Positions 1-56,181 of a DNA stretch of 56,181 bases are shown one piece after another. How positions within the stretch are numbered: the stretch's first letter is position 1; the number at the start of each line of letters is the position of its first letter. The notes under the pieces are model-generated. The model worked only from the letters and a program-made list of their open reading frames with translations, ran no database searches and had not been told where the DNA came from. Where the stretch lies: positions 1-56,181 of the forward strand of contig CACWOZ010000018.1 in the NCBI GenBank assembly GCA_902762655.1. The letters are read 5' to 3'. Position numbers and translations under genes: made by a program. Source of the stretch: an uncultured Bacteroidia bacterium. GTDB taxonomy: Bacteria; Bacteroidota; Bacteroidia; Bacteroidales; UBA932.

Positions 1-104
1 ATTTTGCCAAGCGCATGAAGCAGTCGCTCTTCATCGTGAGCAATCTGGTCCAGATGGGCTTGGCGCTGATAACAGACGATTATGTTGAAAAGAATATTCA
101 ATAG
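1..104 (+). CDS. C-terminal end of a CDS, possibly type III pantothenate kinase
   Basis: Reading frame 3 is open from the window edge to TAG at 102-104, giving the last 33 residues of a protein. The tail contains NLVQMGLALI, which resembles the NLVxxGLxxI ending of CoaX (type III pantothenate kinase), and from memory coaX often lies upstream of this barrel/TPR/lptC set in Bacteroidales. The fragment carries no catalytic motif, so the name is only a suggestion. It overlaps the start of the next gene by 23 nt, which suggests translational coupling. Confidence 0.45.
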   Translation, partial: FAKRMKQSLFIVSNLVQMGLALITDDYVEKNIQ

Positions 105-1413
105 TGCAGTTCTTCCGGTGCTTCTGATGCTGGCAGGGGCGGGCGCCCATGCCCAGTCCGGCGAGTTCCTGTCCTACACTCCATACTCCATCTTCGGAAT
201 AGGAGACCTCTCCCAGCAGGGGTCGGCCTACAACCGCAGCATGGCCGGAGTGGGCATCGCTTCCAGAAACGTGCGTTATCTGAATTCCCTCAATCCGGCC
301 GCCGTCACGGCGAGGGACACCCTGTCCTTCATGCTGGATTTCACCGTATCCAACTCCAACACCCTCTACAGTCAGGGCTCGATGAAATCCGCCAGGAACA
401 TCAGCAACATCAGCAGCATGACCATGTCCTTCCCCATCTGGAAAAGCATGGCGATGATGGTGGGCATATCCCCCTACAGTTCGGGAGGATATTCCTATTC
501 CGCCCTGGAAACCGACCCTTCCGTGCTCGCCACGACCGGCAATATCCGTTATTACGATTACGGCCAGGGAAGCATGTACAAGCTTTACGGCGCCCTGGGA
601 TATACCTTCTGGAAGAAACTCTCCGTCGGAGCCGAGGCGGACTACATCTTCGGCAACTACGGCAAGTATTTCACTGAGACCTTCACGAACAGCGGATTCA
701 ACACGGCACAGGACGAATACAAACTCAATCTGCACGCCTTCACCGGCAAGTTCGGCGCGCAGTATGAGCAGAAACTCGGCACCAAGGCCAAACTCGGGAT
801 AGGCGCGACCTACACCCTCGGGGCCGACCTGAACGGCACGGTGGAATACAAGCACCAGTCCGTGGGATCCGCCGAAACGGTGGACGTGACAGCCTATACC
901 GACACTCTCGGAAACGGCTCCGCCGCAGTGCGGCTCGCCTCCGAAATCGGGCTGGGCATCTCCCTCAACATTGAAGACCGCTTCCGCGCCGAAATAGACT
1001 ATACCTTCTCGGACTGGAGCGGCACCGGCATCGACAAGGCGAACGGTTTCGCCAACACGACCAGCAAGACTCCGTTCAGCGCCACGGCCCGTCAGAGTAT
1101 CCGCGCAGGCATCGAATATACTCCGGACAGATATAACGTCCGCTACTACATGAAACGCATATCCTACAGGGCCGGAGCATACTACAATAACGAATATTAC
1201 AAAGTCGGAGGCAGCGAAATCAACTCTTTCGGCATCACTTTAGGAGCAACCCTTCCTGTCAAGGAGACTTTCCTGCACAACGGAATATCCGTAACGCTGG
1301 ATCTCGGGCAGAGGGGTACGACGGCAGGCAGCCTGGTCCGCGAACGCTATGTAAAGATAGGCGTGGGGCTGAACCTCCACGACATATGGTTCAGGAAATA
1401 CAGATATGAATAA
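82..1413 (+). CDS. outer-membrane beta-barrel protein (porin/FadL-like)
   Basis: A 443-residue protein with a clear signal peptide (hydrophobic core 10-22, cleavage after AHAQ near residue 25). The body has alternating aromatic/polar strands rich in Tyr, Gly, Ser and Thr, and it ends in a charged, aromatic strand (RKYRYE), as expected of a Bacteroidetes outer-membrane barrel. No specific substrate motif is visible. It overlaps the previous frame by 23 nt and the next gene closely follows, so it belongs to an envelope-biogenesis run that ends in lptC and ppiD. The role is probably transport or a structural barrel, by inference only. Confidence 0.7.
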   Translation: MLKRIFNSAVLPVLLMLAGAGAHAQSGEFLSYTPYSIFGIGDLSQQGSAYNRSMAGVGIASRNVRYLNSLNPAAVTARDTLSFMLDFTVSNSNTLYSQGSMKSARNISNISSMTMSFPIWKSMAMMVGISPYSSGGYSYSALETDPSVLATTGNIRYYDYGQGSMYKLYGALGYTFWKKLSVGAEADYIFGNYGKYFTETFTNSGFNTAQDEYKLNLHAFTGKFGAQYEQKLGTKAKLGIGATYTLGADLNGTVEYKHQSVGSAETVDVTAYTDTLGNGSAAVRLASEIGLGISLNIEDRFRAEIDYTFSDWSGTGIDKANGFANTTSKTPFSATARQSIRAGIEYTPDRYNVRYYMKRISYRAGAYYNNEYYKVGGSEINSFGITLGATLPVKETFLHNGISVTLDLGQRGTTAGSLVRERYVKIGVGLNLHDIWFRKYRYE

Positions 1414-1432
1414 AAACGAAAACATTGCAGAT

Positions 1433-2758
1433 ATGAAAAAGATTGTTGTAGCATTGATGACCACAGTGTTGGTCTTTGCAGGTTTCAGGGCATCGGCACA
1501 GGGAAAATGGGGTGCGGACAGTGCAAACTGCATCAAGTACCTCTCTTTCTATGACGATTCCTACAAGGCGAAGGATTACGACAACGCAACCGTCAACTGG
1601 CGCAAGGCCTATGCCATCTGCCCTCACGGCGTAAGGCAGACCATGCTCACCAACGGCACGGAACTCATGCGCAAACTCATCAACAAGAACAGGAACAACG
1701 TTACTTACCGTGCGGCTCTCATCGACTCCCTCATGACCCTTCACGAGGAGCGTGCCCAACTCTTCCCCAAATATGCCGTATCCGCCCTCAACAACAAGGG
1801 TGTGGATATAGTGAATTACTACACCGGGGACGACAAGGCTGTATATGACGGCCTTAACGATGTCATAGCCCGCAACGGCGCGAATACCAGGACCAGTCTT
1901 TTCATCCAGAATATGAACGTCGCGATCGAGTTGTACAAGAAGGGTGTGCTTTCCGCAGAGGATGTCATCAATACATATCAGAAGAATGTAGACCTTCTTG
2001 ACAAGGCTCCTGCCAAGACCCCGGCCGTGGCAGAGCAGAACCAGAAGGTGAAGACCGACCTCGAGAGCCTCTTCATCACCAGCAAGGTGGCCGAGTGCGA
2101 CGACCTTATCGCCCTCTTCACCCCCCGCTACGAGACCGGTTCCGAAGACCTTGCCCTTGTTTCCAACATCGTCAAGATGCTCAGCATCACCGAAGACTGC
2201 CAGGACAACGACCTTTTCCTGAATGCCGTAACTTCGATGTACAAACTGGATCCTTCCTACAACTCAGCATACTACCTCTACAGGCTGAACGCATCCAGGG
2301 GCAATATCGACGCTGCTCTTAAGTATGTGGACGAGGCTATCGCATATGAGACCTCCGATGCTGCGACCGACGCCAACTACAGTTTCGAGGCAGCCGCATT
2401 CTGCTTCAAGAACGGCCGTCTGGCAAAGGCATACAACTATGCGACCAGCGCCCTTTCGCTTGACGAGAGCATTGCCGGCAAGGCATATTTCCTGATGGGA
2501 CAGATCTGGGGCGCAACCTCCTGCGGCGGCGACGAGATCGAAAAGCGCGCACACTACTGGGTTGCTGTAGATTATCTCAACAAGGCCAAGGCTGCGGATG
2601 CTTCCCTTACCGAGGATGCCAACAGGGCCATCGGATCCTACAGCATCTATTTCCCTGAAACCGCAGAGGCCTTCATGTACAATGTGACCGACGGTCAGGC
2701 ATACAGGGTGGTTTGCAACGGAATGAGCGCTACCACTACCGTCCGCACAAGGAAGTAA
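1433..2758 (+). CDS. periplasmic TPR-repeat protein
   Basis: About 441 residues from ATG 1433, giving MKKIVVALMTTVL and a signal peptide cut after ASAQ. An in-frame ATG at 1406 would add nine polar residues before the signal and overlap the upstream stop, so 1433 is preferred. The body is alpha-helical with tetratricopeptide-like pairs, for example YYLYRLNASRGNIDAALKYV and KAYNYATSALSLDES. It lies between an outer-membrane barrel and lptC, suggesting an envelope-assembly scaffold. No enzymatic motif is seen. Confidence 0.75.
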   Translation: MKKIVVALMTTVLVFAGFRASAQGKWGADSANCIKYLSFYDDSYKAKDYDNATVNWRKAYAICPHGVRQTMLTNGTELMRKLINKNRNNVTYRAALIDSLMTLHEERAQLFPKYAVSALNNKGVDIVNYYTGDDKAVYDGLNDVIARNGANTRTSLFIQNMNVAIELYKKGVLSAEDVINTYQKNVDLLDKAPAKTPAVAEQNQKVKTDLESLFITSKVAECDDLIALFTPRYETGSEDLALVSNIVKMLSITEDCQDNDLFLNAVTSMYKLDPSYNSAYYLYRLNASRGNIDAALKYVDEAIAYETSDAATDANYSFEAAAFCFKNGRLAKAYNYATSALSLDESIAGKAYFLMGQIWGATSCGGDEIEKRAHYWVAVDYLNKAKAADASLTEDANRAIGSYSIYFPETAEAFMYNVTDGQAYRVVCNGMSATTTVRTRK

Positions 2759-2763
2759 ACCAC

Positions 2764-3420
2764 GTGAAACCTGTAAGGTTCAGGATAATCATTCGTTGGA
2801 TAGCCGTCGTAATTGCGTCGGCTATCCTCGTTGTTTCATGCAAGAACAAAATGGCGCAGGCAGAGGCTTTGAACCTCGCCGACTCCCCGATGCAGACAAT
2901 CGAGGATATGTTCGCCGTGCAGACCCGCAATGGCCTCGTAGTAATGAGGGTTGAGTCTTCTGTGATGGAGCGCTATGACAAGGACACTATCGCATATGAG
3001 TCCTTCCCAAAGGGCATAGCCATCTTCGGATACTCGGACGATGGTCTGCTGGAGACGGTCATCGTTTCGGATGACGGACGCCACATCACCCTCAAGAAGG
3101 GCCCGGGACGCCCAGCCCCGGAAGAAATCTGGGAGGCCTTCGGCAACGTCGTAATCCACAATGTCCTCAAGCAGGAGACGATGGAAACCGATACCCTTTA
3201 CTGGAACCAGGCCAAAAACGAGATATACACCGACTGCTATGTCAAGATGTATTCTCCCCAGGGTTTCCTGCAGGGCTACGGCATGCGTTCCGACGACCAC
3301 GCCCGCAACGCCATCCTCCTCGAACCCTTCAATGGATACGGATATACAGTGAGGGATAGTTCGGTGGTCGTGATTGATTCCGTTAATTTTATAGGCCCAT
3401 TACTCAAAAAGTTAAGATAA
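2764..3420 (+). CDS. lptC: LptC family LPS export lipoprotein
   Basis: LptC carries lipopolysaccharide from the LptBFG inner-membrane transporter to the periplasmic LptA bridge. GTG 2764, 5 nt after the TPR stop, is the likely start because it yields MKPVRFRIIIRW, a hydrophobic segment and a lipobox-like LVVSC. An upstream ATG at 2713 would overlap the TPR gene by 46 nt. The remainder (about 218 residues) has the repeated short beta strands of the LptC/OstA fold, for example KNEIYTDCYVKM and GYGMRSDD. Position before ppiD fits Bacteroidales order, although the hemolysin-like gene I expect between them is absent. Confidence 0.8.
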   Translation: MKPVRFRIIIRWIAVVIASAILVVSCKNKMAQAEALNLADSPMQTIEDMFAVQTRNGLVVMRVESSVMERYDKDTIAYESFPKGIAIFGYSDDGLLETVIVSDDGRHITLKKGPGRPAPEEIWEAFGNVVIHNVLKQETMETDTLYWNQAKNEIYTDCYVKMYSPQGFLQGYGMRSDDHARNAILLEPFNGYGYTVRDSSVVVIDSVNFIGPLLKKLR

Positions 3421-3426
3421 AATTAC

Positions 3427-3434
3427 TACCTTTG
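3427..3434 (+). promoter_or_regulatory. Bacteroidetes -7 promoter box for ppiD
   Basis: TACCTTTG matches the TAnnTTTG consensus of the Bacteroidetes housekeeping sigma factor. It lies 41 nt before the ppiD start in the short lptC-ppiD gap. No clean TTG is seen at the expected -33 position. Confidence 0.6.
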
Positions 3435-3475
3435 CAGGCTTAATTTGAATTAATAATTAAAAATTATAAACTGAA

Positions 3476-5563
3476 ATGGCGGTTCTTGAAAAAATTCGCG
3501 TAAAGTTCGGGCTTGCGATATCCATTATCATAGCACTGGCCCTCTTGTCATTTATTATAGACCCTAGCACCCTCGAGTCTGCTTTGCACTCCATGTCCAG
3601 CAAATACGACGTGGGCAGCATAGCAGGCAAGGCAGTCCCCTATACCGATTACCTCGAGGATGTGGAAAGGTTCACCCAGATCAACGAAATCATCACCGGA
3701 TCCAGCGTACAGAACGAGCAGACCCAGCAGCAGATCCGCGACGCCGCATGGCAGGAACTCGTGGACAAGTATCTGTTCGTCAAGAACGCAAAGGCTGCCG
3801 GAATCACCGTCGGCAAGGCAGAACTTGTAGACCTCACCACCGGTGCAAATCCCTCTCCCATGATTGCCAATAATGGCGCATTCATGGACGAGAACGGCAG
3901 TTTCTCCGCAGACCGCGTGCGCGACTTCGTCGCCCAGATCCCTTCCGATGAGAGCGGCCGTCTCCAGCTCTACTGGAACTATCTGCAGAATACCCTCGAA
4001 ACCCAGCAGTATTATGCGAAGTATGGCGCCATTTTCAACGCCAGCACCTTCCAGAACGCCCTCGAGAAGAACCTGACCATCGCACAGAACAATACCACCG
4101 CCAACGTGGACTATGTCTATGTAACCTATCCTTTCGGCCAGGACAGCACCGTCAAGGTCACCCCCGCCGAAATCAAGAACTACTACAAGGCTCATCCCGA
4201 CTTCTTCGAGCAGCAGGCCAGCCGCGATATCGAGTACGTGGTATTTGAAGTCAATCCTTCAGCAGAGGATATCTCCGCAACCAATGACCAGTTCGCAGAG
4301 GCTTACGACAAGTTTGCGGATGCCGACAACATGAAGTCCTTCCTCCTGAAGAACTCCGACCGCCAGCTCTCCAACTACTGGTACAAAGCCGGCGAACTCA
4401 ACAGCATCAACAAGGATGTCAATGACTTCGTGTTCGAAGGCAAGGGCACCGTTTCTCCTATCATCGCCGACGGCGAAACCTTCTATGCCGTCCGCGTGAT
4501 GGACACCAAGCCCGTCTCCGACTCTGCCTATGTGAAGCACATCCTCCTTCAGGGAACGAACGCAGGAAAGACTGCAGACAGCCTCGTCGCCGTGGTGCGC
4601 AAGGGTGCCAACTTCTCCAGCCTTGTCGCCGAATTCTCGGTCGACAAGAATTCCGCCGCTGACGGCGAACTCGGAAACATCGGCTGGATGACCCAGACCT
4701 ACATGATTCCCGGATTCGAGAGCGTTATCACTGCTCCCGTGAACCAGCCAATGGTCATCAAGACCCAGTACGGCACCCATGTCGTAGTGGTGAGCAAGAA
4801 GACGGCTCCCGTCACCAAGAAGCAGGTCGCTATCCTCGAGAAGACCGCTGTCGCCAGCAAGGAGACCACGAACGCCGTTTATGCCCAGGCCAACAAGTTC
4901 GCAACCATCGCTAACAAGACCGCTGCCGGATATGCCGCCGCAGTCGATACCATGAAGGTTTACTCGCATAAGATGAACATCACCGAGGCCACCTCCACCT
5001 ATGGCTCTATCGACAATGCCAAGGAGGTTACCCGCTGGGCATTCGACAACAAGGCAGGCAAGGCTTCCAACATCATCACTGTCAACAACAAGTACTTCTT
5101 CATCGCTGCGGTCAACGGCATCCATAAAGAAGGCCTGCGTCCTCTGGACGAAGTTTCTTCTTCGATCGAGAGCACCATCTTTGCAAAGAAGATCGCCGAA
5201 GTAAAGAAGGCAGAAATCGCAGAGAAGATCGCCGGCTGCACCGACATCCAGGCTGTTGCCGAGAAACTTGACGCCACAGTCACCAGCGAATCCGCACTCA
5301 GCCTCGCAACGATGGGAGGCCGTGTCGATCCTGCACTCGCAGGTGCCGTAGCAGTTGCCGAGGAAGGCAAACTCACCGGGCCCGTCGCAGGTTCCTTCGG
5401 CACCTATGTGCTGGTTGTGAACAGCAAGGAGACAGGCACCTTCTATACCGATGAAGACGCTGCGATGTTCGCACAGCGCAAGGCTCAATACAATGCCCAG
5501 GGCATCGTTCCTACAATGTCCGCAAATGGTGTAGTGAAGGATAACAGGGCGAGATTCTTCTAG
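3476..5563 (+). CDS. ppiD: PpiD/SurA-type periplasmic peptidyl-prolyl isomerase
   Basis: A 695-residue foldase with a single N-terminal membrane anchor (residues 13-29), a SurA_N-like helical chaperone region (about 35-200), and one parvulin (rotamase) domain at about 344-441. The rotamase shows YVKHILLQG, then GELGNIGWM and PGFESVI, ending YGTHVVVVSKK. It is expected to be tethered to the inner membrane and to assist folding of envelope proteins. It has its own -7 box and is transcribed away from lptC. Its TAG stop sits in CTAG and interlocks with the stop of the convergent mgtC gene. Confidence 0.9.
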   Translation: MAVLEKIRVKFGLAISIIIALALLSFIIDPSTLESALHSMSSKYDVGSIAGKAVPYTDYLEDVERFTQINEIITGSSVQNEQTQQQIRDAAWQELVDKYLFVKNAKAAGITVGKAELVDLTTGANPSPMIANNGAFMDENGSFSADRVRDFVAQIPSDESGRLQLYWNYLQNTLETQQYYAKYGAIFNASTFQNALEKNLTIAQNNTTANVDYVYVTYPFGQDSTVKVTPAEIKNYYKAHPDFFEQQASRDIEYVVFEVNPSAEDISATNDQFAEAYDKFADADNMKSFLLKNSDRQLSNYWYKAGELNSINKDVNDFVFEGKGTVSPIIADGETFYAVRVMDTKPVSDSAYVKHILLQGTNAGKTADSLVAVVRKGANFSSLVAEFSVDKNSAADGELGNIGWMTQTYMIPGFESVITAPVNQPMVIKTQYGTHVVVVSKKTAPVTKKQVAILEKTAVASKETTNAVYAQANKFATIANKTAAGYAAAVDTMKVYSHKMNITEATSTYGSIDNAKEVTRWAFDNKAGKASNIITVNNKYFFIAAVNGIHKEGLRPLDEVSSSIESTIFAKKIAEVKKAEIAEKIAGCTDIQAVAEKLDATVTSESALSLATMGGRVDPALAGAVAVAEEGKLTGPVAGSFGTYVLVVNSKETGTFYTDEDAAMFAQRKAQYNAQGIVPTMSANGVVKDNRARFF

Positions 5564-6180
5564 GAAATCTCCACCTTAAGGCCTTTTGAGAATGAAAGGA
5601 CTGTGTCCACGGTCGTGGCATAGTCCTTTTGCTTTATCCGGAGTTCGAAGACTGCCACCCCGTCGGTAAGGGTGAAACTCTCGATTTCGGCCCCCGTGCC
5701 TTTGAGGGTCTTCATCATATCAACCAACTCATCGTTCGTGACAGGAGAAAGGGTTATTGACAGATCCTTCTCCCCGTGGGTGCGGGTTATGAAGTGCATG
5801 GTCTCCAGCACCAGGATGGTCATCAAGGTGGCCGCTATGGCCACGGAATACATTTCCGCGCCACAGGCAAGGCCTATGGCCGCCGCAACCCATAAGCCGG
5901 CAGCTGTGGTGACCCCGCGCACCGCATTCTTCTGGAAGATGATGACGCCCGCTCCGATGAAACCGATGCCGGACACCACCTGGGCGGCCACACGCGCCGC
6001 ATCGAAGCGCCCGCTGAAGGCAAACTGCGATATAATCATGAACAGGGCACTTCCAAGGGCTACGATGAAGTGCGTGCGCACACCCGCTTCCTTAGCTCTG
6101 AATTCACGCTCAAATCCTATCAGGCCGCCGAGCACTCCGGCAGCGAAAATGCGAAGTATGAAATTCCATTCTACAGTCAT
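5560..6180 (-). CDS. mgtC: MgtC/SapB family membrane protein
   Basis: A 206-residue protein with four or five transmembrane helices. It carries MgtC family signatures: GGLIGFEREFRAKEAGVRTH, IGFIGAGVI, and RGVTTAAGLWVAAAIGLA. A C-terminal soluble ACT-like domain spans about 137-206. In pathogens MgtC is tied to low-Mg survival, inhibition of F-type ATPase and altered phosphate uptake. It follows the DASS permease by 21 nt, but that gap holds TATCTTTG on the minus strand ending 4 nt before the ATG, so it probably has its own leaderless transcript. Its stop overlaps the convergent ppiD stop. Confidence 0.9.
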   Translation of the reverse strand: MTVEWNFILRIFAAGVLGGLIGFEREFRAKEAGVRTHFIVALGSALFMIISQFAFSGRFDAARVAAQVVSGIGFIGAGVIIFQKNAVRGVTTAAGLWVAAAIGLACGAEMYSVAIAATLMTILVLETMHFITRTHGEKDLSITLSPVTNDELVDMMKTLKGTGAEIESFTLTDGVAVFELRIKQKDYATTVDTVLSFSKGLKVEIS

Positions 6181-6184
6181 AACG

Positions 6185-6192
6185 CAAAGATA
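6185..6192 (-). promoter_or_regulatory. -7 promoter box immediately before mgtC
   Basis: TATCTTTG on the minus strand (CAAAGATA on the plus strand) matches TAnnTTTG and ends 4 nt before the mgtC ATG, inside the 21-nt gap after the permease gene. It implies a leaderless or nearly leaderless mgtC mRNA. Confidence 0.55.
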
Positions 6193-6201
6193 ATCAGATT
6201 T

Positions 6202-7818
6202 CTAGAATAAGCCCGGGGTGATCTGCAGCCATTTCAGCACCGTCTGCCCGAAGAGCAGGATCAGCAGCCAGGAGAAAGTCATCATGGTGATGCCGTAGTT
6301 GAAGGCGTCGGTGAGGCTGTACTGGTTTGTGTTGTAGAGAAGGGCTGCAGGTTTGCTGTTGAACGGCAGCACATAGCAATGCTCAATAAGCATCGATACC
6401 GGCAATGAAAGGCTCATGGGCGGGAAGCCGAAGCGCTTCTCCACACCGAGGGCGATAGGCACGAACACCATGGTGCGGATGGTCTTGCTCTGGAAGACCA
6501 GTCCGGAATACATCATAAGGAAGGTAAGCACCACGTACAGCACCCAGAACGGGGTGTCGGCAGTGATTCCCATGGAATCGAAAGCCGCATTCACCATCGT
6601 GTTCGGCAGGTCGGTAGCGTTGAGGCCGCTCCCCAGCACGTAGGCGCCGGCCGAGAAGATCATCAGATGCCAGGGGATGTCCACGTCGTTCCATTTGACC
6701 ACGCCGATCCCGGGCAGCAGGGCCAGGACCGCGCCAATCAGAGCGACGAGGGTCTCATCTATATTATGGAAGGTCCCCTTCGTCACCCAGAGGATGAGCA
6801 CCACCATAAAGATGCACACGGCCTTCCACTCCTCCTTCGACATCTGTCCCATGGTCGCCAGCTCGTCCTTCAGGCGGTCGATGCCACCCTGGATCTGGGG
6901 CACTTGTTCCTCCTTCTTCATGGGGAAGAACACGTACATGCCCAGCAGCAGGCCGACCACGAGGATGATGATGCTCATAGGGCCTACCGCCACCAGCCAT
7001 TCCTTGTAGCCGAAGTCGCAGGACCCCAGGAAGCCGGCGATGAGAGAGATGGCCAGCAGATGCGCTCCGCTGCCGGTATAGAAAGCGTTCGCACCGATGT
7101 TTACCTGGAAGAGATTCTGGATCACGAGGTTGCGGCCGAAGTTGTTGCGATGTCCGTCAGATGCGCCGTAGATGGCACAGATCACCATGAAGATAGGCAG
7201 CATGATGGTCGCCTTCACGGTAGTGGCGGAGATGAAGGCGGAGAGCACCAGGTTGATCAGCAGGAAACTCCAGAGCACGCCCTTCGCGCTCTTGCCGAAC
7301 TTGATGACGAAGGCCAGCGCGAGACGCTTTGCAAAACGCGTTTTCACCAGCATCGAGGCCAGCACGAAACTGAGGATGTTCAGCCACATGACAGGGTGCC
7401 CGAGTTGCGCGAGAGCCTCCTTCTGGGTAGTAACGCTGAACAGGACCGTCGCCAGGATGAGGATGAGGGAGGTCAGATAGTTGGGAAGGGCTTCCGTAAT
7501 CCAGAGGATCAGGCTCGATACGAAGATGGCGAGCATCGCGTAATTGGCGCGGATGAAGCCGTCGGGGCCCAGGGCGGCAAGGCGCTTCTGCGCCGAAGCC
7601 GCGAGCCCGGCAGTGTCGAGATTATCTATGAATCCTATATGGCAGAACCAGCAGATCCAGACGAAGGCGATGACCGCCAGAGGCCCGCCCAGACGAGCCA
7701 GCCACACCTCGAACTTCCCCTTCTGCATCTTTGGGAGTTTCTCGACCTTGTAGTTGTTCATATCCAGCGGATCGAATTGCTTTTCCGCTGTCGTTCCGGT
7801 AGATGTTGCCATATTCAT
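6202..7818 (-). CDS. DASS/SLC13 family anion permease
   Basis: A 538-residue polytopic protein of the divalent anion:sodium symporter family, which moves dicarboxylates, sulfate, phosphate or tricarboxylates. The SATTVKATIMLPI segment near residue 190 and the QNLFQVNIGANAFYTGSG region match the SNT-like substrate and sodium loops. A second half contains LNATDLPN and SKTIRTMVFVP. The N-terminus begins with about 35 soluble residues. Start MNMATS overlaps the preceding stop in ATGA; an internal ATG two codons later is equally possible. Substrate is unknown; the surrounding genes make phosphate or another oxyanion worth considering. Confidence 0.85.
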   Translation of the reverse strand: MNMATSTGTTAEKQFDPLDMNNYKVEKLPKMQKGKFEVWLARLGGPLAVIAFVWICWFCHIGFIDNLDTAGLAASAQKRLAALGPDGFIRANYAMLAIFVSSLILWITEALPNYLTSLILILATVLFSVTTQKEALAQLGHPVMWLNILSFVLASMLVKTRFAKRLALAFVIKFGKSAKGVLWSFLLINLVLSAFISATTVKATIMLPIFMVICAIYGASDGHRNNFGRNLVIQNLFQVNIGANAFYTGSGAHLLAISLIAGFLGSCDFGYKEWLVAVGPMSIIILVVGLLLGMYVFFPMKKEEQVPQIQGGIDRLKDELATMGQMSKEEWKAVCIFMVVLILWVTKGTFHNIDETLVALIGAVLALLPGIGVVKWNDVDIPWHLMIFSAGAYVLGSGLNATDLPNTMVNAAFDSMGITADTPFWVLYVVLTFLMMYSGLVFQSKTIRTMVFVPIALGVEKRFGFPPMSLSLPVSMLIEHCYVLPFNSKPAALLYNTNQYSLTDAFNYGITMMTFSWLLILLFGQTVLKWLQITPGLF

Positions 7819-8645
7819 TTATAACTGATGCTGTGCAGGTTGCCGGTTTTGTCGCAGCAGAACCAGAACAACTTGCGTTCTTTGTCCAGGCAGAATCCTT
7901 CGGGCTTCTTCACGAAGGAAATGTTGAACTCTGCAATTGTTTCACCGCTCTCGGCGTCGATGTTCGTCAGGCGTTGTTTCTTGCTGTCGGTAATCCACAG
8001 GCTGCCGTCGGATTCTTCGAAGAAAATGTCCGAAAGATACTCGGCGAAACCGATATCCATCGTGGAAACAACTTTCTTTTCTTTGATGGAGTATTTGTAA
8101 ATGCGGGTTGGAGAGGCCTGGTTAGCCACATACAGGAATCCGTTTCCGTAAGTTATTCCTTCGAAGCCCTTGTTGCTCACTCCGCCTTCGACGGAAATCT
8201 TGTCTACGAGAGAGACATCCTTGCGGTCGGTATTCACTTTGTAGATGGCCCATTCCCTTTCTTCGCAAAGGTAGATGGTGCCGTCGTCGGGGTTCACGGT
8301 AACGCCTTCCCAGTCGTGGGAGGATTTGAACGGGACGGTTCCCTTGACCGTCCCGTCAAGTCCTGCCTCATACAATAATCCTCTGTCCTGCGCGATGTAG
8401 AACCCGTCCCTTTTCTCGTTGAGGCATATCGATGACAAGCCCTCCAGACCGGTCGCAGAACTGTTCTCGCCGGAAAGGGTATAATTCTTGTCCGCCGCGA
8501 CCTCGCCTCCGCTTTCGCCGCCTTCGCCGGAAGGTTCATCCGTCACCTCCGGCTCAGGAGTATCCGGCACGAATGCCGGGTCATTGACGCACAGGGCGAA
8601 GGTGGCGATGCAGAGACATAGGATTATCGTCCGTACTACTTTCAC
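7815..8645 (-). CDS. SdiA-regulated-like beta-propeller, exported
   Basis: A 276-residue protein with an N-terminal hydrophobic signal (to about residue 19, with Cys in FALC as a possible but atypical lipobox). A Pro/Glu/Gly linker (25-50) follows, then propeller blades typical of the SdiA-regulated family: LEGLSSICL, HDWEGVTVNPDDGTIYLCEE, GFEGITYG and SDIFFEESDGSLWITDS. This fold is related to that of phytase-like esterases, but no catalytic site can be assigned. It overlaps both neighbours by 4 nt (ATGA), so it is translationally coupled between a CYTH enzyme and an anion permease. Confidence 0.75.
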   Translation of the reverse strand: MKVVRTIILCLCIATFALCVNDPAFVPDTPEPEVTDEPSGEGGESGGEVAADKNYTLSGENSSATGLEGLSSICLNEKRDGFYIAQDRGLLYEAGLDGTVKGTVPFKSSHDWEGVTVNPDDGTIYLCEEREWAIYKVNTDRKDVSLVDKISVEGGVSNKGFEGITYGNGFLYVANQASPTRIYKYSIKEKKVVSTMDIGFAEYLSDIFFEESDGSLWITDSKKQRLTNIDAESGETIAEFNISFVKKPEGFCLDKERKLFWFCCDKTGNLHSISYK

Positions 8646-9118
8646 TTCCAGTTCTTGTAAGGATTCTTCATCAACATGGAATTGAAGTACTTAGGGTCGC
8701 CGGTAACCTCTTCTCCGAGCCATGCGGGCTTGTCGAAGGGCTCGTTCTCGTCGGCAAGTTCCACTTCGGCGACGGTCAGGCCGTCGTTGTCGCCGTAGAA
8801 CTCGTCAACTTCCCAGGTATGAACGCCATCGGTGTTCTTCACCAGGTAGCGGGTCTTGTCGATCACACCGGGCTCGGCAAGGTCCAGAAGGGCCTTCACA
8901 TCCTCGACGGGGATTTCCTTCTCCCACTCGAAACGCGCCGCGCCGGAAGCGTTGCCTATGCCCTTTACGGTGATGAATCCCTTATCGCCCTTCACGCGGA
9001 TGCGGACGGTGCGTTCGGGAACGCTGCTGAGATAGCCCTGGGTGATACGGGTGGCCTTGAAGGCCTCGGCCTTGAAATCACCCTTGACCAAGAATTTCTT
9101 TTCTATTTCCTGTGCCAT
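8642..9118 (-). CDS. CYTH domain protein (triphosphate tunnel metalloenzyme)
   Basis: A 158-residue stand-alone CYTH domain. The diagnostic ExExK is E4-I-E-K-K8 at the N-terminus, and further tunnel residues appear in RTVRIRVKGDKGFITVKG, ARFEWEKEIP, KTRYLV, WEVDEF and VAEVEL. Small bacterial members often hydrolyse inorganic tripolyphosphate or organic triphosphates, and a minority make cAMP. All tunnel motifs seem intact, so it should be active. It lies 3 nt after the next gene upstream, a divergent CYTH-like protein, and overlaps the propeller gene, forming part of the phosphate-flavoured run. Confidence 0.88.
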   Translation of the reverse strand: MAQEIEKKFLVKGDFKAEAFKATRITQGYLSSVPERTVRIRVKGDKGFITVKGIGNASGAARFEWEKEIPVEDVKALLDLAEPGVIDKTRYLVKNTDGVHTWEVDEFYGDNDGLTVAEVELADENEPFDKPAWLGEEVTGDPKYFNSMLMKNPYKNWK

Positions 9119-9121
9119 AGT

Positions 9122-9760
9122 CTATTCGTTTGCTAAAGGTTTGTCGCTCATGCCGATCACTCGCTTGATAGCCTGCAGGTAGTTGATGTTCTCAACACCC
9201 TCGAGACCCACGTCGGCGATGGTCTTCTTGATATCTTCGATTTCGGTGGATTCAGAGTTGATGGTAACCACCTTCGCACCGTTGATGAGCACGTTGCCCA
9301 CCTCGCAGATAGTGTTGTTCACCATGTAGCCGAAGCGCTGCTTGTGCACTCGAACGGCTGCGAGGTCCGGGCAGGCCTTCACCATCGCAATGAATTCCTC
9401 GTAGGTGTAGGTGTCCTTCGTAAGGGCGGGCATCTCTACCATGAAGGCAGGGAATACTTCCTTTTCGAGGACCTCGCGGGAGATAGGGAATTCGCCCTTC
9501 ATGAGGGGGTTCCACTGCTCAAGGCCGTCTACTGTCTGCACATAGGTCTTGATATCCATCTTTCCGTCGCGGATCTTGGTATTGTTGATGTCGTTCTTGG
9601 CCGAGATGATGTAGATCTCGTCGCTGCTGCGTTCCCATACTTTCTCCGGCACGGGGACGGAGAGGCGTGCCATTCTCTTGTGCTGTTCGCAGAAGCACTG
9701 ACCGAAACTGCGGAATTCGAAGCGAGGCTTGCTCTGCTCGCCGATTTTAAGTTCTGCCAT
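9122..9760 (-). CDS. divergent CYTH-like protein
   Basis: 212 residues that I do not recognise as a named family. The layout resembles a degenerate CYTH barrel: EFRSFGQ near the start, then NNTKIRDGKMDIKTYVQT, a GLEQWNPL turn and VRVHKQRFGYMV. It continues with an acidic strand (VVTINSESTEIEDIKKTI) and a closing ENINYLQAIKRVIG. This matches the order KIR, W, KxRY, ExE, NY seen in CYTH proteins, but the N-terminal ExExK is absent. It sits directly before the canonical CYTH gene (3-nt gap), suggesting a paired or hetero-oligomeric partner. A structure prediction would settle the fold. Confidence 0.55.
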   Translation of the reverse strand: MAELKIGEQSKPRFEFRSFGQCFCEQHKRMARLSVPVPEKVWERSSDEIYIISAKNDINNTKIRDGKMDIKTYVQTVDGLEQWNPLMKGEFPISREVLEKEVFPAFMVEMPALTKDTYTYEEFIAMVKACPDLAAVRVHKQRFGYMVNNTICEVGNVLINGAKVVTINSESTEIEDIKKTIADVGLEGVENINYLQAIKRVIGMSDKPLANE

Positions 9761-9773
9761 AATTATCAGAGGT

Positions 9774-11006
9774 TTAAGGTTTTACTGTTCCTGTGTTGTT
9801 GGATGTTCCGATTGTTCCTTCGGAGAAGAGTATCCACTCGTCGGCCCCGTCGGTCTTGCGGCCGAGGGTCTCGGTGTCTGCAACAGTCTTGAATCCTTCG
9901 ACGGACGCGCTGTTGTCGATCATATCCACGAGGGTGGCGTCGGATACTTCGGCGCTGCTGTACATACAGAGTTTGAATCCCTTGGTGCCGCTCAGTCCGA
10001 ATGAAGGTCCTGCGCTGATGTCGGGGTTCTTGGCGGTGAATACCAGGAATCCCTTCGAAGGGATATTGCCCTTGCCCTCAGGTACAACCCAAGCGTCGCC
10101 GTCATCCTTTGTGAATGCATATCCGGCGATATCTACAGCCTTGTTCGTACCGTTGTAAATCTCGAACTGCTTAAGTCCGCAGGAGACTTCGTTGATCACG
10201 ATCTTGCCATTGTCCACAGGCTCCGCTCCATTGGAGAAGCCGATTGTTCCTCCTTCGACAAGAACCCATTCGGCAGCGCCGTCGGTCTTGCGGGAAAGGG
10301 TCCATCCATCTTCCACAGTCTTGAATCCGTCGACGGTGGCGCTGTTGTCGATCATATCGACGAGGTTTGCTTCAGAGACTTCTTCACTCTTGTACATGCA
10401 GAGTTTGAATCCCTTTGTGCCGCTGATGCCGAAAGAAGGACCTTCGTTAGCGTCGGGATTCTTGGCGGTGAACACCAGGAAACCCTTTGCGGGGATGTTC
10501 CCCTTGCCGGCAGGGACGGTCCAGTTGCCTCCATCGTCCTTGGTGAAGGTGTAGCCTGCGATATCAACGGCCTTGTCGGAAGCGTTGTAGATTTCAAACT
10601 TCTTGTTGCCGCAGTCGACTTCGTTGATAAAAAGTGTCTGAGGCTCCGGGGGAGCTGCAGAGAAGGTAATGCTTGCAACGGCAGAAGACGTGGTGCCTCC
10701 GGCCGTGGTGGCCTCTACGTGGTATTTAACTTCGGTTCCATCAGGCTGGGAAGGAATGACACCGGTATATGTGCCGGAGTTCCCGGTCATTTTTACGGTC
10801 TGTTCAGCCGCTCCGCCTGCTGAGTAGAGAAGGTTTACTGCGGCAATATCCACGAGTGCGGAAACATTGGCGGTCACCGTTACGTCACTGCCGACGATTG
10901 CATCGGTTGCCTTGACGCCGGAAATGGAGGCCATGGGGAAGGTTTCATCCTTTATACAGGAAACCAGGGCAAGGCCGGCCAGAACTGCAAATAATATCTT
11001 TTTCAT
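9774..11006 (-). CDS. lipoprotein with two tandem lamin-tail domains
   Basis: A 410-residue surface lipoprotein: signal peptide with lipobox LVSC (Cys17), an immunoglobulin-like N-terminal domain (about 24-118), then two lamin-tail (LTD) repeats at about 123-262 and 269-405. Each repeat starts INEVxCG and contains FEIYN, AVDIAGY, KGNIPxKGFLVFTAKNP, SGTKGFKLCMY, LVDMIDNSA and RKTDGAxEW. The two repeats look about 70-75 percent identical by eye, suggesting duplication. LTDs occur in secreted nucleases and phosphoesterases and probably bind. It lies 14 nt after the porin gene. Confidence 0.85.
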   Translation of the reverse strand: MKKILFAVLAGLALVSCIKDETFPMASISGVKATDAIVGSDVTVTANVSALVDIAAVNLLYSAGGAAEQTVKMTGNSGTYTGVIPSQPDGTEVKYHVEATTAGGTTSSAVASITFSAAPPEPQTLFINEVDCGNKKFEIYNASDKAVDIAGYTFTKDDGGNWTVPAGKGNIPAKGFLVFTAKNPDANEGPSFGISGTKGFKLCMYKSEEVSEANLVDMIDNSATVDGFKTVEDGWTLSRKTDGAAEWVLVEGGTIGFSNGAEPVDNGKIVINEVSCGLKQFEIYNGTNKAVDIAGYAFTKDDGDAWVVPEGKGNIPSKGFLVFTAKNPDISAGPSFGLSGTKGFKLCMYSSAEVSDATLVDMIDNSASVEGFKTVADTETLGRKTDGADEWILFSEGTIGTSNNTGTVKP

Positions 11007-11020
11007 GATTCAGTCCAATT

Positions 11021-12388
11021 TTAGAAGTCAATTTCGAAACGAACACATACCATATGATAATCGACACCGGCCTTTCCGCTGGCTGCGACCACCTTGCTGT
11101 AATCTTTGGTAGGTTTGCCTGCTGAGTCGAGACCGATGTTGAGTTTGTTTTTGCCGTTTGCGTAGCGGTCATTGTTGTTGTACTGGTAGTTAACCACTAA
11201 TTTGACATTGTTGTTAACATGCCAGTTGAGCCCCAGGGTATAAGCCTCGGCAGCGCCGCCGTAAACATTGCCATCATTCAGGTCTACGTTCTCATAACGG
11301 GCGCAGAGTTCGAGGTCTCCCCACTTCTGTCCACGCTCGACCTTGGTGTACTTGCCACCCTTGGAATCGTACTGCTGCTTGCCTCCGAAAAGCAGGTATC
11401 CGGCCTGCACGTACCATCCACCGAAATTCTTGGTGGCGGGGTCGGCAGCATCACTCTTGAAATGAACATTGTCCCCAACATAGGCGGCTTCATAGCGGAG
11501 TCCGTTCCAGTGGCCTGCAAGTTCTACGGTCCAGAGGTTGTTGTGGTCGAATCCGGGGAGATTGTTGGTGTCTACATACTTCTTGCGGTTGATGCTCGTG
11601 GAGTTGCGGCAACTTGCGCGATAGGTGCCCCATTCGCCGGTAGCGAGATCGGTTGTTGTGGTGCGATATGAATAAGCAGCGCCGATATGCAGGCTGGCAT
11701 TATCCATCTTGTAGAGAGGGCGGAAGACAACCTTGGAGGTCAGGGAGTATCCTGAGTTACGGCCGAAATCTTTATTGTTGTCGGCCACATTGGTCCATTC
11801 TTCCTGGCCTGCAATTACTTGTGAGAATGCACCTGCGGAAACCCACAGCCAGTCCTTTGCATACTTGGCATTGAAGCCGAGGTGACGCGAGGGGGTAAGG
11901 GCGGAGCATACCATAGGGCGCTCGATGAATTGAAGGTAGCGCGAAGTGGTGTTGCGCTGGATGGAGAAGTTCTCCTTGAAGTTACCTACCTGCAGGTCGA
12001 GGTTGGGAACGCCGGTGTAGCGGACGATGGCGTCCTTGAGTTCGGCGAGACCGTTTGCAAGATCCATATCGAACTCTCCGTACCAGTCCCTGTTTATCTG
12101 GCCCTTCACTGCGAAACGCGCGCGGCGGATCTGGGTGCCGTTTCCGATTGCGTCGGCATAGTCAGGGGCGCCGAAGAAAACCGCGGCATCAGCTTGGGCG
12201 CGGATATCGAACCAGAGTTTGTACCCGCTCTTGGGAGATTCCATTACCAGGATGCCGTCCTGCGCCTCTACGTCGAGGACGTCGGATTCGACAGCCACGC
12301 CGTACTGATTGTACTTGACTGCTTTCTGCGCATTGGCTGCCGTTACTGCCAGCAGTGCGAGCGCGATTGTAAACAGAATGTTACGCAT
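11021..12388 (-). CDS. OprO/OprP-like phosphate-selective porin
   Basis: A 455-residue outer-membrane barrel with a signal peptide ending AANAQ. It has the OprO/P family plan: GYKLWFDIRAQADAAVFFG strand, IRRARFAVKGQINRDWYGEFD, RYTGVPNLDLQVGNFKENF, then ERPMVCSALTPSRHLGF, and a terminal aromatic strand CVRFEIDF. Members pass phosphate or pyrophosphate. It starts 21 nt after the stop of the PiT-like/HTH gene, with no TAnnTTTG box in the gap, so co-transcription with that putative phosphate regulator is likely. Confidence 0.85.
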   Translation of the reverse strand: MRNILFTIALALLAVTAANAQKAVKYNQYGVAVESDVLDVEAQDGILVMESPKSGYKLWFDIRAQADAAVFFGAPDYADAIGNGTQIRRARFAVKGQINRDWYGEFDMDLANGLAELKDAIVRYTGVPNLDLQVGNFKENFSIQRNTTSRYLQFIERPMVCSALTPSRHLGFNAKYAKDWLWVSAGAFSQVIAGQEEWTNVADNNKDFGRNSGYSLTSKVVFRPLYKMDNASLHIGAAYSYRTTTTDLATGEWGTYRASCRNSTSINRKKYVDTNNLPGFDHNNLWTVELAGHWNGLRYEAAYVGDNVHFKSDAADPATKNFGGWYVQAGYLLFGGKQQYDSKGGKYTKVERGQKWGDLELCARYENVDLNDGNVYGGAAEAYTLGLNWHVNNNVKLVVNYQYNNNDRYANGKNKLNIGLDSAGKPTKDYSKVVAASGKAGVDYHMVCVRFEIDF

Positions 12389-12409
12389 AGTTGATAATTA
12401 AATGGTTAG

Positions 12410-14008
12410 TTAAATAGTTTTAATGAATTGTATCAGATTTTCGCTCCTCGTAAGGCCAAGTTTGGACCTAAGCCTGGAGCGGTTTATTTCTACACTCTTC
12501 GGGGTTATGTTCATCAGCGACGCGATGTATTTGCTGCTGAAACCCTGCCTCAGCAGGTTGGTAAGTTTGCGCTCGCCATCCGTAAGGCCCGGAAAACGTT
12601 CGGCAAGCCTCATGTTGAAGTCTTTATTCAGCACTTCGCTGCGCGCATAGAAGTCGTTCATTTCCCTCGTAAAATACATACGCTCGCGCAGAGTGTTCAG
12701 CAGGGCGTCCGTCGCGGCGTTCTTCTCACCTCCGTTTTCCATCGTCCTTATCTCCCTCAAATCTTCGTATACCTTTTCCATGAACTCTTTCTGCTCGCTT
12801 ACACCCACTGCAAAGTCCACCAGTTCCTTGCGTTTGATATCCAACTTGTTAAGCAGGTCCCTTTCCGTCATTTCCGCCTTCACTTCCAGAGCGGAGAGCG
12901 ATTTCTGCGTGCTATAGATCTGCTGTTCGCGATTGGCTACAATCTGCCTGTGCATCGTACGGCGGTTCTGCCAGCGCGAGTATATCATCATGGCCGCAGC
13001 CATCAGGGCCATGCCGAGCACGATGAGTGTCCCTGCGCTGCCGCCGTCCATAATCTTGCCGAGGCAGTAGGCGAACATCAGCGCCAGCACGGGAGAAAGC
13101 AGCATGGCGATCCCTCCCTTGAGCACTTCTGCACCATCCACAAGAGCCCTCTGGCGCACGATGCTGATGCCCAGAAGGGCTGCCAGATACAGGGAGCCTG
13201 CCGGCAGCGGAGTGGCGGTAAGGCCCAGCAAGCCCGGCAGCGGACAGCTGAAGAGGATGAAGGTCGCCGCCATCGCCAGCAACAGGCTGAGGATAGATTG
13301 GGTGTTAGTGTCAAGTTCGTTGTCAGCGAGATTCCACTTCGCCTGCGTGACGTGTTTGTGGGCGAATAGCCAGATCGGTATCGCGCAGGCGGGCGCGGTG
13401 ATGGCTGCGAATACCGCCCCTTCGGAGAGGGGTATCCATGTAAAAATCAGCGAGTTGTTGATTGCGAAAGATGCGATCAGGAGCAAGCCGGAAAAGGCAG
13501 CAAGCGGCATCATCCGGGCCTCTTGTACCGCCAGATGGACTTTCTTCCCGCGCTGTCCAAATGCAAACAACAGGTAGATGACCGCCGCGAGGCAGGCGCA
13601 GATGGCGGGTGCCACCAGCCAGGACAAGGCAAAAGAAATACCTGTATGCGGATTTAAACCCGTGCCGGAAGCAAGTCCGGTTCCCACGATAGCCGCCACA
13701 AATGCAAAAGGCACAGCCGGATAGTGGCTGAATCTGCCGACTATCAGGGCGGCGGATACGGTCGCAATCCCGATGGGGAGTATGTTTCCCGGCTCGGGCA
13801 GCACGTTTGCCACGGGTAACAGGACTGTGGGGAGAAAGCAGGGGACGACGAGGCCTGCAAGGAGGATAATGGGGGTGAGAATCCGCACACAAGTCCTCTC
13901 TCCGGCGCCGGATGCCAGCACGCTTCCGCCGATGACGGGGAGATCGTGGGTGACCAGCAGAATGCCGGCAAGCAAAGAGGAGATGATTATGTACAGGATT
14001 CCTTCCAT
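12410..14008 (-). CDS. PiT-like transmembrane domain fused to LuxR-type HTH regulator
   Basis: A 532-residue chimera. Residues 1 to about 345 form ten or so membrane helices whose order fits the PiT/PHO4 phosphate permease fold: HDLPVIGGSVLASG where PiT has the ND...AN motif, a TPIILLAG helix, and PAVPFAFVAAIVGTGLASG where PiT has PvSTTHalvGaivGxGL. The catalytic Asn and STTH residues are changed. Residues 350-440 are a charged coiled coil, and 470-530 a LuxR/GerE helix-turn-helix (LTDGERKLTNLL, SSKYIASLMNITPKSVEINR). It directly abuts a DUF47 gene, the usual PiT partner, and is followed by a phosphate porin. Inference: a membrane-bound phosphate-sensing transcription factor. Confidence 0.7.
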   Translation of the reverse strand: MEGILYIIISSLLAGILLVTHDLPVIGGSVLASGAGERTCVRILTPIILLAGLVVPCFLPTVLLPVANVLPEPGNILPIGIATVSAALIVGRFSHYPAVPFAFVAAIVGTGLASGTGLNPHTGISFALSWLVAPAICACLAAVIYLLFAFGQRGKKVHLAVQEARMMPLAAFSGLLLIASFAINNSLIFTWIPLSEGAVFAAITAPACAIPIWLFAHKHVTQAKWNLADNELDTNTQSILSLLLAMAATFILFSCPLPGLLGLTATPLPAGSLYLAALLGISIVRQRALVDGAEVLKGGIAMLLSPVLALMFAYCLGKIMDGGSAGTLIVLGMALMAAAMMIYSRWQNRRTMHRQIVANREQQIYSTQKSLSALEVKAEMTERDLLNKLDIKRKELVDFAVGVSEQKEFMEKVYEDLREIRTMENGGEKNAATDALLNTLRERMYFTREMNDFYARSEVLNKDFNMRLAERFPGLTDGERKLTNLLRQGFSSKYIASLMNITPKSVEINRSRLRSKLGLTRSENLIQFIKTI

Positions 14009-14671
14009 CTACAGGGATCGTTTGATGGCCATGACAGACAACTGCTCAGCAACCTTTACTGCAGCCTTCGCCAGATCTTCTATATGGAGGGCGAAGTAGC
14101 GGAGGTGGAACTTTTCGCTGAGTTTCAGATTGTCCATCTGATGAAAGACCGTCCTCTTGATCGACTGGCTCAGCTTGACAGCCTCTTTCTCATAGAAGTA
14201 TACCTGCGCCGTGGTGGCTGCAACCGAGTGTGGTTCGGTGAAATAGGCTTTGGTTCCGGGGATTGAGCTCTCTACCGCGAGAGATGCAAGTTCGCTGAGT
14301 TTCAGGAACTCCCTCTTGAGTTCGGCGGGGATGTTCGGGGCCTCGATCTCGAACTGCACTAGGTCTACGCTGATGATGGAGATGATGTGGTCGAAGCGTT
14401 CAAGCAGGCGCATGATATCGCCGCGGGAGCGCATCAGGTATCCTCTGGAGTATAGTGTGCCTTCAATTTCCCGGATGCGCGTTCCGGCATCGGTTTCCAG
14501 CGCTGCGATTCTGGCAAGATTTTCCGTAAACCCGGTTTCGTTGCCATATAGATAATCCTTTACGCCGTCCTTGAATACCAGCAGAGCCCCGTCGATGGTG
14601 GCAAGCAGCGCATCGATGCTCTCTACCAGGCGGGCAGCCTTTTTCCTTGAGAATATATCGGAGAATCCCAT
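14009..14671 (-). CDS. DUF47/PhoU-like phosphate regulatory protein
   Basis: A 220-residue all-helical protein of the DUF47 (TIGR00153) family, starting MGFSDIFSRKKAARLVE. It shows the PhoU-like three-helix pattern, with DIMRLLERFDHIISIIS in the middle and SIKRTVFHQMDNLKLSEKF towards the end. DUF47 proteins are normally encoded beside PiT transporters and modulate them. Here the partner begins at the next base (0-nt spacing) and is the PiT-like/HTH fusion. As first gene of the run it should lie behind the promoter; the best box in the 75-nt leader is an imperfect TCTATTTG at 14712-14719 (minus strand). Confidence 0.85.
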   Translation of the reverse strand: MGFSDIFSRKKAARLVESIDALLATIDGALLVFKDGVKDYLYGNETGFTENLARIAALETDAGTRIREIEGTLYSRGYLMRSRGDIMRLLERFDHIISIISVDLVQFEIEAPNIPAELKREFLKLSELASLAVESSIPGTKAYFTEPHSVAATTAQVYFYEKEAVKLSQSIKRTVFHQMDNLKLSEKFHLRYFALHIEDLAKAAVKVAEQLSVMAIKRSL

Positions 14672-14746
14672 ATTCGGTCTCGTTTACGTGTTATTAGTCG
14701 TAAATATAAGCCAAATAGAGTTATTTTCAAAACAATGTAGAGATGC

Positions 14747-14774
14747 AAAAAGGCCTGCAACCGCACTGCAGGCC
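14747..14774 (-). terminator. intrinsic terminator of ychF
   Basis: Perfect 8-bp stem GGCCTGCA (14752-14759) with TGCAGGCC (14767-14774) and a 7-nt loop. Read on the minus strand it is followed by five T residues (14751-14747). It lies 45 nt after the ychF stop and insulates ychF from the downstream DUF47 cluster. Confidence 0.8.
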
Positions 14775-14818
14775 CTTCTATAGAGGTTGGTGTAGAGTTA
14801 TTGTAGAGATTTAAATTG

Positions 14819-15922
14819 CTATACATTAAACAGGAAATGCATGATGTCGCCGTCCTGCACGACATATTCCTTGCCTTCGATGCCCATTTTGCCGGCGGCG
14901 CGGCAGGCAGATTCTGATTTCAGGGCCACGAAGTCGTCGTACTTGATAACCTCGGCGCGGATAAAGCCCTTTTCGAAATCTGTGTGGATTACGCCCGCAG
15001 CCTTGGGGGCCTTGTCGCCTTTATGGATGGTCCAGGCCCGGCATTCATCGGCGCCTGCGGTAAAGAAGGTTTGCAGCCCGAGCAGGCGATAGGCCCCCTG
15101 GATCAGGCGGACTACGCCGGACTCTTCCAGCCCGAGCTCGTCGAGGAACATCTTTCGGTCTTCAAAGTCCTCAATCTCAGCAATTTCCGATTCGGTCTTT
15201 GCGGCAATCACCAGAATCTCGGCATTCTCCTCCTTGACTGCCTCGCGTACGGCATCCACATACTTGTTGCCGTTCGCGGCGGATGCGTCGTCAACGTTGC
15301 AGACATACATCACCGGCTTGTTGGTGAGCAGGAAAAGGTCGCGGGCGATTGCGGCTTCTTCTTCATTCTGAGGGGCTACGCTGCGGCATGATTTGCCGTT
15401 TTGGAGAGCCTCCCGGTAGCGGTACAACAGCTCGCAGAGTTTCTTCGCCTCCTTGTCCCCGCCCGTCTTGGCGGCCTTCTCCGCCTTGGCCAGACGGTTC
15501 TCCACGGTCTCAAGGTCCTTTATCTGGAGTTCCAGGTCCACCACTTCCTTGTCGCGTACCGGATCCACGCTGCCATCCACATGCACTATGTTGCCGTCGT
15601 CGAAGCAGCGCAGCACATGCAGGATTGCGTCGCATTCGCGGATGTTCGCAAGGAACTGGTTGCCAAGGCCTTCCCCGCGGCTGGCGCCCTTCACCAGGCC
15701 TGCGATGTCAACGATATCGACCGTTGCCGGGATGGTACGTTGAGGATGGCATATCTCCGTGAGCACATCCAGCCTGCGGTCGGGTACGTTGGTGGAGCCG
15801 AGGTTGGGTTCGATCGTGCAGAATGGGAAGTTCGCGCTTTGTGCCTTACCGGAACTCACGCAGTTGAAGAGAGTAGATTTGCCCACGTTAGGCAGTCCTA
15901 CTATGCCGCATTTAAGACTCAT
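14819..15922 (-). CDS. ychF: redox-regulated ATPase/GTPase YchF (OLA1 family)
   Basis: 367 residues, the usual length for this translation-associated P-loop NTPase. Walker A is GLPNVGKST (8-16), the switch region holds [20 protein letters not shown], and a coiled-coil A-domain lies between the G motifs. The C-terminal TGS domain ends [19 protein letters not shown]. It is transcribed alone, from the TACCTTTG box at 15947-15954 to the hairpin at 14747-14774. Confidence 0.96.
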
Positions 15923-15946
15923 TTCCTAAAATTTTGATTCAAAATC

Positions 15947-15954
15947 CAAAGGTA
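15947..15954 (-). promoter_or_regulatory. -7 promoter box for ychF
   Basis: TACCTTTG on the minus strand (CAAAGGTA on the plus), a perfect TAnnTTTG, ends 24 nt before the ychF ATG. Confidence 0.65.
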
Positions 15955-16043
15955 CTCAATTTATTCGATACGGAAACTTAAAAAAACGTACTTTATGGTT
16001 CGAAATTTTAAGTTTCAGGGGGTTCGAAGTGCTGTCCTTTTTA

Positions 16044-16051
16044 TATGTTTG
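16044..16051 (+). promoter_or_regulatory. -7 promoter box overlapping the first ATG of the EEP gene
   Basis: TATGTTTG fits TAnnTTTG and contains the ATG at 16045. If it is used, the first ATG would not be transcribed and translation would start at ATG 16063 or 16075. Confidence 0.4.
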
Positions 16052-17073
16052 CGTTCGTGTTTATGTTTATATCAATGTTGTTCCTTTTTCCCGGTCTCCC
16101 TGTCGTAGATGACGGGGAACCGGGATTTCTGCTGATGTTCTGGAACGTGGAGAACTTCTTCACGGGCAGGACGCATTTCGGCGACAAGTGCAATGGCATC
16201 GCGAAAACGGTTTTCCTGGCCGCCGACGAATACGGCGCCATGCCTGATATAATAGGTCTTGCGGAAGTCGAAAACGGGGAGGCGGTCCGCAAACTGGTTA
16301 ACTGGACAGGACTCCGGAAGCAGAATTACGGCATCATCCATTTCGACTCTCCCGACCACCGAGGAATCGACTGTGCGCTCCTCTACCGCCGCTCCCGCTT
16401 CCGGCTTGCCTTCTCCAAACCCTGCCATCTCTACGACACCCTCGGCCGCATCCTCCCCACGCGGGATATCCTGCTGGTGGTCTTGGTGCCGCTGGAAGGT
16501 ATTCCCCCTGAGGGACGTAACACCCGCGGTTCGATAGCGGGGGGACCGTCCCGGAGGGATGGTGGGGTGAGTCCGAAGGACGAACTCCCGAAGGGGGAAT
16601 ACCTTCCAGCGGCACCGGTGGCGATCCTGGTCAACCACCATCCATCCAAAGTCGGAAAGGGCTCGGAAGGGCGACGGAAGATAGCGATGGACAGGCTGCT
16701 GTTTCTGCGCGACTCCCTCCTCGCCGAAGGCGTCTGCAGGATCGTGGCAGTCGGCGACTTCAACGAAGAGGTAGTCCCTGCAGCCGGAGTACAACCCCAA
16801 TATCCGAAAGGAGCCGGCACCATCAAATTCCAGGGGAAATGGGAGAAAATCGACGGCTGCCCCGTGCTGGAAGGCCTCAAGGCGCGCGAGCACATATTCG
16901 CACCGCCCCATCTCTCCACCCGCGACAGCCGCTTTGCCGGCAGGAAACCCCTCCGCACCTTCTCCGGCCCCCGCTATCTTGGCGGCGTTTCCGACCACTA
17001 CCCGATTATACTGGAACTGGAGTTTGTTCCGGAAAATGCCTGTAAACGGGAACAAAGTTCAGAAATAGAGTAG
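16045..17073 (+). CDS. endonuclease/exonuclease/phosphatase family protein
   Basis: 342 residues with the EEP (DNase I-like) motifs in order: FWNVENFF, GLAEVEN, HRGIDCALLY, VNHHPSK, VAVGDFNEE and GVSDHYPIILE. An N-terminal hydrophobic stretch suggests export. The frame contains a foreign-looking insert at residues 147-191 (Pro, Gly, Arg and Lys rich) that is exactly the palindromic element at 16485-16616; the catalytic motifs lie either side of it. The first ATG overlaps a -7 box, so ATG 16063 may be the real start. The last 17 codons lie in a 51-bp duplicated palindromic unit. Substrate unknown. Confidence 0.85.
   Translation: MFAFVFMFISMLFLFPGLPVVDDGEPGFLLMFWNVENFFTGRTHFGDKCNGIAKTVFLAADEYGAMPDIIGLAEVENGEAVRKLVNWTGLRKQNYGIIHFDSPDHRGIDCALLYRRSRFRLAFSKPCHLYDTLGRILPTRDILLVVLVPLEGIPPEGRNTRGSIAGGPSRRDGGVSPKDELPKGEYLPAAPVAILVNHHPSKVGKGSEGRRKIAMDRLLFLRDSLLAEGVCRIVAVGDFNEEVVPAAGVQPQYPKGAGTIKFQGKWEKIDGCPVLEGLKAREHIFAPPHLSTRDSRFAGRKPLRTFSGPRYLGGVSDHYPIILELEFVPENACKREQSSEIE
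16485..16616 (+). repeat. 132-bp palindromic element inserted in frame
   Basis: Perfect 25-bp inverted arms: GGTGCCGCTGGAAGGTATTC plus CCCCT at 16485-16509, and its reverse complement at 16592-16616. The 82-bp interior has small hairpins (CCGCGG...GCGG, GGGACCGTCCC, GTCCGAAGGAC). The element is 44 codons long, keeps the EEP frame open, and replaces a variable loop between conserved motifs. It resembles in behaviour the palindromic elements that insert into Rickettsia genes. Confidence 0.8.
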
Positions 17074-17110
17074 TTTGTTCCGAAAAACCGCCAAAAACGG
17101 GAACAAACTT
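17021..17110 (+). repeat. two tandem 51-bp palindromic units
   Basis: AGTTTGTTCC at 17021-17030 pairs imperfectly with GGGAACAAAGTT at 17048-17059. The same arrangement recurs at 17072-17081 and 17099-17110, where the 10-bp arms are perfect. Period is 51 bp. The first unit forms the 3' end of the EEP coding region and the second lies in the gap before galK. They may act as a terminator or a repeat-protein binding site. Confidence 0.65.
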
Positions 17111-17132
17111 CGCACTATTCCGCGAAAAGTGC

Positions 17133-17140
17133 TAAATTTG
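17133..17140 (+). promoter_or_regulatory. -7 promoter box for galK
   Basis: TAAATTTG, a perfect TAnnTTTG, lies 36 nt before the galK ATG in the intergenic gap. Confidence 0.6.
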
Positions 17141-17176
17141 AAGATGCAAACCCGTAAAAACTAAAACAACCATAAA

Positions 17177-18319
17177 ATGAAAAACAAAATCCACGAAAAG
17201 TTCGTTTCCCTCTTCGGAGAGGGCGGCACCCAGTTCGCGTCCGCAGGGCGCATAAACCTTATAGGTGAACACACCGACTATAATGGTGGATATGTGTTCC
17301 CCGGAGCCATCGACAAAGGCATAATCGCCGAGATCAAGCTAAACGGTACCGACAAGGTACGCGCCTATAGCCTTGACTACAACGCCCAGACAGAGTTCGG
17401 CCTCAATGAGGAAGATGCTCCTAAAGAGCAGTGGGCCCGCTACATCTTCGGCGTATGCCGCGAGACTATCAAGCGCGGCGGCAAGGTAGAAGGATTCGAC
17501 ACCGTATTCGCGGGCGATGTTCCCCTCGGCGCAGGCCTGAGCTCCTCCGCCGCTCTCGAGAGCACCTTCGCTTTTGCCCTGAACGAACTCTTCCACAACG
17601 GAATCGACAAGTTCGAACTCGCCAAGATAGGCCAGAGCACCGAGCACAACTACTGCGGTGTCAAGTGCGGCATCATGGACCAGTTCGCCTCCTGCTTCGG
17701 CAAGGCCGGCTGCCTCATCCGCCTCAACTGCAAGACGCTGGAATACAAATACTTCCCCTTTGATCCCAAGGGCTACAAACTCGTCCTTATCGACTCCTGC
17801 GTCAAGCATGAACTCGCATCCAGCGCCTACAACAAGCGCCGCGCATCCTGCGAGAACGCCGCTGCGGCCATCCGCAAGAACCACCCCGAAGTGGAATTCC
17901 TGAGCGACGCCAAGCGCGTATGGCTCGACGAGGTCCGCGAGCAGATTCCCGAAGAGGACTTCCTCCGTGCAGAGTATGTGATCGGCGAGGTCCAGCGCGT
18001 GCTGGATGTCTGTGACGCCCTCGAGCGTGGCGACTATGAGACCGTCGGCGAGATGATGTACCAGACCCACTTCGGCCTCAGCCGCCTCTACGAAGTCAGC
18101 TGCGAAGAACTCGACTTCCTCAACAAGCTCGCCCGCAAGATGGACGTCACCGGCTCCCGCGTAATGGGCGGCGGCTTCGGCGGATGCACCATCAACCTCG
18201 TCAAGGACGAGCTCTACGAGCCCTTCATCGCCGCAGCAAAAGAAAAGTTCGCAGCCAAATTCGGCCACGAACCCAAGATTTACGACGTTGTCGTGAGCGA
18301 CGGAGCCCGCCGGCTCTAG
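17177..18319 (+). CDS. galK: galactokinase
   Basis: 380 residues, normal for GHMP-family galactokinase, which makes galactose-1-phosphate in the Leloir pathway. Motif 1 GRINLIGEHTDYNGGYVFP (27-45), motif 2 GAGLSSSAALE near 119-129 (ATP loop) and motif 3 VMGGGFGGCTINLV near 336-349 are intact, and the catalytic Asp lies in CGIMDQFAS. It is not accompanied by galT or galM here. Its 3' end faces creD convergently with a 3-nt gap. Confidence 0.96.
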   Translation: MKNKIHEKFVSLFGEGGTQFASAGRINLIGEHTDYNGGYVFPGAIDKGIIAEIKLNGTDKVRAYSLDYNAQTEFGLNEEDAPKEQWARYIFGVCRETIKRGGKVEGFDTVFAGDVPLGAGLSSSAALESTFAFALNELFHNGIDKFELAKIGQSTEHNYCGVKCGIMDQFASCFGKAGCLIRLNCKTLEYKYFPFDPKGYKLVLIDSCVKHELASSAYNKRRASCENAAAAIRKNHPEVEFLSDAKRVWLDEVREQIPEEDFLRAEYVIGEVQRVLDVCDALERGDYETVGEMMYQTHFGLSRLYEVSCEELDFLNKLARKMDVTGSRVMGGGFGGCTINLVKDELYEPFIAAAKEKFAAKFGHEPKIYDVVVSDGARRL

Positions 18320-18322
18320 GCA

Positions 18323-19537
18323 TCAGGCCGCCTCCTTCTCCGAATTAAGGTCCTTCGTGAAATACATGATAACCACGAGGATACAGAAGAGGAGCATGGA
18401 GCCGGAGATGAGAGCGTAGGTCTCCATCTGCAGAAGAATATAACTTGCGGCGTAAGCAAGTGCGACAAGCAGGGTCAGCAGATAAGCGGCCCTGCTTTTC
18501 AGTATGCCGCGGAAGTAGCCGAACAGCGCCGCAACGGTCATCGCCGCCGCAATGACGTACGAGTGCCCGAAAGAGATGAACTCGGAGAACGACAGCACCA
18601 GGGCGTAGAACAGCACCAGCGAGAGCCCTATCACCACATATTGTATGATATTGATTTCCTTCTTCCAGATGAATTCCACCAGAAGTCCCGCCAGGAATAC
18701 AAGGAGGATGATGAGTATGGCATACTTGACCGACCTTTCAGTTTTCTGATACTGACTTACGCCCTGCATAAAGCACACTCCCATCTCCGTATCGGCAGGA
18801 TCGTTCCGGTTGATTTTGGAGACAGACCATTCAGCCGTGAAGCCCTCGGCGGAAACATCCCTTTGCGCAGGGAGGAAATCCCCCTGGAAGGATGGCGACT
18901 GGCAGTCCGACGTGATTTTGATATTGGTGACATCCCCGTAAGGACGGACCATCAGCGTCGAGGAGCCGCGCAACTTGTACGAGATGTCGAATGGAATCTG
19001 CTGCTTCCCATCCATCAGAGCCTTGTCGAGAGGAATGGTGATTTCCGTCGACTCAAGGGTATGGACCGCCCCGGCAATAGATAAAGAAACAGGCCCTTCA
19101 AAACCTCGCTGGTCGTTTACCAGAACAGACAACACAGGTTCCTGCACATTTTTTTCTGCGAAAGCGGGTGGAATTACGAAATACCCCTGCATGTGTACGT
19201 CCGCAGTATACACCGAGACATCGTATATGGACCTGTGAAGCACTTTGGAGTCGGCTGATATGACGCAGTCCAGTACTTCCGGGAAAATATGCCTCTCCTT
19301 CTCCTGTAATGATTCCTTCCCATCTTTTATAATGGATTCGATGCTGGAAAACGCCAGCACCGGGCCTCCCAGGGTCTGCACCCCTCCCCAACTGGCCGAC
19401 ACTTCATCGACAGCTGTTCTCGCCGCCTCTTTCCTGTCGCGGATCTGCCCCTTGACCATTGCCAGAGGGATTAGGAGCAAAAGAGTCAAAATACCCAGAA
19501 TCAGGATTTTGACAAGCAAATTGTTTTGGATTTTCAT
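18323..19537 (-). CDS. creD: CreD family inner-membrane protein
   Basis: 404 residues. One N-terminal helix (8-28) is followed by a large extracytoplasmic beta-rich domain (about 30-265) and five or six C-terminal helices (about 270-395). Family features include LLLIPLAMVKGQIRDR, GGPVLAF, FDISYKLRGSSTLMVRPYGD and the C-terminal SFSEFISFGHSYVIAA. CreD is a CreBC-regulon protein of poorly known function linked to envelope stress. It lies 6 nt downstream of the CpXC gene and is probably co-transcribed with it. Confidence 0.88.
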   Translation of the reverse strand: MKIQNNLLVKILILGILTLLLLIPLAMVKGQIRDRKEAARTAVDEVSASWGGVQTLGGPVLAFSSIESIIKDGKESLQEKERHIFPEVLDCVISADSKVLHRSIYDVSVYTADVHMQGYFVIPPAFAEKNVQEPVLSVLVNDQRGFEGPVSLSIAGAVHTLESTEITIPLDKALMDGKQQIPFDISYKLRGSSTLMVRPYGDVTNIKITSDCQSPSFQGDFLPAQRDVSAEGFTAEWSVSKINRNDPADTEMGVCFMQGVSQYQKTERSVKYAILIILLVFLAGLLVEFIWKKEINIIQYVVIGLSLVLFYALVLSFSEFISFGHSYVIAAAMTVAALFGYFRGILKSRAAYLLTLLVALAYAASYILLQMETYALISGSMLLFCILVVIMYFTKDLNSEKEAA

Positions 19538-19543
19538 ATCTGT

Positions 19544-20149
19544 CTAGCGTAGAAAACTCTCTACCCACTGCCGGTTCACCCTGCAGAGCCCGGTCGCGGC
19601 TTTTTTTATGTCGGGGTTGCGGAGAAGGATGCCCGCGCAGTCTTCGTAGACGTTGAAGCCGATGCGCACCATCTGCATCTGGCCGGCCTCTGGGTAGGTC
19701 AGGGTGATTTCGTTGTCCGCTCCGTCGAGGCCGAAGAAGAGCAGGTCGGCGTCCTTGCCGAGTTCCTGGCGGGTAATGAACTTGGCCATCTCCAAGGTGA
19801 TATCATCCAGCCCGGCATCAAAGATCTTCACCTTTTCGATGAGGGCTCCTGGGGTATCCACGATGCGGCCGGCGTATCCCTCGAAGTCATCGCCCGTCAC
19901 GGCCGCCTGCATACGCGCCTCGGTGTCGGCAGAACCGTCCGAAAGCCAGACCATCAACTTCTCGGAAGGGTCGTGATACAGCAGGGGGAACTTCGCAAGC
20001 GTACGCGCTCCGCAGTGCGGGCACTCGTGGATGAACAACGCCCCGCTCAGGAGCCGCTCCTTCAGTTCCGGATCCCTCTCAGTATTTATCGCTGCGACGG
20101 CCTCCACCTCGAAAGCCTTGCCGCAATGGGGGCAAGTCAATTGAAACAT
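19544..20149 (-). CDS. CpXC domain zinc-ribbon protein
   Basis: 201 residues beginning with the CpXC family signature: a CPHCG knuckle (residues 6-10) and a second ECPHCGAR at about 42-49, probably binding Zn. The rest is an uncharacterised alpha/beta domain. The -7 box TATCTTTG ends 4 nt before the ATG, implying a leaderless mRNA shared with creD 6 nt downstream. Function unknown. Confidence 0.8.
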   Translation of the reverse strand: MFQLTCPHCGKAFEVEAVAAINTERDPELKERLLSGALFIHECPHCGARTLAKFPLLYHDPSEKLMVWLSDGSADTEARMQAAVTGDDFEGYAGRIVDTPGALIEKVKIFDAGLDDITLEMAKFITRQELGKDADLLFFGLDGADNEITLTYPEAGQMQMVRIGFNVYEDCAGILLRNPDIKKAATGLCRVNRQWVESFLR

Positions 20150-20153
20150 ACTG

Positions 20154-20161
20154 CAAAGATA
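20154..20161 (-). promoter_or_regulatory. -7 promoter box for the CpXC-creD pair
   Basis: TATCTTTG on the minus strand, ending 4 nt before the ATG of the CpXC gene. Confidence 0.6.
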
Positions 20162-20188
20162 ATCATTTCTTGCAGACGGGGTCGGCTG

Positions 20189-21256
20189 TCAATCCGGCAG
20201 AACTGCCAGCACCTCCCACCAGCCGTCACGTTTGCCGTTGCGGCGGGCCAGGTAGCCTTTTTCCGTCAGACGTGAGGTGAGCGTCTTTACGGTTCTGGGA
20301 GAGCGATGAATCTGCTCTGCCAATTGCTCCTGAGTCGCCTTGGAATTCGCTTTAAGGAGTCGCAAAACAGCAAGTTCCTCCAAAGTGCAATTCAAAGTGC
20401 AATTTTTGCTCTTTGAATCTCCGGCATCTTCACTTTGAGCCGGATATTCTACGTGCAGATAACGGTTACTGAGCTCATTGTGTTCACCAAGAATCAGATT
20501 CCTCAAGAAGGCCTCCAGATACTTCCCAGTTGGCACAATCCCTTTCTCGCGATTGAAGTAGTTGGCCCGCACCAGCGCATTGCGGAAGTACCAGGAGTGG
20601 CTGGCAAAGAGCACGTTGGAGATAGAGTAGCCAAAACTGCGGAGGTACTTGATCAGAAAGACTGCCGTTGTGCGCGTATTCCCCTCGCCAAAAGGGTGAA
20701 TCTGCCAGATTCCGGCGATAAAAGAGCCGATATGCTTGATTGCTTCCTCGGTGGAAACGGAGGCGTAGTCAAACTGCCTCTCCTCGGCGAAATCGTAATC
20801 CAGTGTCTCCTTCAGGTTCTCGTAGGGATTATACAGGACAGACGCATTGTTCAGCACCCACTCCGCTTTGGAGATGTTGTAATCCCGATATTTCCCGGCA
20901 AACTTGAAGATGCCCTCGAAAAGCTTCCGGTGAATCCGCTGGTACTCGGCCGGGGTAAAAGAAAACGTCTCTTCCTGCAGCAGCTCGGTAATTCTGGCAG
21001 AGACTTTATCGGCCTCTTCAGTACGCTCTTCTTCGACAGAAAGCCGTCCTTGTCTGGATTTATAGTAGGTATCGATGAGCCCCTTGACTTCTTCGATGGT
21101 GACGTCGCCCTCGATGTGCCGCTTGGCGGTATCGATGAGGTAGGAGGATGGCTTGAGCCCATCCACGTCCTGCAGGCCGATAGCCGTCTGCCAGGCAGCA
21201 GCCTTTACGCTGCGCCCTGGCTCCCCCTGACGGATATATTCATCGAAGTCGCTCAT
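20189..21256 (-). CDS. Fic family AMPylase with C-terminal winged helix
   Basis: 355 residues. An N-terminal helical part (about 20-70; GLQDVDGLKPSSYLIDTA then HIEGDVTIEEVKGLI) resembles the VbhA-like inhibitory region. It is followed by a Fic core with the intact motif HPFGEGNTRTTAVFL, whose His is the catalytic base for AMP transfer. A C-terminal winged helix (about 285-355; ATQEQLAEQIHRSPRTVKTL) is typical of the free-standing type. A TATCTTTG box lies 24 nt upstream. Target protein unknown; it could act as a stress modulator or a toxin-like enzyme. Confidence 0.88.
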   Translation of the reverse strand: MSDFDEYIRQGEPGRSVKAAAWQTAIGLQDVDGLKPSSYLIDTAKRHIEGDVTIEEVKGLIDTYYKSRQGRLSVEEERTEEADKVSARITELLQEETFSFTPAEYQRIHRKLFEGIFKFAGKYRDYNISKAEWVLNNASVLYNPYENLKETLDYDFAEERQFDYASVSTEEAIKHIGSFIAGIWQIHPFGEGNTRTTAVFLIKYLRSFGYSISNVLFASHSWYFRNALVRANYFNREKGIVPTGKYLEAFLRNLILGEHNELSNRYLHVEYPAQSEDAGDSKSKNCTLNCTLEELAVLRLLKANSKATQEQLAEQIHRSPRTVKTLTSRLTEKGYLARRNGKRDGWWEVLAVLPD

Positions 21257-21280
21257 TCTAAACCTATTAAAGTATCCTTA

Positions 21281-21288
21281 CAAAGATA
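21281..21288 (-). promoter_or_regulatory. -7 promoter box for the Fic gene
   Basis: TATCTTTG on the minus strand, 24 nt before the fic ATG and just after the prmC stop, so fic is separately transcribed. Confidence 0.55.
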
Positions 21289-21293
21289 CAAAA

Positions 21294-22163
21294 TTATCTC
21301 CTGAAACTCACGAACCGCGGGCGGTCGAAGAGGTCGCGGATGATCTCGACGGAGTAGAATCCGGCCTGCGAGAAGACGGCGGCGGTCTCCTCGGCAAGTT
21401 CGGTGTTGATTTCCACGATGCCGTATCCTCCGGGCGCAAGCAGGCGGAGGGCGGTAACCGCGATGGCCTTGTGGAAGGCCAGAGGGTCGCGGTCCGGGGC
21501 GAAGATGGCCATGTGCGGCTCCCAGCCGAGCACGTTCGGGCGCATCTCGACCTTCTCGGAGTTCATCACATAGGGTGGATTGGCGGTGATGATATCGAAC
21601 GAGGGCCCGCCGACCGCCTTCACCGTGCCTTCCACGTCCAGAAGGTCCGCCTCCACGAAGCGCGGGCGCAGCACCTTCTTGGAGATGCGTTTGAACTGCT
21701 CGCGGGCAAGCGAGAGGGCGTCGGTGGAGAGGTCGGTGGCAACTACTTCAGAACCCGGAAGATCCAGCGCCAGCGTCCAGGCGATGCAGCCCGAACCGGT
21801 GCAGAGGTCAAGGATTTTCAGACCTTCCTTCTTCGGAGCCATCTCCTCTGCCTTCATGCATAGTAGTTCGGTTTCCACTCGCGGAATCAGCGCGCGGGCA
21901 TCCACCTTGAAGGTACGGCCGCAGAACTCGGTGTACCCCAGCACATACTGCAGGGGCTCCGATGCCGCCAGCCGGCGCATATCGTCCAGCGCCTGCTCCA
22001 GCAGCTCCGCCGGCACCTCGGTCTTGGGCTCGGTAATATGCTGATACGAAGGGAATCCGAACACATCCGCGCAGTAGAACATTACCATACTGCGCGCCTC
22101 ATCTTTCGGATAAAGAGCCGACAGGGCGGCGATACCGTCCTTAATGAAATCTTTCAGTAGCAT
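21294..22163 (-). CDS. prmC: release factor N5-glutamine methyltransferase PrmC
   Basis: 289 residues. The SAM-binding motif ILDLCTGSGCIAW, the substrate-binding NPPYV and the N-terminal helical domain of PrmC are all present (CGRTFKVDARALIPRVETE before the methyltransferase core). It methylates the GGQ glutamine of RF1 and RF2. Its ATG shares one base with the stop of the upstream Na/Pi cotransporter gene, so the two are co-transcribed. Confidence 0.95.
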   Translation of the reverse strand: MLLKDFIKDGIAALSALYPKDEARSMVMFYCADVFGFPSYQHITEPKTEVPAELLEQALDDMRRLAASEPLQYVLGYTEFCGRTFKVDARALIPRVETELLCMKAEEMAPKKEGLKILDLCTGSGCIAWTLALDLPGSEVVATDLSTDALSLAREQFKRISKKVLRPRFVEADLLDVEGTVKAVGGPSFDIITANPPYVMNSEKVEMRPNVLGWEPHMAIFAPDRDPLAFHKAIAVTALRLLAPGGYGIVEINTELAEETAAVFSQAGFYSVEIIRDLFDRPRFVSFRR

Positions 22164-23905
22164 TATTTACCCGGTTTAGCGCTTATCTGGGCCTGGGAGA
22201 TATTTATTATGAAGTCGCCCATCTTCTCCAAAGAGTTGACAACATCCATATAGAAGGCCCCGGTTTCGTAGGGATAGTTGGACTTCTCCACGTTGGACAG
22301 ATGCTCCTCGCGCAGGGTGTCGCGGTAGGCGTTCACCTTCTCTTCGGCTTCCTCAGCGTTGGTAATATCTTCGAGTTGTACCAGCGGCGTAGCAAGGTTG
22401 GTGTGCATCGCTTCGTAGGCCTCGTCTACAAGAGTGCAGAGTTTGTCCAGTTTGCGCACCATGTCCTCCGTAAACTTCTGTCCGTGGGCCCAGGCGCGGG
22501 AAAGGATCTTTCCTATGCTCTCGCCGCTGTCGCCCAGCGACTCCATCTCGCCGATGATACGGTAGAAACTCCTGATTCGGATCACACCGTCGTGGGACAT
22601 CTCGTTGCGGGTCGCCTCGTTGAGGTAGGCCGCGATTTCGTGCTCCATACGGTCGGTGATCTCCTCATATTTTATCAGGCTCTCGTTAGCCTTCTCGAAG
22701 TCCTCCTGGCTGCCTGCCGATATGGCCTCGCGTATATAATTCATATCCTTGCGGCAGAGGTCGCCGAAACGGACGAGTTCCATCTTGACCGAGGCAAGAG
22801 CCATGTCGGCGGTGCCCACCGTACCGGCGCTTATGTATTTGAGACGCATCGGCTCTTTCCCTTCCTTGGGGCTGGGAACCATCCAGGTGACGATCTTGAC
22901 GATTACCGGTACGAACCATACGAGCACGCAGGTGTTGATTATATTGAACAAGGTATGGAGGGTCGCCACGCTATAGGGCAGAGATGCCACCAGCGCCGCC
23001 CTGGTAGCCTCGTCGGCGGCCGCGAAGTCGGTTACGGCCGGGTTGGGAAAACCGAAGGCCTCGACAATATTGCCGAGCAGGCCGAGGAAGGGATGGAACA
23101 GGCAGCAAACCCAGAACACGCCGAACACATTGAAGAGCAAATGAGCGCGCGCCGTGCGTTTAGCGGACACGTTTGCCACCGAAGCCGCTATGTTGGAGGT
23201 GATGGTAGTTCCTATATTTTCTCCGAGCACCATCGCGGCGGCCATCTCGAAGGGGATGTAACCGTTCGCCACAAGCACCATGGTGATGGCCATGGTTGCG
23301 GCCGAACTCTGCAGCATAAGGGTCATGCAGGCGCCGGCAACCATGAAAAGGAGGATGCTGAGGCCGCCCCATCCCGTCAGGGTGCCGAGGAACTGGCGCA
23401 CCGGCTCATTGTCGAGCAGGACGGTAGATGTTTCGCGGAGGGTGGTGAGTCCGAGGAAAAGCAGGGCGAAGCCCATCAGGAATTCCCCCAGGTTGTTATA
23501 CTTTTTCTTGCTTGCGCTGATGAGAACGAAGGCGAAGAACATGAGCGGGACTGCGATCGTTCCCAGGCTGAACGAAGAACCGCCGAAAGACAGCGCGAAA
23601 ATCCACGCGGTGACGGTCGTGCCTATATTGGCGCCCATGATGACGGCGACAGCCGTGGCAAGGGAAAGGAGACCCGCATTTACGAAACTTACCAGCATCA
23701 GGGTCGTGGCCGTAGAAGACTGCACCAGGGCTGTCACCACTATACCTGTAAGGATGCATTTGAAAGTATTGGAGGTCATCTTGGCCATGAATGTGCGCAA
23801 TCTGTCACCGGCCATTTTCTGGAGACCTCCGCTCATCAGCGACATTCCGTAGAGGAACATTCCGAGAGAGCCGAGCAGGGTCAGGATCCTAAGGAAGAGA
23901 CTCAT
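22163..23905 (-). CDS. Na/Pi cotransporter with C-terminal PhoU domain
   Basis: 580 residues. Two inverted Na_Pi_cotrans repeats carry the duplicated VQSSTATTLMLV (about 61-72) and LQSSAATMAITMV motifs. A cytoplasmic helical PhoU-like domain spans about 355-575 (AISAGSQEDFEKANESLIKY, YRIIGEMESLGDSGESIGK). It corresponds to the bacterial NptA/YjbB type II phosphate carrier. It is followed by prmC with a 1-nt overlap. No TAnnTTTG box was found immediately upstream. Confidence 0.92.
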   Translation of the reverse strand: MSLFLRILTLLGSLGMFLYGMSLMSGGLQKMAGDRLRTFMAKMTSNTFKCILTGIVVTALVQSSTATTLMLVSFVNAGLLSLATAVAVIMGANIGTTVTAWIFALSFGGSSFSLGTIAVPLMFFAFVLISASKKKYNNLGEFLMGFALLFLGLTTLRETSTVLLDNEPVRQFLGTLTGWGGLSILLFMVAGACMTLMLQSSAATMAITMVLVANGYIPFEMAAAMVLGENIGTTITSNIAASVANVSAKRTARAHLLFNVFGVFWVCCLFHPFLGLLGNIVEAFGFPNPAVTDFAAADEATRAALVASLPYSVATLHTLFNIINTCVLVWFVPVIVKIVTWMVPSPKEGKEPMRLKYISAGTVGTADMALASVKMELVRFGDLCRKDMNYIREAISAGSQEDFEKANESLIKYEEITDRMEHEIAAYLNEATRNEMSHDGVIRIRSFYRIIGEMESLGDSGESIGKILSRAWAHGQKFTEDMVRKLDKLCTLVDEAYEAMHTNLATPLVQLEDITNAEEAEEKVNAYRDTLREEHLSNVEKSNYPYETGAFYMDVVNSLEKMGDFIINISQAQISAKPGK

Positions 23906-23964
23906 ATTTTCATAATTGCAAAAAATCGGCTAAATTTACTGAAATATTTTGGATTTCTGTAGAG

Positions 23965-26913
23965 ATGCGCCGCTATATATTGACTATAATCGCGCTGCAC
24001 GCCGCTTTATTGGCTGCATCAGCGCAAGTGTATTCCCTTGGAGCAGACCCGGTTGCAATCAAATGGAAGAGCCTGGAAAGCGCGAATTTCCGCATCATTT
24101 ATCCGGAGGAGGCCGACTCCCTCGCAAGGGAGTACGTACGCTCGCTGGAGAGTTTCGCTGCGGCCACCAGGCCCACCATCGGTTTTTCACCCAACGAACT
24201 GTACCACAGGAAGATGCCAGTCATCCTCCATGCATATTCAGCGACCTCGAACGGTATGGTCACCTGGGCCCCGCGGCGCATGGAACTCTTCGCGAATCCG
24301 GACTTCTACAATCCCGAATCCACCCCATGGATCACCCAGCTCGCTGTGCATGAAGGCAGGCATGTCGCGCAGATGCAGTTCCCGCGCGCCAACCGCGTGT
24401 TCAAGCCCCTGGAATATTTCATAGGAGAACTCTCCACCGGAGCTGCATCAGCAGTCTACCCCGGTCCGGCCCTGCTCGAAGGGGATGCCGTGACCGCCGA
24501 GACTGCCCAGACGAACAGCGGCCGCGGGCGCACCGCCGACTTCCTGGAATACTATCACGTCGCGCTAGCCGACAGCCTCTACCGGAACTTCTGGCAATGG
24601 CGCTATGGCTCGCAGAAGCGCTACACCCCGGACCATTACCGCGCAGGATACATGCTTGTTGCAGGTATGCGCACGGCCTTCGGCGACACCCTCTTCACCC
24701 GCAGATACTTCGAAAACGTCAACTCCCGTATCCTGCCCTTCAACGTCCTCCAGAAAACCATAGCGCAGGGCAGCAATTACAAAAAGAACCTCTATTCCGG
24801 CTTCATCGCCATCCAGGACGCCTTCCGTGCGGAATGGGCGGCTGCCGACAGCGCCAGGGCACCTTTCTTCGAGGGCAGGGACTTTGTCCGCAAGGGACGC
24901 CTCTACGACTCCTACACATCCCTCACCTTCGCCGATGACGGTCTCTACGCCCTGCATGCGGGGTTGGACAGGGCTCGCGAACTGGTGCGCATAGATTCCA
25001 CCGGGCACGTAGAGGTGATGGGGGCCTTCGCAACAGGGACATCCCGCCTCGCATACGACATCTTCAACCGCAGGCTTGTATGGTCCGAGAACAGGCCCTC
25101 TGCCCTGCTCGCCCTGAAGTCCTGGTCGCAGCTCAGATATATAGAGGATGGAGGGGCGGTGAGGACGTTCGAGACCGAAGGACGTCTGTTCAACCCCGCT
25201 CCGAGCAGGGACAAGCCAGTGACGGCCGCCGTGCGCCAGTATGAGGACGGACGTATCTCCGTGGTACTGATGGCCTCCAACCGATGCACCCCCTACGAGG
25301 AGTACTTCGCCCCTGCCGGCCTGCAACCCGTCGAGCCCGTCTGGGTGGGAGAGACCATTTACGCCAGCGCCATCTCCGAAGAAGGATTCAGCATCTATCG
25401 CCTGCCTGAATGGGCACCCCTGTTCGCGCCGGCGCATTCCAAGATAAACCGCCTGTTCGAAAGGGACGGGCTCATCTGGTTCACCTCCGACCGCAGCGGA
25501 GTTAACGAACTGCACTCTATCGATCCCGCATCAGGGGATATTCTGCAAAGGACGAACCTGCGTTTCGGAGGAAATGAATTCGCCTTCGCCCCCACCGGGG
25601 AACTCTATTACAGCGCCCCCACCGCCGGCGGCCGGGTGATAAGGGTGCTGGATTCTCTCCTGAGCCGTCCGGTGAGATTCGGAGCCTATCATTCCGCTTC
25701 CGCAGAGATGCTCAGTGCCCAGGAAACAATCGCGCCCGCGCCCTACGACGGACCCATATCCGAAGGCCGGCCCTACTCCAAACTGATGCAGCCCTTCCGC
25801 CTGCATTCCTGGATGCCCATGTATATAGAGTACGACCCAGTGGAGAGGCTGTCGCTGGAGAAGACTGTCTCCGAAGGCGGACTCGGCGCGACCGCAATGT
25901 TCCAGAACGAACTCGGAACCGCCTGGGGCTCGGTAGGAGTCGGCCTTGCCGCCACGAAGGATACCCTTGGCACGGGATATACCATGGGCGAAGAAGAGTT
26001 CTCCCTGCCGGTGGAATTCCGGTCGTCGCTGCATGCGCAGTATGTCTGGACTGGCTGGGGGCCGATAATCGACTTCCGCGGGGACTATAACGAAAGGGAT
26101 GTGCACCGGCGGGACTATACACGTGTTTCGACCGAAAAGGGGATGCAGTTCCCGGAGAAATACTCCACCGTCGACAAACCATATCTGAATCTCTCCGCAG
26201 GTATTTCCCTGCCATTCAACCTGAGCGGAGGCGGCTGGAAGGCTGGCATCATCCCCTCATACAGGGTGTCGTGGTCGAACGACAGCTATTCTTCGCTGGA
26301 TGTCAAGCAACTGACGAATACGGTTGTCATCGATATCGTTCCACACGATTGGATGCTGCTCAGCAAGTTCAGCCTGCGGGGATATGTCAGCAGGCCCGTC
26401 GCTGAATCCGGTATATTCCCAAGAGTCGGCATGGGGGCGGAAGCTGGTTTCACCCGCACCCACAATCTTGGCAGCAACACGCCGGGCTATTATTACGCCA
26501 AGATATATGGTTATCTGCCCGGCCTTCTGAGCACCCACGGCTTGAGGCTTTCCGCAGAAGGGCGCAGCAACTATGGCTGGGAAGGCGACTGGCAAAAGGC
26601 GCAGGAGTATTCCCTGCATGCGGACTATGCCTTCCCTTTCCTTCCGCTGGACTGGAGCGGGCTGAGTCCTTATCTGTATTTGAGGAATCTCGAGTCCGTG
26701 CTGCACGGAGGTGCCAACTTCTCGGCATACGAGGAACTTGTAGGCACCAGGAAGGACTCCGTCCGGGATTTCTACGCCGGCGCTACCCTGCGTGCACGCT
26801 TCTCCAATTTCCTATGGGTGCCCTACGACACCTACATCGGTGTCCGCGCCATATACAATTTTGCCGATCCTTCCAAGAGTGGAATTGAAGCCGTGTTCGG
26901 CGTGGATTTGTAG
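23965..26913 (+). CDS. exported HExxH peptidase-like/propeller/barrel protein
   Basis: 982 residues with a signal peptide cut after ASAQ (residue 21). The N-terminal part (about 30-300) looks like a gluzincin-type metallopeptidase: AVHEGRHVAQ gives the zinc motif H129-E130-x-x-H133, with an acidic GPALLEGDAVTAE downstream as a possible third ligand. A middle region has propeller-like repeats (residues about 310-560, e.g. FERDGLIWFTSDRSGVNEL). The C-terminal 350 residues are aromatic beta strands ending VFGVDL, fitting an outer-membrane barrel. Substrate is unknown; I cannot tell whether it is a peptidase or a structural homologue. Confidence 0.7.
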   Translation: MRRYILTIIALHAALLAASAQVYSLGADPVAIKWKSLESANFRIIYPEEADSLAREYVRSLESFAAATRPTIGFSPNELYHRKMPVILHAYSATSNGMVTWAPRRMELFANPDFYNPESTPWITQLAVHEGRHVAQMQFPRANRVFKPLEYFIGELSTGAASAVYPGPALLEGDAVTAETAQTNSGRGRTADFLEYYHVALADSLYRNFWQWRYGSQKRYTPDHYRAGYMLVAGMRTAFGDTLFTRRYFENVNSRILPFNVLQKTIAQGSNYKKNLYSGFIAIQDAFRAEWAAADSARAPFFEGRDFVRKGRLYDSYTSLTFADDGLYALHAGLDRARELVRIDSTGHVEVMGAFATGTSRLAYDIFNRRLVWSENRPSALLALKSWSQLRYIEDGGAVRTFETEGRLFNPAPSRDKPVTAAVRQYEDGRISVVLMASNRCTPYEEYFAPAGLQPVEPVWVGETIYASAISEEGFSIYRLPEWAPLFAPAHSKINRLFERDGLIWFTSDRSGVNELHSIDPASGDILQRTNLRFGGNEFAFAPTGELYYSAPTAGGRVIRVLDSLLSRPVRFGAYHSASAEMLSAQETIAPAPYDGPISEGRPYSKLMQPFRLHSWMPMYIEYDPVERLSLEKTVSEGGLGATAMFQNELGTAWGSVGVGLAATKDTLGTGYTMGEEEFSLPVEFRSSLHAQYVWTGWGPIIDFRGDYNERDVHRRDYTRVSTEKGMQFPEKYSTVDKPYLNLSAGISLPFNLSGGGWKAGIIPSYRVSWSNDSYSSLDVKQLTNTVVIDIVPHDWMLLSKFSLRGYVSRPVAESGIFPRVGMGAEAGFTRTHNLGSNTPGYYYAKIYGYLPGLLSTHGLRLSAEGRSNYGWEGDWQKAQEYSLHADYAFPFLPLDWSGLSPYLYLRNLESVLHGGANFSAYEELVGTRKDSVRDFYAGATLRARFSNFLWVPYDTYIGVRAIYNFADPSKSGIEAVFGVDL

Positions 26914-26921
26914 TTTTTTCT

Positions 26922-26929
26922 TAAATTTG
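26922..26929 (+). promoter_or_regulatory. -7 promoter box for the ABC importer operon
   Basis: TAAATTTG, a perfect TAnnTTTG, lies 23 nt before the TTG start of the binding-protein/permease gene. Confidence 0.6.
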
Positions 26930-26952
26930 CGGCTTAATAAGCAATACTGCAA

Positions 26953-28416
26953 TTGAAAACCATTCACCTGAACCTTATTCTACTGTTGATAGGTCTTTCG
27001 ACAGTGATCTCCTGCAACGGGGGACAGAGTAAGACTCTGGAACTCTCCTGCGAGGCAGATCTCCCCGGCCACACTCTCGCCACTATGGCCGGCTCGTATT
27101 ACGACAATAAGTACTCGAAGATGGAAGGAGTCAAGCCCTTCCTGGTGAACGCCGAGGCGGATGCGGTGCAGGCCGTACGTCAGGGCATAGCCGATGTTCT
27201 TGTTGTCGACGAAGTGGTTTTCTCTCAGGAAACAATCAGGGACCTGGGACTCAAATTAGCCTTCAAGGGCGAGGAGGCCTTCCCTTGTGCCATGGCGTTC
27301 AAGAAAGGCGACACCGAACTCCTGCCCCTTTACAATGAGTTCCTCAGCAAAATGAAAGCCGATGGCAGCCTCGATGCGCACAGTGCATACTGGTTGGAAG
27401 AAGGCGAGCCCGTCTCTTATCCGGAAGGTCCGGAAAGCACGAATCAGAAACCTATACGATATTTGACATGCATAAGCACTGCCCCTGTCTCCTATATTAA
27501 AGATGGAGAATGGACCGGTCTGGACCCCGACCTTGTAAAGCGCTTCGGCAGATGGGTCGGCAGACCTGTTGAGACGTCTTACGTCTCGCTTGCTTCTGCT
27601 ATCCTCGCGCTTCAGACAGGGCAGGCCGACATAGTTTCCGGCACGCTGTTTCCAACTGAAATCAGACGCCAGTATGTGGACTTCTCGGAGCCCTACTCCT
27701 ACTGCCGTCCAGCATTTTTCGTAAAGGACGAAGGCTCTGCCTCCGAGGCTGGTTTCTTCCAGAAGGTAAAGAAGGCCTTCCTGGAGTCTTTTGTGGTTGA
27801 GAAACGCTGGAAACTCATTGTCAATGGCCTTATATCAACAATCCTCATCACTCTTCTTGCCATAATCCTCGGCACCATTCTCGGCATGGGGTACTGCGCG
27901 ATGGCCCTCGGCCGCCGGAAATGGATGCGCGCGACGGCAGGAGTTTACGACTACCTGATGCAGGGCATCCCTATCCTGGTGCTGCTGCTGATAATGTTCT
28001 ATGTTGTGCTCGCGGGCACCAAGATGGCAGGCATCTGGGTGGCTGCCATAACCTTCGCGCTGAACTTTGCGGCCTCCTCGGGGAACGTGTTCGCATCTTC
28101 CGTCAGCGCCGTGCCCAAAGGGCAGTGGGAGGCCGGCCATGCGCTCGGGTTCACCTCGGCGCAGACCTTCCGCTGGGTCATCTTCCCCCAGGCGGTAAAA
28201 AGCGGCCTCGGCGCCTATCAGGGCCACTGCGTGGCACTCCTGAAGGGGACTTCGATCGTGGGATACATCGCGGTGATGGACCTCACCCGCGCCAGCGACC
28301 TTCTGCGCAGCCGCACCTTCGACGCCATCATCCCCCTGCTTGTAGTGACCGTGCTGTATTTCGTGCTGGCCTGGTTGCTCAAGGTTTTGTTGAACTTAGC
28401 ATTGAGGAGGAAGTAA
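26953..28416 (+). CDS. amino-acid ABC importer, permuted binding protein fused to permease
   Basis: 487 residues from a TTG start. Signal with lipobox VISC (Cys21). Residues 32-148 look like lobe 2 of a family 3 binding protein ([15 protein letters not shown], then the closing helix [18 protein letters not shown]). Residues 165-258 look like lobe 1 ([43 protein letters not shown]). Lobe order is therefore reversed relative to normal. A HisM/GlnP-type permease follows (280-487) with the EAA loop [11 protein letters not shown] and FPQA. The ATPase gene begins 1 nt after the stop, preceded by a GAGGAGG ribosome site. Confidence 0.85.
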
Positions 28417-28417
28417 C

Positions 28418-29494
28418 ATGATCAGCGTAAGACATCTCAAAAAAACCTTCACCAACCCCGACGGCAGCACCATCTCGCCGCTGCTGGATGTGAATTTCGA
28501 TATCAATCCCGGAGAGGTCGTGAGCATCATCGGCCCGTCCGGCACCGGCAAGAGCACCATGCTCCGCGCCCTTAATCTGCTCGACCCGCCCACCAGCGGA
28601 GAGATTTTATTCGACGGCCGTAACATCCTCGAGAAGGGATATCCGCTCGAACAACTCAGGCGGAAGATGGGAATGGTGTTCCAGAGTTTCAATCTCTTCC
28701 CGCATCTCTCCGTACTGGAGAATGTGACCTTTGCTCCCGTGAAACTGCTTGGTATTCCGGAAGATAAGGCTCGCGAAGAGGCGCTCGATCTGCTGAAGAA
28801 GGTGGGAATGGCAAGCAAGGCTTCGGTGAATCCGGAGATGCTCTCCGGAGGGCAGAAGCAGCGCGTGGCCATCGCCAGGGCGCTTGCCATGAAGCCGGAA
28901 GTCATCCTCTTCGATGAGCCCACCTCAGCTCTCGACCCCACCATGGTGGGAGAGGTCCTGAGCGTCATCCGCCAACTCGCCAAGGAGGGAATGACCATGC
29001 TGATTGTCACCCACGAGATGAAATTCGCCCGCGACGTCAGCACCAGGATATTCTTCATGAACGAAGGAATCCTCTACGAAGACGGCACCCCCGAGCAGAT
29101 ATTCGAGCATCCGCGCAGGAGCGCGACAAAGGCATTCGTGCAGCGCATCCACAAGCAGGTGTTCGAGGTAGATGTGAACAAGGAGGGATTCGATCCCTAT
29201 GAGATTGGTACGGAGATGGGCCGTTTCTGCCTCAAGTACGGCATTCCCCAGTACTGCGAACCGGCGGCAGTTATCACGCGGGAGATGCTGAGGGAACTTG
29301 CATCCTACCAGAACTTGACCGTACGCCTTTCCTACGGCGAACTCAAGGGCGTGACTTCGGTAGATTTCATGATCAGGGACCTCGACCATTCCCCCCTCTC
29401 CTCCGACATGGACCTCGCTTTGGTCCGGGAGAATTCCAAAGAGATTGTAGAGGAGACCACCGCGCTTGGCTACAGGGTAAAGGTGATTCTATAA
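28418..29494 (+). CDS. amino-acid ABC importer ATP-binding protein with C-terminal extension
   Basis: 358 residues. Residues 1-245 are a GlnQ-type ATPase: Walker [11 protein letters not shown]-loop [10 protein letters not shown], signature LSGGQKQR, Walker B VILFDEP and H-loop THEMKF. Family members usually end near 245. Here about 110 more residues follow ([20 protein letters not shown]...[20 protein letters not shown]...), which look vaguely like an anti-sigma/HATPase fold but lack clear ATP motifs. It follows the binding-protein/permease gene by 1 nt, giving a two-gene importer. The extension may be a regulatory domain. Confidence 0.9.
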
Positions 29495-29524
29495 ACAAGG
29501 TATTTTTTGTAAAAAATTATTGAT

Positions 29525-30871
29525 ATGAGTACTGATTCCAAACTCTCCAAACTCTGGAAAACAGAGGATTGGCTCGCCTGCTGGCTCGGATTCATCGTCA
29601 TCGCCATCGCTGCCGTGGCTGTCCTGACCCAGGCTTTCGACTTCTCCGCTCTCAAATTCAGCACCTGGCATCTCTGGGAGAATGTCGCAGAAAAGAAATC
29701 TCTCGCAGCACAGATCAACGGCAAATTCTGGATCAAACTCCTCCGCACTTTCTGCGTGCTGGCAGTCCTGTTCGGAGCGGGTGTTAAACTTCAGGGCGAA
29801 AAACTCAAGAAGTACATTCCCGCATTCGTCGTCCTGTTCGTGCTTGCCGTCATCGTGCGCCTCATCAGTGCAGAGTTTACCCTCAACCGCTATCTCGAGT
29901 GGGCATTCTGGGCTCTGCTTGTAGGCCTTCTCATCTCCAACACCGTTGGCACTCCCGAGTGGCTCAAGCCGGCCATACGGACCGAGTTCTACATCAAGAC
30001 CGGTCTGGTGATCATGGGATTCAGCGTGCTTTTCAGCAACATCGCCAAGTTCGGCCTCTACGGCCTAGGCATCGCCTGGATAGTCACTCCCATCGTCATC
30101 ATCTTCATGTGGTGGTTCGGCACCAAGGTACTCAAGATCGACAACAAGCCTCTGGTAATCACCCTTGCTTCAGCGACTTCCGTCTGCGGTACTTCCGCAG
30201 CGATCGCGACCGGAGCTGCCGCCAAGGCCAAGAAGGATGATCTCTCGCTCGCCATCTCCATCTCTATCATCTTTACTATCCTGATGATGGTATTCGAGCC
30301 CATGATTATCCGCTGGGCCGGCATGAATCAACTGATGGGAGGTTCGCTGATAGGCGGAACCGTTGACAGCACCGGTGCAGTAGTGCTTGCAGGCAACGCC
30401 CTCGGGCCCGAGGCAGAACAGGCCGCAGTGCTTGTGAAGAGCATCCAGAACATCCTCATCGGCTTCATCGCCTTCTTCGTTGCCATCTTCTTCGCTACCC
30501 GCGTCGACAAGACCGGAGATGCCAAGGTCGGTGCAGGCGAGATCTGGACCCGCTTCCCCAAGTTCATCATCGGTTTCTTCGTGGCTTCGCTGGTCGCATC
30601 CTTCATCTTCCTGCCCCTTTGCGGCGGCGGTGATGTCAAGGCCATCAACGGCGTGCTCGACCAGTACAAGAACTGGGCGTTCGTGCTCGCGTTCACTTCT
30701 ATCGGTCTGGACACCAACTTCAAGAGCCTTATCAAACAGATGCAGGGCGGCAAGATCCTCTGGCTCTATGTTATCGGCCAGTTGTTCAACATCGCCCTCA
30801 CCCTCTTTGCGGTGTGGTTCCTGCTCAGTGGTGTCGTCTTCGACGTTCCGGTGTTGGATTTGTATAAATAG
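29525..30871 (+). CDS. YeiH family putative sulfate exporter (UPF0324)
   Basis: 448 residues with ten or eleven helices. Family signatures include YIKTGLVIMGFSVLF, SATSVCGTSAAIATGAAAKAKKDD and GGTVDSTGAVVLAGNALG, followed by SIQNILIGFIAFFVA. The N-terminus has an extra 90 or so residues of soluble and membrane sequence compared with short YeiH proteins. The next small membrane gene starts on the last base of its stop codon (TAGTG), so the two are coupled. Confidence 0.88.
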   Translation: MSTDSKLSKLWKTEDWLACWLGFIVIAIAAVAVLTQAFDFSALKFSTWHLWENVAEKKSLAAQINGKFWIKLLRTFCVLAVLFGAGVKLQGEKLKKYIPAFVVLFVLAVIVRLISAEFTLNRYLEWAFWALLVGLLISNTVGTPEWLKPAIRTEFYIKTGLVIMGFSVLFSNIAKFGLYGLGIAWIVTPIVIIFMWWFGTKVLKIDNKPLVITLASATSVCGTSAAIATGAAAKAKKDDLSLAISISIIFTILMMVFEPMIIRWAGMNQLMGGSLIGGTVDSTGAVVLAGNALGPEAEQAAVLVKSIQNILIGFIAFFVAIFFATRVDKTGDAKVGAGEIWTRFPKFIIGFFVASLVASFIFLPLCGGGDVKAINGVLDQYKNWAFVLAFTSIGLDTNFKSLIKQMQGGKILWLYVIGQLFNIALTLFAVWFLLSGVVFDVPVLDLYK

Positions 30872-31149
30872 TGAAGGAATCCAGAAAGATATTGAAAGTG
30901 GCGACCGTCATACTGGCGGTCGTCACTTTAATACTTGCCGGCTACATAATGTGGCACCGGCTGGGCCTCAGCCCCGACTATGATTTCGGCGCCGGCGCCT
31001 ATTTCTATGCCGACGACCCTGCGATCCAGGAACTCTCAGAGCGCCAGGCCTACGTTACTTACGTTCCCAAATGGATACACTACGTCCTCTTCTTCTCCTG
31101 GGGCGCCCTCATGTGGCTCCTTTGGAAATGGGTGGACCGCCGGAAATGA
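30871..31149 (+). CDS. small two-helix membrane protein
   Basis: 92 residues from a GTG start that shares its G with the upstream TAG stop. It has a transmembrane helix at 9-27, an extracytoplasmic loop rich in Asp, Tyr and Ala, and a second helix near 67-84 (WIHYVLFFSWGALMWLLWKW). No family is recognised. Tight coupling suggests an accessory subunit of the YeiH transporter. Confidence 0.65.
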   Translation: MKESRKILKVATVILAVVTLILAGYIMWHRLGLSPDYDFGAGAYFYADDPAIQELSERQAYVTYVPKWIHYVLFFSWGALMWLLWKWVDRRK

Positions 31150-31152
31150 CTC

Positions 31153-33204
31153 TCACGCATTTCTCAGAACCGTTTCACCGTTAGCGCTGTCGACTTCGAT
31201 GGCGCTTTCTTTGTGGATTTTGCCTTCCAGGATTTCGCGGGCCAGTTTGTTCACCAACTCGCGCTGGATGAGGCGCTTGACGGGACGCGCGCCGAATACG
31301 GGATCGTAGCCATTCTCCACCATATCGTCTTCGAAGGCACGGGTGTAGGTCAGACGCACATTGTCCTCTTCGAGCTTGCGCTGGAGAATGCCCATCTGTA
31401 TGTGCACGATTTCCCGGATATTCTCCTTTGTCAGAGCGTCGAACACCACAATCTCGTCTATCCTGTTGAGGAACTCCGGCCTCATACGCAGGCGCAGCTC
31501 CTCCTCCTTGAGGTTGGAGGTCATGATGAGGATGGTGTTCTTGAAGTCCACCGTGCGGCCCTTGTTGTCGGTCAGACGTCCGTCGTCCAGCACCTGCAGG
31601 AGGATGTTGAACACGTCCGGATGCGCCTTCTCGATCTCGTCGAGCAGCACCACGGAGTAGGGTTTGCGGCGCACCGCCTCGGTCAGCTGGCCGCCCTCAT
31701 CGTATCCCACATATCCCGGAGGCGCACCGATCAGACGGCTGACGGTGTGCGATTCCTGGTACTCGCTCATATCGATACGGGTCATCATCGTCTCGTCGTT
31801 GAAGAGGAACTCCGCCAGGGCCTTCGCAAGTTCGGTCTTGCCCACGCCGGTGGTGCCCAGGAAGAGGAATGAGCCGATGGGCCTGTGCTCGTTGCTAAGG
31901 CCTGCGCGTGAACGGCGCACTGCATCCGATACGGCGGCGATGGCCTTGTCCTGGCCCACCACCCTCTTGTGCAGTTCACTCTCCATTCGCAGGAGTTTCT
32001 CCTTCTCGCTTTCCAGCATACGGTTCACGGGGATGCCGGTCCAGCGGGCCACCACCTCCGCGATATCTTCTGGCGTAACAGCCTCATTTATAATGGGATC
32101 CTTGATGGCGGCCTGTTTTGCGCTGAGCTCTTCGATACGGGCGCGGGCCTGGGCTATCTTGCCGTATCTCAACTCGGCCACCTTGCCGTAGTTACCCTGA
32201 CGCTCGGCGATGCGGGCCTCGTTCTCGTCGTCCTCAATCTCCTGGCGGGCCTTCTGCAGGTCGACCACTATCTCCTTCTCGGAACTCCAGCGCTTCATCA
32301 GCTCTTCGCGCCTGGCCTTCAGTTCCGTCAGTTCGGAGTCTATCTTCTCGGCTTTCAGCGAGGTGCTCTCGCGCTTCACGGCCTCCTTCTCGATTTCGAG
32401 CTGGCGTATCTTCGAGTTGAGGTCGTCGATGGGCTCCGGCACGGAGTTCATCTCCAGACGCAACTTGGAAGCCGCCTCGTCGATCAGGTCGATGGCCTTG
32501 TCCGGCAGGAAACGGTTGTTTATGTAGCGGTGGCTGAGGTTCACGGCCGCGATCAGGGCATCGTCCTCGATGCGCACCTTGTGGTGGTTCTCGTATTTCT
32601 CCTTCAGGCCGCGCAGGATGCTGATGCTCTCGGCGGGGCTCGGCTCGTCCACCATCACCTTCTGGAAACGGCGCTCAAGGGCCTTGTCCTGTTCGAAGTA
32701 TTTCTGATATTCGTCGAGGGTGGTGGAACCGATTGTGCGGAGCTCGCCGCGCGCCAGTGCAGGCTTGAGGATGTTGGATGCGTCCATTGCGCCGGAAGAG
32801 CGCCCGGCGCCCACGAGGGTGTGGATTTCATCGATGAAGAGGATGATCTCTCCGTCGCTCTCGACCACTTCCTTGACTACACCTTTGAGCCTTTCCTCGA
32901 ACTCTCCCTGGTATTTCGCGCCTGCGATCAGCGCGCCCATGTCGAGGGAGAAGACCTTCTTGGATTTAAGGTTCTCCGGCACCTGGCCGTTGACTATCTT
33001 GGTGGCTATGCCTTCGGAGATGGCGGTCTTGCCCACGCCCGGCTCGCCAACCAGGATAGGATTGTTCTTGGTGCGCCTGCTAAGTATCTGCAGCACACGC
33101 CGGATCTCGTCGTCGCGCCCGATTACCGGGTCCAACTTGCCCTTCGCCGCCCTGTCGTTCAGGTCGATGGCGTATTTGCTCAAAAATTCGTATTTGTTTT
33201 CCAT
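31153..33204 (-). CDS. clpB: ClpB-type disaggregase lacking the N-domain
   Basis: 683 residues against about 860 for typical ClpB. The sequence starts [20 protein letters not shown] just before the first AAA domain (Walker A GEPGVGKT), so the substrate-collecting N-domain is missing. The coiled-coil M-domain is present, and the second AAA has [11 protein letters not shown] segment between MTSNL and [11 protein letters not shown] (about 30 residues in usual ClpB) is also shortened to a few residues. Sensor, Arg-finger and C-terminal parts remain. A good ribosome site (AGGAGG) precedes the ATG, so this is a genuine start. It should still thread aggregates with DnaK. Confidence 0.9.
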
Positions 33205-33289
33205 AATCTGTCCTCCTTTCGCCGGTCCTTCCCGGCAATTGGAATGTGGTCAAATTACGGACCTGTGACAAAATGTCAGTAAAAAAGAG

Positions 33290-33297
33290 TATATTTG
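33290..33297 (+). promoter_or_regulatory. -7 promoter box for the sigma-54 activator gene
   Basis: TATATTTG, a perfect TAnnTTTG, ends 8 nt before ATG 33306, so the transcript would be nearly leaderless. Confidence 0.6.
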
Positions 33298-33305
33298 CGG
33301 AGTTT

Positions 33306-34492
<1,187 letters not shown>

Positions 34493-34496
<4 letters not shown>

Positions 34497-34996
34497 AAAA
34501 GGCCATCTACATAATCGCTGCGGTTCTCTGCCTGGCAGGATGCCGGGTGACCTACTCCTTCTCCGGCACATCCATCGACCCGGACGTGCACACCATCTGC
34601 ATTCCCACCTTCGAATACAAGGCCCTGCGGGTGAACCCCTCGCTGGCGAACGACATCTCAGAGGAACTCCGCACCCGCTTCCGCCGTATGACCAGCCTCG
34701 AGCAGGTGGAGATGGACGGGGACCTGGAAATTATCGGGGAGATATCCGGATACGATGTGCAGGCATCTGCCGTGACGGCGGATGAAGTCGCCGCGCAGAA
34801 CCGCCTGACCGTAGTGGTGAAGGTCGATTTCAACAATGTCAAGCATCCGGAGGACAGTTTCTCCGGCAAGAGTTTCTCGGCCTATGCCGACTACGACTCC
34901 ACCAATTCGCTCGACGCTGTGGAGAGTACCCTCTGCGCCGAGATCATCGAAAAGATCATAGAAGACATCTTCAACGCAACCGTCGCACAATGGTAG
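34493..34996 (+). CDS. lptE: LptE family LPS-assembly lipoprotein
   Basis: 167 residues with lipobox LAGC (Cys17) and the LptE fold: YSFSGTSI, IPTFEYKALRVNPSLANDISEELRTRF (shown in parts), then strands ending CAEIIEKIIEDIFNATV. LptE plugs the LptD barrel and delivers LPS to the outer leaflet. It overlaps the sigma-54 activator by 4 nt and the following gene by 7 nt. Confidence 0.88.
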
Positions 34997-35643
34997 AAAA
35001 CGACTACATCGATCTCAAGAAACTGAACCTCGACGAACTCAACGGCGTGGTGAACCTTTATCCCTGGTTCGGCGGCGCCCGCAAGGAATTATGCCGCAGG
35101 ATGTCCGAACTGGGCGAAGGCGCATGGAGCGACGAGCGCTATGCCGACGCCGCCCTCTACATCGGATCGCGCCGCATCATAGCGGGGCTCGCCCACAAGG
35201 GCCACAAGGCCGACTACTCCGATATCCAGGTAAAGGAACTCCTGCGCGCGTATATAGATGAAGGTGTAGGAGAGATAAAGGACGAGGGCGCCCCCCGCAG
35301 GGTGATTGTGGTCGGCGGCGACTATTTCTCCGCCCAGCAGTATGCCGCGGTGAAGCAGGACGGCGACAACGCCTTCGGCTCCATGGCACAGGAAAAACCG
35401 GATTCCGCTGTTACGAGGGATTCTGCCGTTGCCGGAGAGAATGCCACTCCGAAGAGCCCCCAAGGCGACGAAGGAATCTCCCCGCAGGACTCCCTCAACG
35501 ATTTCTTTACAGAGACCTTGGCCCAAATCTATGCAGATCAGGGCTATCCGGAGCAGGCGGCGCAAATTTATTCGCGCTTAAGTTTGCGATTCCCGGAAAA
35601 AAGTGCTTACTTTGCATCCCTTATCGAAAAATTAAAGAATTAG
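34990..35643 (+). CDS. hypothetical protein with C-terminal TPR-like motif
   Basis: 217 residues without signal peptide. The N-terminal half is charged and helical (DYIDLKKLNLDELNGVVNLYPWF). The middle is low complexity (GENATPKSPQGDEG). The end has one TPR-like hairpin (YADQGYPEQAAQIYSRLSLRFPEK). It is coupled to lptE by a 7-nt overlap and precedes secG by 3 nt. Its placement between lptE and secG is familiar in Bacteroidales but its role is unknown. Confidence 0.75.
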   Translation: MVENDYIDLKKLNLDELNGVVNLYPWFGGARKELCRRMSELGEGAWSDERYADAALYIGSRRIIAGLAHKGHKADYSDIQVKELLRAYIDEGVGEIKDEGAPRRVIVVGGDYFSAQQYAAVKQDGDNAFGSMAQEKPDSAVTRDSAVAGENATPKSPQGDEGISPQDSLNDFFTETLAQIYADQGYPEQAAQIYSRLSLRFPEKSAYFASLIEKLKN

Positions 35644-35646
35644 TAT

Positions 35647-35991
35647 ATGAACGCAGTATTTACAATCCTGACAGTGCTCATCGTTTTGGCGAGCCTCCTG
35701 CTTATCGGAGTAGTCCTTCTCCAGAATGGAAAGGGTGAAGGTCTTGCCAGTAATTTCGTGGCCGGCAACCAGACCTTCGGCGTACGCCAGACAGCAGACA
35801 TCCTCGAGAAAATTACCTGGGGTCTGGTAGTATTCATCCTCGCAGTATCCATCTTTGCATCGTTCTCCGTCCGCAGCAAGACCGGCGGAATGGACATCAC
35901 CGAGGAACTCGAGAACAACGAGGCTGCCGCCCAGCCTGAATTCCCCACCGCACCCATCGAGCAGACTGCACCTACCACCGAGGCAGAGTAA
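35647..35991 (+). CDS. secG: preprotein translocase subunit SecG
   Basis: 114 residues with two transmembrane helices (about 4-22 and 58-76) flanking the conserved NGKGEGLASNF loop, then an acidic tail. SecG assists SecYEG-mediated export. It is the last gene of the sigma-54 activator-lptE operon and is followed by the hairpin terminator at 36015-36046. Confidence 0.92.
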   Translation: MNAVFTILTVLIVLASLLLIGVVLLQNGKGEGLASNFVAGNQTFGVRQTADILEKITWGLVVFILAVSIFASFSVRSKTGGMDITEELENNEAAAQPEFPTAPIEQTAPTTEAE

Positions 35992-36014
35992 GTGATTTAC
36001 AAGTGATTACGTAT

Positions 36015-36046
36015 AAAGAAGTCGCCAACCGGCGGCTTCTTTATTC
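36015..36046 (+). terminator. intrinsic terminator after secG
   Basis: A 12-bp stem (36015-36026 with 36031-36042, one T-G pair) and a 4-nt AACC loop. The tail CTTTATT is short but T-rich. Ends the activator-lptE-secG operon. Confidence 0.75.
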
Positions 36047-36071
36047 GTGCTATGCATATCGTATTTTTTCC

Positions 36072-36079
36072 TATATTTG
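36072..36079 (+). promoter_or_regulatory. -7 promoter box for the OmpA/TPR lipoprotein gene
   Basis: TATATTTG, a perfect TAnnTTTG, ends 20 nt before ATG 36100. It lies inside any longer reading from ATG 36052, arguing for the 36100 start. Confidence 0.65.
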
Positions 36080-36099
36080 TAATTCCAACAATTAGAATT

Positions 36100-37749
36100 A
36101 TGAAGATGAACAAAATTTTAGCAGTTGCCGCCGTGGCCCTGGCCATGGTCGCCTGCAACAAGAACTCAGCCCAGCAGATGGCTGACGCCGCCAGCAACGT
36201 GGGCGTCAGCTGTGTTCCCGGGGTGCTGACCGTCATCAATAATGAAATCCCTGTCAGCATCACCGTAGACTACCCTGCCGCATATTTCGCTCCAGAAAGC
36301 AAACTGGCGGTGACTCCCGTCATCGTGTATGAAGGCGGCGAAGCCGCCGGTCCCGTGTTCCGCTATCAGGGTTCGGGCGTACGCGAGAACAACAAGGTGA
36401 TTTCCTCCGAAGGCGGTTCCGTGGTGGAGAACTTCTCCATCCCTTTCGTGGAAGGCATGAAGAAGTGCTATCTGGAACTGCGAAGTGTAGCCTCATATAA
36501 AGACAGGACCATCGCCCTCCCCAGCCGCAAGGTTGCCGATGGCGTTATCCTCACCGGAAATGATTTTTCCACCCATGGCTACTACGAATATAAGGAAGAC
36601 GGTTATCAGCATTCTTATACCAAGACAAGTGAAGGCCAGATACACTACGATGTGAACTCATCCGCATTAAAGAACAGTGAACTCGCTGGCGTATCTTTCA
36701 AAGAATATAAGGAGGAACTTGCCGAACTCGCCGAGAACGACCGTGCGAAGATCAAGGATGTGAAGATTATCTCCTATGCCTCTCCCGAAGGCGGCGAGGA
36801 GCATAATGCGAAACTTTCGAAAGAGCGTTCGGACGCTGCCAAGAAGGCGTGGGGCTCCGTTTCCAAGAATCTGGACGCCGGCACCCCGGACATCCAAAGC
36901 ATGGGCCAGGACTGGGAAGGTTTCCAGGAAGCGGTCGCCAAGTCCAATATCGAAGATAAGGACCTCATTCTCCGCGTGCTGTCCATGTACAACGACCCTG
37001 AGGTACGCGAGAGCGAAATCCGCAACATGAGCCAGATCTTCACCGAACTCAAGAAGGAGGTCCTCCCTGAACTCCGCCGTTCCCGTTTCGTCACAGAGGT
37101 TGAATATGAGAACTACACCGATGCCGAACTCCAGCGCCTTGCGGACCGCAAACTCCTCTATCTGGTAGATGAGCCCGCAGTGCTTCGCATTGCTGCTACC
37201 TCCGAGGATCCCGAGCGCAAGGAACTCTTCTACAGGGCCGCCGCAGAGCGCTATAACTCTCAGGTCGGCCGCTACGACCTCGCGATACTCAAACTCGACC
37301 AGGGTTCGCACGCGGTTACCGAGATGTATCTGCAGCAGATGAAGGACCAGAACGATCCCGACGTGCTCAACGCTCTCGGAGTGGTGGAACTCCGCCGCGG
37401 GAACTTCGATAAGGCGGCCGAGTTCTTCGAGAAGTCCGGCAACGCCTCTGCCATCAGGAATCTCGGCATCGTTGCCCTCTCAAAAGGTGATTATCATACG
37501 GCAGCCGACAAGCTGAAGGGTGCGGGAGATGTCAACGAGGCCATTGCAAACATCATGTGCGGCGAGCTCGATGCGGCGGAATCCGCCCTCAAGGATGTGG
37601 ACAGCGCCCAGGCGGACTATTACCGCGCTGTAGTCGCAGCCCGCAAGGGAAAATTGAAAGAAGCGAAGAAATTGCTTGATTCGGCTTGCGAAAAAGACCC
37701 CTCTCTACGCGAAAAAGCCCTCAAGGATATAGAATTCGTTGCATTATAA
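36100..37749 (+). CDS. lipoprotein with OmpA-like and TPR regions
   Basis: 549 residues from ATG 36100, giving MKMNKILAVAAVALAMVAC with a lipobox. An in-frame ATG at 36052 would put 16 residues before the signal and precede the -7 box. The middle has an OmpA/MotB-like peptidoglycan-binding signature (VKIISYASPEGGEEHNAKLS then ERSDAAKKAW). The C-terminal 170 residues are TPR-like (VLNALGVVELRRGNFDKAAE, ALSKGDYHTAADKL). Likely an envelope scaffold. A terminator at 37769 follows. Confidence 0.75.
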   Translation: MKMNKILAVAAVALAMVACNKNSAQQMADAASNVGVSCVPGVLTVINNEIPVSITVDYPAAYFAPESKLAVTPVIVYEGGEAAGPVFRYQGSGVRENNKVISSEGGSVVENFSIPFVEGMKKCYLELRSVASYKDRTIALPSRKVADGVILTGNDFSTHGYYEYKEDGYQHSYTKTSEGQIHYDVNSSALKNSELAGVSFKEYKEELAELAENDRAKIKDVKIISYASPEGGEEHNAKLSKERSDAAKKAWGSVSKNLDAGTPDIQSMGQDWEGFQEAVAKSNIEDKDLILRVLSMYNDPEVRESEIRNMSQIFTELKKEVLPELRRSRFVTEVEYENYTDAELQRLADRKLLYLVDEPAVLRIAATSEDPERKELFYRAAAERYNSQVGRYDLAILKLDQGSHAVTEMYLQQMKDQNDPDVLNALGVVELRRGNFDKAAEFFEKSGNASAIRNLGIVALSKGDYHTAADKLKGAGDVNEAIANIMCGELDAAESALKDVDSAQADYYRAVVAARKGKLKEAKKLLDSACEKDPSLREKALKDIEFVAL

Positions 37750-37768
37750 AAATTTTTCCGTATATTTG
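37739..37768 (+). promoter_or_regulatory. rpsL promoter (TTG-N19-TATATTTG)
   Basis: TTG at 37739-37741, 19 nt spacer, TATATTTG at 37761-37768: a consensus Bacteroidetes promoter. It overlaps the 3' end of the upstream gene and runs directly into the terminator hairpin at 37769. Predicted start of transcription falls inside the hairpin's left arm. Confidence 0.75.
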
Positions 37769-37797
37769 CACCCCCTTTTTTATGGGGGTGTTTTTTT
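37769..37797 (+). terminator. intrinsic terminator overlapping the rpsL promoter region
   Basis: Stem CACCCCC (37769-37775) with GGGGGTG (37784-37790), 8-nt loop, followed by seven T residues (37791-37797). It ends the upstream lipoprotein transcript, while an rpsL transcript starting at about 37774 would lack most of the left arm and escape. Confidence 0.8.
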
Positions 37798-37809
37798 AAT
37801 TATTTATTT

Positions 37810-38184
37810 ATGCCGACAATTCAACAATTGGTTCGCAAAGGACGTGAGACTCTCGAAGTGAAGAGCAAGTCTCGCGCATTGGATGCGTGCCCTCAGAAGC
37901 GTGGCGTATGCGTCAGGGTGTATACTACTACCCCTAAGAAGCCTAACTCAGCAATGCGTAAGGTTGCCCGTGTACGTCTCTCCAACGCTAAAGAGGTGAA
38001 CGCCTACATCCCGGGTGAGGGCCACAACCTCCAGGAACACAGCATCGTGCTGGTCCGTGGTGGTCGTGTGAAGGACCTCCCTGGCGTACGTTACCACATC
38101 CTTCGCGGCGCTTTGGACACGGCTGGCGTAGAAGGCAGGACCCAGTCCCGCTCGCTCTACGGCGCCAAGAGGCCGAAGAAGTAG
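37810..38184 (+). CDS. rpsL: 30S ribosomal protein S12
   Basis: 124 residues with the invariant S12 segments: [49 protein letters not shown], and [17 protein letters not shown]. The lysine positions linked to streptomycin resistance (TTPKKPNS and [10 protein letters not shown]) are the wild-type residues. First gene of a str cluster but, unusually, not preceded by rpoBC in this window. Confidence 0.98.
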
Positions 38185-38217
38185 CCGTCGGGTGTTTAAT
38201 CATTAATTTTTTCAGTT

Positions 38218-38684
38218 ATGAGAAAAGCAAAGCCTAAGAAGAGGATTCTACTTCCTGATCCCAAGTTCCACGACATCGAGGTCACTCGTTTCGTGAACAA
38301 CCTTATGTTGCAGGGGAAGAAGAGTATCGCGTATTCTATTTTTTACGATGCCATTGACATGGTAGGCGAGAAGATGAAGGATTCTCTCTCGATATTTGGA
38401 GGCAGGCTCTCGAGAACGTGACACCTCAGATCGAGGTTAAGTCACGCCGTATCGGTGGTGCCAACTTCCAGGTGCCGACAGAGTTGCGTCCGGAGCGTAA
38501 AGTATCTCTCGCAATGAAGAATATGATACAATTCGCCCGCAAGCGTTCCGGCCACTCGATGGCAGAGAAACTCGCTGCAGAAATCGTAGCGGGTTACAAC
38601 AATGAAGGTGGTGCATTCAAGCGTAAAGAGGATATGCACCGCATGGCAGAAGCCAACAAGGCATTCGCACACTTCCGTTTCTAG
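38218..38684 (+). CDS. rpsG: 30S ribosomal protein S7 with apparent 1-nt frameshift
   Basis: The reading frame from ATG 38218 ([15 protein letters not shown]) runs correctly to about residue 55 (GEKMKDS), then ends at 38421. The remaining S7 sequence ([20 protein letters not shown] to AFAHFRF) continues in another frame. Inserting one base near 38383-38390 (ATTCTCTCTCG) restores D-S[12 protein letters not shown] and a normal 156-residue S7. Since rpsG is essential and the site is a CT dinucleotide run, a sequencing or assembly error is most likely. It lies between rpsL and fusA as usual. Confidence 0.9.
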
Positions 38685-38703
38685 TTTTTGGTTAGTTAGT
38701 TAG

Positions 38704-40821
38704 ATGGCTGGAAGGGATTTACATTTTACCCGCAACATCGGCATCATGGCGCACATCGATGCCGGCAAGACCACGACCTCGGAGCGCATCCTGTTCTATA
38801 CGGGAAAGACTCACAAGATCGGGGAAGTGCACGATGGCGCCGCCACGATGGACTGGATGATCCAGGAGCAGGAGAGGGGTATCACTATCACCTCTGCTGC
38901 CACCACGGCTTTCTGGCATTACGCAGGGAAGGTCTTTCAGATAAACCTGATCGACACTCCCGGCCACGTGGACTTTACTGTCGAGGTGGAGCGTTCGCTC
39001 CGCGTGCTCGACGGCACTATCGCCACGTTCGATGCCGTAGGCAAGGTGCAGCCTCAGAGTGAGACTGTCTGGCGCCAGGCCGACAAATACGGTGTACCAA
39101 AGATTGCATACGTAAACAAGATGGACCGCGTGGGTGCGGACTTCCTCGGTTGTGTTGAGGATATCAAAAACAAACTGGGGGCCACGGCCGTACCTATCAG
39201 TCTCCCTATCGGCGGAGAAGAAACATTCGCCGGTATTGTTGACTTGATCTCACGCAAAGCGTACATCTACAATACCGGCGAAGACCTGGTAAATTATGAT
39301 GTACGCGAGGTGCCTGCAGAGATGCAGGAGGAGGTCGAAGTCTGGAGAGACCGTCTCGTAGAGGCTGCGGTTGACTGTGACGATTCACTGATGGAGAAGT
39401 ACTTCGAGGATCCTGCTTCCCTTACCGAGGAAGAGATCATCGCTGCGCTCCGCAAGGGAACGATCGAGATGAAGATCGTCCCTGCGACCTGCGGATCTTC
39501 CTACAAGAATAAGGGCATCCAGTTCCTCCTCGACGCGGTAGTCCGCTACCTTCCTTCTCCCTGGGATATCGGCAACACCAAAGCGACGAACACCCATAAC
39601 GGGCAGGAACTGGAACTTCAGCCCACCGCCCAGGGACCGTTCTGCGCACTCGTGTTCAAGATTGCAACCGATCCCTATGTAGGCCGTCTGGCTTATCTCA
39701 GGGCATATTCAGGTCACCTCGACGCCGGTTCGTACGTGGTCAACTCCCGTACGGGCAAGAAAGAGCGCGTGGCCAGACTCTATCAGATGCACTCCAATCA
39801 CCAGAATCCCATCGATTTCGTGGAGGCCGGAGACATCTGCGCCGCAGTAGGATTCAAGGACCTCCGCACGGGGGACACCATCTGCGACGAGAGCCACAAA
39901 CTTGCCCTGGAAACCATGGAATTCCCCGATCCCGTTATCGGTATCGCCATCGAGCCCAAGACCCAGCAGGATCTTGACAAGCTCGGAGTCGCCCTCGGAA
40001 AATTGGCGGAGGAGGATCCTACCTTCACCGTCAAGTCCGATGCGGAGACAGGCCAGACCATCATCAGCGGAATGGGAGAACTGCACCTCGATATCATCGT
40101 CGACCGTCTTCGCCGCGAGTTCGGTGTGGACATCAACCAGGGTGCACCCATGGTCAACTACAAAGAAGCGGTTACCACTACCACCCAGCTTCGCGAAGTA
40201 TTCAAGAAGCAGACGGGCGGCCGTGGAAAGTTTGCCGATATCATTGTTGAAATCGGTCCTGCGGATCCCGGCGTTACCGGACTTCAGTTCGAGAGCGCTG
40301 TCAAGGGTGGAAATGTTCCCAAGGAATTCATACCTTCCGTGCAGAAAGGCTTCGAGTCTGCAATGGCAAACGGCGTTCTCGCCGGCTACGAAGTGCAGAG
40401 CCTCAAGGTTACCCTGCTCGACGGTTCCTACCACCCTGTGGATTCAGACCAGTTATCATTCGAACTTGCAGGCCGCATGGCATTCAGGCACGCATGCCCG
40501 AAGTGCAATCCTGTTCTCCTGGAGCCTATCATGAGCCTCGAGGTGGTTACACCCGAAGACTATATGGGCGATATCGTCGGCGACCTCAACCGCCGCCGCG
40601 GCCAGATCGTGAACATGGACAGCACTGCCAACGGCGCAAGGATTATCAAGGCGTACGTTCCGCTCGCAGAGCAGTTCGGATACGTTACGGTGCTCCGTAC
40701 GCTGTCTTCCGGACGCGCTACTTCGACTATGACCTTCGACCACTACGATCCCGTTCCTGCGGCGATGGCGAAGGATATTATCGAAAAAAGTGGATATCGT
40801 CTGCCTTCAGATGACGAATAA
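38704..40821 (+). CDS. fusA: elongation factor G
   Basis: 705 residues with all G motifs: [15 protein letters not shown] (P-loop), [11 protein letters not shown] (switch), DTPGHVDFT and NKMDR, then domains II-V ending with [17 protein letters not shown]. The segment [16 protein letters not shown] has Lys where most EF-Gs have a small residue before VxPQSE, a minor difference. It sits in str-operon order after rpsG and 16 nt before rpsJ, supporting the main translational EF-G. Confidence 0.97.
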
Positions 40822-40837
40822 TTTATAAATTTGCAAT

Positions 40838-41143
40838 ATGAGCCAAAAAATCAGAATTAAACTCAAGTCTTTCGATCACATGCTCGTGGACAAGTCCGCA
40901 GCAAAGATCGTTGAGACCGTGAAGTCTACCGGTGCGCGGGTAATCGGTCCTATTCCGCTTCCTACGAACAAGAAGATATTCACTGTGAACCGCTCGACCT
41001 TCGTAAACAAGAAGGCCCGCGAGCAGTTCGAGCTCGATTCATACCGCAGGCTGCTCGACATCGAGGACTCCAACGGCAAGACTGTTGACGCTCTCATGAA
41101 GCTCGAACTCCCCTCCGGTGTTGAGGTTGAGATCAAGGTCTGA
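40838..41143 (+). CDS. rpsJ: 30S ribosomal protein S10
   Basis: 101 residues matching S10 throughout: [37 protein letters not shown] and [20 protein letters not shown]. In Bacteroidales rpsJ usually continues into rplC and the S10 operon; here a tRNA, terminator and repeats follow instead. Confidence 0.98.
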
Positions 41144-41183
41144 CGCTCCTGAATGACGTCGCGCCCGGGTTTTCGGGCACCAA

Positions 41184-41258
41184 GGTCCCGTAGCTCAGTT
41201 GGTTAGAGCAACTGACTCATAATCAGTGGGTCGCAGGTTCAAGTCTCTGCCGGGACCA
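41184..41258 (+). tRNA. tRNA-Met (anticodon CAT)
   Basis: Cloverleaf: acceptor GGTCCCG (41184-41190) with CGGGACC (41251-41257), D-arm GCTC/GAGC, anticodon arm ACTGA-CTCATAA-TCAGT with CAT, and discriminator A. CCA is not encoded. Six rather than five nucleotides separate the TTCAAGT loop from the acceptor strand (CTCTGC), so the T-arm has one extra base: either an 8-nt loop or an indel. An Ile2 (lysidine) identity cannot be fully excluded, but elongator Met is more likely. Confidence 0.9.
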
Positions 41259-41259
41259 C

Positions 41260-41290
41260 AAAAACGGTCGGCAAACAGCCGGCCGTTTTT
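41260..41290 (+). terminator. intrinsic terminator after tRNA-Met
   Basis: A 13-bp stem (41260-41272 with 41278-41290, one T-G pair), AAACA loop and five T residues in the right arm. Begins two bases after the tRNA. Confidence 0.85.
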
Positions 41291-41323
41291 GCGTTTCAAA
41301 GGCCATCGCATTCGCGGTGGCCC

Positions 41324-41367
41324 TTTGCTGTCCCTGGTCTTTTGCTGTCCCTGGTCTTTTGCGGTCC
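41324..41367 (+). repeat. 17-bp short tandem repeat
   Basis: TTTGCTGTCCCTGGTC occurs twice with a 17-bp period, then a partial third copy (TTTTGCGGTCC) leads into the 52-bp array. Confidence 0.65.
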
Positions 41368-41627
41368 GACCTGCTGCATTTTCGCCAGATTTTGCTCCGG
41401 GTTCCGGTTTGTAGAGGTGGACCTGCTGTGTTTTCGCCCGTTTTTGCTCCAGGTCCGGGTCTGCAAAGGTGGACCTGCTGCATTTTCTCCAAATTTTGCT
41501 CCAGGTCCCGGCCTGCAAAGGTGGACCTGCTGCGTTTTCGCCCGTTTTTGCTCCAGGTCCCGGCCTGTAGAGGGGGACCTGCTGCATTTTCGCCAGTTTT
41601 CGCTCCAGGTCCGGGCTTTTTCAAGGA
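41368..41627 (+). repeat. tandem array, 52-bp period, about five copies
   Basis: GACCTGCTG recurs at 41368, 41420, 41472, 41524 and 41576, an exact 52-bp period. Each unit reads roughly GACCTGCTGCATTTTCGCC, a TTTTTGCTCCAGGTCC core, and a GGCCTGCAAAGGTG-like end, with scattered substitutions. There are no unique spacers, so this is not CRISPR. A lone similar copy lies beyond the phosphatase gene at 42413-42460, ending in the same TTTTTCAAGG. Confidence 0.9.
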
Positions 41628-41641
41628 AGGAGGGGAATTGC

Positions 41642-41649
41642 TATATTTG
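41642..41649 (+). promoter_or_regulatory. -7 promoter box for the tyrosine phosphatase gene
   Basis: TATATTTG, a perfect TAnnTTTG, lies 30 nt before ATG 41680, just after the repeat array. Confidence 0.65.
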
Positions 41650-41679
41650 CATAAAGAATCCATCAAGGCCAGATTGTTT

Positions 41680-42237
41680 ATGAAAAAGATAGTATTCGTC
41701 TGCCACGGAAATATCTGCCGGAGCCCGATGGCGGAGTTCGTGATGAAAAAACTGGTGAAGGATGCCGGCAGGGAGAAGGAATTTGAAATAGAGTCAATGG
41801 CGGTGTCCGGAGAGGAGTGGGGAAACCCGATATACCCGCCGGCAAAAGCCAAGATGCGGGAGCACGGGATTCCTTTCGGGGATCACCGGGCCCACAGGAT
41901 TACGCCGCAGGAGTTCGCTGCCGCAGACCTCGTAGTAATTATGGATGAATCCAACCGTCGGCTACTCAACCGTATTGTCGGCGGCGCACTCGATACTCCC
42001 TCTTCAAATCCCAAAGACCCCCAGAACGCCAACACCGGTTCCTCAGAATTCCGGAAAAGTGTGGCAGGTGGGAAAGGCGTGACCGGCAACGGATTGAATA
42101 CCAATTGTAAAGTAATAAAGATGATGGAATTCGCCGGTCAGGACCGTGATGTGGCAGATCCGTGGTATACCGGGGATTTCGAGTCGACTTATCGCGACAT
42201 CTATACAGCCTGCAGAGCGCTACTTGCCATTTTATAG
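41680..42237 (+). CDS. low-molecular-weight protein-tyrosine-phosphatase
   Basis: 185 residues. The P-loop VCHGNICRSPMAEF (CX5R) opens the protein and the general acid is in DPWYTGDFESTY near the C-terminus. Between LLNRIVGG and KVIKMMEF lies an insert of about 40 residues (Asn, Pro, Ser, Gly and Lys rich) not expected in the 155-residue family. Start ATG 41680 follows the -7 box; the longer upstream frame only translates the 52-bp repeats. Such phosphatases often reverse tyrosine kinases of capsule export, but no wzc gene is near. Confidence 0.9.
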   Translation: MKKIVFVCHGNICRSPMAEFVMKKLVKDAGREKEFEIESMAVSGEEWGNPIYPPAKAKMREHGIPFGDHRAHRITPQEFAAADLVVIMDESNRRLLNRIVGGALDTPSSNPKDPQNANTGSSEFRKSVAGGKGVTGNGLNTNCKVIKMMEFAGQDRDVADPWYTGDFESTYRDIYTACRALLAIL

Positions 42238-42252
42238 ATTGTGTCGCCCTGC

Positions 42253-42289
42253 CGTACAAGGTCTCTTCACGTGGTGGGGACCTTGTACG
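42253..42289 (+). terminator. inverted repeat downstream of the phosphatase gene
   Basis: CGTACAAGGTC (42253-42263) and GACCTTGTACG (42279-42289) form a perfect 11-bp stem with a 15-nt loop, 15 nt past the stop. The tail is not T-rich, so termination is uncertain. Beyond it, 42290-42412 shows nothing recognisable. Confidence 0.5.
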
Positions 42290-42412
42290 CTTTCGGATCT
42301 TGGCGGTGCTCTTCCGCGGAGATTGTCCGTGGCGAATTGCCGGGCGACCGCGTCCGGCCGGTCTTTGCAGACAGCCCCGCTTTCTGCAAATCAGGGCTTC
42401 CTACAGACGTTT

Positions 42413-42460
42413 TGCTGCATTTTCGGCTGTTTTTGCTCCAGGTCCAGGCTTTTTTCAAGG
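42413..42460 (+). repeat. solitary copy of the 52-bp repeat
   Basis: TGCTGCATTTTCGGCTGTTT, then TTGCTCCAGGTCCAGG and TTTTTCAAGG, match the last unit of the array at 41576-41625 in the same orientation. With the array it brackets the phosphatase gene. Confidence 0.75.
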
Positions 42461-42478
42461 TTTATGGATGGAGGGGCG

Positions 42479-42510
42479 AAAAAAACGCTGCCCTTATCGG
42501 GACAGCGTTT
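42479..42510 (-). terminator. intrinsic terminator overlapping the ohrR 3' end
   Basis: On the minus strand AAACGCTG-t-CCC pairs with GGGCAGCGTTT and runs into seven T residues (42485-42479). The ohrR stop codon is in the loop, so the terminator stem is partly coding. Confidence 0.8.
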
Positions 42511-42934
42511 CGATAATGTCGTCCAGGGTTGAAAAGAGCCCCGTGGCGGCATTGGGGGTGAGGCTGCGGCAGGGGCTGAGGGCCCCTGCGAGCCCCTCGG
42601 GCACCGACGAGGCCGCGGCCTCCAGGGCCCTCCCCGCGGCGGTCAGCCGCACCAGCACCTTCCGCCCGTCGGCCTCGTCGCGCAGCCTCTCTACGAACCC
42701 TTCCGTCTCCATCCGCTTCAGAAGCGGCGTCACGGTATTGGTTTCCAGGTAGAGCCGCTTCGCAATATCATTAACCGGCTGGCCGTCCTTCTCCCACAGC
42801 ACCATCATCACCAGATACTGCGGATAAGTCAGCCCCAACTTGCTCAACAGCGGCGTATAAGCCTGCATGATGAGCCGGGAAGCCGTGTAAAGACGGAAGC
42901 ATAACTGCTTGTCGAGTCGGAGAGAATCTTCCAT
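42494..42934 (-). CDS. ohrR: OhrR/MarR family peroxide-sensing repressor
   Basis: 146 residues from ATG 42934, which overlaps the gpx stop (TGATG). A conserved Cys lies in LDKQLCFRLYTASR, the position of the reactive cysteine of OhrR. The winged helix follows (LTYPQYLVMMVLWEKDGQPV, DIAKRLYLETNTVTPLLKRM, DEADGRKVLVRLT). Upon oxidation by organic peroxides OhrR releases DNA. A longer upstream frame would overlap gpx heavily and is not needed. Two matching palindromes at the operon promoter (43731-43782) are its likely operators. Confidence 0.85.
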   Translation of the reverse strand: MEDSLRLDKQLCFRLYTASRLIMQAYTPLLSKLGLTYPQYLVMMVLWEKDGQPVNDIAKRLYLETNTVTPLLKRMETEGFVERLRDEADGRKVLVRLTAAGRALEAAASSVPEGLAGALSPCRSLTPNAATGLFSTLDDIIETLSR

Positions 42935-43476
42935 CAGAGAACAGCCTCTATATCCTTCTCGAAATCCTTGGGCTCTGTGGTAGGCGCGAAACGCTTCACC
43001 GTTGCACCATCGCGCGCGATGAGGAACTTTGTGAAGTTCCAACGGATGTCGCTCTCCTTCTGATAGGTCTTGCTGATGCCCTTGAGCATCTTCCCTGTAG
43101 CCTTTGCCTTCAGCCCGTGATACTCCTCGGTAGGAGCGGCGGCCTTCAGGAAGGTGAACACAGGATGCTCGTTCGCACCGTTCACCTCGATCTTGCTCAT
43201 CAAGGGGAAAGTCACACCATGGTTGATGCGGCAGAATTCGGCAATCTCCTCATTGCTGCCCGGCTCCTGATGTGCGAACTGGTCGCAGGGGAAGCCTATG
43301 ATAACAAGACCACGGTCTTTATACTTTTGATAAAGAGCCTCGAGGCCATCGTACTGGGGAGTAAAGCCGCACTTGCTGGCGGTATTGACAATAAGCATGG
43401 GCTTGCCTTCGTACTGTGCGAAGTCCACCTCGGTGCCCTTATTGTTCAGGGCCTTCAAATCATAAATCGTAGCCAT
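42934..43476 (-). CDS. glutathione peroxidase family thiol peroxidase
   Basis: 180 residues. Motifs: NTASKCGFTPQY with the peroxidatic Cys, GFPCDQF with the second conserved Cys, and WNFTKFLI with the catalytic Trp and Asn. The Cys (not selenocysteine) form in bacteria normally uses thioredoxin. It overlaps ohrR by 1 nt and lies 7 nt after a ferritin-like ORF, forming an oxidative-stress operon. Confidence 0.94.
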   Translation of the reverse strand: MATIYDLKALNNKGTEVDFAQYEGKPMLIVNTASKCGFTPQYDGLEALYQKYKDRGLVIIGFPCDQFAHQEPGSNEEIAEFCRINHGVTFPLMSKIEVNGANEHPVFTFLKAAAPTEEYHGLKAKATGKMLKGISKTYQKESDIRWNFTKFLIARDGATVKRFAPTTEPKDFEKDIEAVL

Positions 43477-43483
43477 AGTTATA

Positions 43484-43711
43484 CTAAAGTTGTTTTACCA
43501 GCCAGTTCTGAAGACCGATTTTCTCGATGAGTTCAAGCTGCTCCTGCATCCAGAACATATCCTCTTCCTCGTCAAGAGCATATTTCTCGGCGAGTTTGCT
43601 GAAGCCCTGGGATGCGAAAAGCTGGCTCTGAACTTTGTGTGCACGGCTCTGGGTTGCGAGTCCGGTTGCGTAGGCCTGAAGAACCTGGATTGATTTCTGC
43701 TTATCTATAAT
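43484..43711 (-). CDS. ferritin-like two-helix ORF without ATG
   Basis: An open frame of about 75 codons between the operon promoter and gpx. The product (KQKSIQVLQAYATGLATQSR, FASQGFSKLAEKYALDEEED, MQEQLELIEKIGLQNW in sequence) resembles helices A and B of a bacterioferritin. The usual first-helix Glu and the ExxH ligand positions are not conserved, and the second half of the family is missing. There is no in-frame ATG, GTG or TTG before the homology; ATT at 43711 is the only plausible start after the in-frame stop at 43721. It may be a real small protein with an ATT start or a decaying ferritin gene. Confidence 0.5.
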   Translation of the reverse strand: MIDKQKSIQVLQAYATGLATQSRAHKVQSQLFASQGFSKLAEKYALDEEEDMFWMQEQLELIEKIGLQNWLVKQL

Positions 43712-43730
43712 CGTATGTGTTTAATAATTT

Positions 43731-43782
43731 ATATCGTTTGCGACACAAAGGTAAGAAAAATATTTTATATCGCAAGCGATAT
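43731..43782 (-). promoter_or_regulatory. OhrR-type operators around the peroxidase operon promoter
   Basis: Minus strand: TTG (43775-43773), 19-nt spacer, TACCTTTG (43753-43746), a consensus promoter. The -33 TTG lies inside a perfect palindrome ATATCGC-AA-GCGATAT (43767-43782, plus strand). A second, imperfect copy ATATCGTTTGCGACAC (43731-43746) overlaps the transcription start. The two centres are 36 bp apart. Placement fits repression by the operon's own OhrR. The first palindrome also lies just upstream of the divergent acyltransferase promoter. Confidence 0.75.
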
Positions 43783-43791
43783 TTTAAAAAA

Positions 43792-43821
43792 TTGCACAAA
43801 AAATAAAAAACCGTACCTTTA
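43792..43821 (+). promoter_or_regulatory. acyltransferase promoter (TTG-N19-TACCTTTA)
   Basis: TTG at 43792-43794, 19 nt, TACCTTTA at 43814-43821. The -7 box ends 4 nt before ATG 43826, implying a leaderless mRNA. Confidence 0.6.
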
Positions 43822-43825
43822 TAAT

Positions 43826-44980
43826 ATGAATGACAAACGCGAAATCTGGGTGGACTGGCTGCGGGTAATCGCCTGCTTTATGGTAATGGTCGTCCACAGT
43901 ACCGAACCTTTCTATTTAAATGACGGCAGTCTGGTCCTCACCCCCGGCGATGCCTTCTGGGCCTCTTTCTTCGATTCCCTGGTGCGTTGCTGCGTGCCTC
44001 TTTTCGCGGTTGCATCCAGTTATCTGCTCTTCCCCCTGCGCTACAGCACCGGCGAGTTCCTCCGTCGCAGGGCCGTGCGAGTCCTGATTCCGCTGGCGAT
44101 ATGGTCGCTCGTATACGCTTTCTGGTGGGGGAATCCCGCAGAGAACCTCAAGGGCCTGCTTGTCAACTTCAATTATGCCGCCGGCCACCTCTGGTTTGTA
44201 TATATGCTGCTGGGAGTGTATCTGCTGATGCCTCTGCTCTCCCCGTGGGCGGAAAAAGTAAGCCGCAGGGAACTCACCGTCTATCTCTGCATCTGGCTCT
44301 TCACCACCACCTTCCCCATGCTGAGAGATTTGCTGGACGGAGGGCATCAGGCCATAGTGACAGGGGCCACGGGGCTTCCCAGGCAGGCGCTGTATCCTCT
44401 TTGGGGCGAGGCCAGCTGGAACTCCTACGGCACCTTCTATTATATAAGCGGATTCATCGGTTATCTGCTACTTGGCCTCTACTTCCGGCGTTTCGTGGGA
44501 GACCTATCCTGGAAGAAGACCCTCGCCATCAGTATCCCGGCTTTCCTGGCAGGCTTCGCCATCACCTTCGGCGGATTCTTCCGCAGGCTGATGGCCACTG
44601 CCGCAGACATTTTCCCCGTGCAGGGACCGATAGACTATGCCGTACAGTGGGAGACCACCTGGACCTTTGATTCCACGGGGGTGGTGCTGATGACCATAGG
44701 CTGCATCCTTCTGCTGCGGAAGATCAAATCCGACGGAGCATTCTACAGGCGCATAGTATTGCCCGTTTCGCAGGCGAGTTATGGCATGTATCTGGCTCAT
44801 ATGCTGGTACTTGCAGCCTACTCCTCACTCTTCCGCAACTCTCTTGGCACAGGCGGCAGCGCCCTTTGGGTTACCCCCGTGGAGATTCTGCTCACGGCCG
44901 TCTGCTCATATGTAACGGTGGCACTTGCGGCAGTGCTTGTCCGCCGCATTCCCAAGGTCGGGAAAATACTGATGGGTTAG
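43826..44980 (+). CDS. acyltransferase family 3 membrane protein
   Basis: 384 residues with about ten membrane helices. It opens EIWVDWLRVIACFMVMVVHS, the family 3 acyltransferase signature with the catalytic His in VVHS. Later features are GHLWFVYMLLGVYLLMP and SYGMYLAHMLVL. Such proteins O-acetylate or succinylate surface polysaccharides. ATG 43826 is chosen because an upstream frame from 43715 passes through the promoter. Its stop overlaps the convergent PorV-like gene by 4 nt. Confidence 0.9.
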   Translation: MNDKREIWVDWLRVIACFMVMVVHSTEPFYLNDGSLVLTPGDAFWASFFDSLVRCCVPLFAVASSYLLFPLRYSTGEFLRRRAVRVLIPLAIWSLVYAFWWGNPAENLKGLLVNFNYAAGHLWFVYMLLGVYLLMPLLSPWAEKVSRRELTVYLCIWLFTTTFPMLRDLLDGGHQAIVTGATGLPRQALYPLWGEASWNSYGTFYYISGFIGYLLLGLYFRRFVGDLSWKKTLAISIPAFLAGFAITFGGFFRRLMATAADIFPVQGPIDYAVQWETTWTFDSTGVVLMTIGCILLLRKIKSDGAFYRRIVLPVSQASYGMYLAHMLVLAAYSSLFRNSLGTGGSALWVTPVEILLTAVCSYVTVALAAVLVRRIPKVGKILMG

Positions 44981-45837
44981 AACCTGACTCCGGCGCAGAT
45001 GCTGAAACTGTTCTGCAGGACCTCGGAGGCGAATAGATAGGCGGCATCTAGGGTGAATTCTCCGAGGCGCACCCCAAGCCCGATCGAGGCGAAGTCCGGT
45101 ATTATGCTATCGCCGCCGTAGTGATATCCGGCGCGAACCGCGACCAACCCTTCGTACCATCCTTCTACACCGAGGCCTGCGGCCAGATTCCCGCTGAAAT
45201 AATAGTCTCCTTTCACGCGGGCGGCGAGGCTGATTTTGTCAAATTCATACAGATATCCGCATCCGAGCGTGACAGCAGAAGGCAGATTGAACTTGCCTGT
45301 GCTTTCCGACTCCACCTGTCCGCCGAGGGAAGTCACCCCGGCCGCGAAGTCAAGCGCGTCCACCTTGCCGGCCACGAATAAATCCGCCGCCACGGCATTG
45401 TTGGAATAGTTGCTGAGCAGTTGCTCTTTGGCATATTTCACATTGACTCCGGCTGCGATTACGGGAGAGATGGCATAGGAAACCCCGGCATTTACCAGAA
45501 TCTCGCTCGGCGTAAAACGCTCCCCGGTAATCTCGTCTCCGGTGCCCCTGGTGAACCCCAGCGATGCTCCGAATCTGCCGTAGGTGCCGGCCACTCCGCC
45601 GCTTACGTACTGAGTGCCGCCAAAATCCGGCATATAACTTTCGTAGGCTACCCCGGCCGCCAATTTGGTGCCGCTCAAAGGCAGGATTGCAGCCCCGGGA
45701 ATCCTGGTGCTTCCCATCGCGACAGACGAAGGGTTGAAGTCCATCTGCATAAAGGGAAGCGCCTCGGAAACGAGCTCCTGGGCGGAAGCAGTGAGGCATA
45801 TGATGCCGGAAAGAATGGTCAGGGATATCTTTTTCAT
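44977..45837 (-). CDS. PorV/PorQ-like outer-membrane barrel
   Basis: 286 residues with a signal peptide ending TASAQ. It has the PorV/UPF0164-like plan: FMQMDFNPSSVAMGSTRIPG at the start, repeated amphipathic strands, AVTLGCGYLYEF, and a terminal aromatic strand ICAGVRF. PorV shuttles cargo of the type IX secretion system. It begins by overlapping the stop of a T9SS-cargo protease gene (ATGA), suggesting a dedicated partner. Confidence 0.75.
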   Translation of the reverse strand: MKKISLTILSGIICLTASAQELVSEALPFMQMDFNPSSVAMGSTRIPGAAILPLSGTKLAAGVAYESYMPDFGGTQYVSGGVAGTYGRFGASLGFTRGTGDEITGERFTPSEILVNAGVSYAISPVIAAGVNVKYAKEQLLSNYSNNAVAADLFVAGKVDALDFAAGVTSLGGQVESESTGKFNLPSAVTLGCGYLYEFDKISLAARVKGDYYFSGNLAAGLGVEGWYEGLVAVRAGYHYGGDSIIPDFASIGLGVRLGEFTLDAAYLFASEVLQNSFSICAGVRF

Positions 45838-48266
45838 ACTTTGACGATGGTCTTGTGGTAGGTATTGCCGTTGTAACTGATGGTAACGGAATAGCGGCCG
45901 GGTGCAAGCCTGGTCATATTCACGATCAGGGGGTCGAAACCGCTGAATACGGATGTCTCTTCGTACACCACCTTTCCGGTGGAGTTCACGATGCGCACGT
46001 AGGTCTCGGCGGGCTGTTCGGTGCGGATTACAAGGTCGGTGGTGACAGGATTAGGATAGGTTTCGGCGAGGTCCGAGAGATCAGCCTTCACCAGTACGGG
46101 AATGGTAATTCCGAAGGACTTGTCGCCGTCCCAGGCAGAGATTCTCAGCTCCGCAGCGCCTGCCTTGTCCGCGGTGATTTTTGCAGAAGAGCCGTCGAAG
46201 TTCAGGGCGATGATGTCGCCGTCCTGCTTGACACTGCAGCGGAAAGTCATCTCATCCCCGTCCGGATCCGAGAACATCGAAGATATAGCAAGGGTCTTTC
46301 CGGAACCGGAGCCATATAGGATGATGCCTTCCTGCTCTGCCTTAAGCACGGGGGCGTGGTTGTCCGGGGTGCGTACGCTCTTTATCTCAGACACTTCGGA
46401 GAAATTCCCCGAACGGTCGTAGGCATACAAGGCGAAGTAGTAGGTCGTGGAATAGTTGAGGTCGGGAATGGTCTCTTTTATTATATCGCCAGCCGCCTTG
46501 TCGTCAGTCCTGGAGTCGAGGACGGTCACACCTGCCGGCACGGACGCGATGCTGCCTGTACGCACGGCCGCCTCGTCAGTGCCGTATAAAATCCTGGCTC
46601 CGAAGGCCTTGGTATCATCTTCATCGGCCGGTACCTTCCAGGCGACATCGACGGTCTTGCGGACGGCTGTCAGGCTATAGTCGGCCACCTTGTCCGGGGC
46701 AATGTCGGAGTGGGGCGCGCCAAGCTCCAGGGATGCTGTAACATCAGCCCACGGCCCTACATAGTGCTTGCTGTCGGTGTGGGAGTTATCCGCACCTTCA
46801 AGCAGCAGACGCTTGCACTCTTCATTGGTGAATCCTTGCCCTCCCAGATAAGATATGATCAGCGCCAGGGCTCCGCTGATGTGAGGACAGGCCATGGATG
46901 TGCCGGACATGTAGCCGTAGTCGGTGTAGTCGTAATCTTCCAGGACGCGGGTGGCGTAGAGATTGAAAATCTGCCCGCGGCTGTATTCTTGCTCATCGTA
47001 CTCGGGGCCGTCTCCTTCGTACAGGCCGTCTCCTCCAGGGGCGCATATGTCCACCCAGTTGCCATAGTTGGAGTAATAAGCACGTGTGTATCCCGCAGTG
47101 CCGGCGCCCACCGCTATCACCGGCTCATAGGCGCAGATGGGGTCGTAGTCGATGGCTTCATTCCCTGCGGCGAAGCATACCAGGCCTCCTTTCATCGGGG
47201 AGCCCGGGAGTTGGTTGCCGTCCTTGTCGCAGCCAGCATACTCGATGAAATAGTCTATGGCCTTCTTGAGCACATTGGGGATTGTTTCCTTCTTGAACTC
47301 TGCCAGTTCCGAGGCTGAGACCTTTCCATCCTCGTTGGCATCTGCATAATAGCCCCAGCTGTTCTGGCTTATGACGGCTCCGTGGTCGGCCCCCCATTTG
47401 ATTGCCGCCGCCGTGTTCTCGTCCGATGCCCCGTCATCTTCCGTAAAAATCTGGCAACTCAGAATCCTGGCTCCTGCGATACCTTTGGAATAGTCTCCGC
47501 CTGCAATCCCGGCTACTCCTATGCCGTTGTTGCGTATTGCAGCGATGGTGCCGGCCACGTGGGTGCCGTGCGAGTCGGAGGTCACAACATAATTGTTCTT
47601 GACGAAGTTCTTGCTGCCGTTGAATCCGGCTGCGATGCAGTTGGCGGCTATGTCGGGGTGATTAAGGTCTACACCTCCGTCCACCACGGCCACTATAACG
47701 TTCTTGCTGCCTGTCGTGTATTTTTCCCACACCGGAAGCAGGTTCATGTCTGCTCCCTGGTTGGTGAATTTGCTGATGCCGTATGTGGAGTTGGATTTGG
47801 TGCAGTCCAACTTGAGTGACTTGTCATTATAGAGGTCCCACTGCCATTTGAAGTAGGGGTCGTTCGGGATGGCACTGCGCTTCTTTATCTTGCGGGGGAA
47901 ATCCACATTCACTATCCCATCGGTGGCGACGAGCATGTCTCCCGCCTTTGTCTTGGTCATGTCCTCGTCGAAAACAAGCTTGTAAAACAAGTGCAGTCCT
48001 GCTTTGCGGGTGCGCTCTTCAAACTCCCCGGCATCTGGGAAAACGCGCTCATAATGCACTCCCCCCAGGCCTTCGAGGGGTGATGGGCCGCCCTTGGTTG
48101 CCGCTTCCAGACTGGTGGCGAAGTTCTCATCCACCTCGATGATGGCGCTTACAATTGCAGCTTGTTCTGTGGTTTCGTTCTCTTCTCCTGGCGCGATTAT
48201 GCGGTTCTCATCGACAGAACACGCAACCACCGACAGGAGGCATGCGGTCAATACTATTCTCTTCAT
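45834..48266 (-). CDS. subtilisin-like serine protease with T9SS sorting domain
   Basis: 810 residues. A signal with lipobox VVAC (Cys16) is followed by a pro-region (about 30-140) and an S8 catalytic domain with Asp in AVVDGGVDLNHPD, His in DSHGTHVAGTIAA and Ser in SGTSMACPHISGALALI. A canonical EF-hand loop DANEDGKVSASE is inserted between His and Ser. Then come a fibronectin III-like part, a cadherin-like part, and a type A C-terminal sorting domain (TYPNPVTTDLVI ... GRYSVTISYNGNTYHKTIVKV in pieces). ATG 48266 overlaps the preceding stop (TAATG). Confidence 0.92.
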   Translation of the reverse strand: MKRIVLTACLLSVVACSVDENRIIAPGEENETTEQAAIVSAIIEVDENFATSLEAATKGGPSPLEGLGGVHYERVFPDAGEFEERTRKAGLHLFYKLVFDEDMTKTKAGDMLVATDGIVNVDFPRKIKKRSAIPNDPYFKWQWDLYNDKSLKLDCTKSNSTYGISKFTNQGADMNLLPVWEKYTTGSKNVIVAVVDGGVDLNHPDIAANCIAAGFNGSKNFVKNNYVVTSDSHGTHVAGTIAAIRNNGIGVAGIAGGDYSKGIAGARILSCQIFTEDDGASDENTAAAIKWGADHGAVISQNSWGYYADANEDGKVSASELAEFKKETIPNVLKKAIDYFIEYAGCDKDGNQLPGSPMKGGLVCFAAGNEAIDYDPICAYEPVIAVGAGTAGYTRAYYSNYGNWVDICAPGGDGLYEGDGPEYDEQEYSRGQIFNLYATRVLEDYDYTDYGYMSGTSMACPHISGALALIISYLGGQGFTNEECKRLLLEGADNSHTDSKHYVGPWADVTASLELGAPHSDIAPDKVADYSLTAVRKTVDVAWKVPADEDDTKAFGARILYGTDEAAVRTGSIASVPAGVTVLDSRTDDKAAGDIIKETIPDLNYSTTYYFALYAYDRSGNFSEVSEIKSVRTPDNHAPVLKAEQEGIILYGSGSGKTLAISSMFSDPDGDEMTFRCSVKQDGDIIALNFDGSSAKITADKAGAAELRISAWDGDKSFGITIPVLVKADLSDLAETYPNPVTTDLVIRTEQPAETYVRIVNSTGKVVYEETSVFSGFDPLIVNMTRLAPGRYSVTISYNGNTYHKTIVKV

Positions 48267-49126
48267 TATCTCTTCGGGATGAAGACTACCCTCCAGTATC
48301 CTCCCTTGTCGGGACCTACTCGTTTGAGGGCGCCGGTCTTCTTCAGGTTTGCGATATGTTTTTCTACTCCTTTGTCGGAGATGCCCAGTATCCGGGCCAG
48401 GTCGGCCGTGGTATTGCGGGGATGGTTTGCCAGGATTTCCAGTATGCGGGTGGAATTCTTGACTGCCGGGGCGGGAATCTCTGCTGGTGCGGAGGTTGCT
48501 GCCGGCTTTTCCGGCGCTGTATTTGCGCACCACCTGCATTCTGCCGCCGGTGCCAGCACATCATCCGCATGACTGGTGAAGATATCCGCGATATCTTCCT
48601 TGACTGCTGACCGCAGAAGTTTGGAATACGCCTCCGGATCCTTTACGGAAAGGAGTGGAAGGCCGAATTCCATCTGCAGCAGATTCATCAGCAGGCGGGC
48701 CATGATGTCGTTGCCCTCAGGCCAGAGTCCGGCATCGCTCACGCGGAAGTGTATCATAAGGCTGGCCGCATACAGGCCTTTCTCCTTGATGCTGCGCGCA
48801 TGCATCCTTGCCTCGTTGGCTTCATGGCAGATTCTCTGGAGAGCCTGCTCGGAGCGCACCTTGTTGCAGTCGAACCTGTAACTGCGCAAGGCCTTGGCTG
48901 CCAGCATCTTTATACGATAGCCACTCCATATCTGATGACTGGCTGCATCTTTCGCAGCCGCCTCGTAGGCCTCTTTGAGGTCCAGGTTAAGCAACTGTTC
49001 GGCAATTGTCTTGCCCTCGCTGCTGATGCCCTCGCCGAGCAGGCGCGTGTTCTGCGCCAGCGTCAGGGTCGACCCTTCCAGGGCTGTGGAGTTGGTAATC
49101 AGTATATAAAGTTCAGACTCACCCAT
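48266..49126 (-). CDS. degenerate Fic-domain protein with winged helix
   Basis: 286 residues from ATG 49126. The N-terminus has the class II Fic inhibitory pattern SxxxEG (ITNSTALEGSTLTLAQNTRLL). The Fic core is recognisable (ALQRICHEANEARMH, WPEGNDIMARLLMNLLQMEF), but the HPFxxGNxR motif has become GLWPEGNDI, losing the catalytic His and the Arg. The C-terminal winged helix (TTADLARILGISDKGVEKHI) is followed by DKGGYWRV. It is probably a non-catalytic regulator. It is transcribed from a leaderless-type promoter and coupled to the T9SS protease by TAATG. Confidence 0.75.
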   Translation of the reverse strand: MGESELYILITNSTALEGSTLTLAQNTRLLGEGISSEGKTIAEQLLNLDLKEAYEAAAKDAASHQIWSGYRIKMLAAKALRSYRFDCNKVRSEQALQRICHEANEARMHARSIKEKGLYAASLMIHFRVSDAGLWPEGNDIMARLLMNLLQMEFGLPLLSVKDPEAYSKLLRSAVKEDIADIFTSHADDVLAPAAECRWCANTAPEKPAATSAPAEIPAPAVKNSTRILEILANHPRNTTADLARILGISDKGVEKHIANLKKTGALKRVGPDKGGYWRVVFIPKR

Positions 49127-49134
49127 ATTGTATG

Positions 49135-49142
49135 CAAAGGTA
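49135..49142 (-). promoter_or_regulatory. -7 promoter box for the degenerate Fic-protease operon
   Basis: TACCTTTG on the minus strand ends 8 nt before ATG 49126. Confidence 0.6.
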
Positions 49143-49154
49143 ACAAAAAATCCA

Positions 49155-49162
49155 TATCTTTG
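49155..49162 (+). promoter_or_regulatory. -7 promoter box for the DUF456 gene
   Basis: TATCTTTG ends 7 nt before ATG 49170. With the minus-strand box at 49135-49142 it forms a compact divergent promoter pair, both nearly leaderless. Confidence 0.6.
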
Positions 49163-49169
49163 CAGAACT

Positions 49170-49655
49170 ATGACAGCACTCGAAATCTTTGCGATAATAT
49201 GCGCCGCCGTTGGCGTAATCGGCAGCATCCTCCCCGGTCTGCCCGGGCCGCCCCTCAGTTGGGTGGGACTCCTGCTGGTTTTCTTTGCGGGAAACCGCGG
49301 TGAATGCGAACCGGTCACCAGCACCTTCCTGCTGGTCTGGCTCGGAATTACCACCATTGTCACCATCCTCGACTACATCGTGCCGGGATGGTTCGCCAAG
49401 AAAACCGGCGGCCACAAGGAAGCCTCCTGGGGCGCCATCATAGGCCTCTTCGCCGGCATGTTCCTGACTCCTGTAGGGATGATGGCCGGAGCGCTGATCG
49501 GCGCATTCGTAGGGGAGTTCTTCTTCGCGAAACAAGATGCACCGAGTTCCGTAAAAGCGGCCATCGGTGCATTCCTGGGTTTTATTTTCGGTACCGGAAT
49601 CAAACTCGTCGCTTCCGGCATCATGCTGTTCTACGTCCTCAAATTCATTCTCTGA
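49170..49655 (+). CDS. DUF456 family membrane protein
   Basis: 161 residues, four or five helices, rich in Gly. Typical DUF456 features: AAVGVIGSILPGLPGPPLSWVG split over the first two helices, TILDYIVPGWFAKKTGGHK and GALIGAFVGEFFF. ATG 49170 is preferred over an in-frame ATG at 49128, which precedes the promoter. Function unknown. Confidence 0.85.
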   Translation: MTALEIFAIICAAVGVIGSILPGLPGPPLSWVGLLLVFFAGNRGECEPVTSTFLLVWLGITTIVTILDYIVPGWFAKKTGGHKEASWGAIIGLFAGMFLTPVGMMAGALIGAFVGEFFFAKQDAPSSVKAAIGAFLGFIFGTGIKLVASGIMLFYVLKFIL

Positions 49656-49666
49656 GGCCGGCTGTC

Positions 49667-50404
49667 CTAGCAGTAGAGTCCGCCATTTACGGGGATTACC
49701 TGGCCGGTGATGTAGGATGACAGGTCGCTGGCCAGGAAGAGGGCTGCGTTCGCAATGTCCTCGGGGGTGCCTCCGCGGCGCAGGGGGATCTGTTTCAGAT
49801 ATTCCTCACGCACAGCTTCGGGCAGGGCGTTGGTCATGTCCGACACGATGAAGCCCGGGGCGATGCTGTTGGCGCGTATGCCGCGGGAACCCATCTCCTT
49901 CGCTACCGACTTGGCCATGGCGATGAGGCCAGCCTTGGTGGCTGCGTAGTTCACCTGACCGGGATTTCCCATCTGGCCTGCAATCGATGCCATGTTGATG
50001 ATGCTGCCGCTCTTGGCGCGTGCCATTGCGGGGAGTACCGCATGCATATAGTTGAAGGCAGATTTCATGTTCACTGCGATCACCGCATCCCACTGCTGTT
50101 CGGTCATGCGCATTGCAAGGCCGTCCTTGGTGATGCCTGCGTTGTTGACGAGGATGTCGATCTTGCCGAAGTCGGCGAGCACCTGCTCTACGACCTGCTG
50201 AGTCTGTTCGAAATCGGCGGCATTGCTTTCGTATGCCTTTACCTTGTGGCCGAGGGCGGCGATTTCCGCCACGGTCTCCTGATTCACTACGAGGTCGGTG
50301 AATGCCACGTCGGCGCCTTCAGCAGCGTACTTCAGTGCGATTGCCTTTCCGATTCCTCTTGATGCGCCCGTAATGAGGGCGACTTTTCCATCTAAAAGTC
50401 CCAT
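49667..50404 (-). CDS. fabG: 3-oxoacyl-ACP reductase FabG
   Basis: 245 residues of the short-chain dehydrogenase family: TGASRGIGKAIA (NADPH loop), NNAGIT, catalytic Ser in INMASIAGQMGN, YAATKAG with Tyr and Lys, and IAPGFIVSDMT. Length and motif spacing fit the elongation-cycle reductase of fatty-acid synthesis. No other fab genes are adjacent. The M24 peptidase gene ends 14 nt upstream on the same strand. Confidence 0.93.
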   Translation of the reverse strand: MGLLDGKVALITGASRGIGKAIALKYAAEGADVAFTDLVVNQETVAEIAALGHKVKAYESNAADFEQTQQVVEQVLADFGKIDILVNNAGITKDGLAMRMTEQQWDAVIAVNMKSAFNYMHAVLPAMARAKSGSIINMASIAGQMGNPGQVNYAATKAGLIAMAKSVAKEMGSRGIRANSIAPGFIVSDMTNALPEAVREEYLKQIPLRRGGTPEDIANAALFLASDLSSYITGQVIPVNGGLYC

Positions 50405-50418
50405 AGTTTTTATTGTGT

Positions 50419-51804
50419 TTAAAGATTTTTGTCTGCTGCCATGGCTGCTTCCACTTCGTCGGGAGATGCGGGAAGGCGTTCTCCTCCGAGGCGGCGGGCG
50501 CCGTCGGCGGTAACCAGCACATCATCTTCGATGCGGATGCCCCCGAAGTCGAAATACCCTTCCTCCAGCGCGCTATAGTTCACGAAGGGCTTGCCTTCCT
50601 TCTTCCACATTTCGATGAGGTCCGGGATGAAGTAGATGCCGGGCTCGTCGGTGATGACATTGCCGGGGGTGAGCCTCCGGGCCATGCGCAGAGACCGCAG
50701 CCCGAGCTGGGAAGAGCGCTTCTGGTCGGAGTCGTATCCCACCAGATCTTCGCCCAGATCCTCCATATCGTGCACGTCCAGACCCATATTGTGCCCGAGT
50801 CCGTGGGGCATGAAGAGCCCTGCGGTGCCGGCTGCAACCATCTCGTCCAGATCGCCCTTCACAAGCCCAAGCTGGCTCAGGCGGTCGAGCATGAGGCGGG
50901 CGACTGCAAGATGAACGTCGCGGTAGGCGGTCCCCGGTTTGGTTAGGGAGAAGGCCAGCTCGTGGCAGTCGTATACTGTCTGGTAGATATCCCTCTGTTT
51001 TGGGGTGTACCTGCCGCCGGTGGGGTAGGTGCGGGTGAAGTCGGACGCATAGTGCGAGTTGCCCTCCGCGCCTGCATCTATCACCATCAGCTTGCCGGGC
51101 TCAATCACGCAGGCATGTCCGTGGTTGTGGAAAACCTCGCCGTGCTGGGTCAGGATGGTCGCGAAACTTACTCCCCATCCCTCGGCGAGCGTAACTCCCT
51201 CCATCTCACCGACTATCTCCTGTTCCACCCTGCCGATGCGTATGCCTTTGCGGGCGACGGTGTGCATCTTCTGTCCCAGCACTCCGGCCGCATCGAGTTC
51301 GACTATCTCTTCCGGAGTCTTTACCAGTCGCATGCTGATTATGGCGCGGATGAGGGCTTCGGAGGGTTTGTCGATTCCCAGACTCTGCAGTTTGAGGGTG
51401 TTGTACCAGCGGGACGGGGGGATGCTGTGGATCGCGCGGCCCTGCAATATCGCCTGTGATACCGCCCAGTCGAGTTTGGAGTAGGGTTCGGTTTTCGTGA
51501 CACCGACGCGTGCGGCCTGTTCCGCCACGGTAGGCATAGGTCCGGTCCAGATGATGTCGTCTATGGAGAAGTCATCGGCGTAGATAGTCTCCGTGCCGCT
51601 GTCCAGGTCGAGAACCGCTGCAAAGCGCGGCTCGTCGATTCCGAAGTAATAGAGCCAGGTGCTGTCCTGGCGGAACTTGTAGCAGTTGTCTTTATACTGG
51701 GCGGGGGCTTCGACATTACCGATGAATACGGCGATGCCGCTTTCGCCCTTCAAGCGCCGCCGGAGTTCTTCACGGCGGGAGGCATAGGTTTCTTTTCTGA
51801 ACAT
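50419..51804 (-). CDS. Xaa-Pro aminopeptidase (M24B family)
   Basis: 461 residues. An N-terminal creatinase-like domain (1 to about 165) precedes the pita-bread fold, with metal ligands in VIDAGAEGNSHYASDFTRTYP (two Asp), the HGLGHNMGLDVHD His, and VITDEPGIYFIPD and GGIRIEDDVLVT (two Glu). It should cleave N-terminal residues before proline. The -7 box TACCTTTG ends 7 nt before the ATG. Confidence 0.93.
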   Translation of the reverse strand: MFRKETYASRREELRRRLKGESGIAVFIGNVEAPAQYKDNCYKFRQDSTWLYYFGIDEPRFAAVLDLDSGTETIYADDFSIDDIIWTGPMPTVAEQAARVGVTKTEPYSKLDWAVSQAILQGRAIHSIPPSRWYNTLKLQSLGIDKPSEALIRAIISMRLVKTPEEIVELDAAGVLGQKMHTVARKGIRIGRVEQEIVGEMEGVTLAEGWGVSFATILTQHGEVFHNHGHACVIEPGKLMVIDAGAEGNSHYASDFTRTYPTGGRYTPKQRDIYQTVYDCHELAFSLTKPGTAYRDVHLAVARLMLDRLSQLGLVKGDLDEMVAAGTAGLFMPHGLGHNMGLDVHDMEDLGEDLVGYDSDQKRSSQLGLRSLRMARRLTPGNVITDEPGIYFIPDLIEMWKKEGKPFVNYSALEEGYFDFGGIRIEDDVLVTADGARRLGGERLPASPDEVEAAMAADKNL

Positions 51805-51811
51805 ATTACTA

Positions 51812-51819
51812 CAAAGGTA
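51812..51819 (-). promoter_or_regulatory. -7 promoter box for the M24 peptidase gene
   Basis: TACCTTTG on the minus strand, ending 7 nt before ATG 51804. Confidence 0.6.
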
Positions 51820-51838
51820 ACAATTTCCGGGGAAATAC

Positions 51839-52807
51839 CTATTTCTCTACACAGGCCAGGGTGGCAGCGGAAATGCGCAGATGCCTGCCGTCCGGCGCTA
51901 CGGCCCTGATGGCCCGCTCGCATGCCACGATGGTCGCCCCGGTCGTGTACACGTCGTCCACCAGCAGAATGTGGCGCGGGGCGGCCGTCCTGCTCTGCCG
52001 TTCTCCGCAGGGTAGGGCCGGCCCGGCCGGTTCTTCTCCGGGCATGGCCTCGCAGGCCGGTTTTCCGCCGGGGAGGGGCAGCACCGGCAGTTGGAATCGC
52101 CGGACCCGGAAGGCGCCGGCGACGTTGCGCGCGCGGCCGGCAGCATCCAGATGGGTTTGTGTGCCGGTGTGCCGCGCGCGCACCAGCATCTTCCCGTTGC
52201 AAGGTACGCCCAGCACCCCCGCCACCTCGCGCGCGATGATCTCCGCCTGATTATATCCCCTCTGCCATCTCCGCACCCAATGCAGCGGCACCGGCACCAC
52301 CAAATCCACGTCCTTGAATAGCGGGCTACTCTTCAAAATCTTCCCCAACTCCCGTGCGAAATAACGTCCCTCCCGGAAACCCCGCCTGTACTTCAGTAAC
52401 TTGGTAATCTCCCGGAAGCCACCCTTGTAATAGAACATCGCCACCGCATACCCGTATGGCTGATACTTTACATCCTGGCCCATATTCCTCTGTATCAGAC
52501 TGTTGAATGACTCCGCCATCGGATTCTCCCGCAACTTCCAGAACCTTGTCAACGGCACATCCCCACTGCATCTTTCGCATAAAAAACGCCCGGCCCTCCA
52601 GCCCTCTGCCCTCTTCGCATCCTCTTCGCCCTCGCCGCCGATTCCGCCCTCTGCACGCAACGTCTTTCCGCAGGCCAGGCAAACCCGCGGGAAAAACAGA
52701 TCCGACACCGCCCTCCATAACCAAAATATAATACTTCCAATGTAACCTTCCTTAAACAGTATTTCTCTTTCAAGGCCTTTGCTGCAATAGTGAAAGAAAT
52801 GTTTCAT
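51839..52807 (-). CDS. comF: ComF family phosphoribosyltransferase-like protein
   Basis: 322 residues from ATG 52807 (an in-frame ATG at 52867 is also possible). The N-terminal zinc knuckle CLACG...CERC is followed by TRFWKLRENPMAE, then VPVPLHWVRRWQRGYNQAE and the PRPP loop HILLVDDVYTTGAT. The protein is longer than the usual 220-250. A Glu/Gly/Lys-rich insert lies inside the zinc knuckle, and three degenerate 10-residue repeats (LPGGKPACEA, MPGEEPAGPA, LPCGERQSRT) sit just before the PRPP loop. ComF is linked to DNA uptake in other bacteria. Confidence 0.9.
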   Translation of the reverse strand: MKHFFHYCSKGLEREILFKEGYIGSIIFWLWRAVSDLFFPRVCLACGKTLRAEGGIGGEGEEDAKRAEGWRAGRFLCERCSGDVPLTRFWKLRENPMAESFNSLIQRNMGQDVKYQPYGYAVAMFYYKGGFREITKLLKYRRGFREGRYFARELGKILKSSPLFKDVDLVVPVPLHWVRRWQRGYNQAEIIAREVAGVLGVPCNGKMLVRARHTGTQTHLDAAGRARNVAGAFRVRRFQLPVLPLPGGKPACEAMPGEEPAGPALPCGERQSRTAAPRHILLVDDVYTTGATIVACERAIRAVAPDGRHLRISAATLACVEK

Positions 52808-52950
52808 ATTCTTTTTTCTGCAAGTTCGGGGTGTTTTCCGGGCTTTCCAAATAATATGCGGAAACATAAATTTTTAATGGTTTTTTATGGTTTCACCCTA
52901 CCGGCAACAATCTTCGGAAAAATTGCTATCTTGCAGAAAATTAAAGGAAT

Positions 52951-53538
52951 ATGGCAGAATCTTATGGTGACAGAATCATCTCTCTGGTGGAGCAGATGAA
53001 GCATAACGGCGAGGAAATGTGCATCTGGATGAACATTCCTCTCGCGCGTCAGGCTCTGGACCTGATCCGCACGATTCCCGACGAGGAGGGTGAGTCTCCG
53101 CTTAGCAAGGCATACGCCTGTAATGCGGTGATGGAACACCTTTCCGAGTACGACACGCCCCGTCTGGGGCTGGAGATTCTCCGGCAGGAACTTGAGTTTC
53201 TGCTGGTGTCCGACGAAAAATCCGACTGGCTTACGGAGGAGTCCGTGCTGGCGGATATCGAGCGCCTGGAGGCCTATATCGATCCGGACCATATCTCCAA
53301 CGAAGAGTTTTCCGCCAAGTATGGCCGCACGCTGAAGTTCGATCCCATAGAGCGCACCCAGATCTGGGAAGATAACATCTACAATGCCGAATCGGCGGCC
53401 TTCGGGCTGTTGGCCGACACCCCGCGCGGGAAGGGATTCTACCATGCGCACTGGCCTGTGCTTCAGCGGGTTTTGGCCCTTCGAGGCATCCCCTGGAAAA
53501 CTCCTCATCAGTTGAATCCCAAGGTTATGTTCGACTAA
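52951..53538 (+). CDS. hypothetical protein
   Basis: 195 residues, no signal peptide, acidic and helical (IISLVEQMKHNGEEMCIWMN, RLGLEILRQELEFLLVSDEK). Near the end is YHAHWPVLQRVLALRGIPW. I do not recognise the family. It lies 11 nt before a DUF1963 gene and is probably co-transcribed. A TATCTTG sequence at 52927-52933, one T short of the -7 consensus, may be its promoter. Confidence 0.7.
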   Translation: MAESYGDRIISLVEQMKHNGEEMCIWMNIPLARQALDLIRTIPDEEGESPLSKAYACNAVMEHLSEYDTPRLGLEILRQELEFLLVSDEKSDWLTEESVLADIERLEAYIDPDHISNEEFSAKYGRTLKFDPIERTQIWEDNIYNAESAAFGLLADTPRGKGFYHAHWPVLQRVLALRGIPWKTPHQLNPKVMFD

Positions 53539-53549
53539 ATCGCAGGAGT

Positions 53550-54275
53550 ATGGCTATAGGGATTCATTTTGGCGCAGTTTCTGCGCTCGCTGCCGGTTAT
53601 GGCCCGGCAGGAAAACCGGTCGGCAGTCCGGTCGTCAGTTCCGCTGCCGGCGCGCTTTTCGGCAGGAGCAAGTGGTGGGGCTTTCCGGACATGCCGGAAG
53701 AGTTGGAGTATCCGGAGGTCCCCGTCCTCGAGACGTATGTCGATGAAGACGGAAAGGATGCTGTCGACGAATACGACGATCCCCTGACCTTCATCTGCCA
53801 GATCCGCTGCTCCGATCTTGCGCCCCTCGATCCTAAGGGGCTTCTCCCGCACGAAGGCATGCTATATTTCTTCGGCGCGCTCGACTACTTCCTCGGGAAC
53901 CTCGATGCCGCACTCTCGCCCGGAATGGGGGAATGGGAATCTCGCTTTTTCAAGGTCCTGTACTCCCCGACGTGCGATAATCTCCGCACCCACAGCGTCT
54001 TATATGATGACGGGAGTGAGGCGTGCCTGCCCGTCCAGCCCCTGACTTTCTCGGCCGTCGGCTCGATGGACGATGGCTTCCGCCTTCTCGGGAAACCGTT
54101 CTTCGAGGAGGTGCAGCAGGATATGCCTGGGATGATTTCTCTTCTGCAGATTGACGGCAATGATGAATGGGATCTCCGCTTTTTCGACTGCGGGATGCTG
54201 AACTTCCTTATCTCTCCCGCCGATCTCGCCGCACGCCGCTGGGATGGCGTGCGCTGCTATCTGCATTCGGCTTAA
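53550..54275 (+). CDS. DUF1963 (YwqG-like) family protein
   Basis: 241 residues. DUF1963 features: GRSKWWGFPDMPEELEYPE (the SKxGG-P motif in altered form), PLTFICQIRCSDLAPLD, GMLYFFGALDY and a C-terminal LLQIDGNDEWDLRFFDCGML. The family is common but uncharacterised, probably cytosolic. It follows the hypothetical gene by 11 nt. Confidence 0.82.
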   Translation: MAIGIHFGAVSALAAGYGPAGKPVGSPVVSSAAGALFGRSKWWGFPDMPEELEYPEVPVLETYVDEDGKDAVDEYDDPLTFICQIRCSDLAPLDPKGLLPHEGMLYFFGALDYFLGNLDAALSPGMGEWESRFFKVLYSPTCDNLRTHSVLYDDGSEACLPVQPLTFSAVGSMDDGFRLLGKPFFEEVQQDMPGMISLLQIDGNDEWDLRFFDCGMLNFLISPADLAARRWDGVRCYLHSA

Positions 54276-54583
54276 CCGCTGAATGCAGAGATTGTCTTTT
54301 TATCTGCCGAAAGCAGACCCTGTCTATTCAAGGCCTCTGCCCCTAAAGTACCCCGCGGCTCCCGGGCTTCGTCCTTCGGACCGCCCTCCGCCGTTCGCGC
54401 CGCTGTCCCTCCCTCAAAAAATGCAAACAGAAATCGGCCACTGAAGGCCAAAAGTGTAAAAAAGTTACCTGAAATAGACAGTTTTTTTACAAAAACAGCG
54501 TTGGGAGGCCGGTTTGTGTTGTGGTCATCGCCATTAGGAGAAAGCGTTTCATAATTCAAAATATAGTCATTAAATTTGTGTGT
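54276..54583. other. 308-bp intergenic gap with repeat-like element
   Basis: No convincing gene. At 54344-54415 lies a GC-rich stretch sharing TTCGTCCTTCGGAC, GTCCCTC and a TACCCC-like arm with the palindromic element at 16485-16616 (reverse orientation). At 54455-54463 and 54483-54491, TGTAAAAAA and TTTTTTACA form a 9-bp inverted repeat. The promoter of the following pseudogene is at 54571-54578. Confidence 0.6.
54571..54578 (+). promoter_or_regulatory. -7 promoter box before the SGNH gene remnant
   Basis: TAAATTTG, a perfect TAnnTTTG, ends 5 nt before ATG 54584. Confidence 0.6.
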
Positions 54584-55527
54584 ATGAAAAAATACGCCCT
54601 CCTTCTGGTACTGCTGTCCTGCACGTTAGCCGCGCAGGGGCAGGTGTGGCACGATGCCACGAAGATGCATGTTTACGGCAAGGCTGTCGAGGACACCTAC
54701 GCGCCATTCGCCCGTTTTCCGGCCGATATCGATTCGCTGGTGCGCGATGGTGTGCGGTATCTGGGCCGCGACGCTGCCGGCCTCTATGTGCAGTTCCGCA
54801 CGGATTCCCCTAAACCACACGCTGCATAGTGAAGGAGATGTCGGCAGGGTACAAGGAGTTCCGGATGTATCTTTCTCTGTATGATGGCGTTTCAGAATTG
54901 GAGATAGGAACAGACCCGGGGTATGAGTTCATTCCAGAGTCGGTTGTCAAGCGTGCTGCCCCCATAGTGATGTACGGCACATCGATTTTGCAGGGCGGCT
55001 GCGTTTCACGTCCGGGGATGGCATTTACCAATATCCTCGGCCGCTGGCTTGACCGCGAGGTTGTGAACCTCGGCTTCAGCGGGAATGCCATTCTCGATCC
55101 GGAAGTGGCACAGTTGATGGCGAGGGTGGAGAATCCGGCCGTGTTCGTGCTGGACAATGTGCCTAATTGCAAGCCGGAGGTGATTCTGGAGCGTGGCGAG
55201 GCTTTTGTGCGGATTCTTCGCGAAGCGCATCCGTCCGTGCCCGTAGTGTTTGTAGAGATGGCGCATTATTCCTACGACTGGGTGAGTGCATCTTCGTTCG
55301 AAGCTGTTGAGGCACGCAACGCCGCGCAACGCACTGTGTACGAGCGCCTTCTGGCTGCCGGATACAAGAATCTGTACTATGTCCCCGGGGCTTTGCTGAA
55401 CGGCACCGACGGTGAAGCCACTGTCGATTACGTCCACACAACCGACCTGGGCCAGACACGCTATGCCCAGGCGCTGTATCCCGTATTGAAAGAACTGTTG
55501 GCTACCGGTCGCGCGAAGCGCCGATAG
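54584..55527 (+). pseudogene. SGNH/GDSL hydrolase, frameshifted with internal deletion
   Basis: ATG 54584 starts a signal peptide (LLVLLSCTLAAQGQ) and the first part of the N-terminal jelly-roll of Bacteroidetes SGNH hydrolases (KMHVYGKAVEDTYAPFARFP, LYVQFRTDSP), ending at a stop at 54827. The rest continues from 54829 in another frame: FRMYLSLYDGVSELEIG, then GTSILQGGCVSRPGMAFTNI with the nucleophile Ser, NLGFSGNAILD, and the catalytic Asp-x-x-His as DYVHTTDLG. About 60 residues of the jelly-roll seem missing at the junction. The catalytic domain itself is intact and could in principle be translated from GTG 54829. Confidence 0.75.
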
Positions 55528-56181
55528 TTTCGAACGGATTCTCCTGCGGTCCGCCTTTCCATTTTAGTTGGCGGACGGTGGCGGTCTGCATGCCTTTGCG
55601 GAGTTTGAGAGGGGTGGATACGAACCAGATGCCATCGCCAAGGGTGCAGATTCCCGTGCAGGCATCGCCGAAGCGCCATCCACGAACGCCCTTCACAGTG
55701 CTGAGCAGACCCTGCTGCCAGAGGGCAAGGGAAAGATGTTCCCCGTCATTTTCCAGTCCGCGGAGGACCTTCTTTTCGGGCTTCTGGCCAACCGGTACTG
55801 CAAACAGGCTGAAGTTCGGGAATTCCGGCTTCTTGCCTGCGTAGGATGCCATGAAGATGCATCCGGTATGGGGGTCGTAGCACAGGTTCTGCACGCCCCA
55901 GGTGGTGTTTCCGGTGAAGATGAAATACTTTGCCGAAGCCTTAGGCACAGCCTTGCCTTTGAATGCATCCAGTTTGTATTCCAGCAATATCTGATGGTCG
56001 TTATCCCTCCGGGAGATATCTCCGTAGATGCCATAGGCCACGTAGAGGCGCGGCTTGCCGTTTTTCTTTCCTATCTGCGGAGCGATGGTCACACCGTCGA
56101 TGCCGGAGCATCCGTATCGGGTCTTATAGTCGGCGATGGCCTCCGCTACCTCGTAGGTGCGCATGGCATCTTTCGAGTCCA
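55502..56181 (-). CDS. hypothetical propeller-like protein, 5' end beyond window
   Basis: Open frame running off the right edge (codons before ATG 56164 remain open to 56181), so the N-terminus is missing. At least 226 residues. The sequence has propeller-like strands: GVTIAPQIGKKNGKPRLYVA, NTTWGVQNLCYDPHTGCIFM, LSLALWQQGLLSTVKG, FGDACTGICTLGDGIWFVST. No catalytic motif is seen. Its 3' end overlaps the SGNH remnant by 26 nt on the opposite strand. Confidence 0.65.
   Translation of the reverse strand, partial: DSKDAMRTYEVAEAIADYKTRYGCSGIDGVTIAPQIGKKNGKPRLYVAYGIYGDISRRDNDHQILLEYKLDAFKGKAVPKASAKYFIFTGNTTWGVQNLCYDPHTGCIFMASYAGKKPEFPNFSLFAVPVGQKPEKKVLRGLENDGEHLSLALWQQGLLSTVKGVRGWRFGDACTGICTLGDGIWFVSTPLKLRKGMQTATVRQLKWKGGPQENPFETIGASRDR

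Follow-up and report, generated by a model that had tools for sequence, protein, structure and literature searches.

What does a bacterial protein do when its membrane part looks like a PiT phosphate permease and its C-terminus like a LuxR-type transcription factor? The question is raised by a 532-aa protein encoded in a 56,181-nt stretch of DNA from an uncultured Bacteroidia bacterium (the window; the genome containing it, G000, comprises 2.18 Mb). The initial annotation read the protein as a PiT permease converted into a LuxR-type factor. Our analysis makes it probable that it is a transporter-derived, membrane-bound one-component regulator of its own phosphate-related operon, acting via CTCTACA sites.

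A PiT fold joined to a LuxR domain

The open reading frames agree with the annotated 532-aa protein, with DUF47 at 0 nt and a porin gene 21 nt downstream (Table 1). About ten membrane helices, a coiled coil, and a LuxR-type HTH had been described, and we find ten helices of at least 15 residues and three short ones, followed by a long helix from residue 324; GerE passes its Pfam cut-off at residues 475-527 (28.7 vs 23.5 bits), and this part has the LuxR fold. One chain thereby holds a transporter-fold domain and a signalling output; the output is GerE, and neither the Pfam nor the NCBIfam matches of the protein include a kinase family. A structure search, which could have gone against the annotation, places the membrane part in the PiT fold (residues 1-324 on TmPiT, 6L85). 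The PHO4 profile (PF01384) gives no match to the protein up to E 10 and 0 matches in the genome.

Table 1. Genes, domains, and candidate regulatory elements in the window
Feature	Position	Strand	Basis
Phytase-like/SdiA-regulated-type protein; ends the run together with the CYTH gene	7815-8645	-	
CYTH-domain protein, after the 212-aa gene	8642..9118	-	PF01928, E 4.2e-15
212-aa protein, no assigned family, strongly conserved, after the LTD gene	9122..9760	-	Conserved gene order
Lamin-tail-domain (LTD) protein, after the porin	9774..11006	-	ORF and Pfam
Porin_O_P outer-membrane porin	11021..12388	-	ORF and Pfam, E 1.1e-43
532-aa protein: PiT-derived membrane part, then coiled coil and C-terminal LuxR/GerE HTH	12410..14008	-	ORF, Pfam GerE, PiT fold, intact PiT-HTH relatives
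LuxR/GerE DNA-binding domain, residues 470-532	12413..12601	-	Pfam and fold
Coiled coil, about residues 346-468	12605..12973	-	By eye and model; prolongs the helix starting at 324
Membrane domain, residues 1-345, PiT fold	12974..14008	-	Structure search (residues 1-324 on 6L85)
DUF47/PhoU_div protein, 220 aa, gene 1 of the run	14009..14671	-	ORF and Pfam
Promoter-like pair TTTG-N19-TATATTTA	14701..14731	-	Bacteroidota-type consensus
Partial copy CTCTA, within the promoter-like spacer	14716..14720	-	
CTCTACA copy 3, immediately upstream of the promoter-like pair	14736..14742	-	
GC-rich hairpin with T run, GGCCTGCAG...TGCAGGCCTTTTT, between CTCTACA copies	14746-14775	-	
Partial copy CTCTA	14781..14785	-	
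CTCTACA copy 2, 11 bp from copy 1	14791..14797	-	
CTCTACA copy 1 (distal), candidate operator	14802..14808	-	
NptA-like Na/Pi cotransporter with PhoU domain matches, 580 aa	22163-23905	-	

The coil-HTH part is related to modules of other Bacteroidota membrane regulators, with matches at E 2.7e-16 and weaker. A plasmid search returned six records and a phage search three, none covering 80% of the query; all phage matches, and the plasmid matches among those listed, fall in the coil-HTH part, and two of the plasmid matches are annotated with a triple tyrosine motif or a tetratricopeptide repeat. The window protein thus shares a related output with the coiled-coil/LuxR one-component regulators of Bacteroidota (TPR or triple-tyrosine/beta-propeller), but the three others examined have, by eye, propeller-like or TPR-like input parts and no polytopic transporter fold.

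The annotation also held that the transport residues were lost, which is true of both serine motifs and most signature residues but not of two positions. Intact PiT-HTH fusions carry the motifs GANDAAN, PVST[GS]Q, GANNIAN, and PVSS[TS]Q with few exceptions; the window protein has THDLPVIGG and AINNSLIF, and no GANDVANA-type signature with both Asp. We aligned 48 of 56 degenerate proteins, leaving out eight near-copies. The D22 position is acidic in 48/48 (27 D, 21 E), and N184, the first N of GANN in the second-half signature, is likewise invariant (48/48). Neither serine motif survives, nor does the remainder of the two signatures; window-type proteins have thus also lost the first-half AN and the acidic site of the second half. 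When residues 1-345 of this degenerate-only alignment, Met1 included, are ordered by relative entropy, N184 comes third and D22 fourteenth; only two columns, 22 and 233, are acidic throughout. The lost serine motifs presumably correspond to S113 and S593 of human PiT2. A study of that protein reports D28, S113, D506, and S593 as critical for transport, with D28 and D506 falling in the two signatures, one each (PMC3126765). The change of the second-half signature Asp to Asn (GANN) was considered as a mark of the fusion and rejected, because stand-alone DUF47-linked PiTs have GANN too.

Twelve degenerate pairs give dN/dS values of 0.05-0.25 for the membrane part, and two intact pairs give 0.03-0.04; for the coil-HTH the range is 0.01-0.09 in the 12/14 pairs for which it was computable, with dS close to saturation in a few pairs. 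The degenerate membrane part is therefore constrained, though less so than the intact one.

Gene order, distribution, and history

From 14671 to 8642 on the minus strand, the run reads DUF47, 532-aa protein, Porin_O_P, LTD, 212-aa protein, CYTH. The DUF47 gene passes the PhoU_div (PF01865) cut-off (29.4 vs 24.4 bits) beside its PiT-type neighbor, and the porin matches Porin_O_P (E 1.1e-43). Adjacency of DUF47 was another point on which the proposal could have failed; it is conserved, with DUF47 directly upstream, a gap limit applied, in 55/56 degenerate and 64/65 intact PiT-HTH loci. The exceptions are L145, where choosing a long start makes the two genes overlap by 65 nt, and L221, with a 714-nt gap. 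The porin follows in 56/56 degenerate loci, 57/59 testable intact PiT-HTH loci, 11/12 PiT-plus-tail loci, and 2/34 stand-alone PiT loci, and the LTD gene is next in 50 of the 53 degenerate loci with room for it. Among degenerate, intact PiT-HTH, and stand-alone PiT loci with enough flank, the 212-aa gene is present in 51/51, 38/40, and 1/23, and the CYTH gene in 49/49, 28/38, and 1/23, respectively; L065 and L067, stand-alone PiT loci with little flank, have both.

The CYTH family takes in tripolyphosphatases, and the nearest solved structures of the CYTH protein are 3typ and 2fbl. Together with the phytase-like/SdiA-regulated-type gene, it lends the run a flavor of polyphosphate or phosphate release. 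The 212-aa protein matches no Pfam family at E 0.01 (best E 0.049) and no NCBIfam family at E 1, and it is conserved far better than the neighboring regulator: identity is 92-98% across most degenerate loci and near 80% in Lutibacter. Its PDB match to designed PPR proteins, at E 1.1e-7 over the full sequence but with no single stretch passing, is probably not meaningful, and kinship with CYTH was rejected (hhalign probability 0.3%).

A family search matched 51/149 genomes at 1e-5, many over the coil-HTH only, and 12 loci fetched from these had DUF47 and the porin in 12/12. Two of the proteins, L040 and L041, combine an intact PiT (PHO4 E 2.9e-54 and 3.8e-55) with this coil and HTH, and both match GerE; L037 and L038 are above the PHO4 cut-off and L036 and L039 below it, while L034 has a sub-cut-off match only in a six-frame search and L035 has none. 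A wider family search matched 75/398 genomes at 1e-30, from which 55 further regions, mainly long matches, were fetched. With intact L040 as query at 1e-30, its own genome counted, 27/295 genomes of the order and 13/395 of the phylum matched. The 12 other phylum matches (L252-L263) are PiT plus a tail with no HTH by blast, and GerE is absent from the two scanned. Among the best 80 loci of a collection scan, full-length intact PiT-HTH proteins occur in strains of Lutibacter maritimus, Lutibacter litoralis, and Mariniflexile maritimum and also in Petrimonas, Lentimicrobium, Melioribacteraceae, and Saprospiraceae genomes; three of these proteins were checked with Pfam. The PiT-LuxR fusion itself is wider than the conversion that had been proposed, with intact versions in many Bacteroidota families.

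The tree and gene-order counts cover 174 loci with 163 different DUF47 sequences, some loci coming from two collections. They exclude loci that are fragmentary or gapped (L046, L060, L066, L146, L165, L168, L171), one duplicate (L068), loci whose DUF47 is short or missing (L180, L184, L213, L220, L250), and separate PHO4 loci (L071-L079). In the DUF47 tree, all 59 degenerate, shortened, and DUF47-HTH loci form one clade (SH-aLRT 99), which sits beside intact PiT-HTH clades, the root not being inferred. When 393 genomes of the order were searched with the mixed profile A3, 25 matches of full or nearly full length came from families other than that of the window. All 25 retain the second signature along with its serine motif, and 23/25 the first signature, L316 being without its start and L319 changed. 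Because the degenerate form occurs only in the window's family in the samples searched, loss is the simple reading. In L319 (G1103), a PiT-HTH-type protein of another family, the first signature is changed and the second kept; the same loss may have begun there independently.

Further reduction is seen in some relatives. The proteins of L169 and L170 have only 414 and 439 aa, and the membrane part can be lost altogether: at L042 (6219-7202), a long branch of unsure place in the tree, DUF47 runs in frame into the coil-HTH end, with an N-run inside DUF47 away from the fusion junction and the porin 10 nt after. At L168, cut by a contig end, a DUF47-like C-terminal end is followed by about two membrane helices and an HTH (by eye). 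L146 (G588) was rejected as a DUF47-PiT-HTH fusion, its N-run lying exactly at the junction. Nearly all full-length matches have open frames, a relative in G574 having an internal TAG. L046, from a draft genome, is a full-length PiT-HTH frame with one TAA inside and with DUF47 and the porin in place.

A PHO4 match is missing in 4 of 13 genomes (G000, G129, G108, and G097). All four have a Na/Pi cotransporter, the one in the window being the only one found in G000. None of these four, out of six genomes searched, matches PhoB (TIGR02154) at 1e-40; G029 and G111 do, below the family cut-off, which was passed by 0/6 genomes searched and only 2/14 controls. The genomes are drafts of 92-98% completeness, so absence of genes is not proof. 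PstB was above cut-off only in G029 of the 13 genomes, in a search with many cross-matches. PiT relatives take in sulfate permeases, and the match is far below the cut-off of the sulfate permease model.

CTCTACA repeats upstream of DUF47

Alignments of the DNA upstream of DUF47 contain a repeated CTCTACA. We counted it in 168 of the 174 loci, dropping L131, L160, L161, L207, L225, and L248 with short or gapped upstream DNA. The 53 degenerate loci have 113 forward and 7 reverse copies against 1.0 expected from shuffles, with at least one copy in 48/53 and at least two in 42/53; the 63 intact PiT-HTH loci have 47 forward and 3 reverse against 1.2 expected, in 30 positive loci. In 37 stand-alone PiT loci there are three copies in two loci (L216 and L224), both cut by contig ends and each grouping by HTH-bearing loci in the tree. 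There is none upstream of DUF47 in the 12 PiT-plus-tail loci, and none on the forward strand in the two shortened forms and the DUF47-HTH fusion. Within 250 nt upstream, 41/119 HTH loci have no copy, including 5/53 degenerate ones. The commonest distance between successive CTCTA is 11 bp (29 cases).

Placement is what sets the repeats apart. The tandem pattern CTCTACANNNNCTCTA has 13 matches over 20 genomes, 11 of them upstream of DUF47, one per genome and thus in only 11 of the 20; the other two (G000:C20 and G114:C36) lie inside long reading frames. The reversed control pattern has 17 matches over the same genomes, so the raw tandem count is unremarkable and the placement is special. A CTCTACA copy stands immediately upstream of the promoter-like pair in 17/53 degenerate loci (0 in 200 shuffles) and in 0/63 intact PiT-HTH loci; in calling the pair promoter-like, we assume the Bacteroidota promoter consensus. 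In the upstream alignment, groups A and C contain sequences like the hairpin of Table 1, which could be either the terminator of the preceding gene or part of the operator.

HTH presence and the motif were compared after further dropping L216, L224, and L234, which are cut by contig ends. Both are clustered on the tree, and an independent-pairs test found two pairs on supported branches and has no power. With only two independent pairs, the HTH-motif association may reflect descent, as related loci share motifs. Over the window as a whole, CTCTACA occurs 14 times where shuffles predict 3.8. Of these copies, 11 lie beyond the promoter (14700-14810), so that the heptamer is at about three times its shuffle expectation even there. 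A regulon with the Na/Pi cotransporter of the window was rejected: one copy lies about 50 nt upstream of it, but the 12 stretches of 801 nt taken at the starts of other Na/Pi cotransporters, nine of them with the start located, contain none. An 8-kb pst stretch of G029 is also free of CTCTACA.

A proposed mechanism and its alternatives

The observed fold, fusion, gene order, one-clade degeneration, and repeat conservation can be joined as follows. A DUF47-PiT permease pair would have gained, by fusion, the coiled-coil/LuxR module of other Bacteroidota membrane regulators, and in the window clade the PiT part would then have shed most transport residues and become a receptor or scaffold. The regulator would remain embedded in the membrane with its LuxR domains bound to DNA, on the CTCTACA repeats upstream of DUF47 and beside the promoter; the conservation of these repeats suggests that they are its DNA target and that it is autoregulatory. 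The controlled operon would comprise the six genes from DUF47 to CYTH. Direct DNA contact, loss of transport, and co-transcription of the run are likewise inferred. The signal would most likely be inorganic phosphate supply or flux, perceived via the remaining PiT site and/or DUF47. DUF47 may sense or gate, because L042 fuses it to the HTH without a membrane part. Our guess for the direction is activation, from the site adjoining the promoter-like pair. A broader picture is tentative, with the balance slightly against it: a kinase-free route of phosphate signalling in Bacteroidota, in which PiT permease, DUF47 gate, and transcription factor merged. A working PiT-LuxR transceptor with DUF47 would have given rise to a pure receptor-regulator, which in some genomes takes the place of both PiT transport and control by PhoB, and this in turn to DUF47-LuxR without a membrane part.

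Where sensing takes place is the point on which the main alternative differs. PhoU-like proteins gate their partners, and DUF47 could be the real sensor, with the membrane part an anchor or scaffold keeping LuxR at the membrane until DUF47 releases it. This is a serious reading, though we doubt it more than we credit it. The in-frame fusion of L042, the arrangement at L168, the shortened L169 and L170, and a membrane part evolving faster than the coil-HTH speak for it, but that part is under purifying selection in 12/12 degenerate pairs, D/E22 and N184 are kept in 48/48, and the form wholly without it is a single locus. It is unlikely that the 532-aa protein still transports phosphate or another anion as a working transceptor with LuxR as a side function. 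Intact relatives do retain the first GANDAAN signature and the serine motifs, the acidic residue at D22 is retained, and the four genomes without any PHO4 match include that of the window; against this, window-type proteins have lost the serine motifs, the first-half AN, and the second-half acidic site, the four residues of human PiT2 named above are critical for transport (PMC3126765), and the window genome has a Na/Pi cotransporter.

The repeats, equally, might belong to another regulator, with LuxR acting elsewhere, although we give this reading little weight, no more than continued transport. Pho boxes are 11-bp direct repeats, and 7-bp repeats with 4-bp spacers resemble their layout, so that a PhoB-type protein on a Pho box is one candidate; the excess of CTCTACA elsewhere in the window points the same way. 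However, 11 of the 13 tandem matches in 20 genomes are at this locus, the motif tracks the HTH and is missing from the 12 Na/Pi cotransporter stretches and the G029 pst stretch, and four degenerate-type genomes gave no PhoB-like match at 1e-40. That the gene is non-functional and its membrane part a decaying relic is very improbable: its faster evolution, the stepwise shortening in relatives, and the TAG in G574 would fit, but open frames in nearly all full-length matches, dN/dS well below 1, invariant residues, and conserved gene order and promoter repeats argue otherwise.

The preferred reading, a membrane-bound regulator derived from a transporter, has partial counterparts. Like PiT/PHO4/SLC20 permeases (TmPiT, human PiT2), the window protein adopts their fold in residues 1-324, stays acidic where the first signature has Asp, and keeps an Asn of the second signature; unlike them, it gives no PHO4 profile match, has shed the two serine motifs along with most signature residues, and adds a C-terminal coiled coil and LuxR domain. 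The Pst-PhoU-PhoR-PhoB scheme also links a transporter and a PhoU-like protein to a transcription factor that acts on phosphate genes, but the window system is without a kinase, carries transporter fold and DNA-binding domain in one chain, and has a LuxR rather than an OmpR-type HTH. CbrA (SLC5-STAC-kinase) and Ks-Amt5 (Amt-kinase) likewise fuse a transporter fold to a signalling output, although from other transporter families and with a kinase and response regulator where the window protein has a DNA-binding domain; the output of both runs through kinases, and a section heading has Ks-Amt5 binding its ion with no translocation. A 2024 paper presents the S-component fold as the first prokaryotic transceptor under a strict definition. 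Transporters turned receptors are rare, and the bacterial fusions in the literature examined use kinases. If our reading is true, a secondary-transporter fold attached directly to a DNA-binding domain would be the shortest such route, with ligand site, membrane, and promoter in one molecule. The annotation's author knew of no description of such a protein, and the literature searched, with most subscription journals outside it, likewise yielded none of a PiT-LuxR fusion. The architecture is probably already in protein databases, unremarked, since sequenced strains carry it. Because intact permease, putative receptor, and DUF47-LuxR fusion form a series with a defined candidate operator, and strains of Lutibacter and Mariniflexile carry intact forms, these loci would be a test bed for the role of DUF47.
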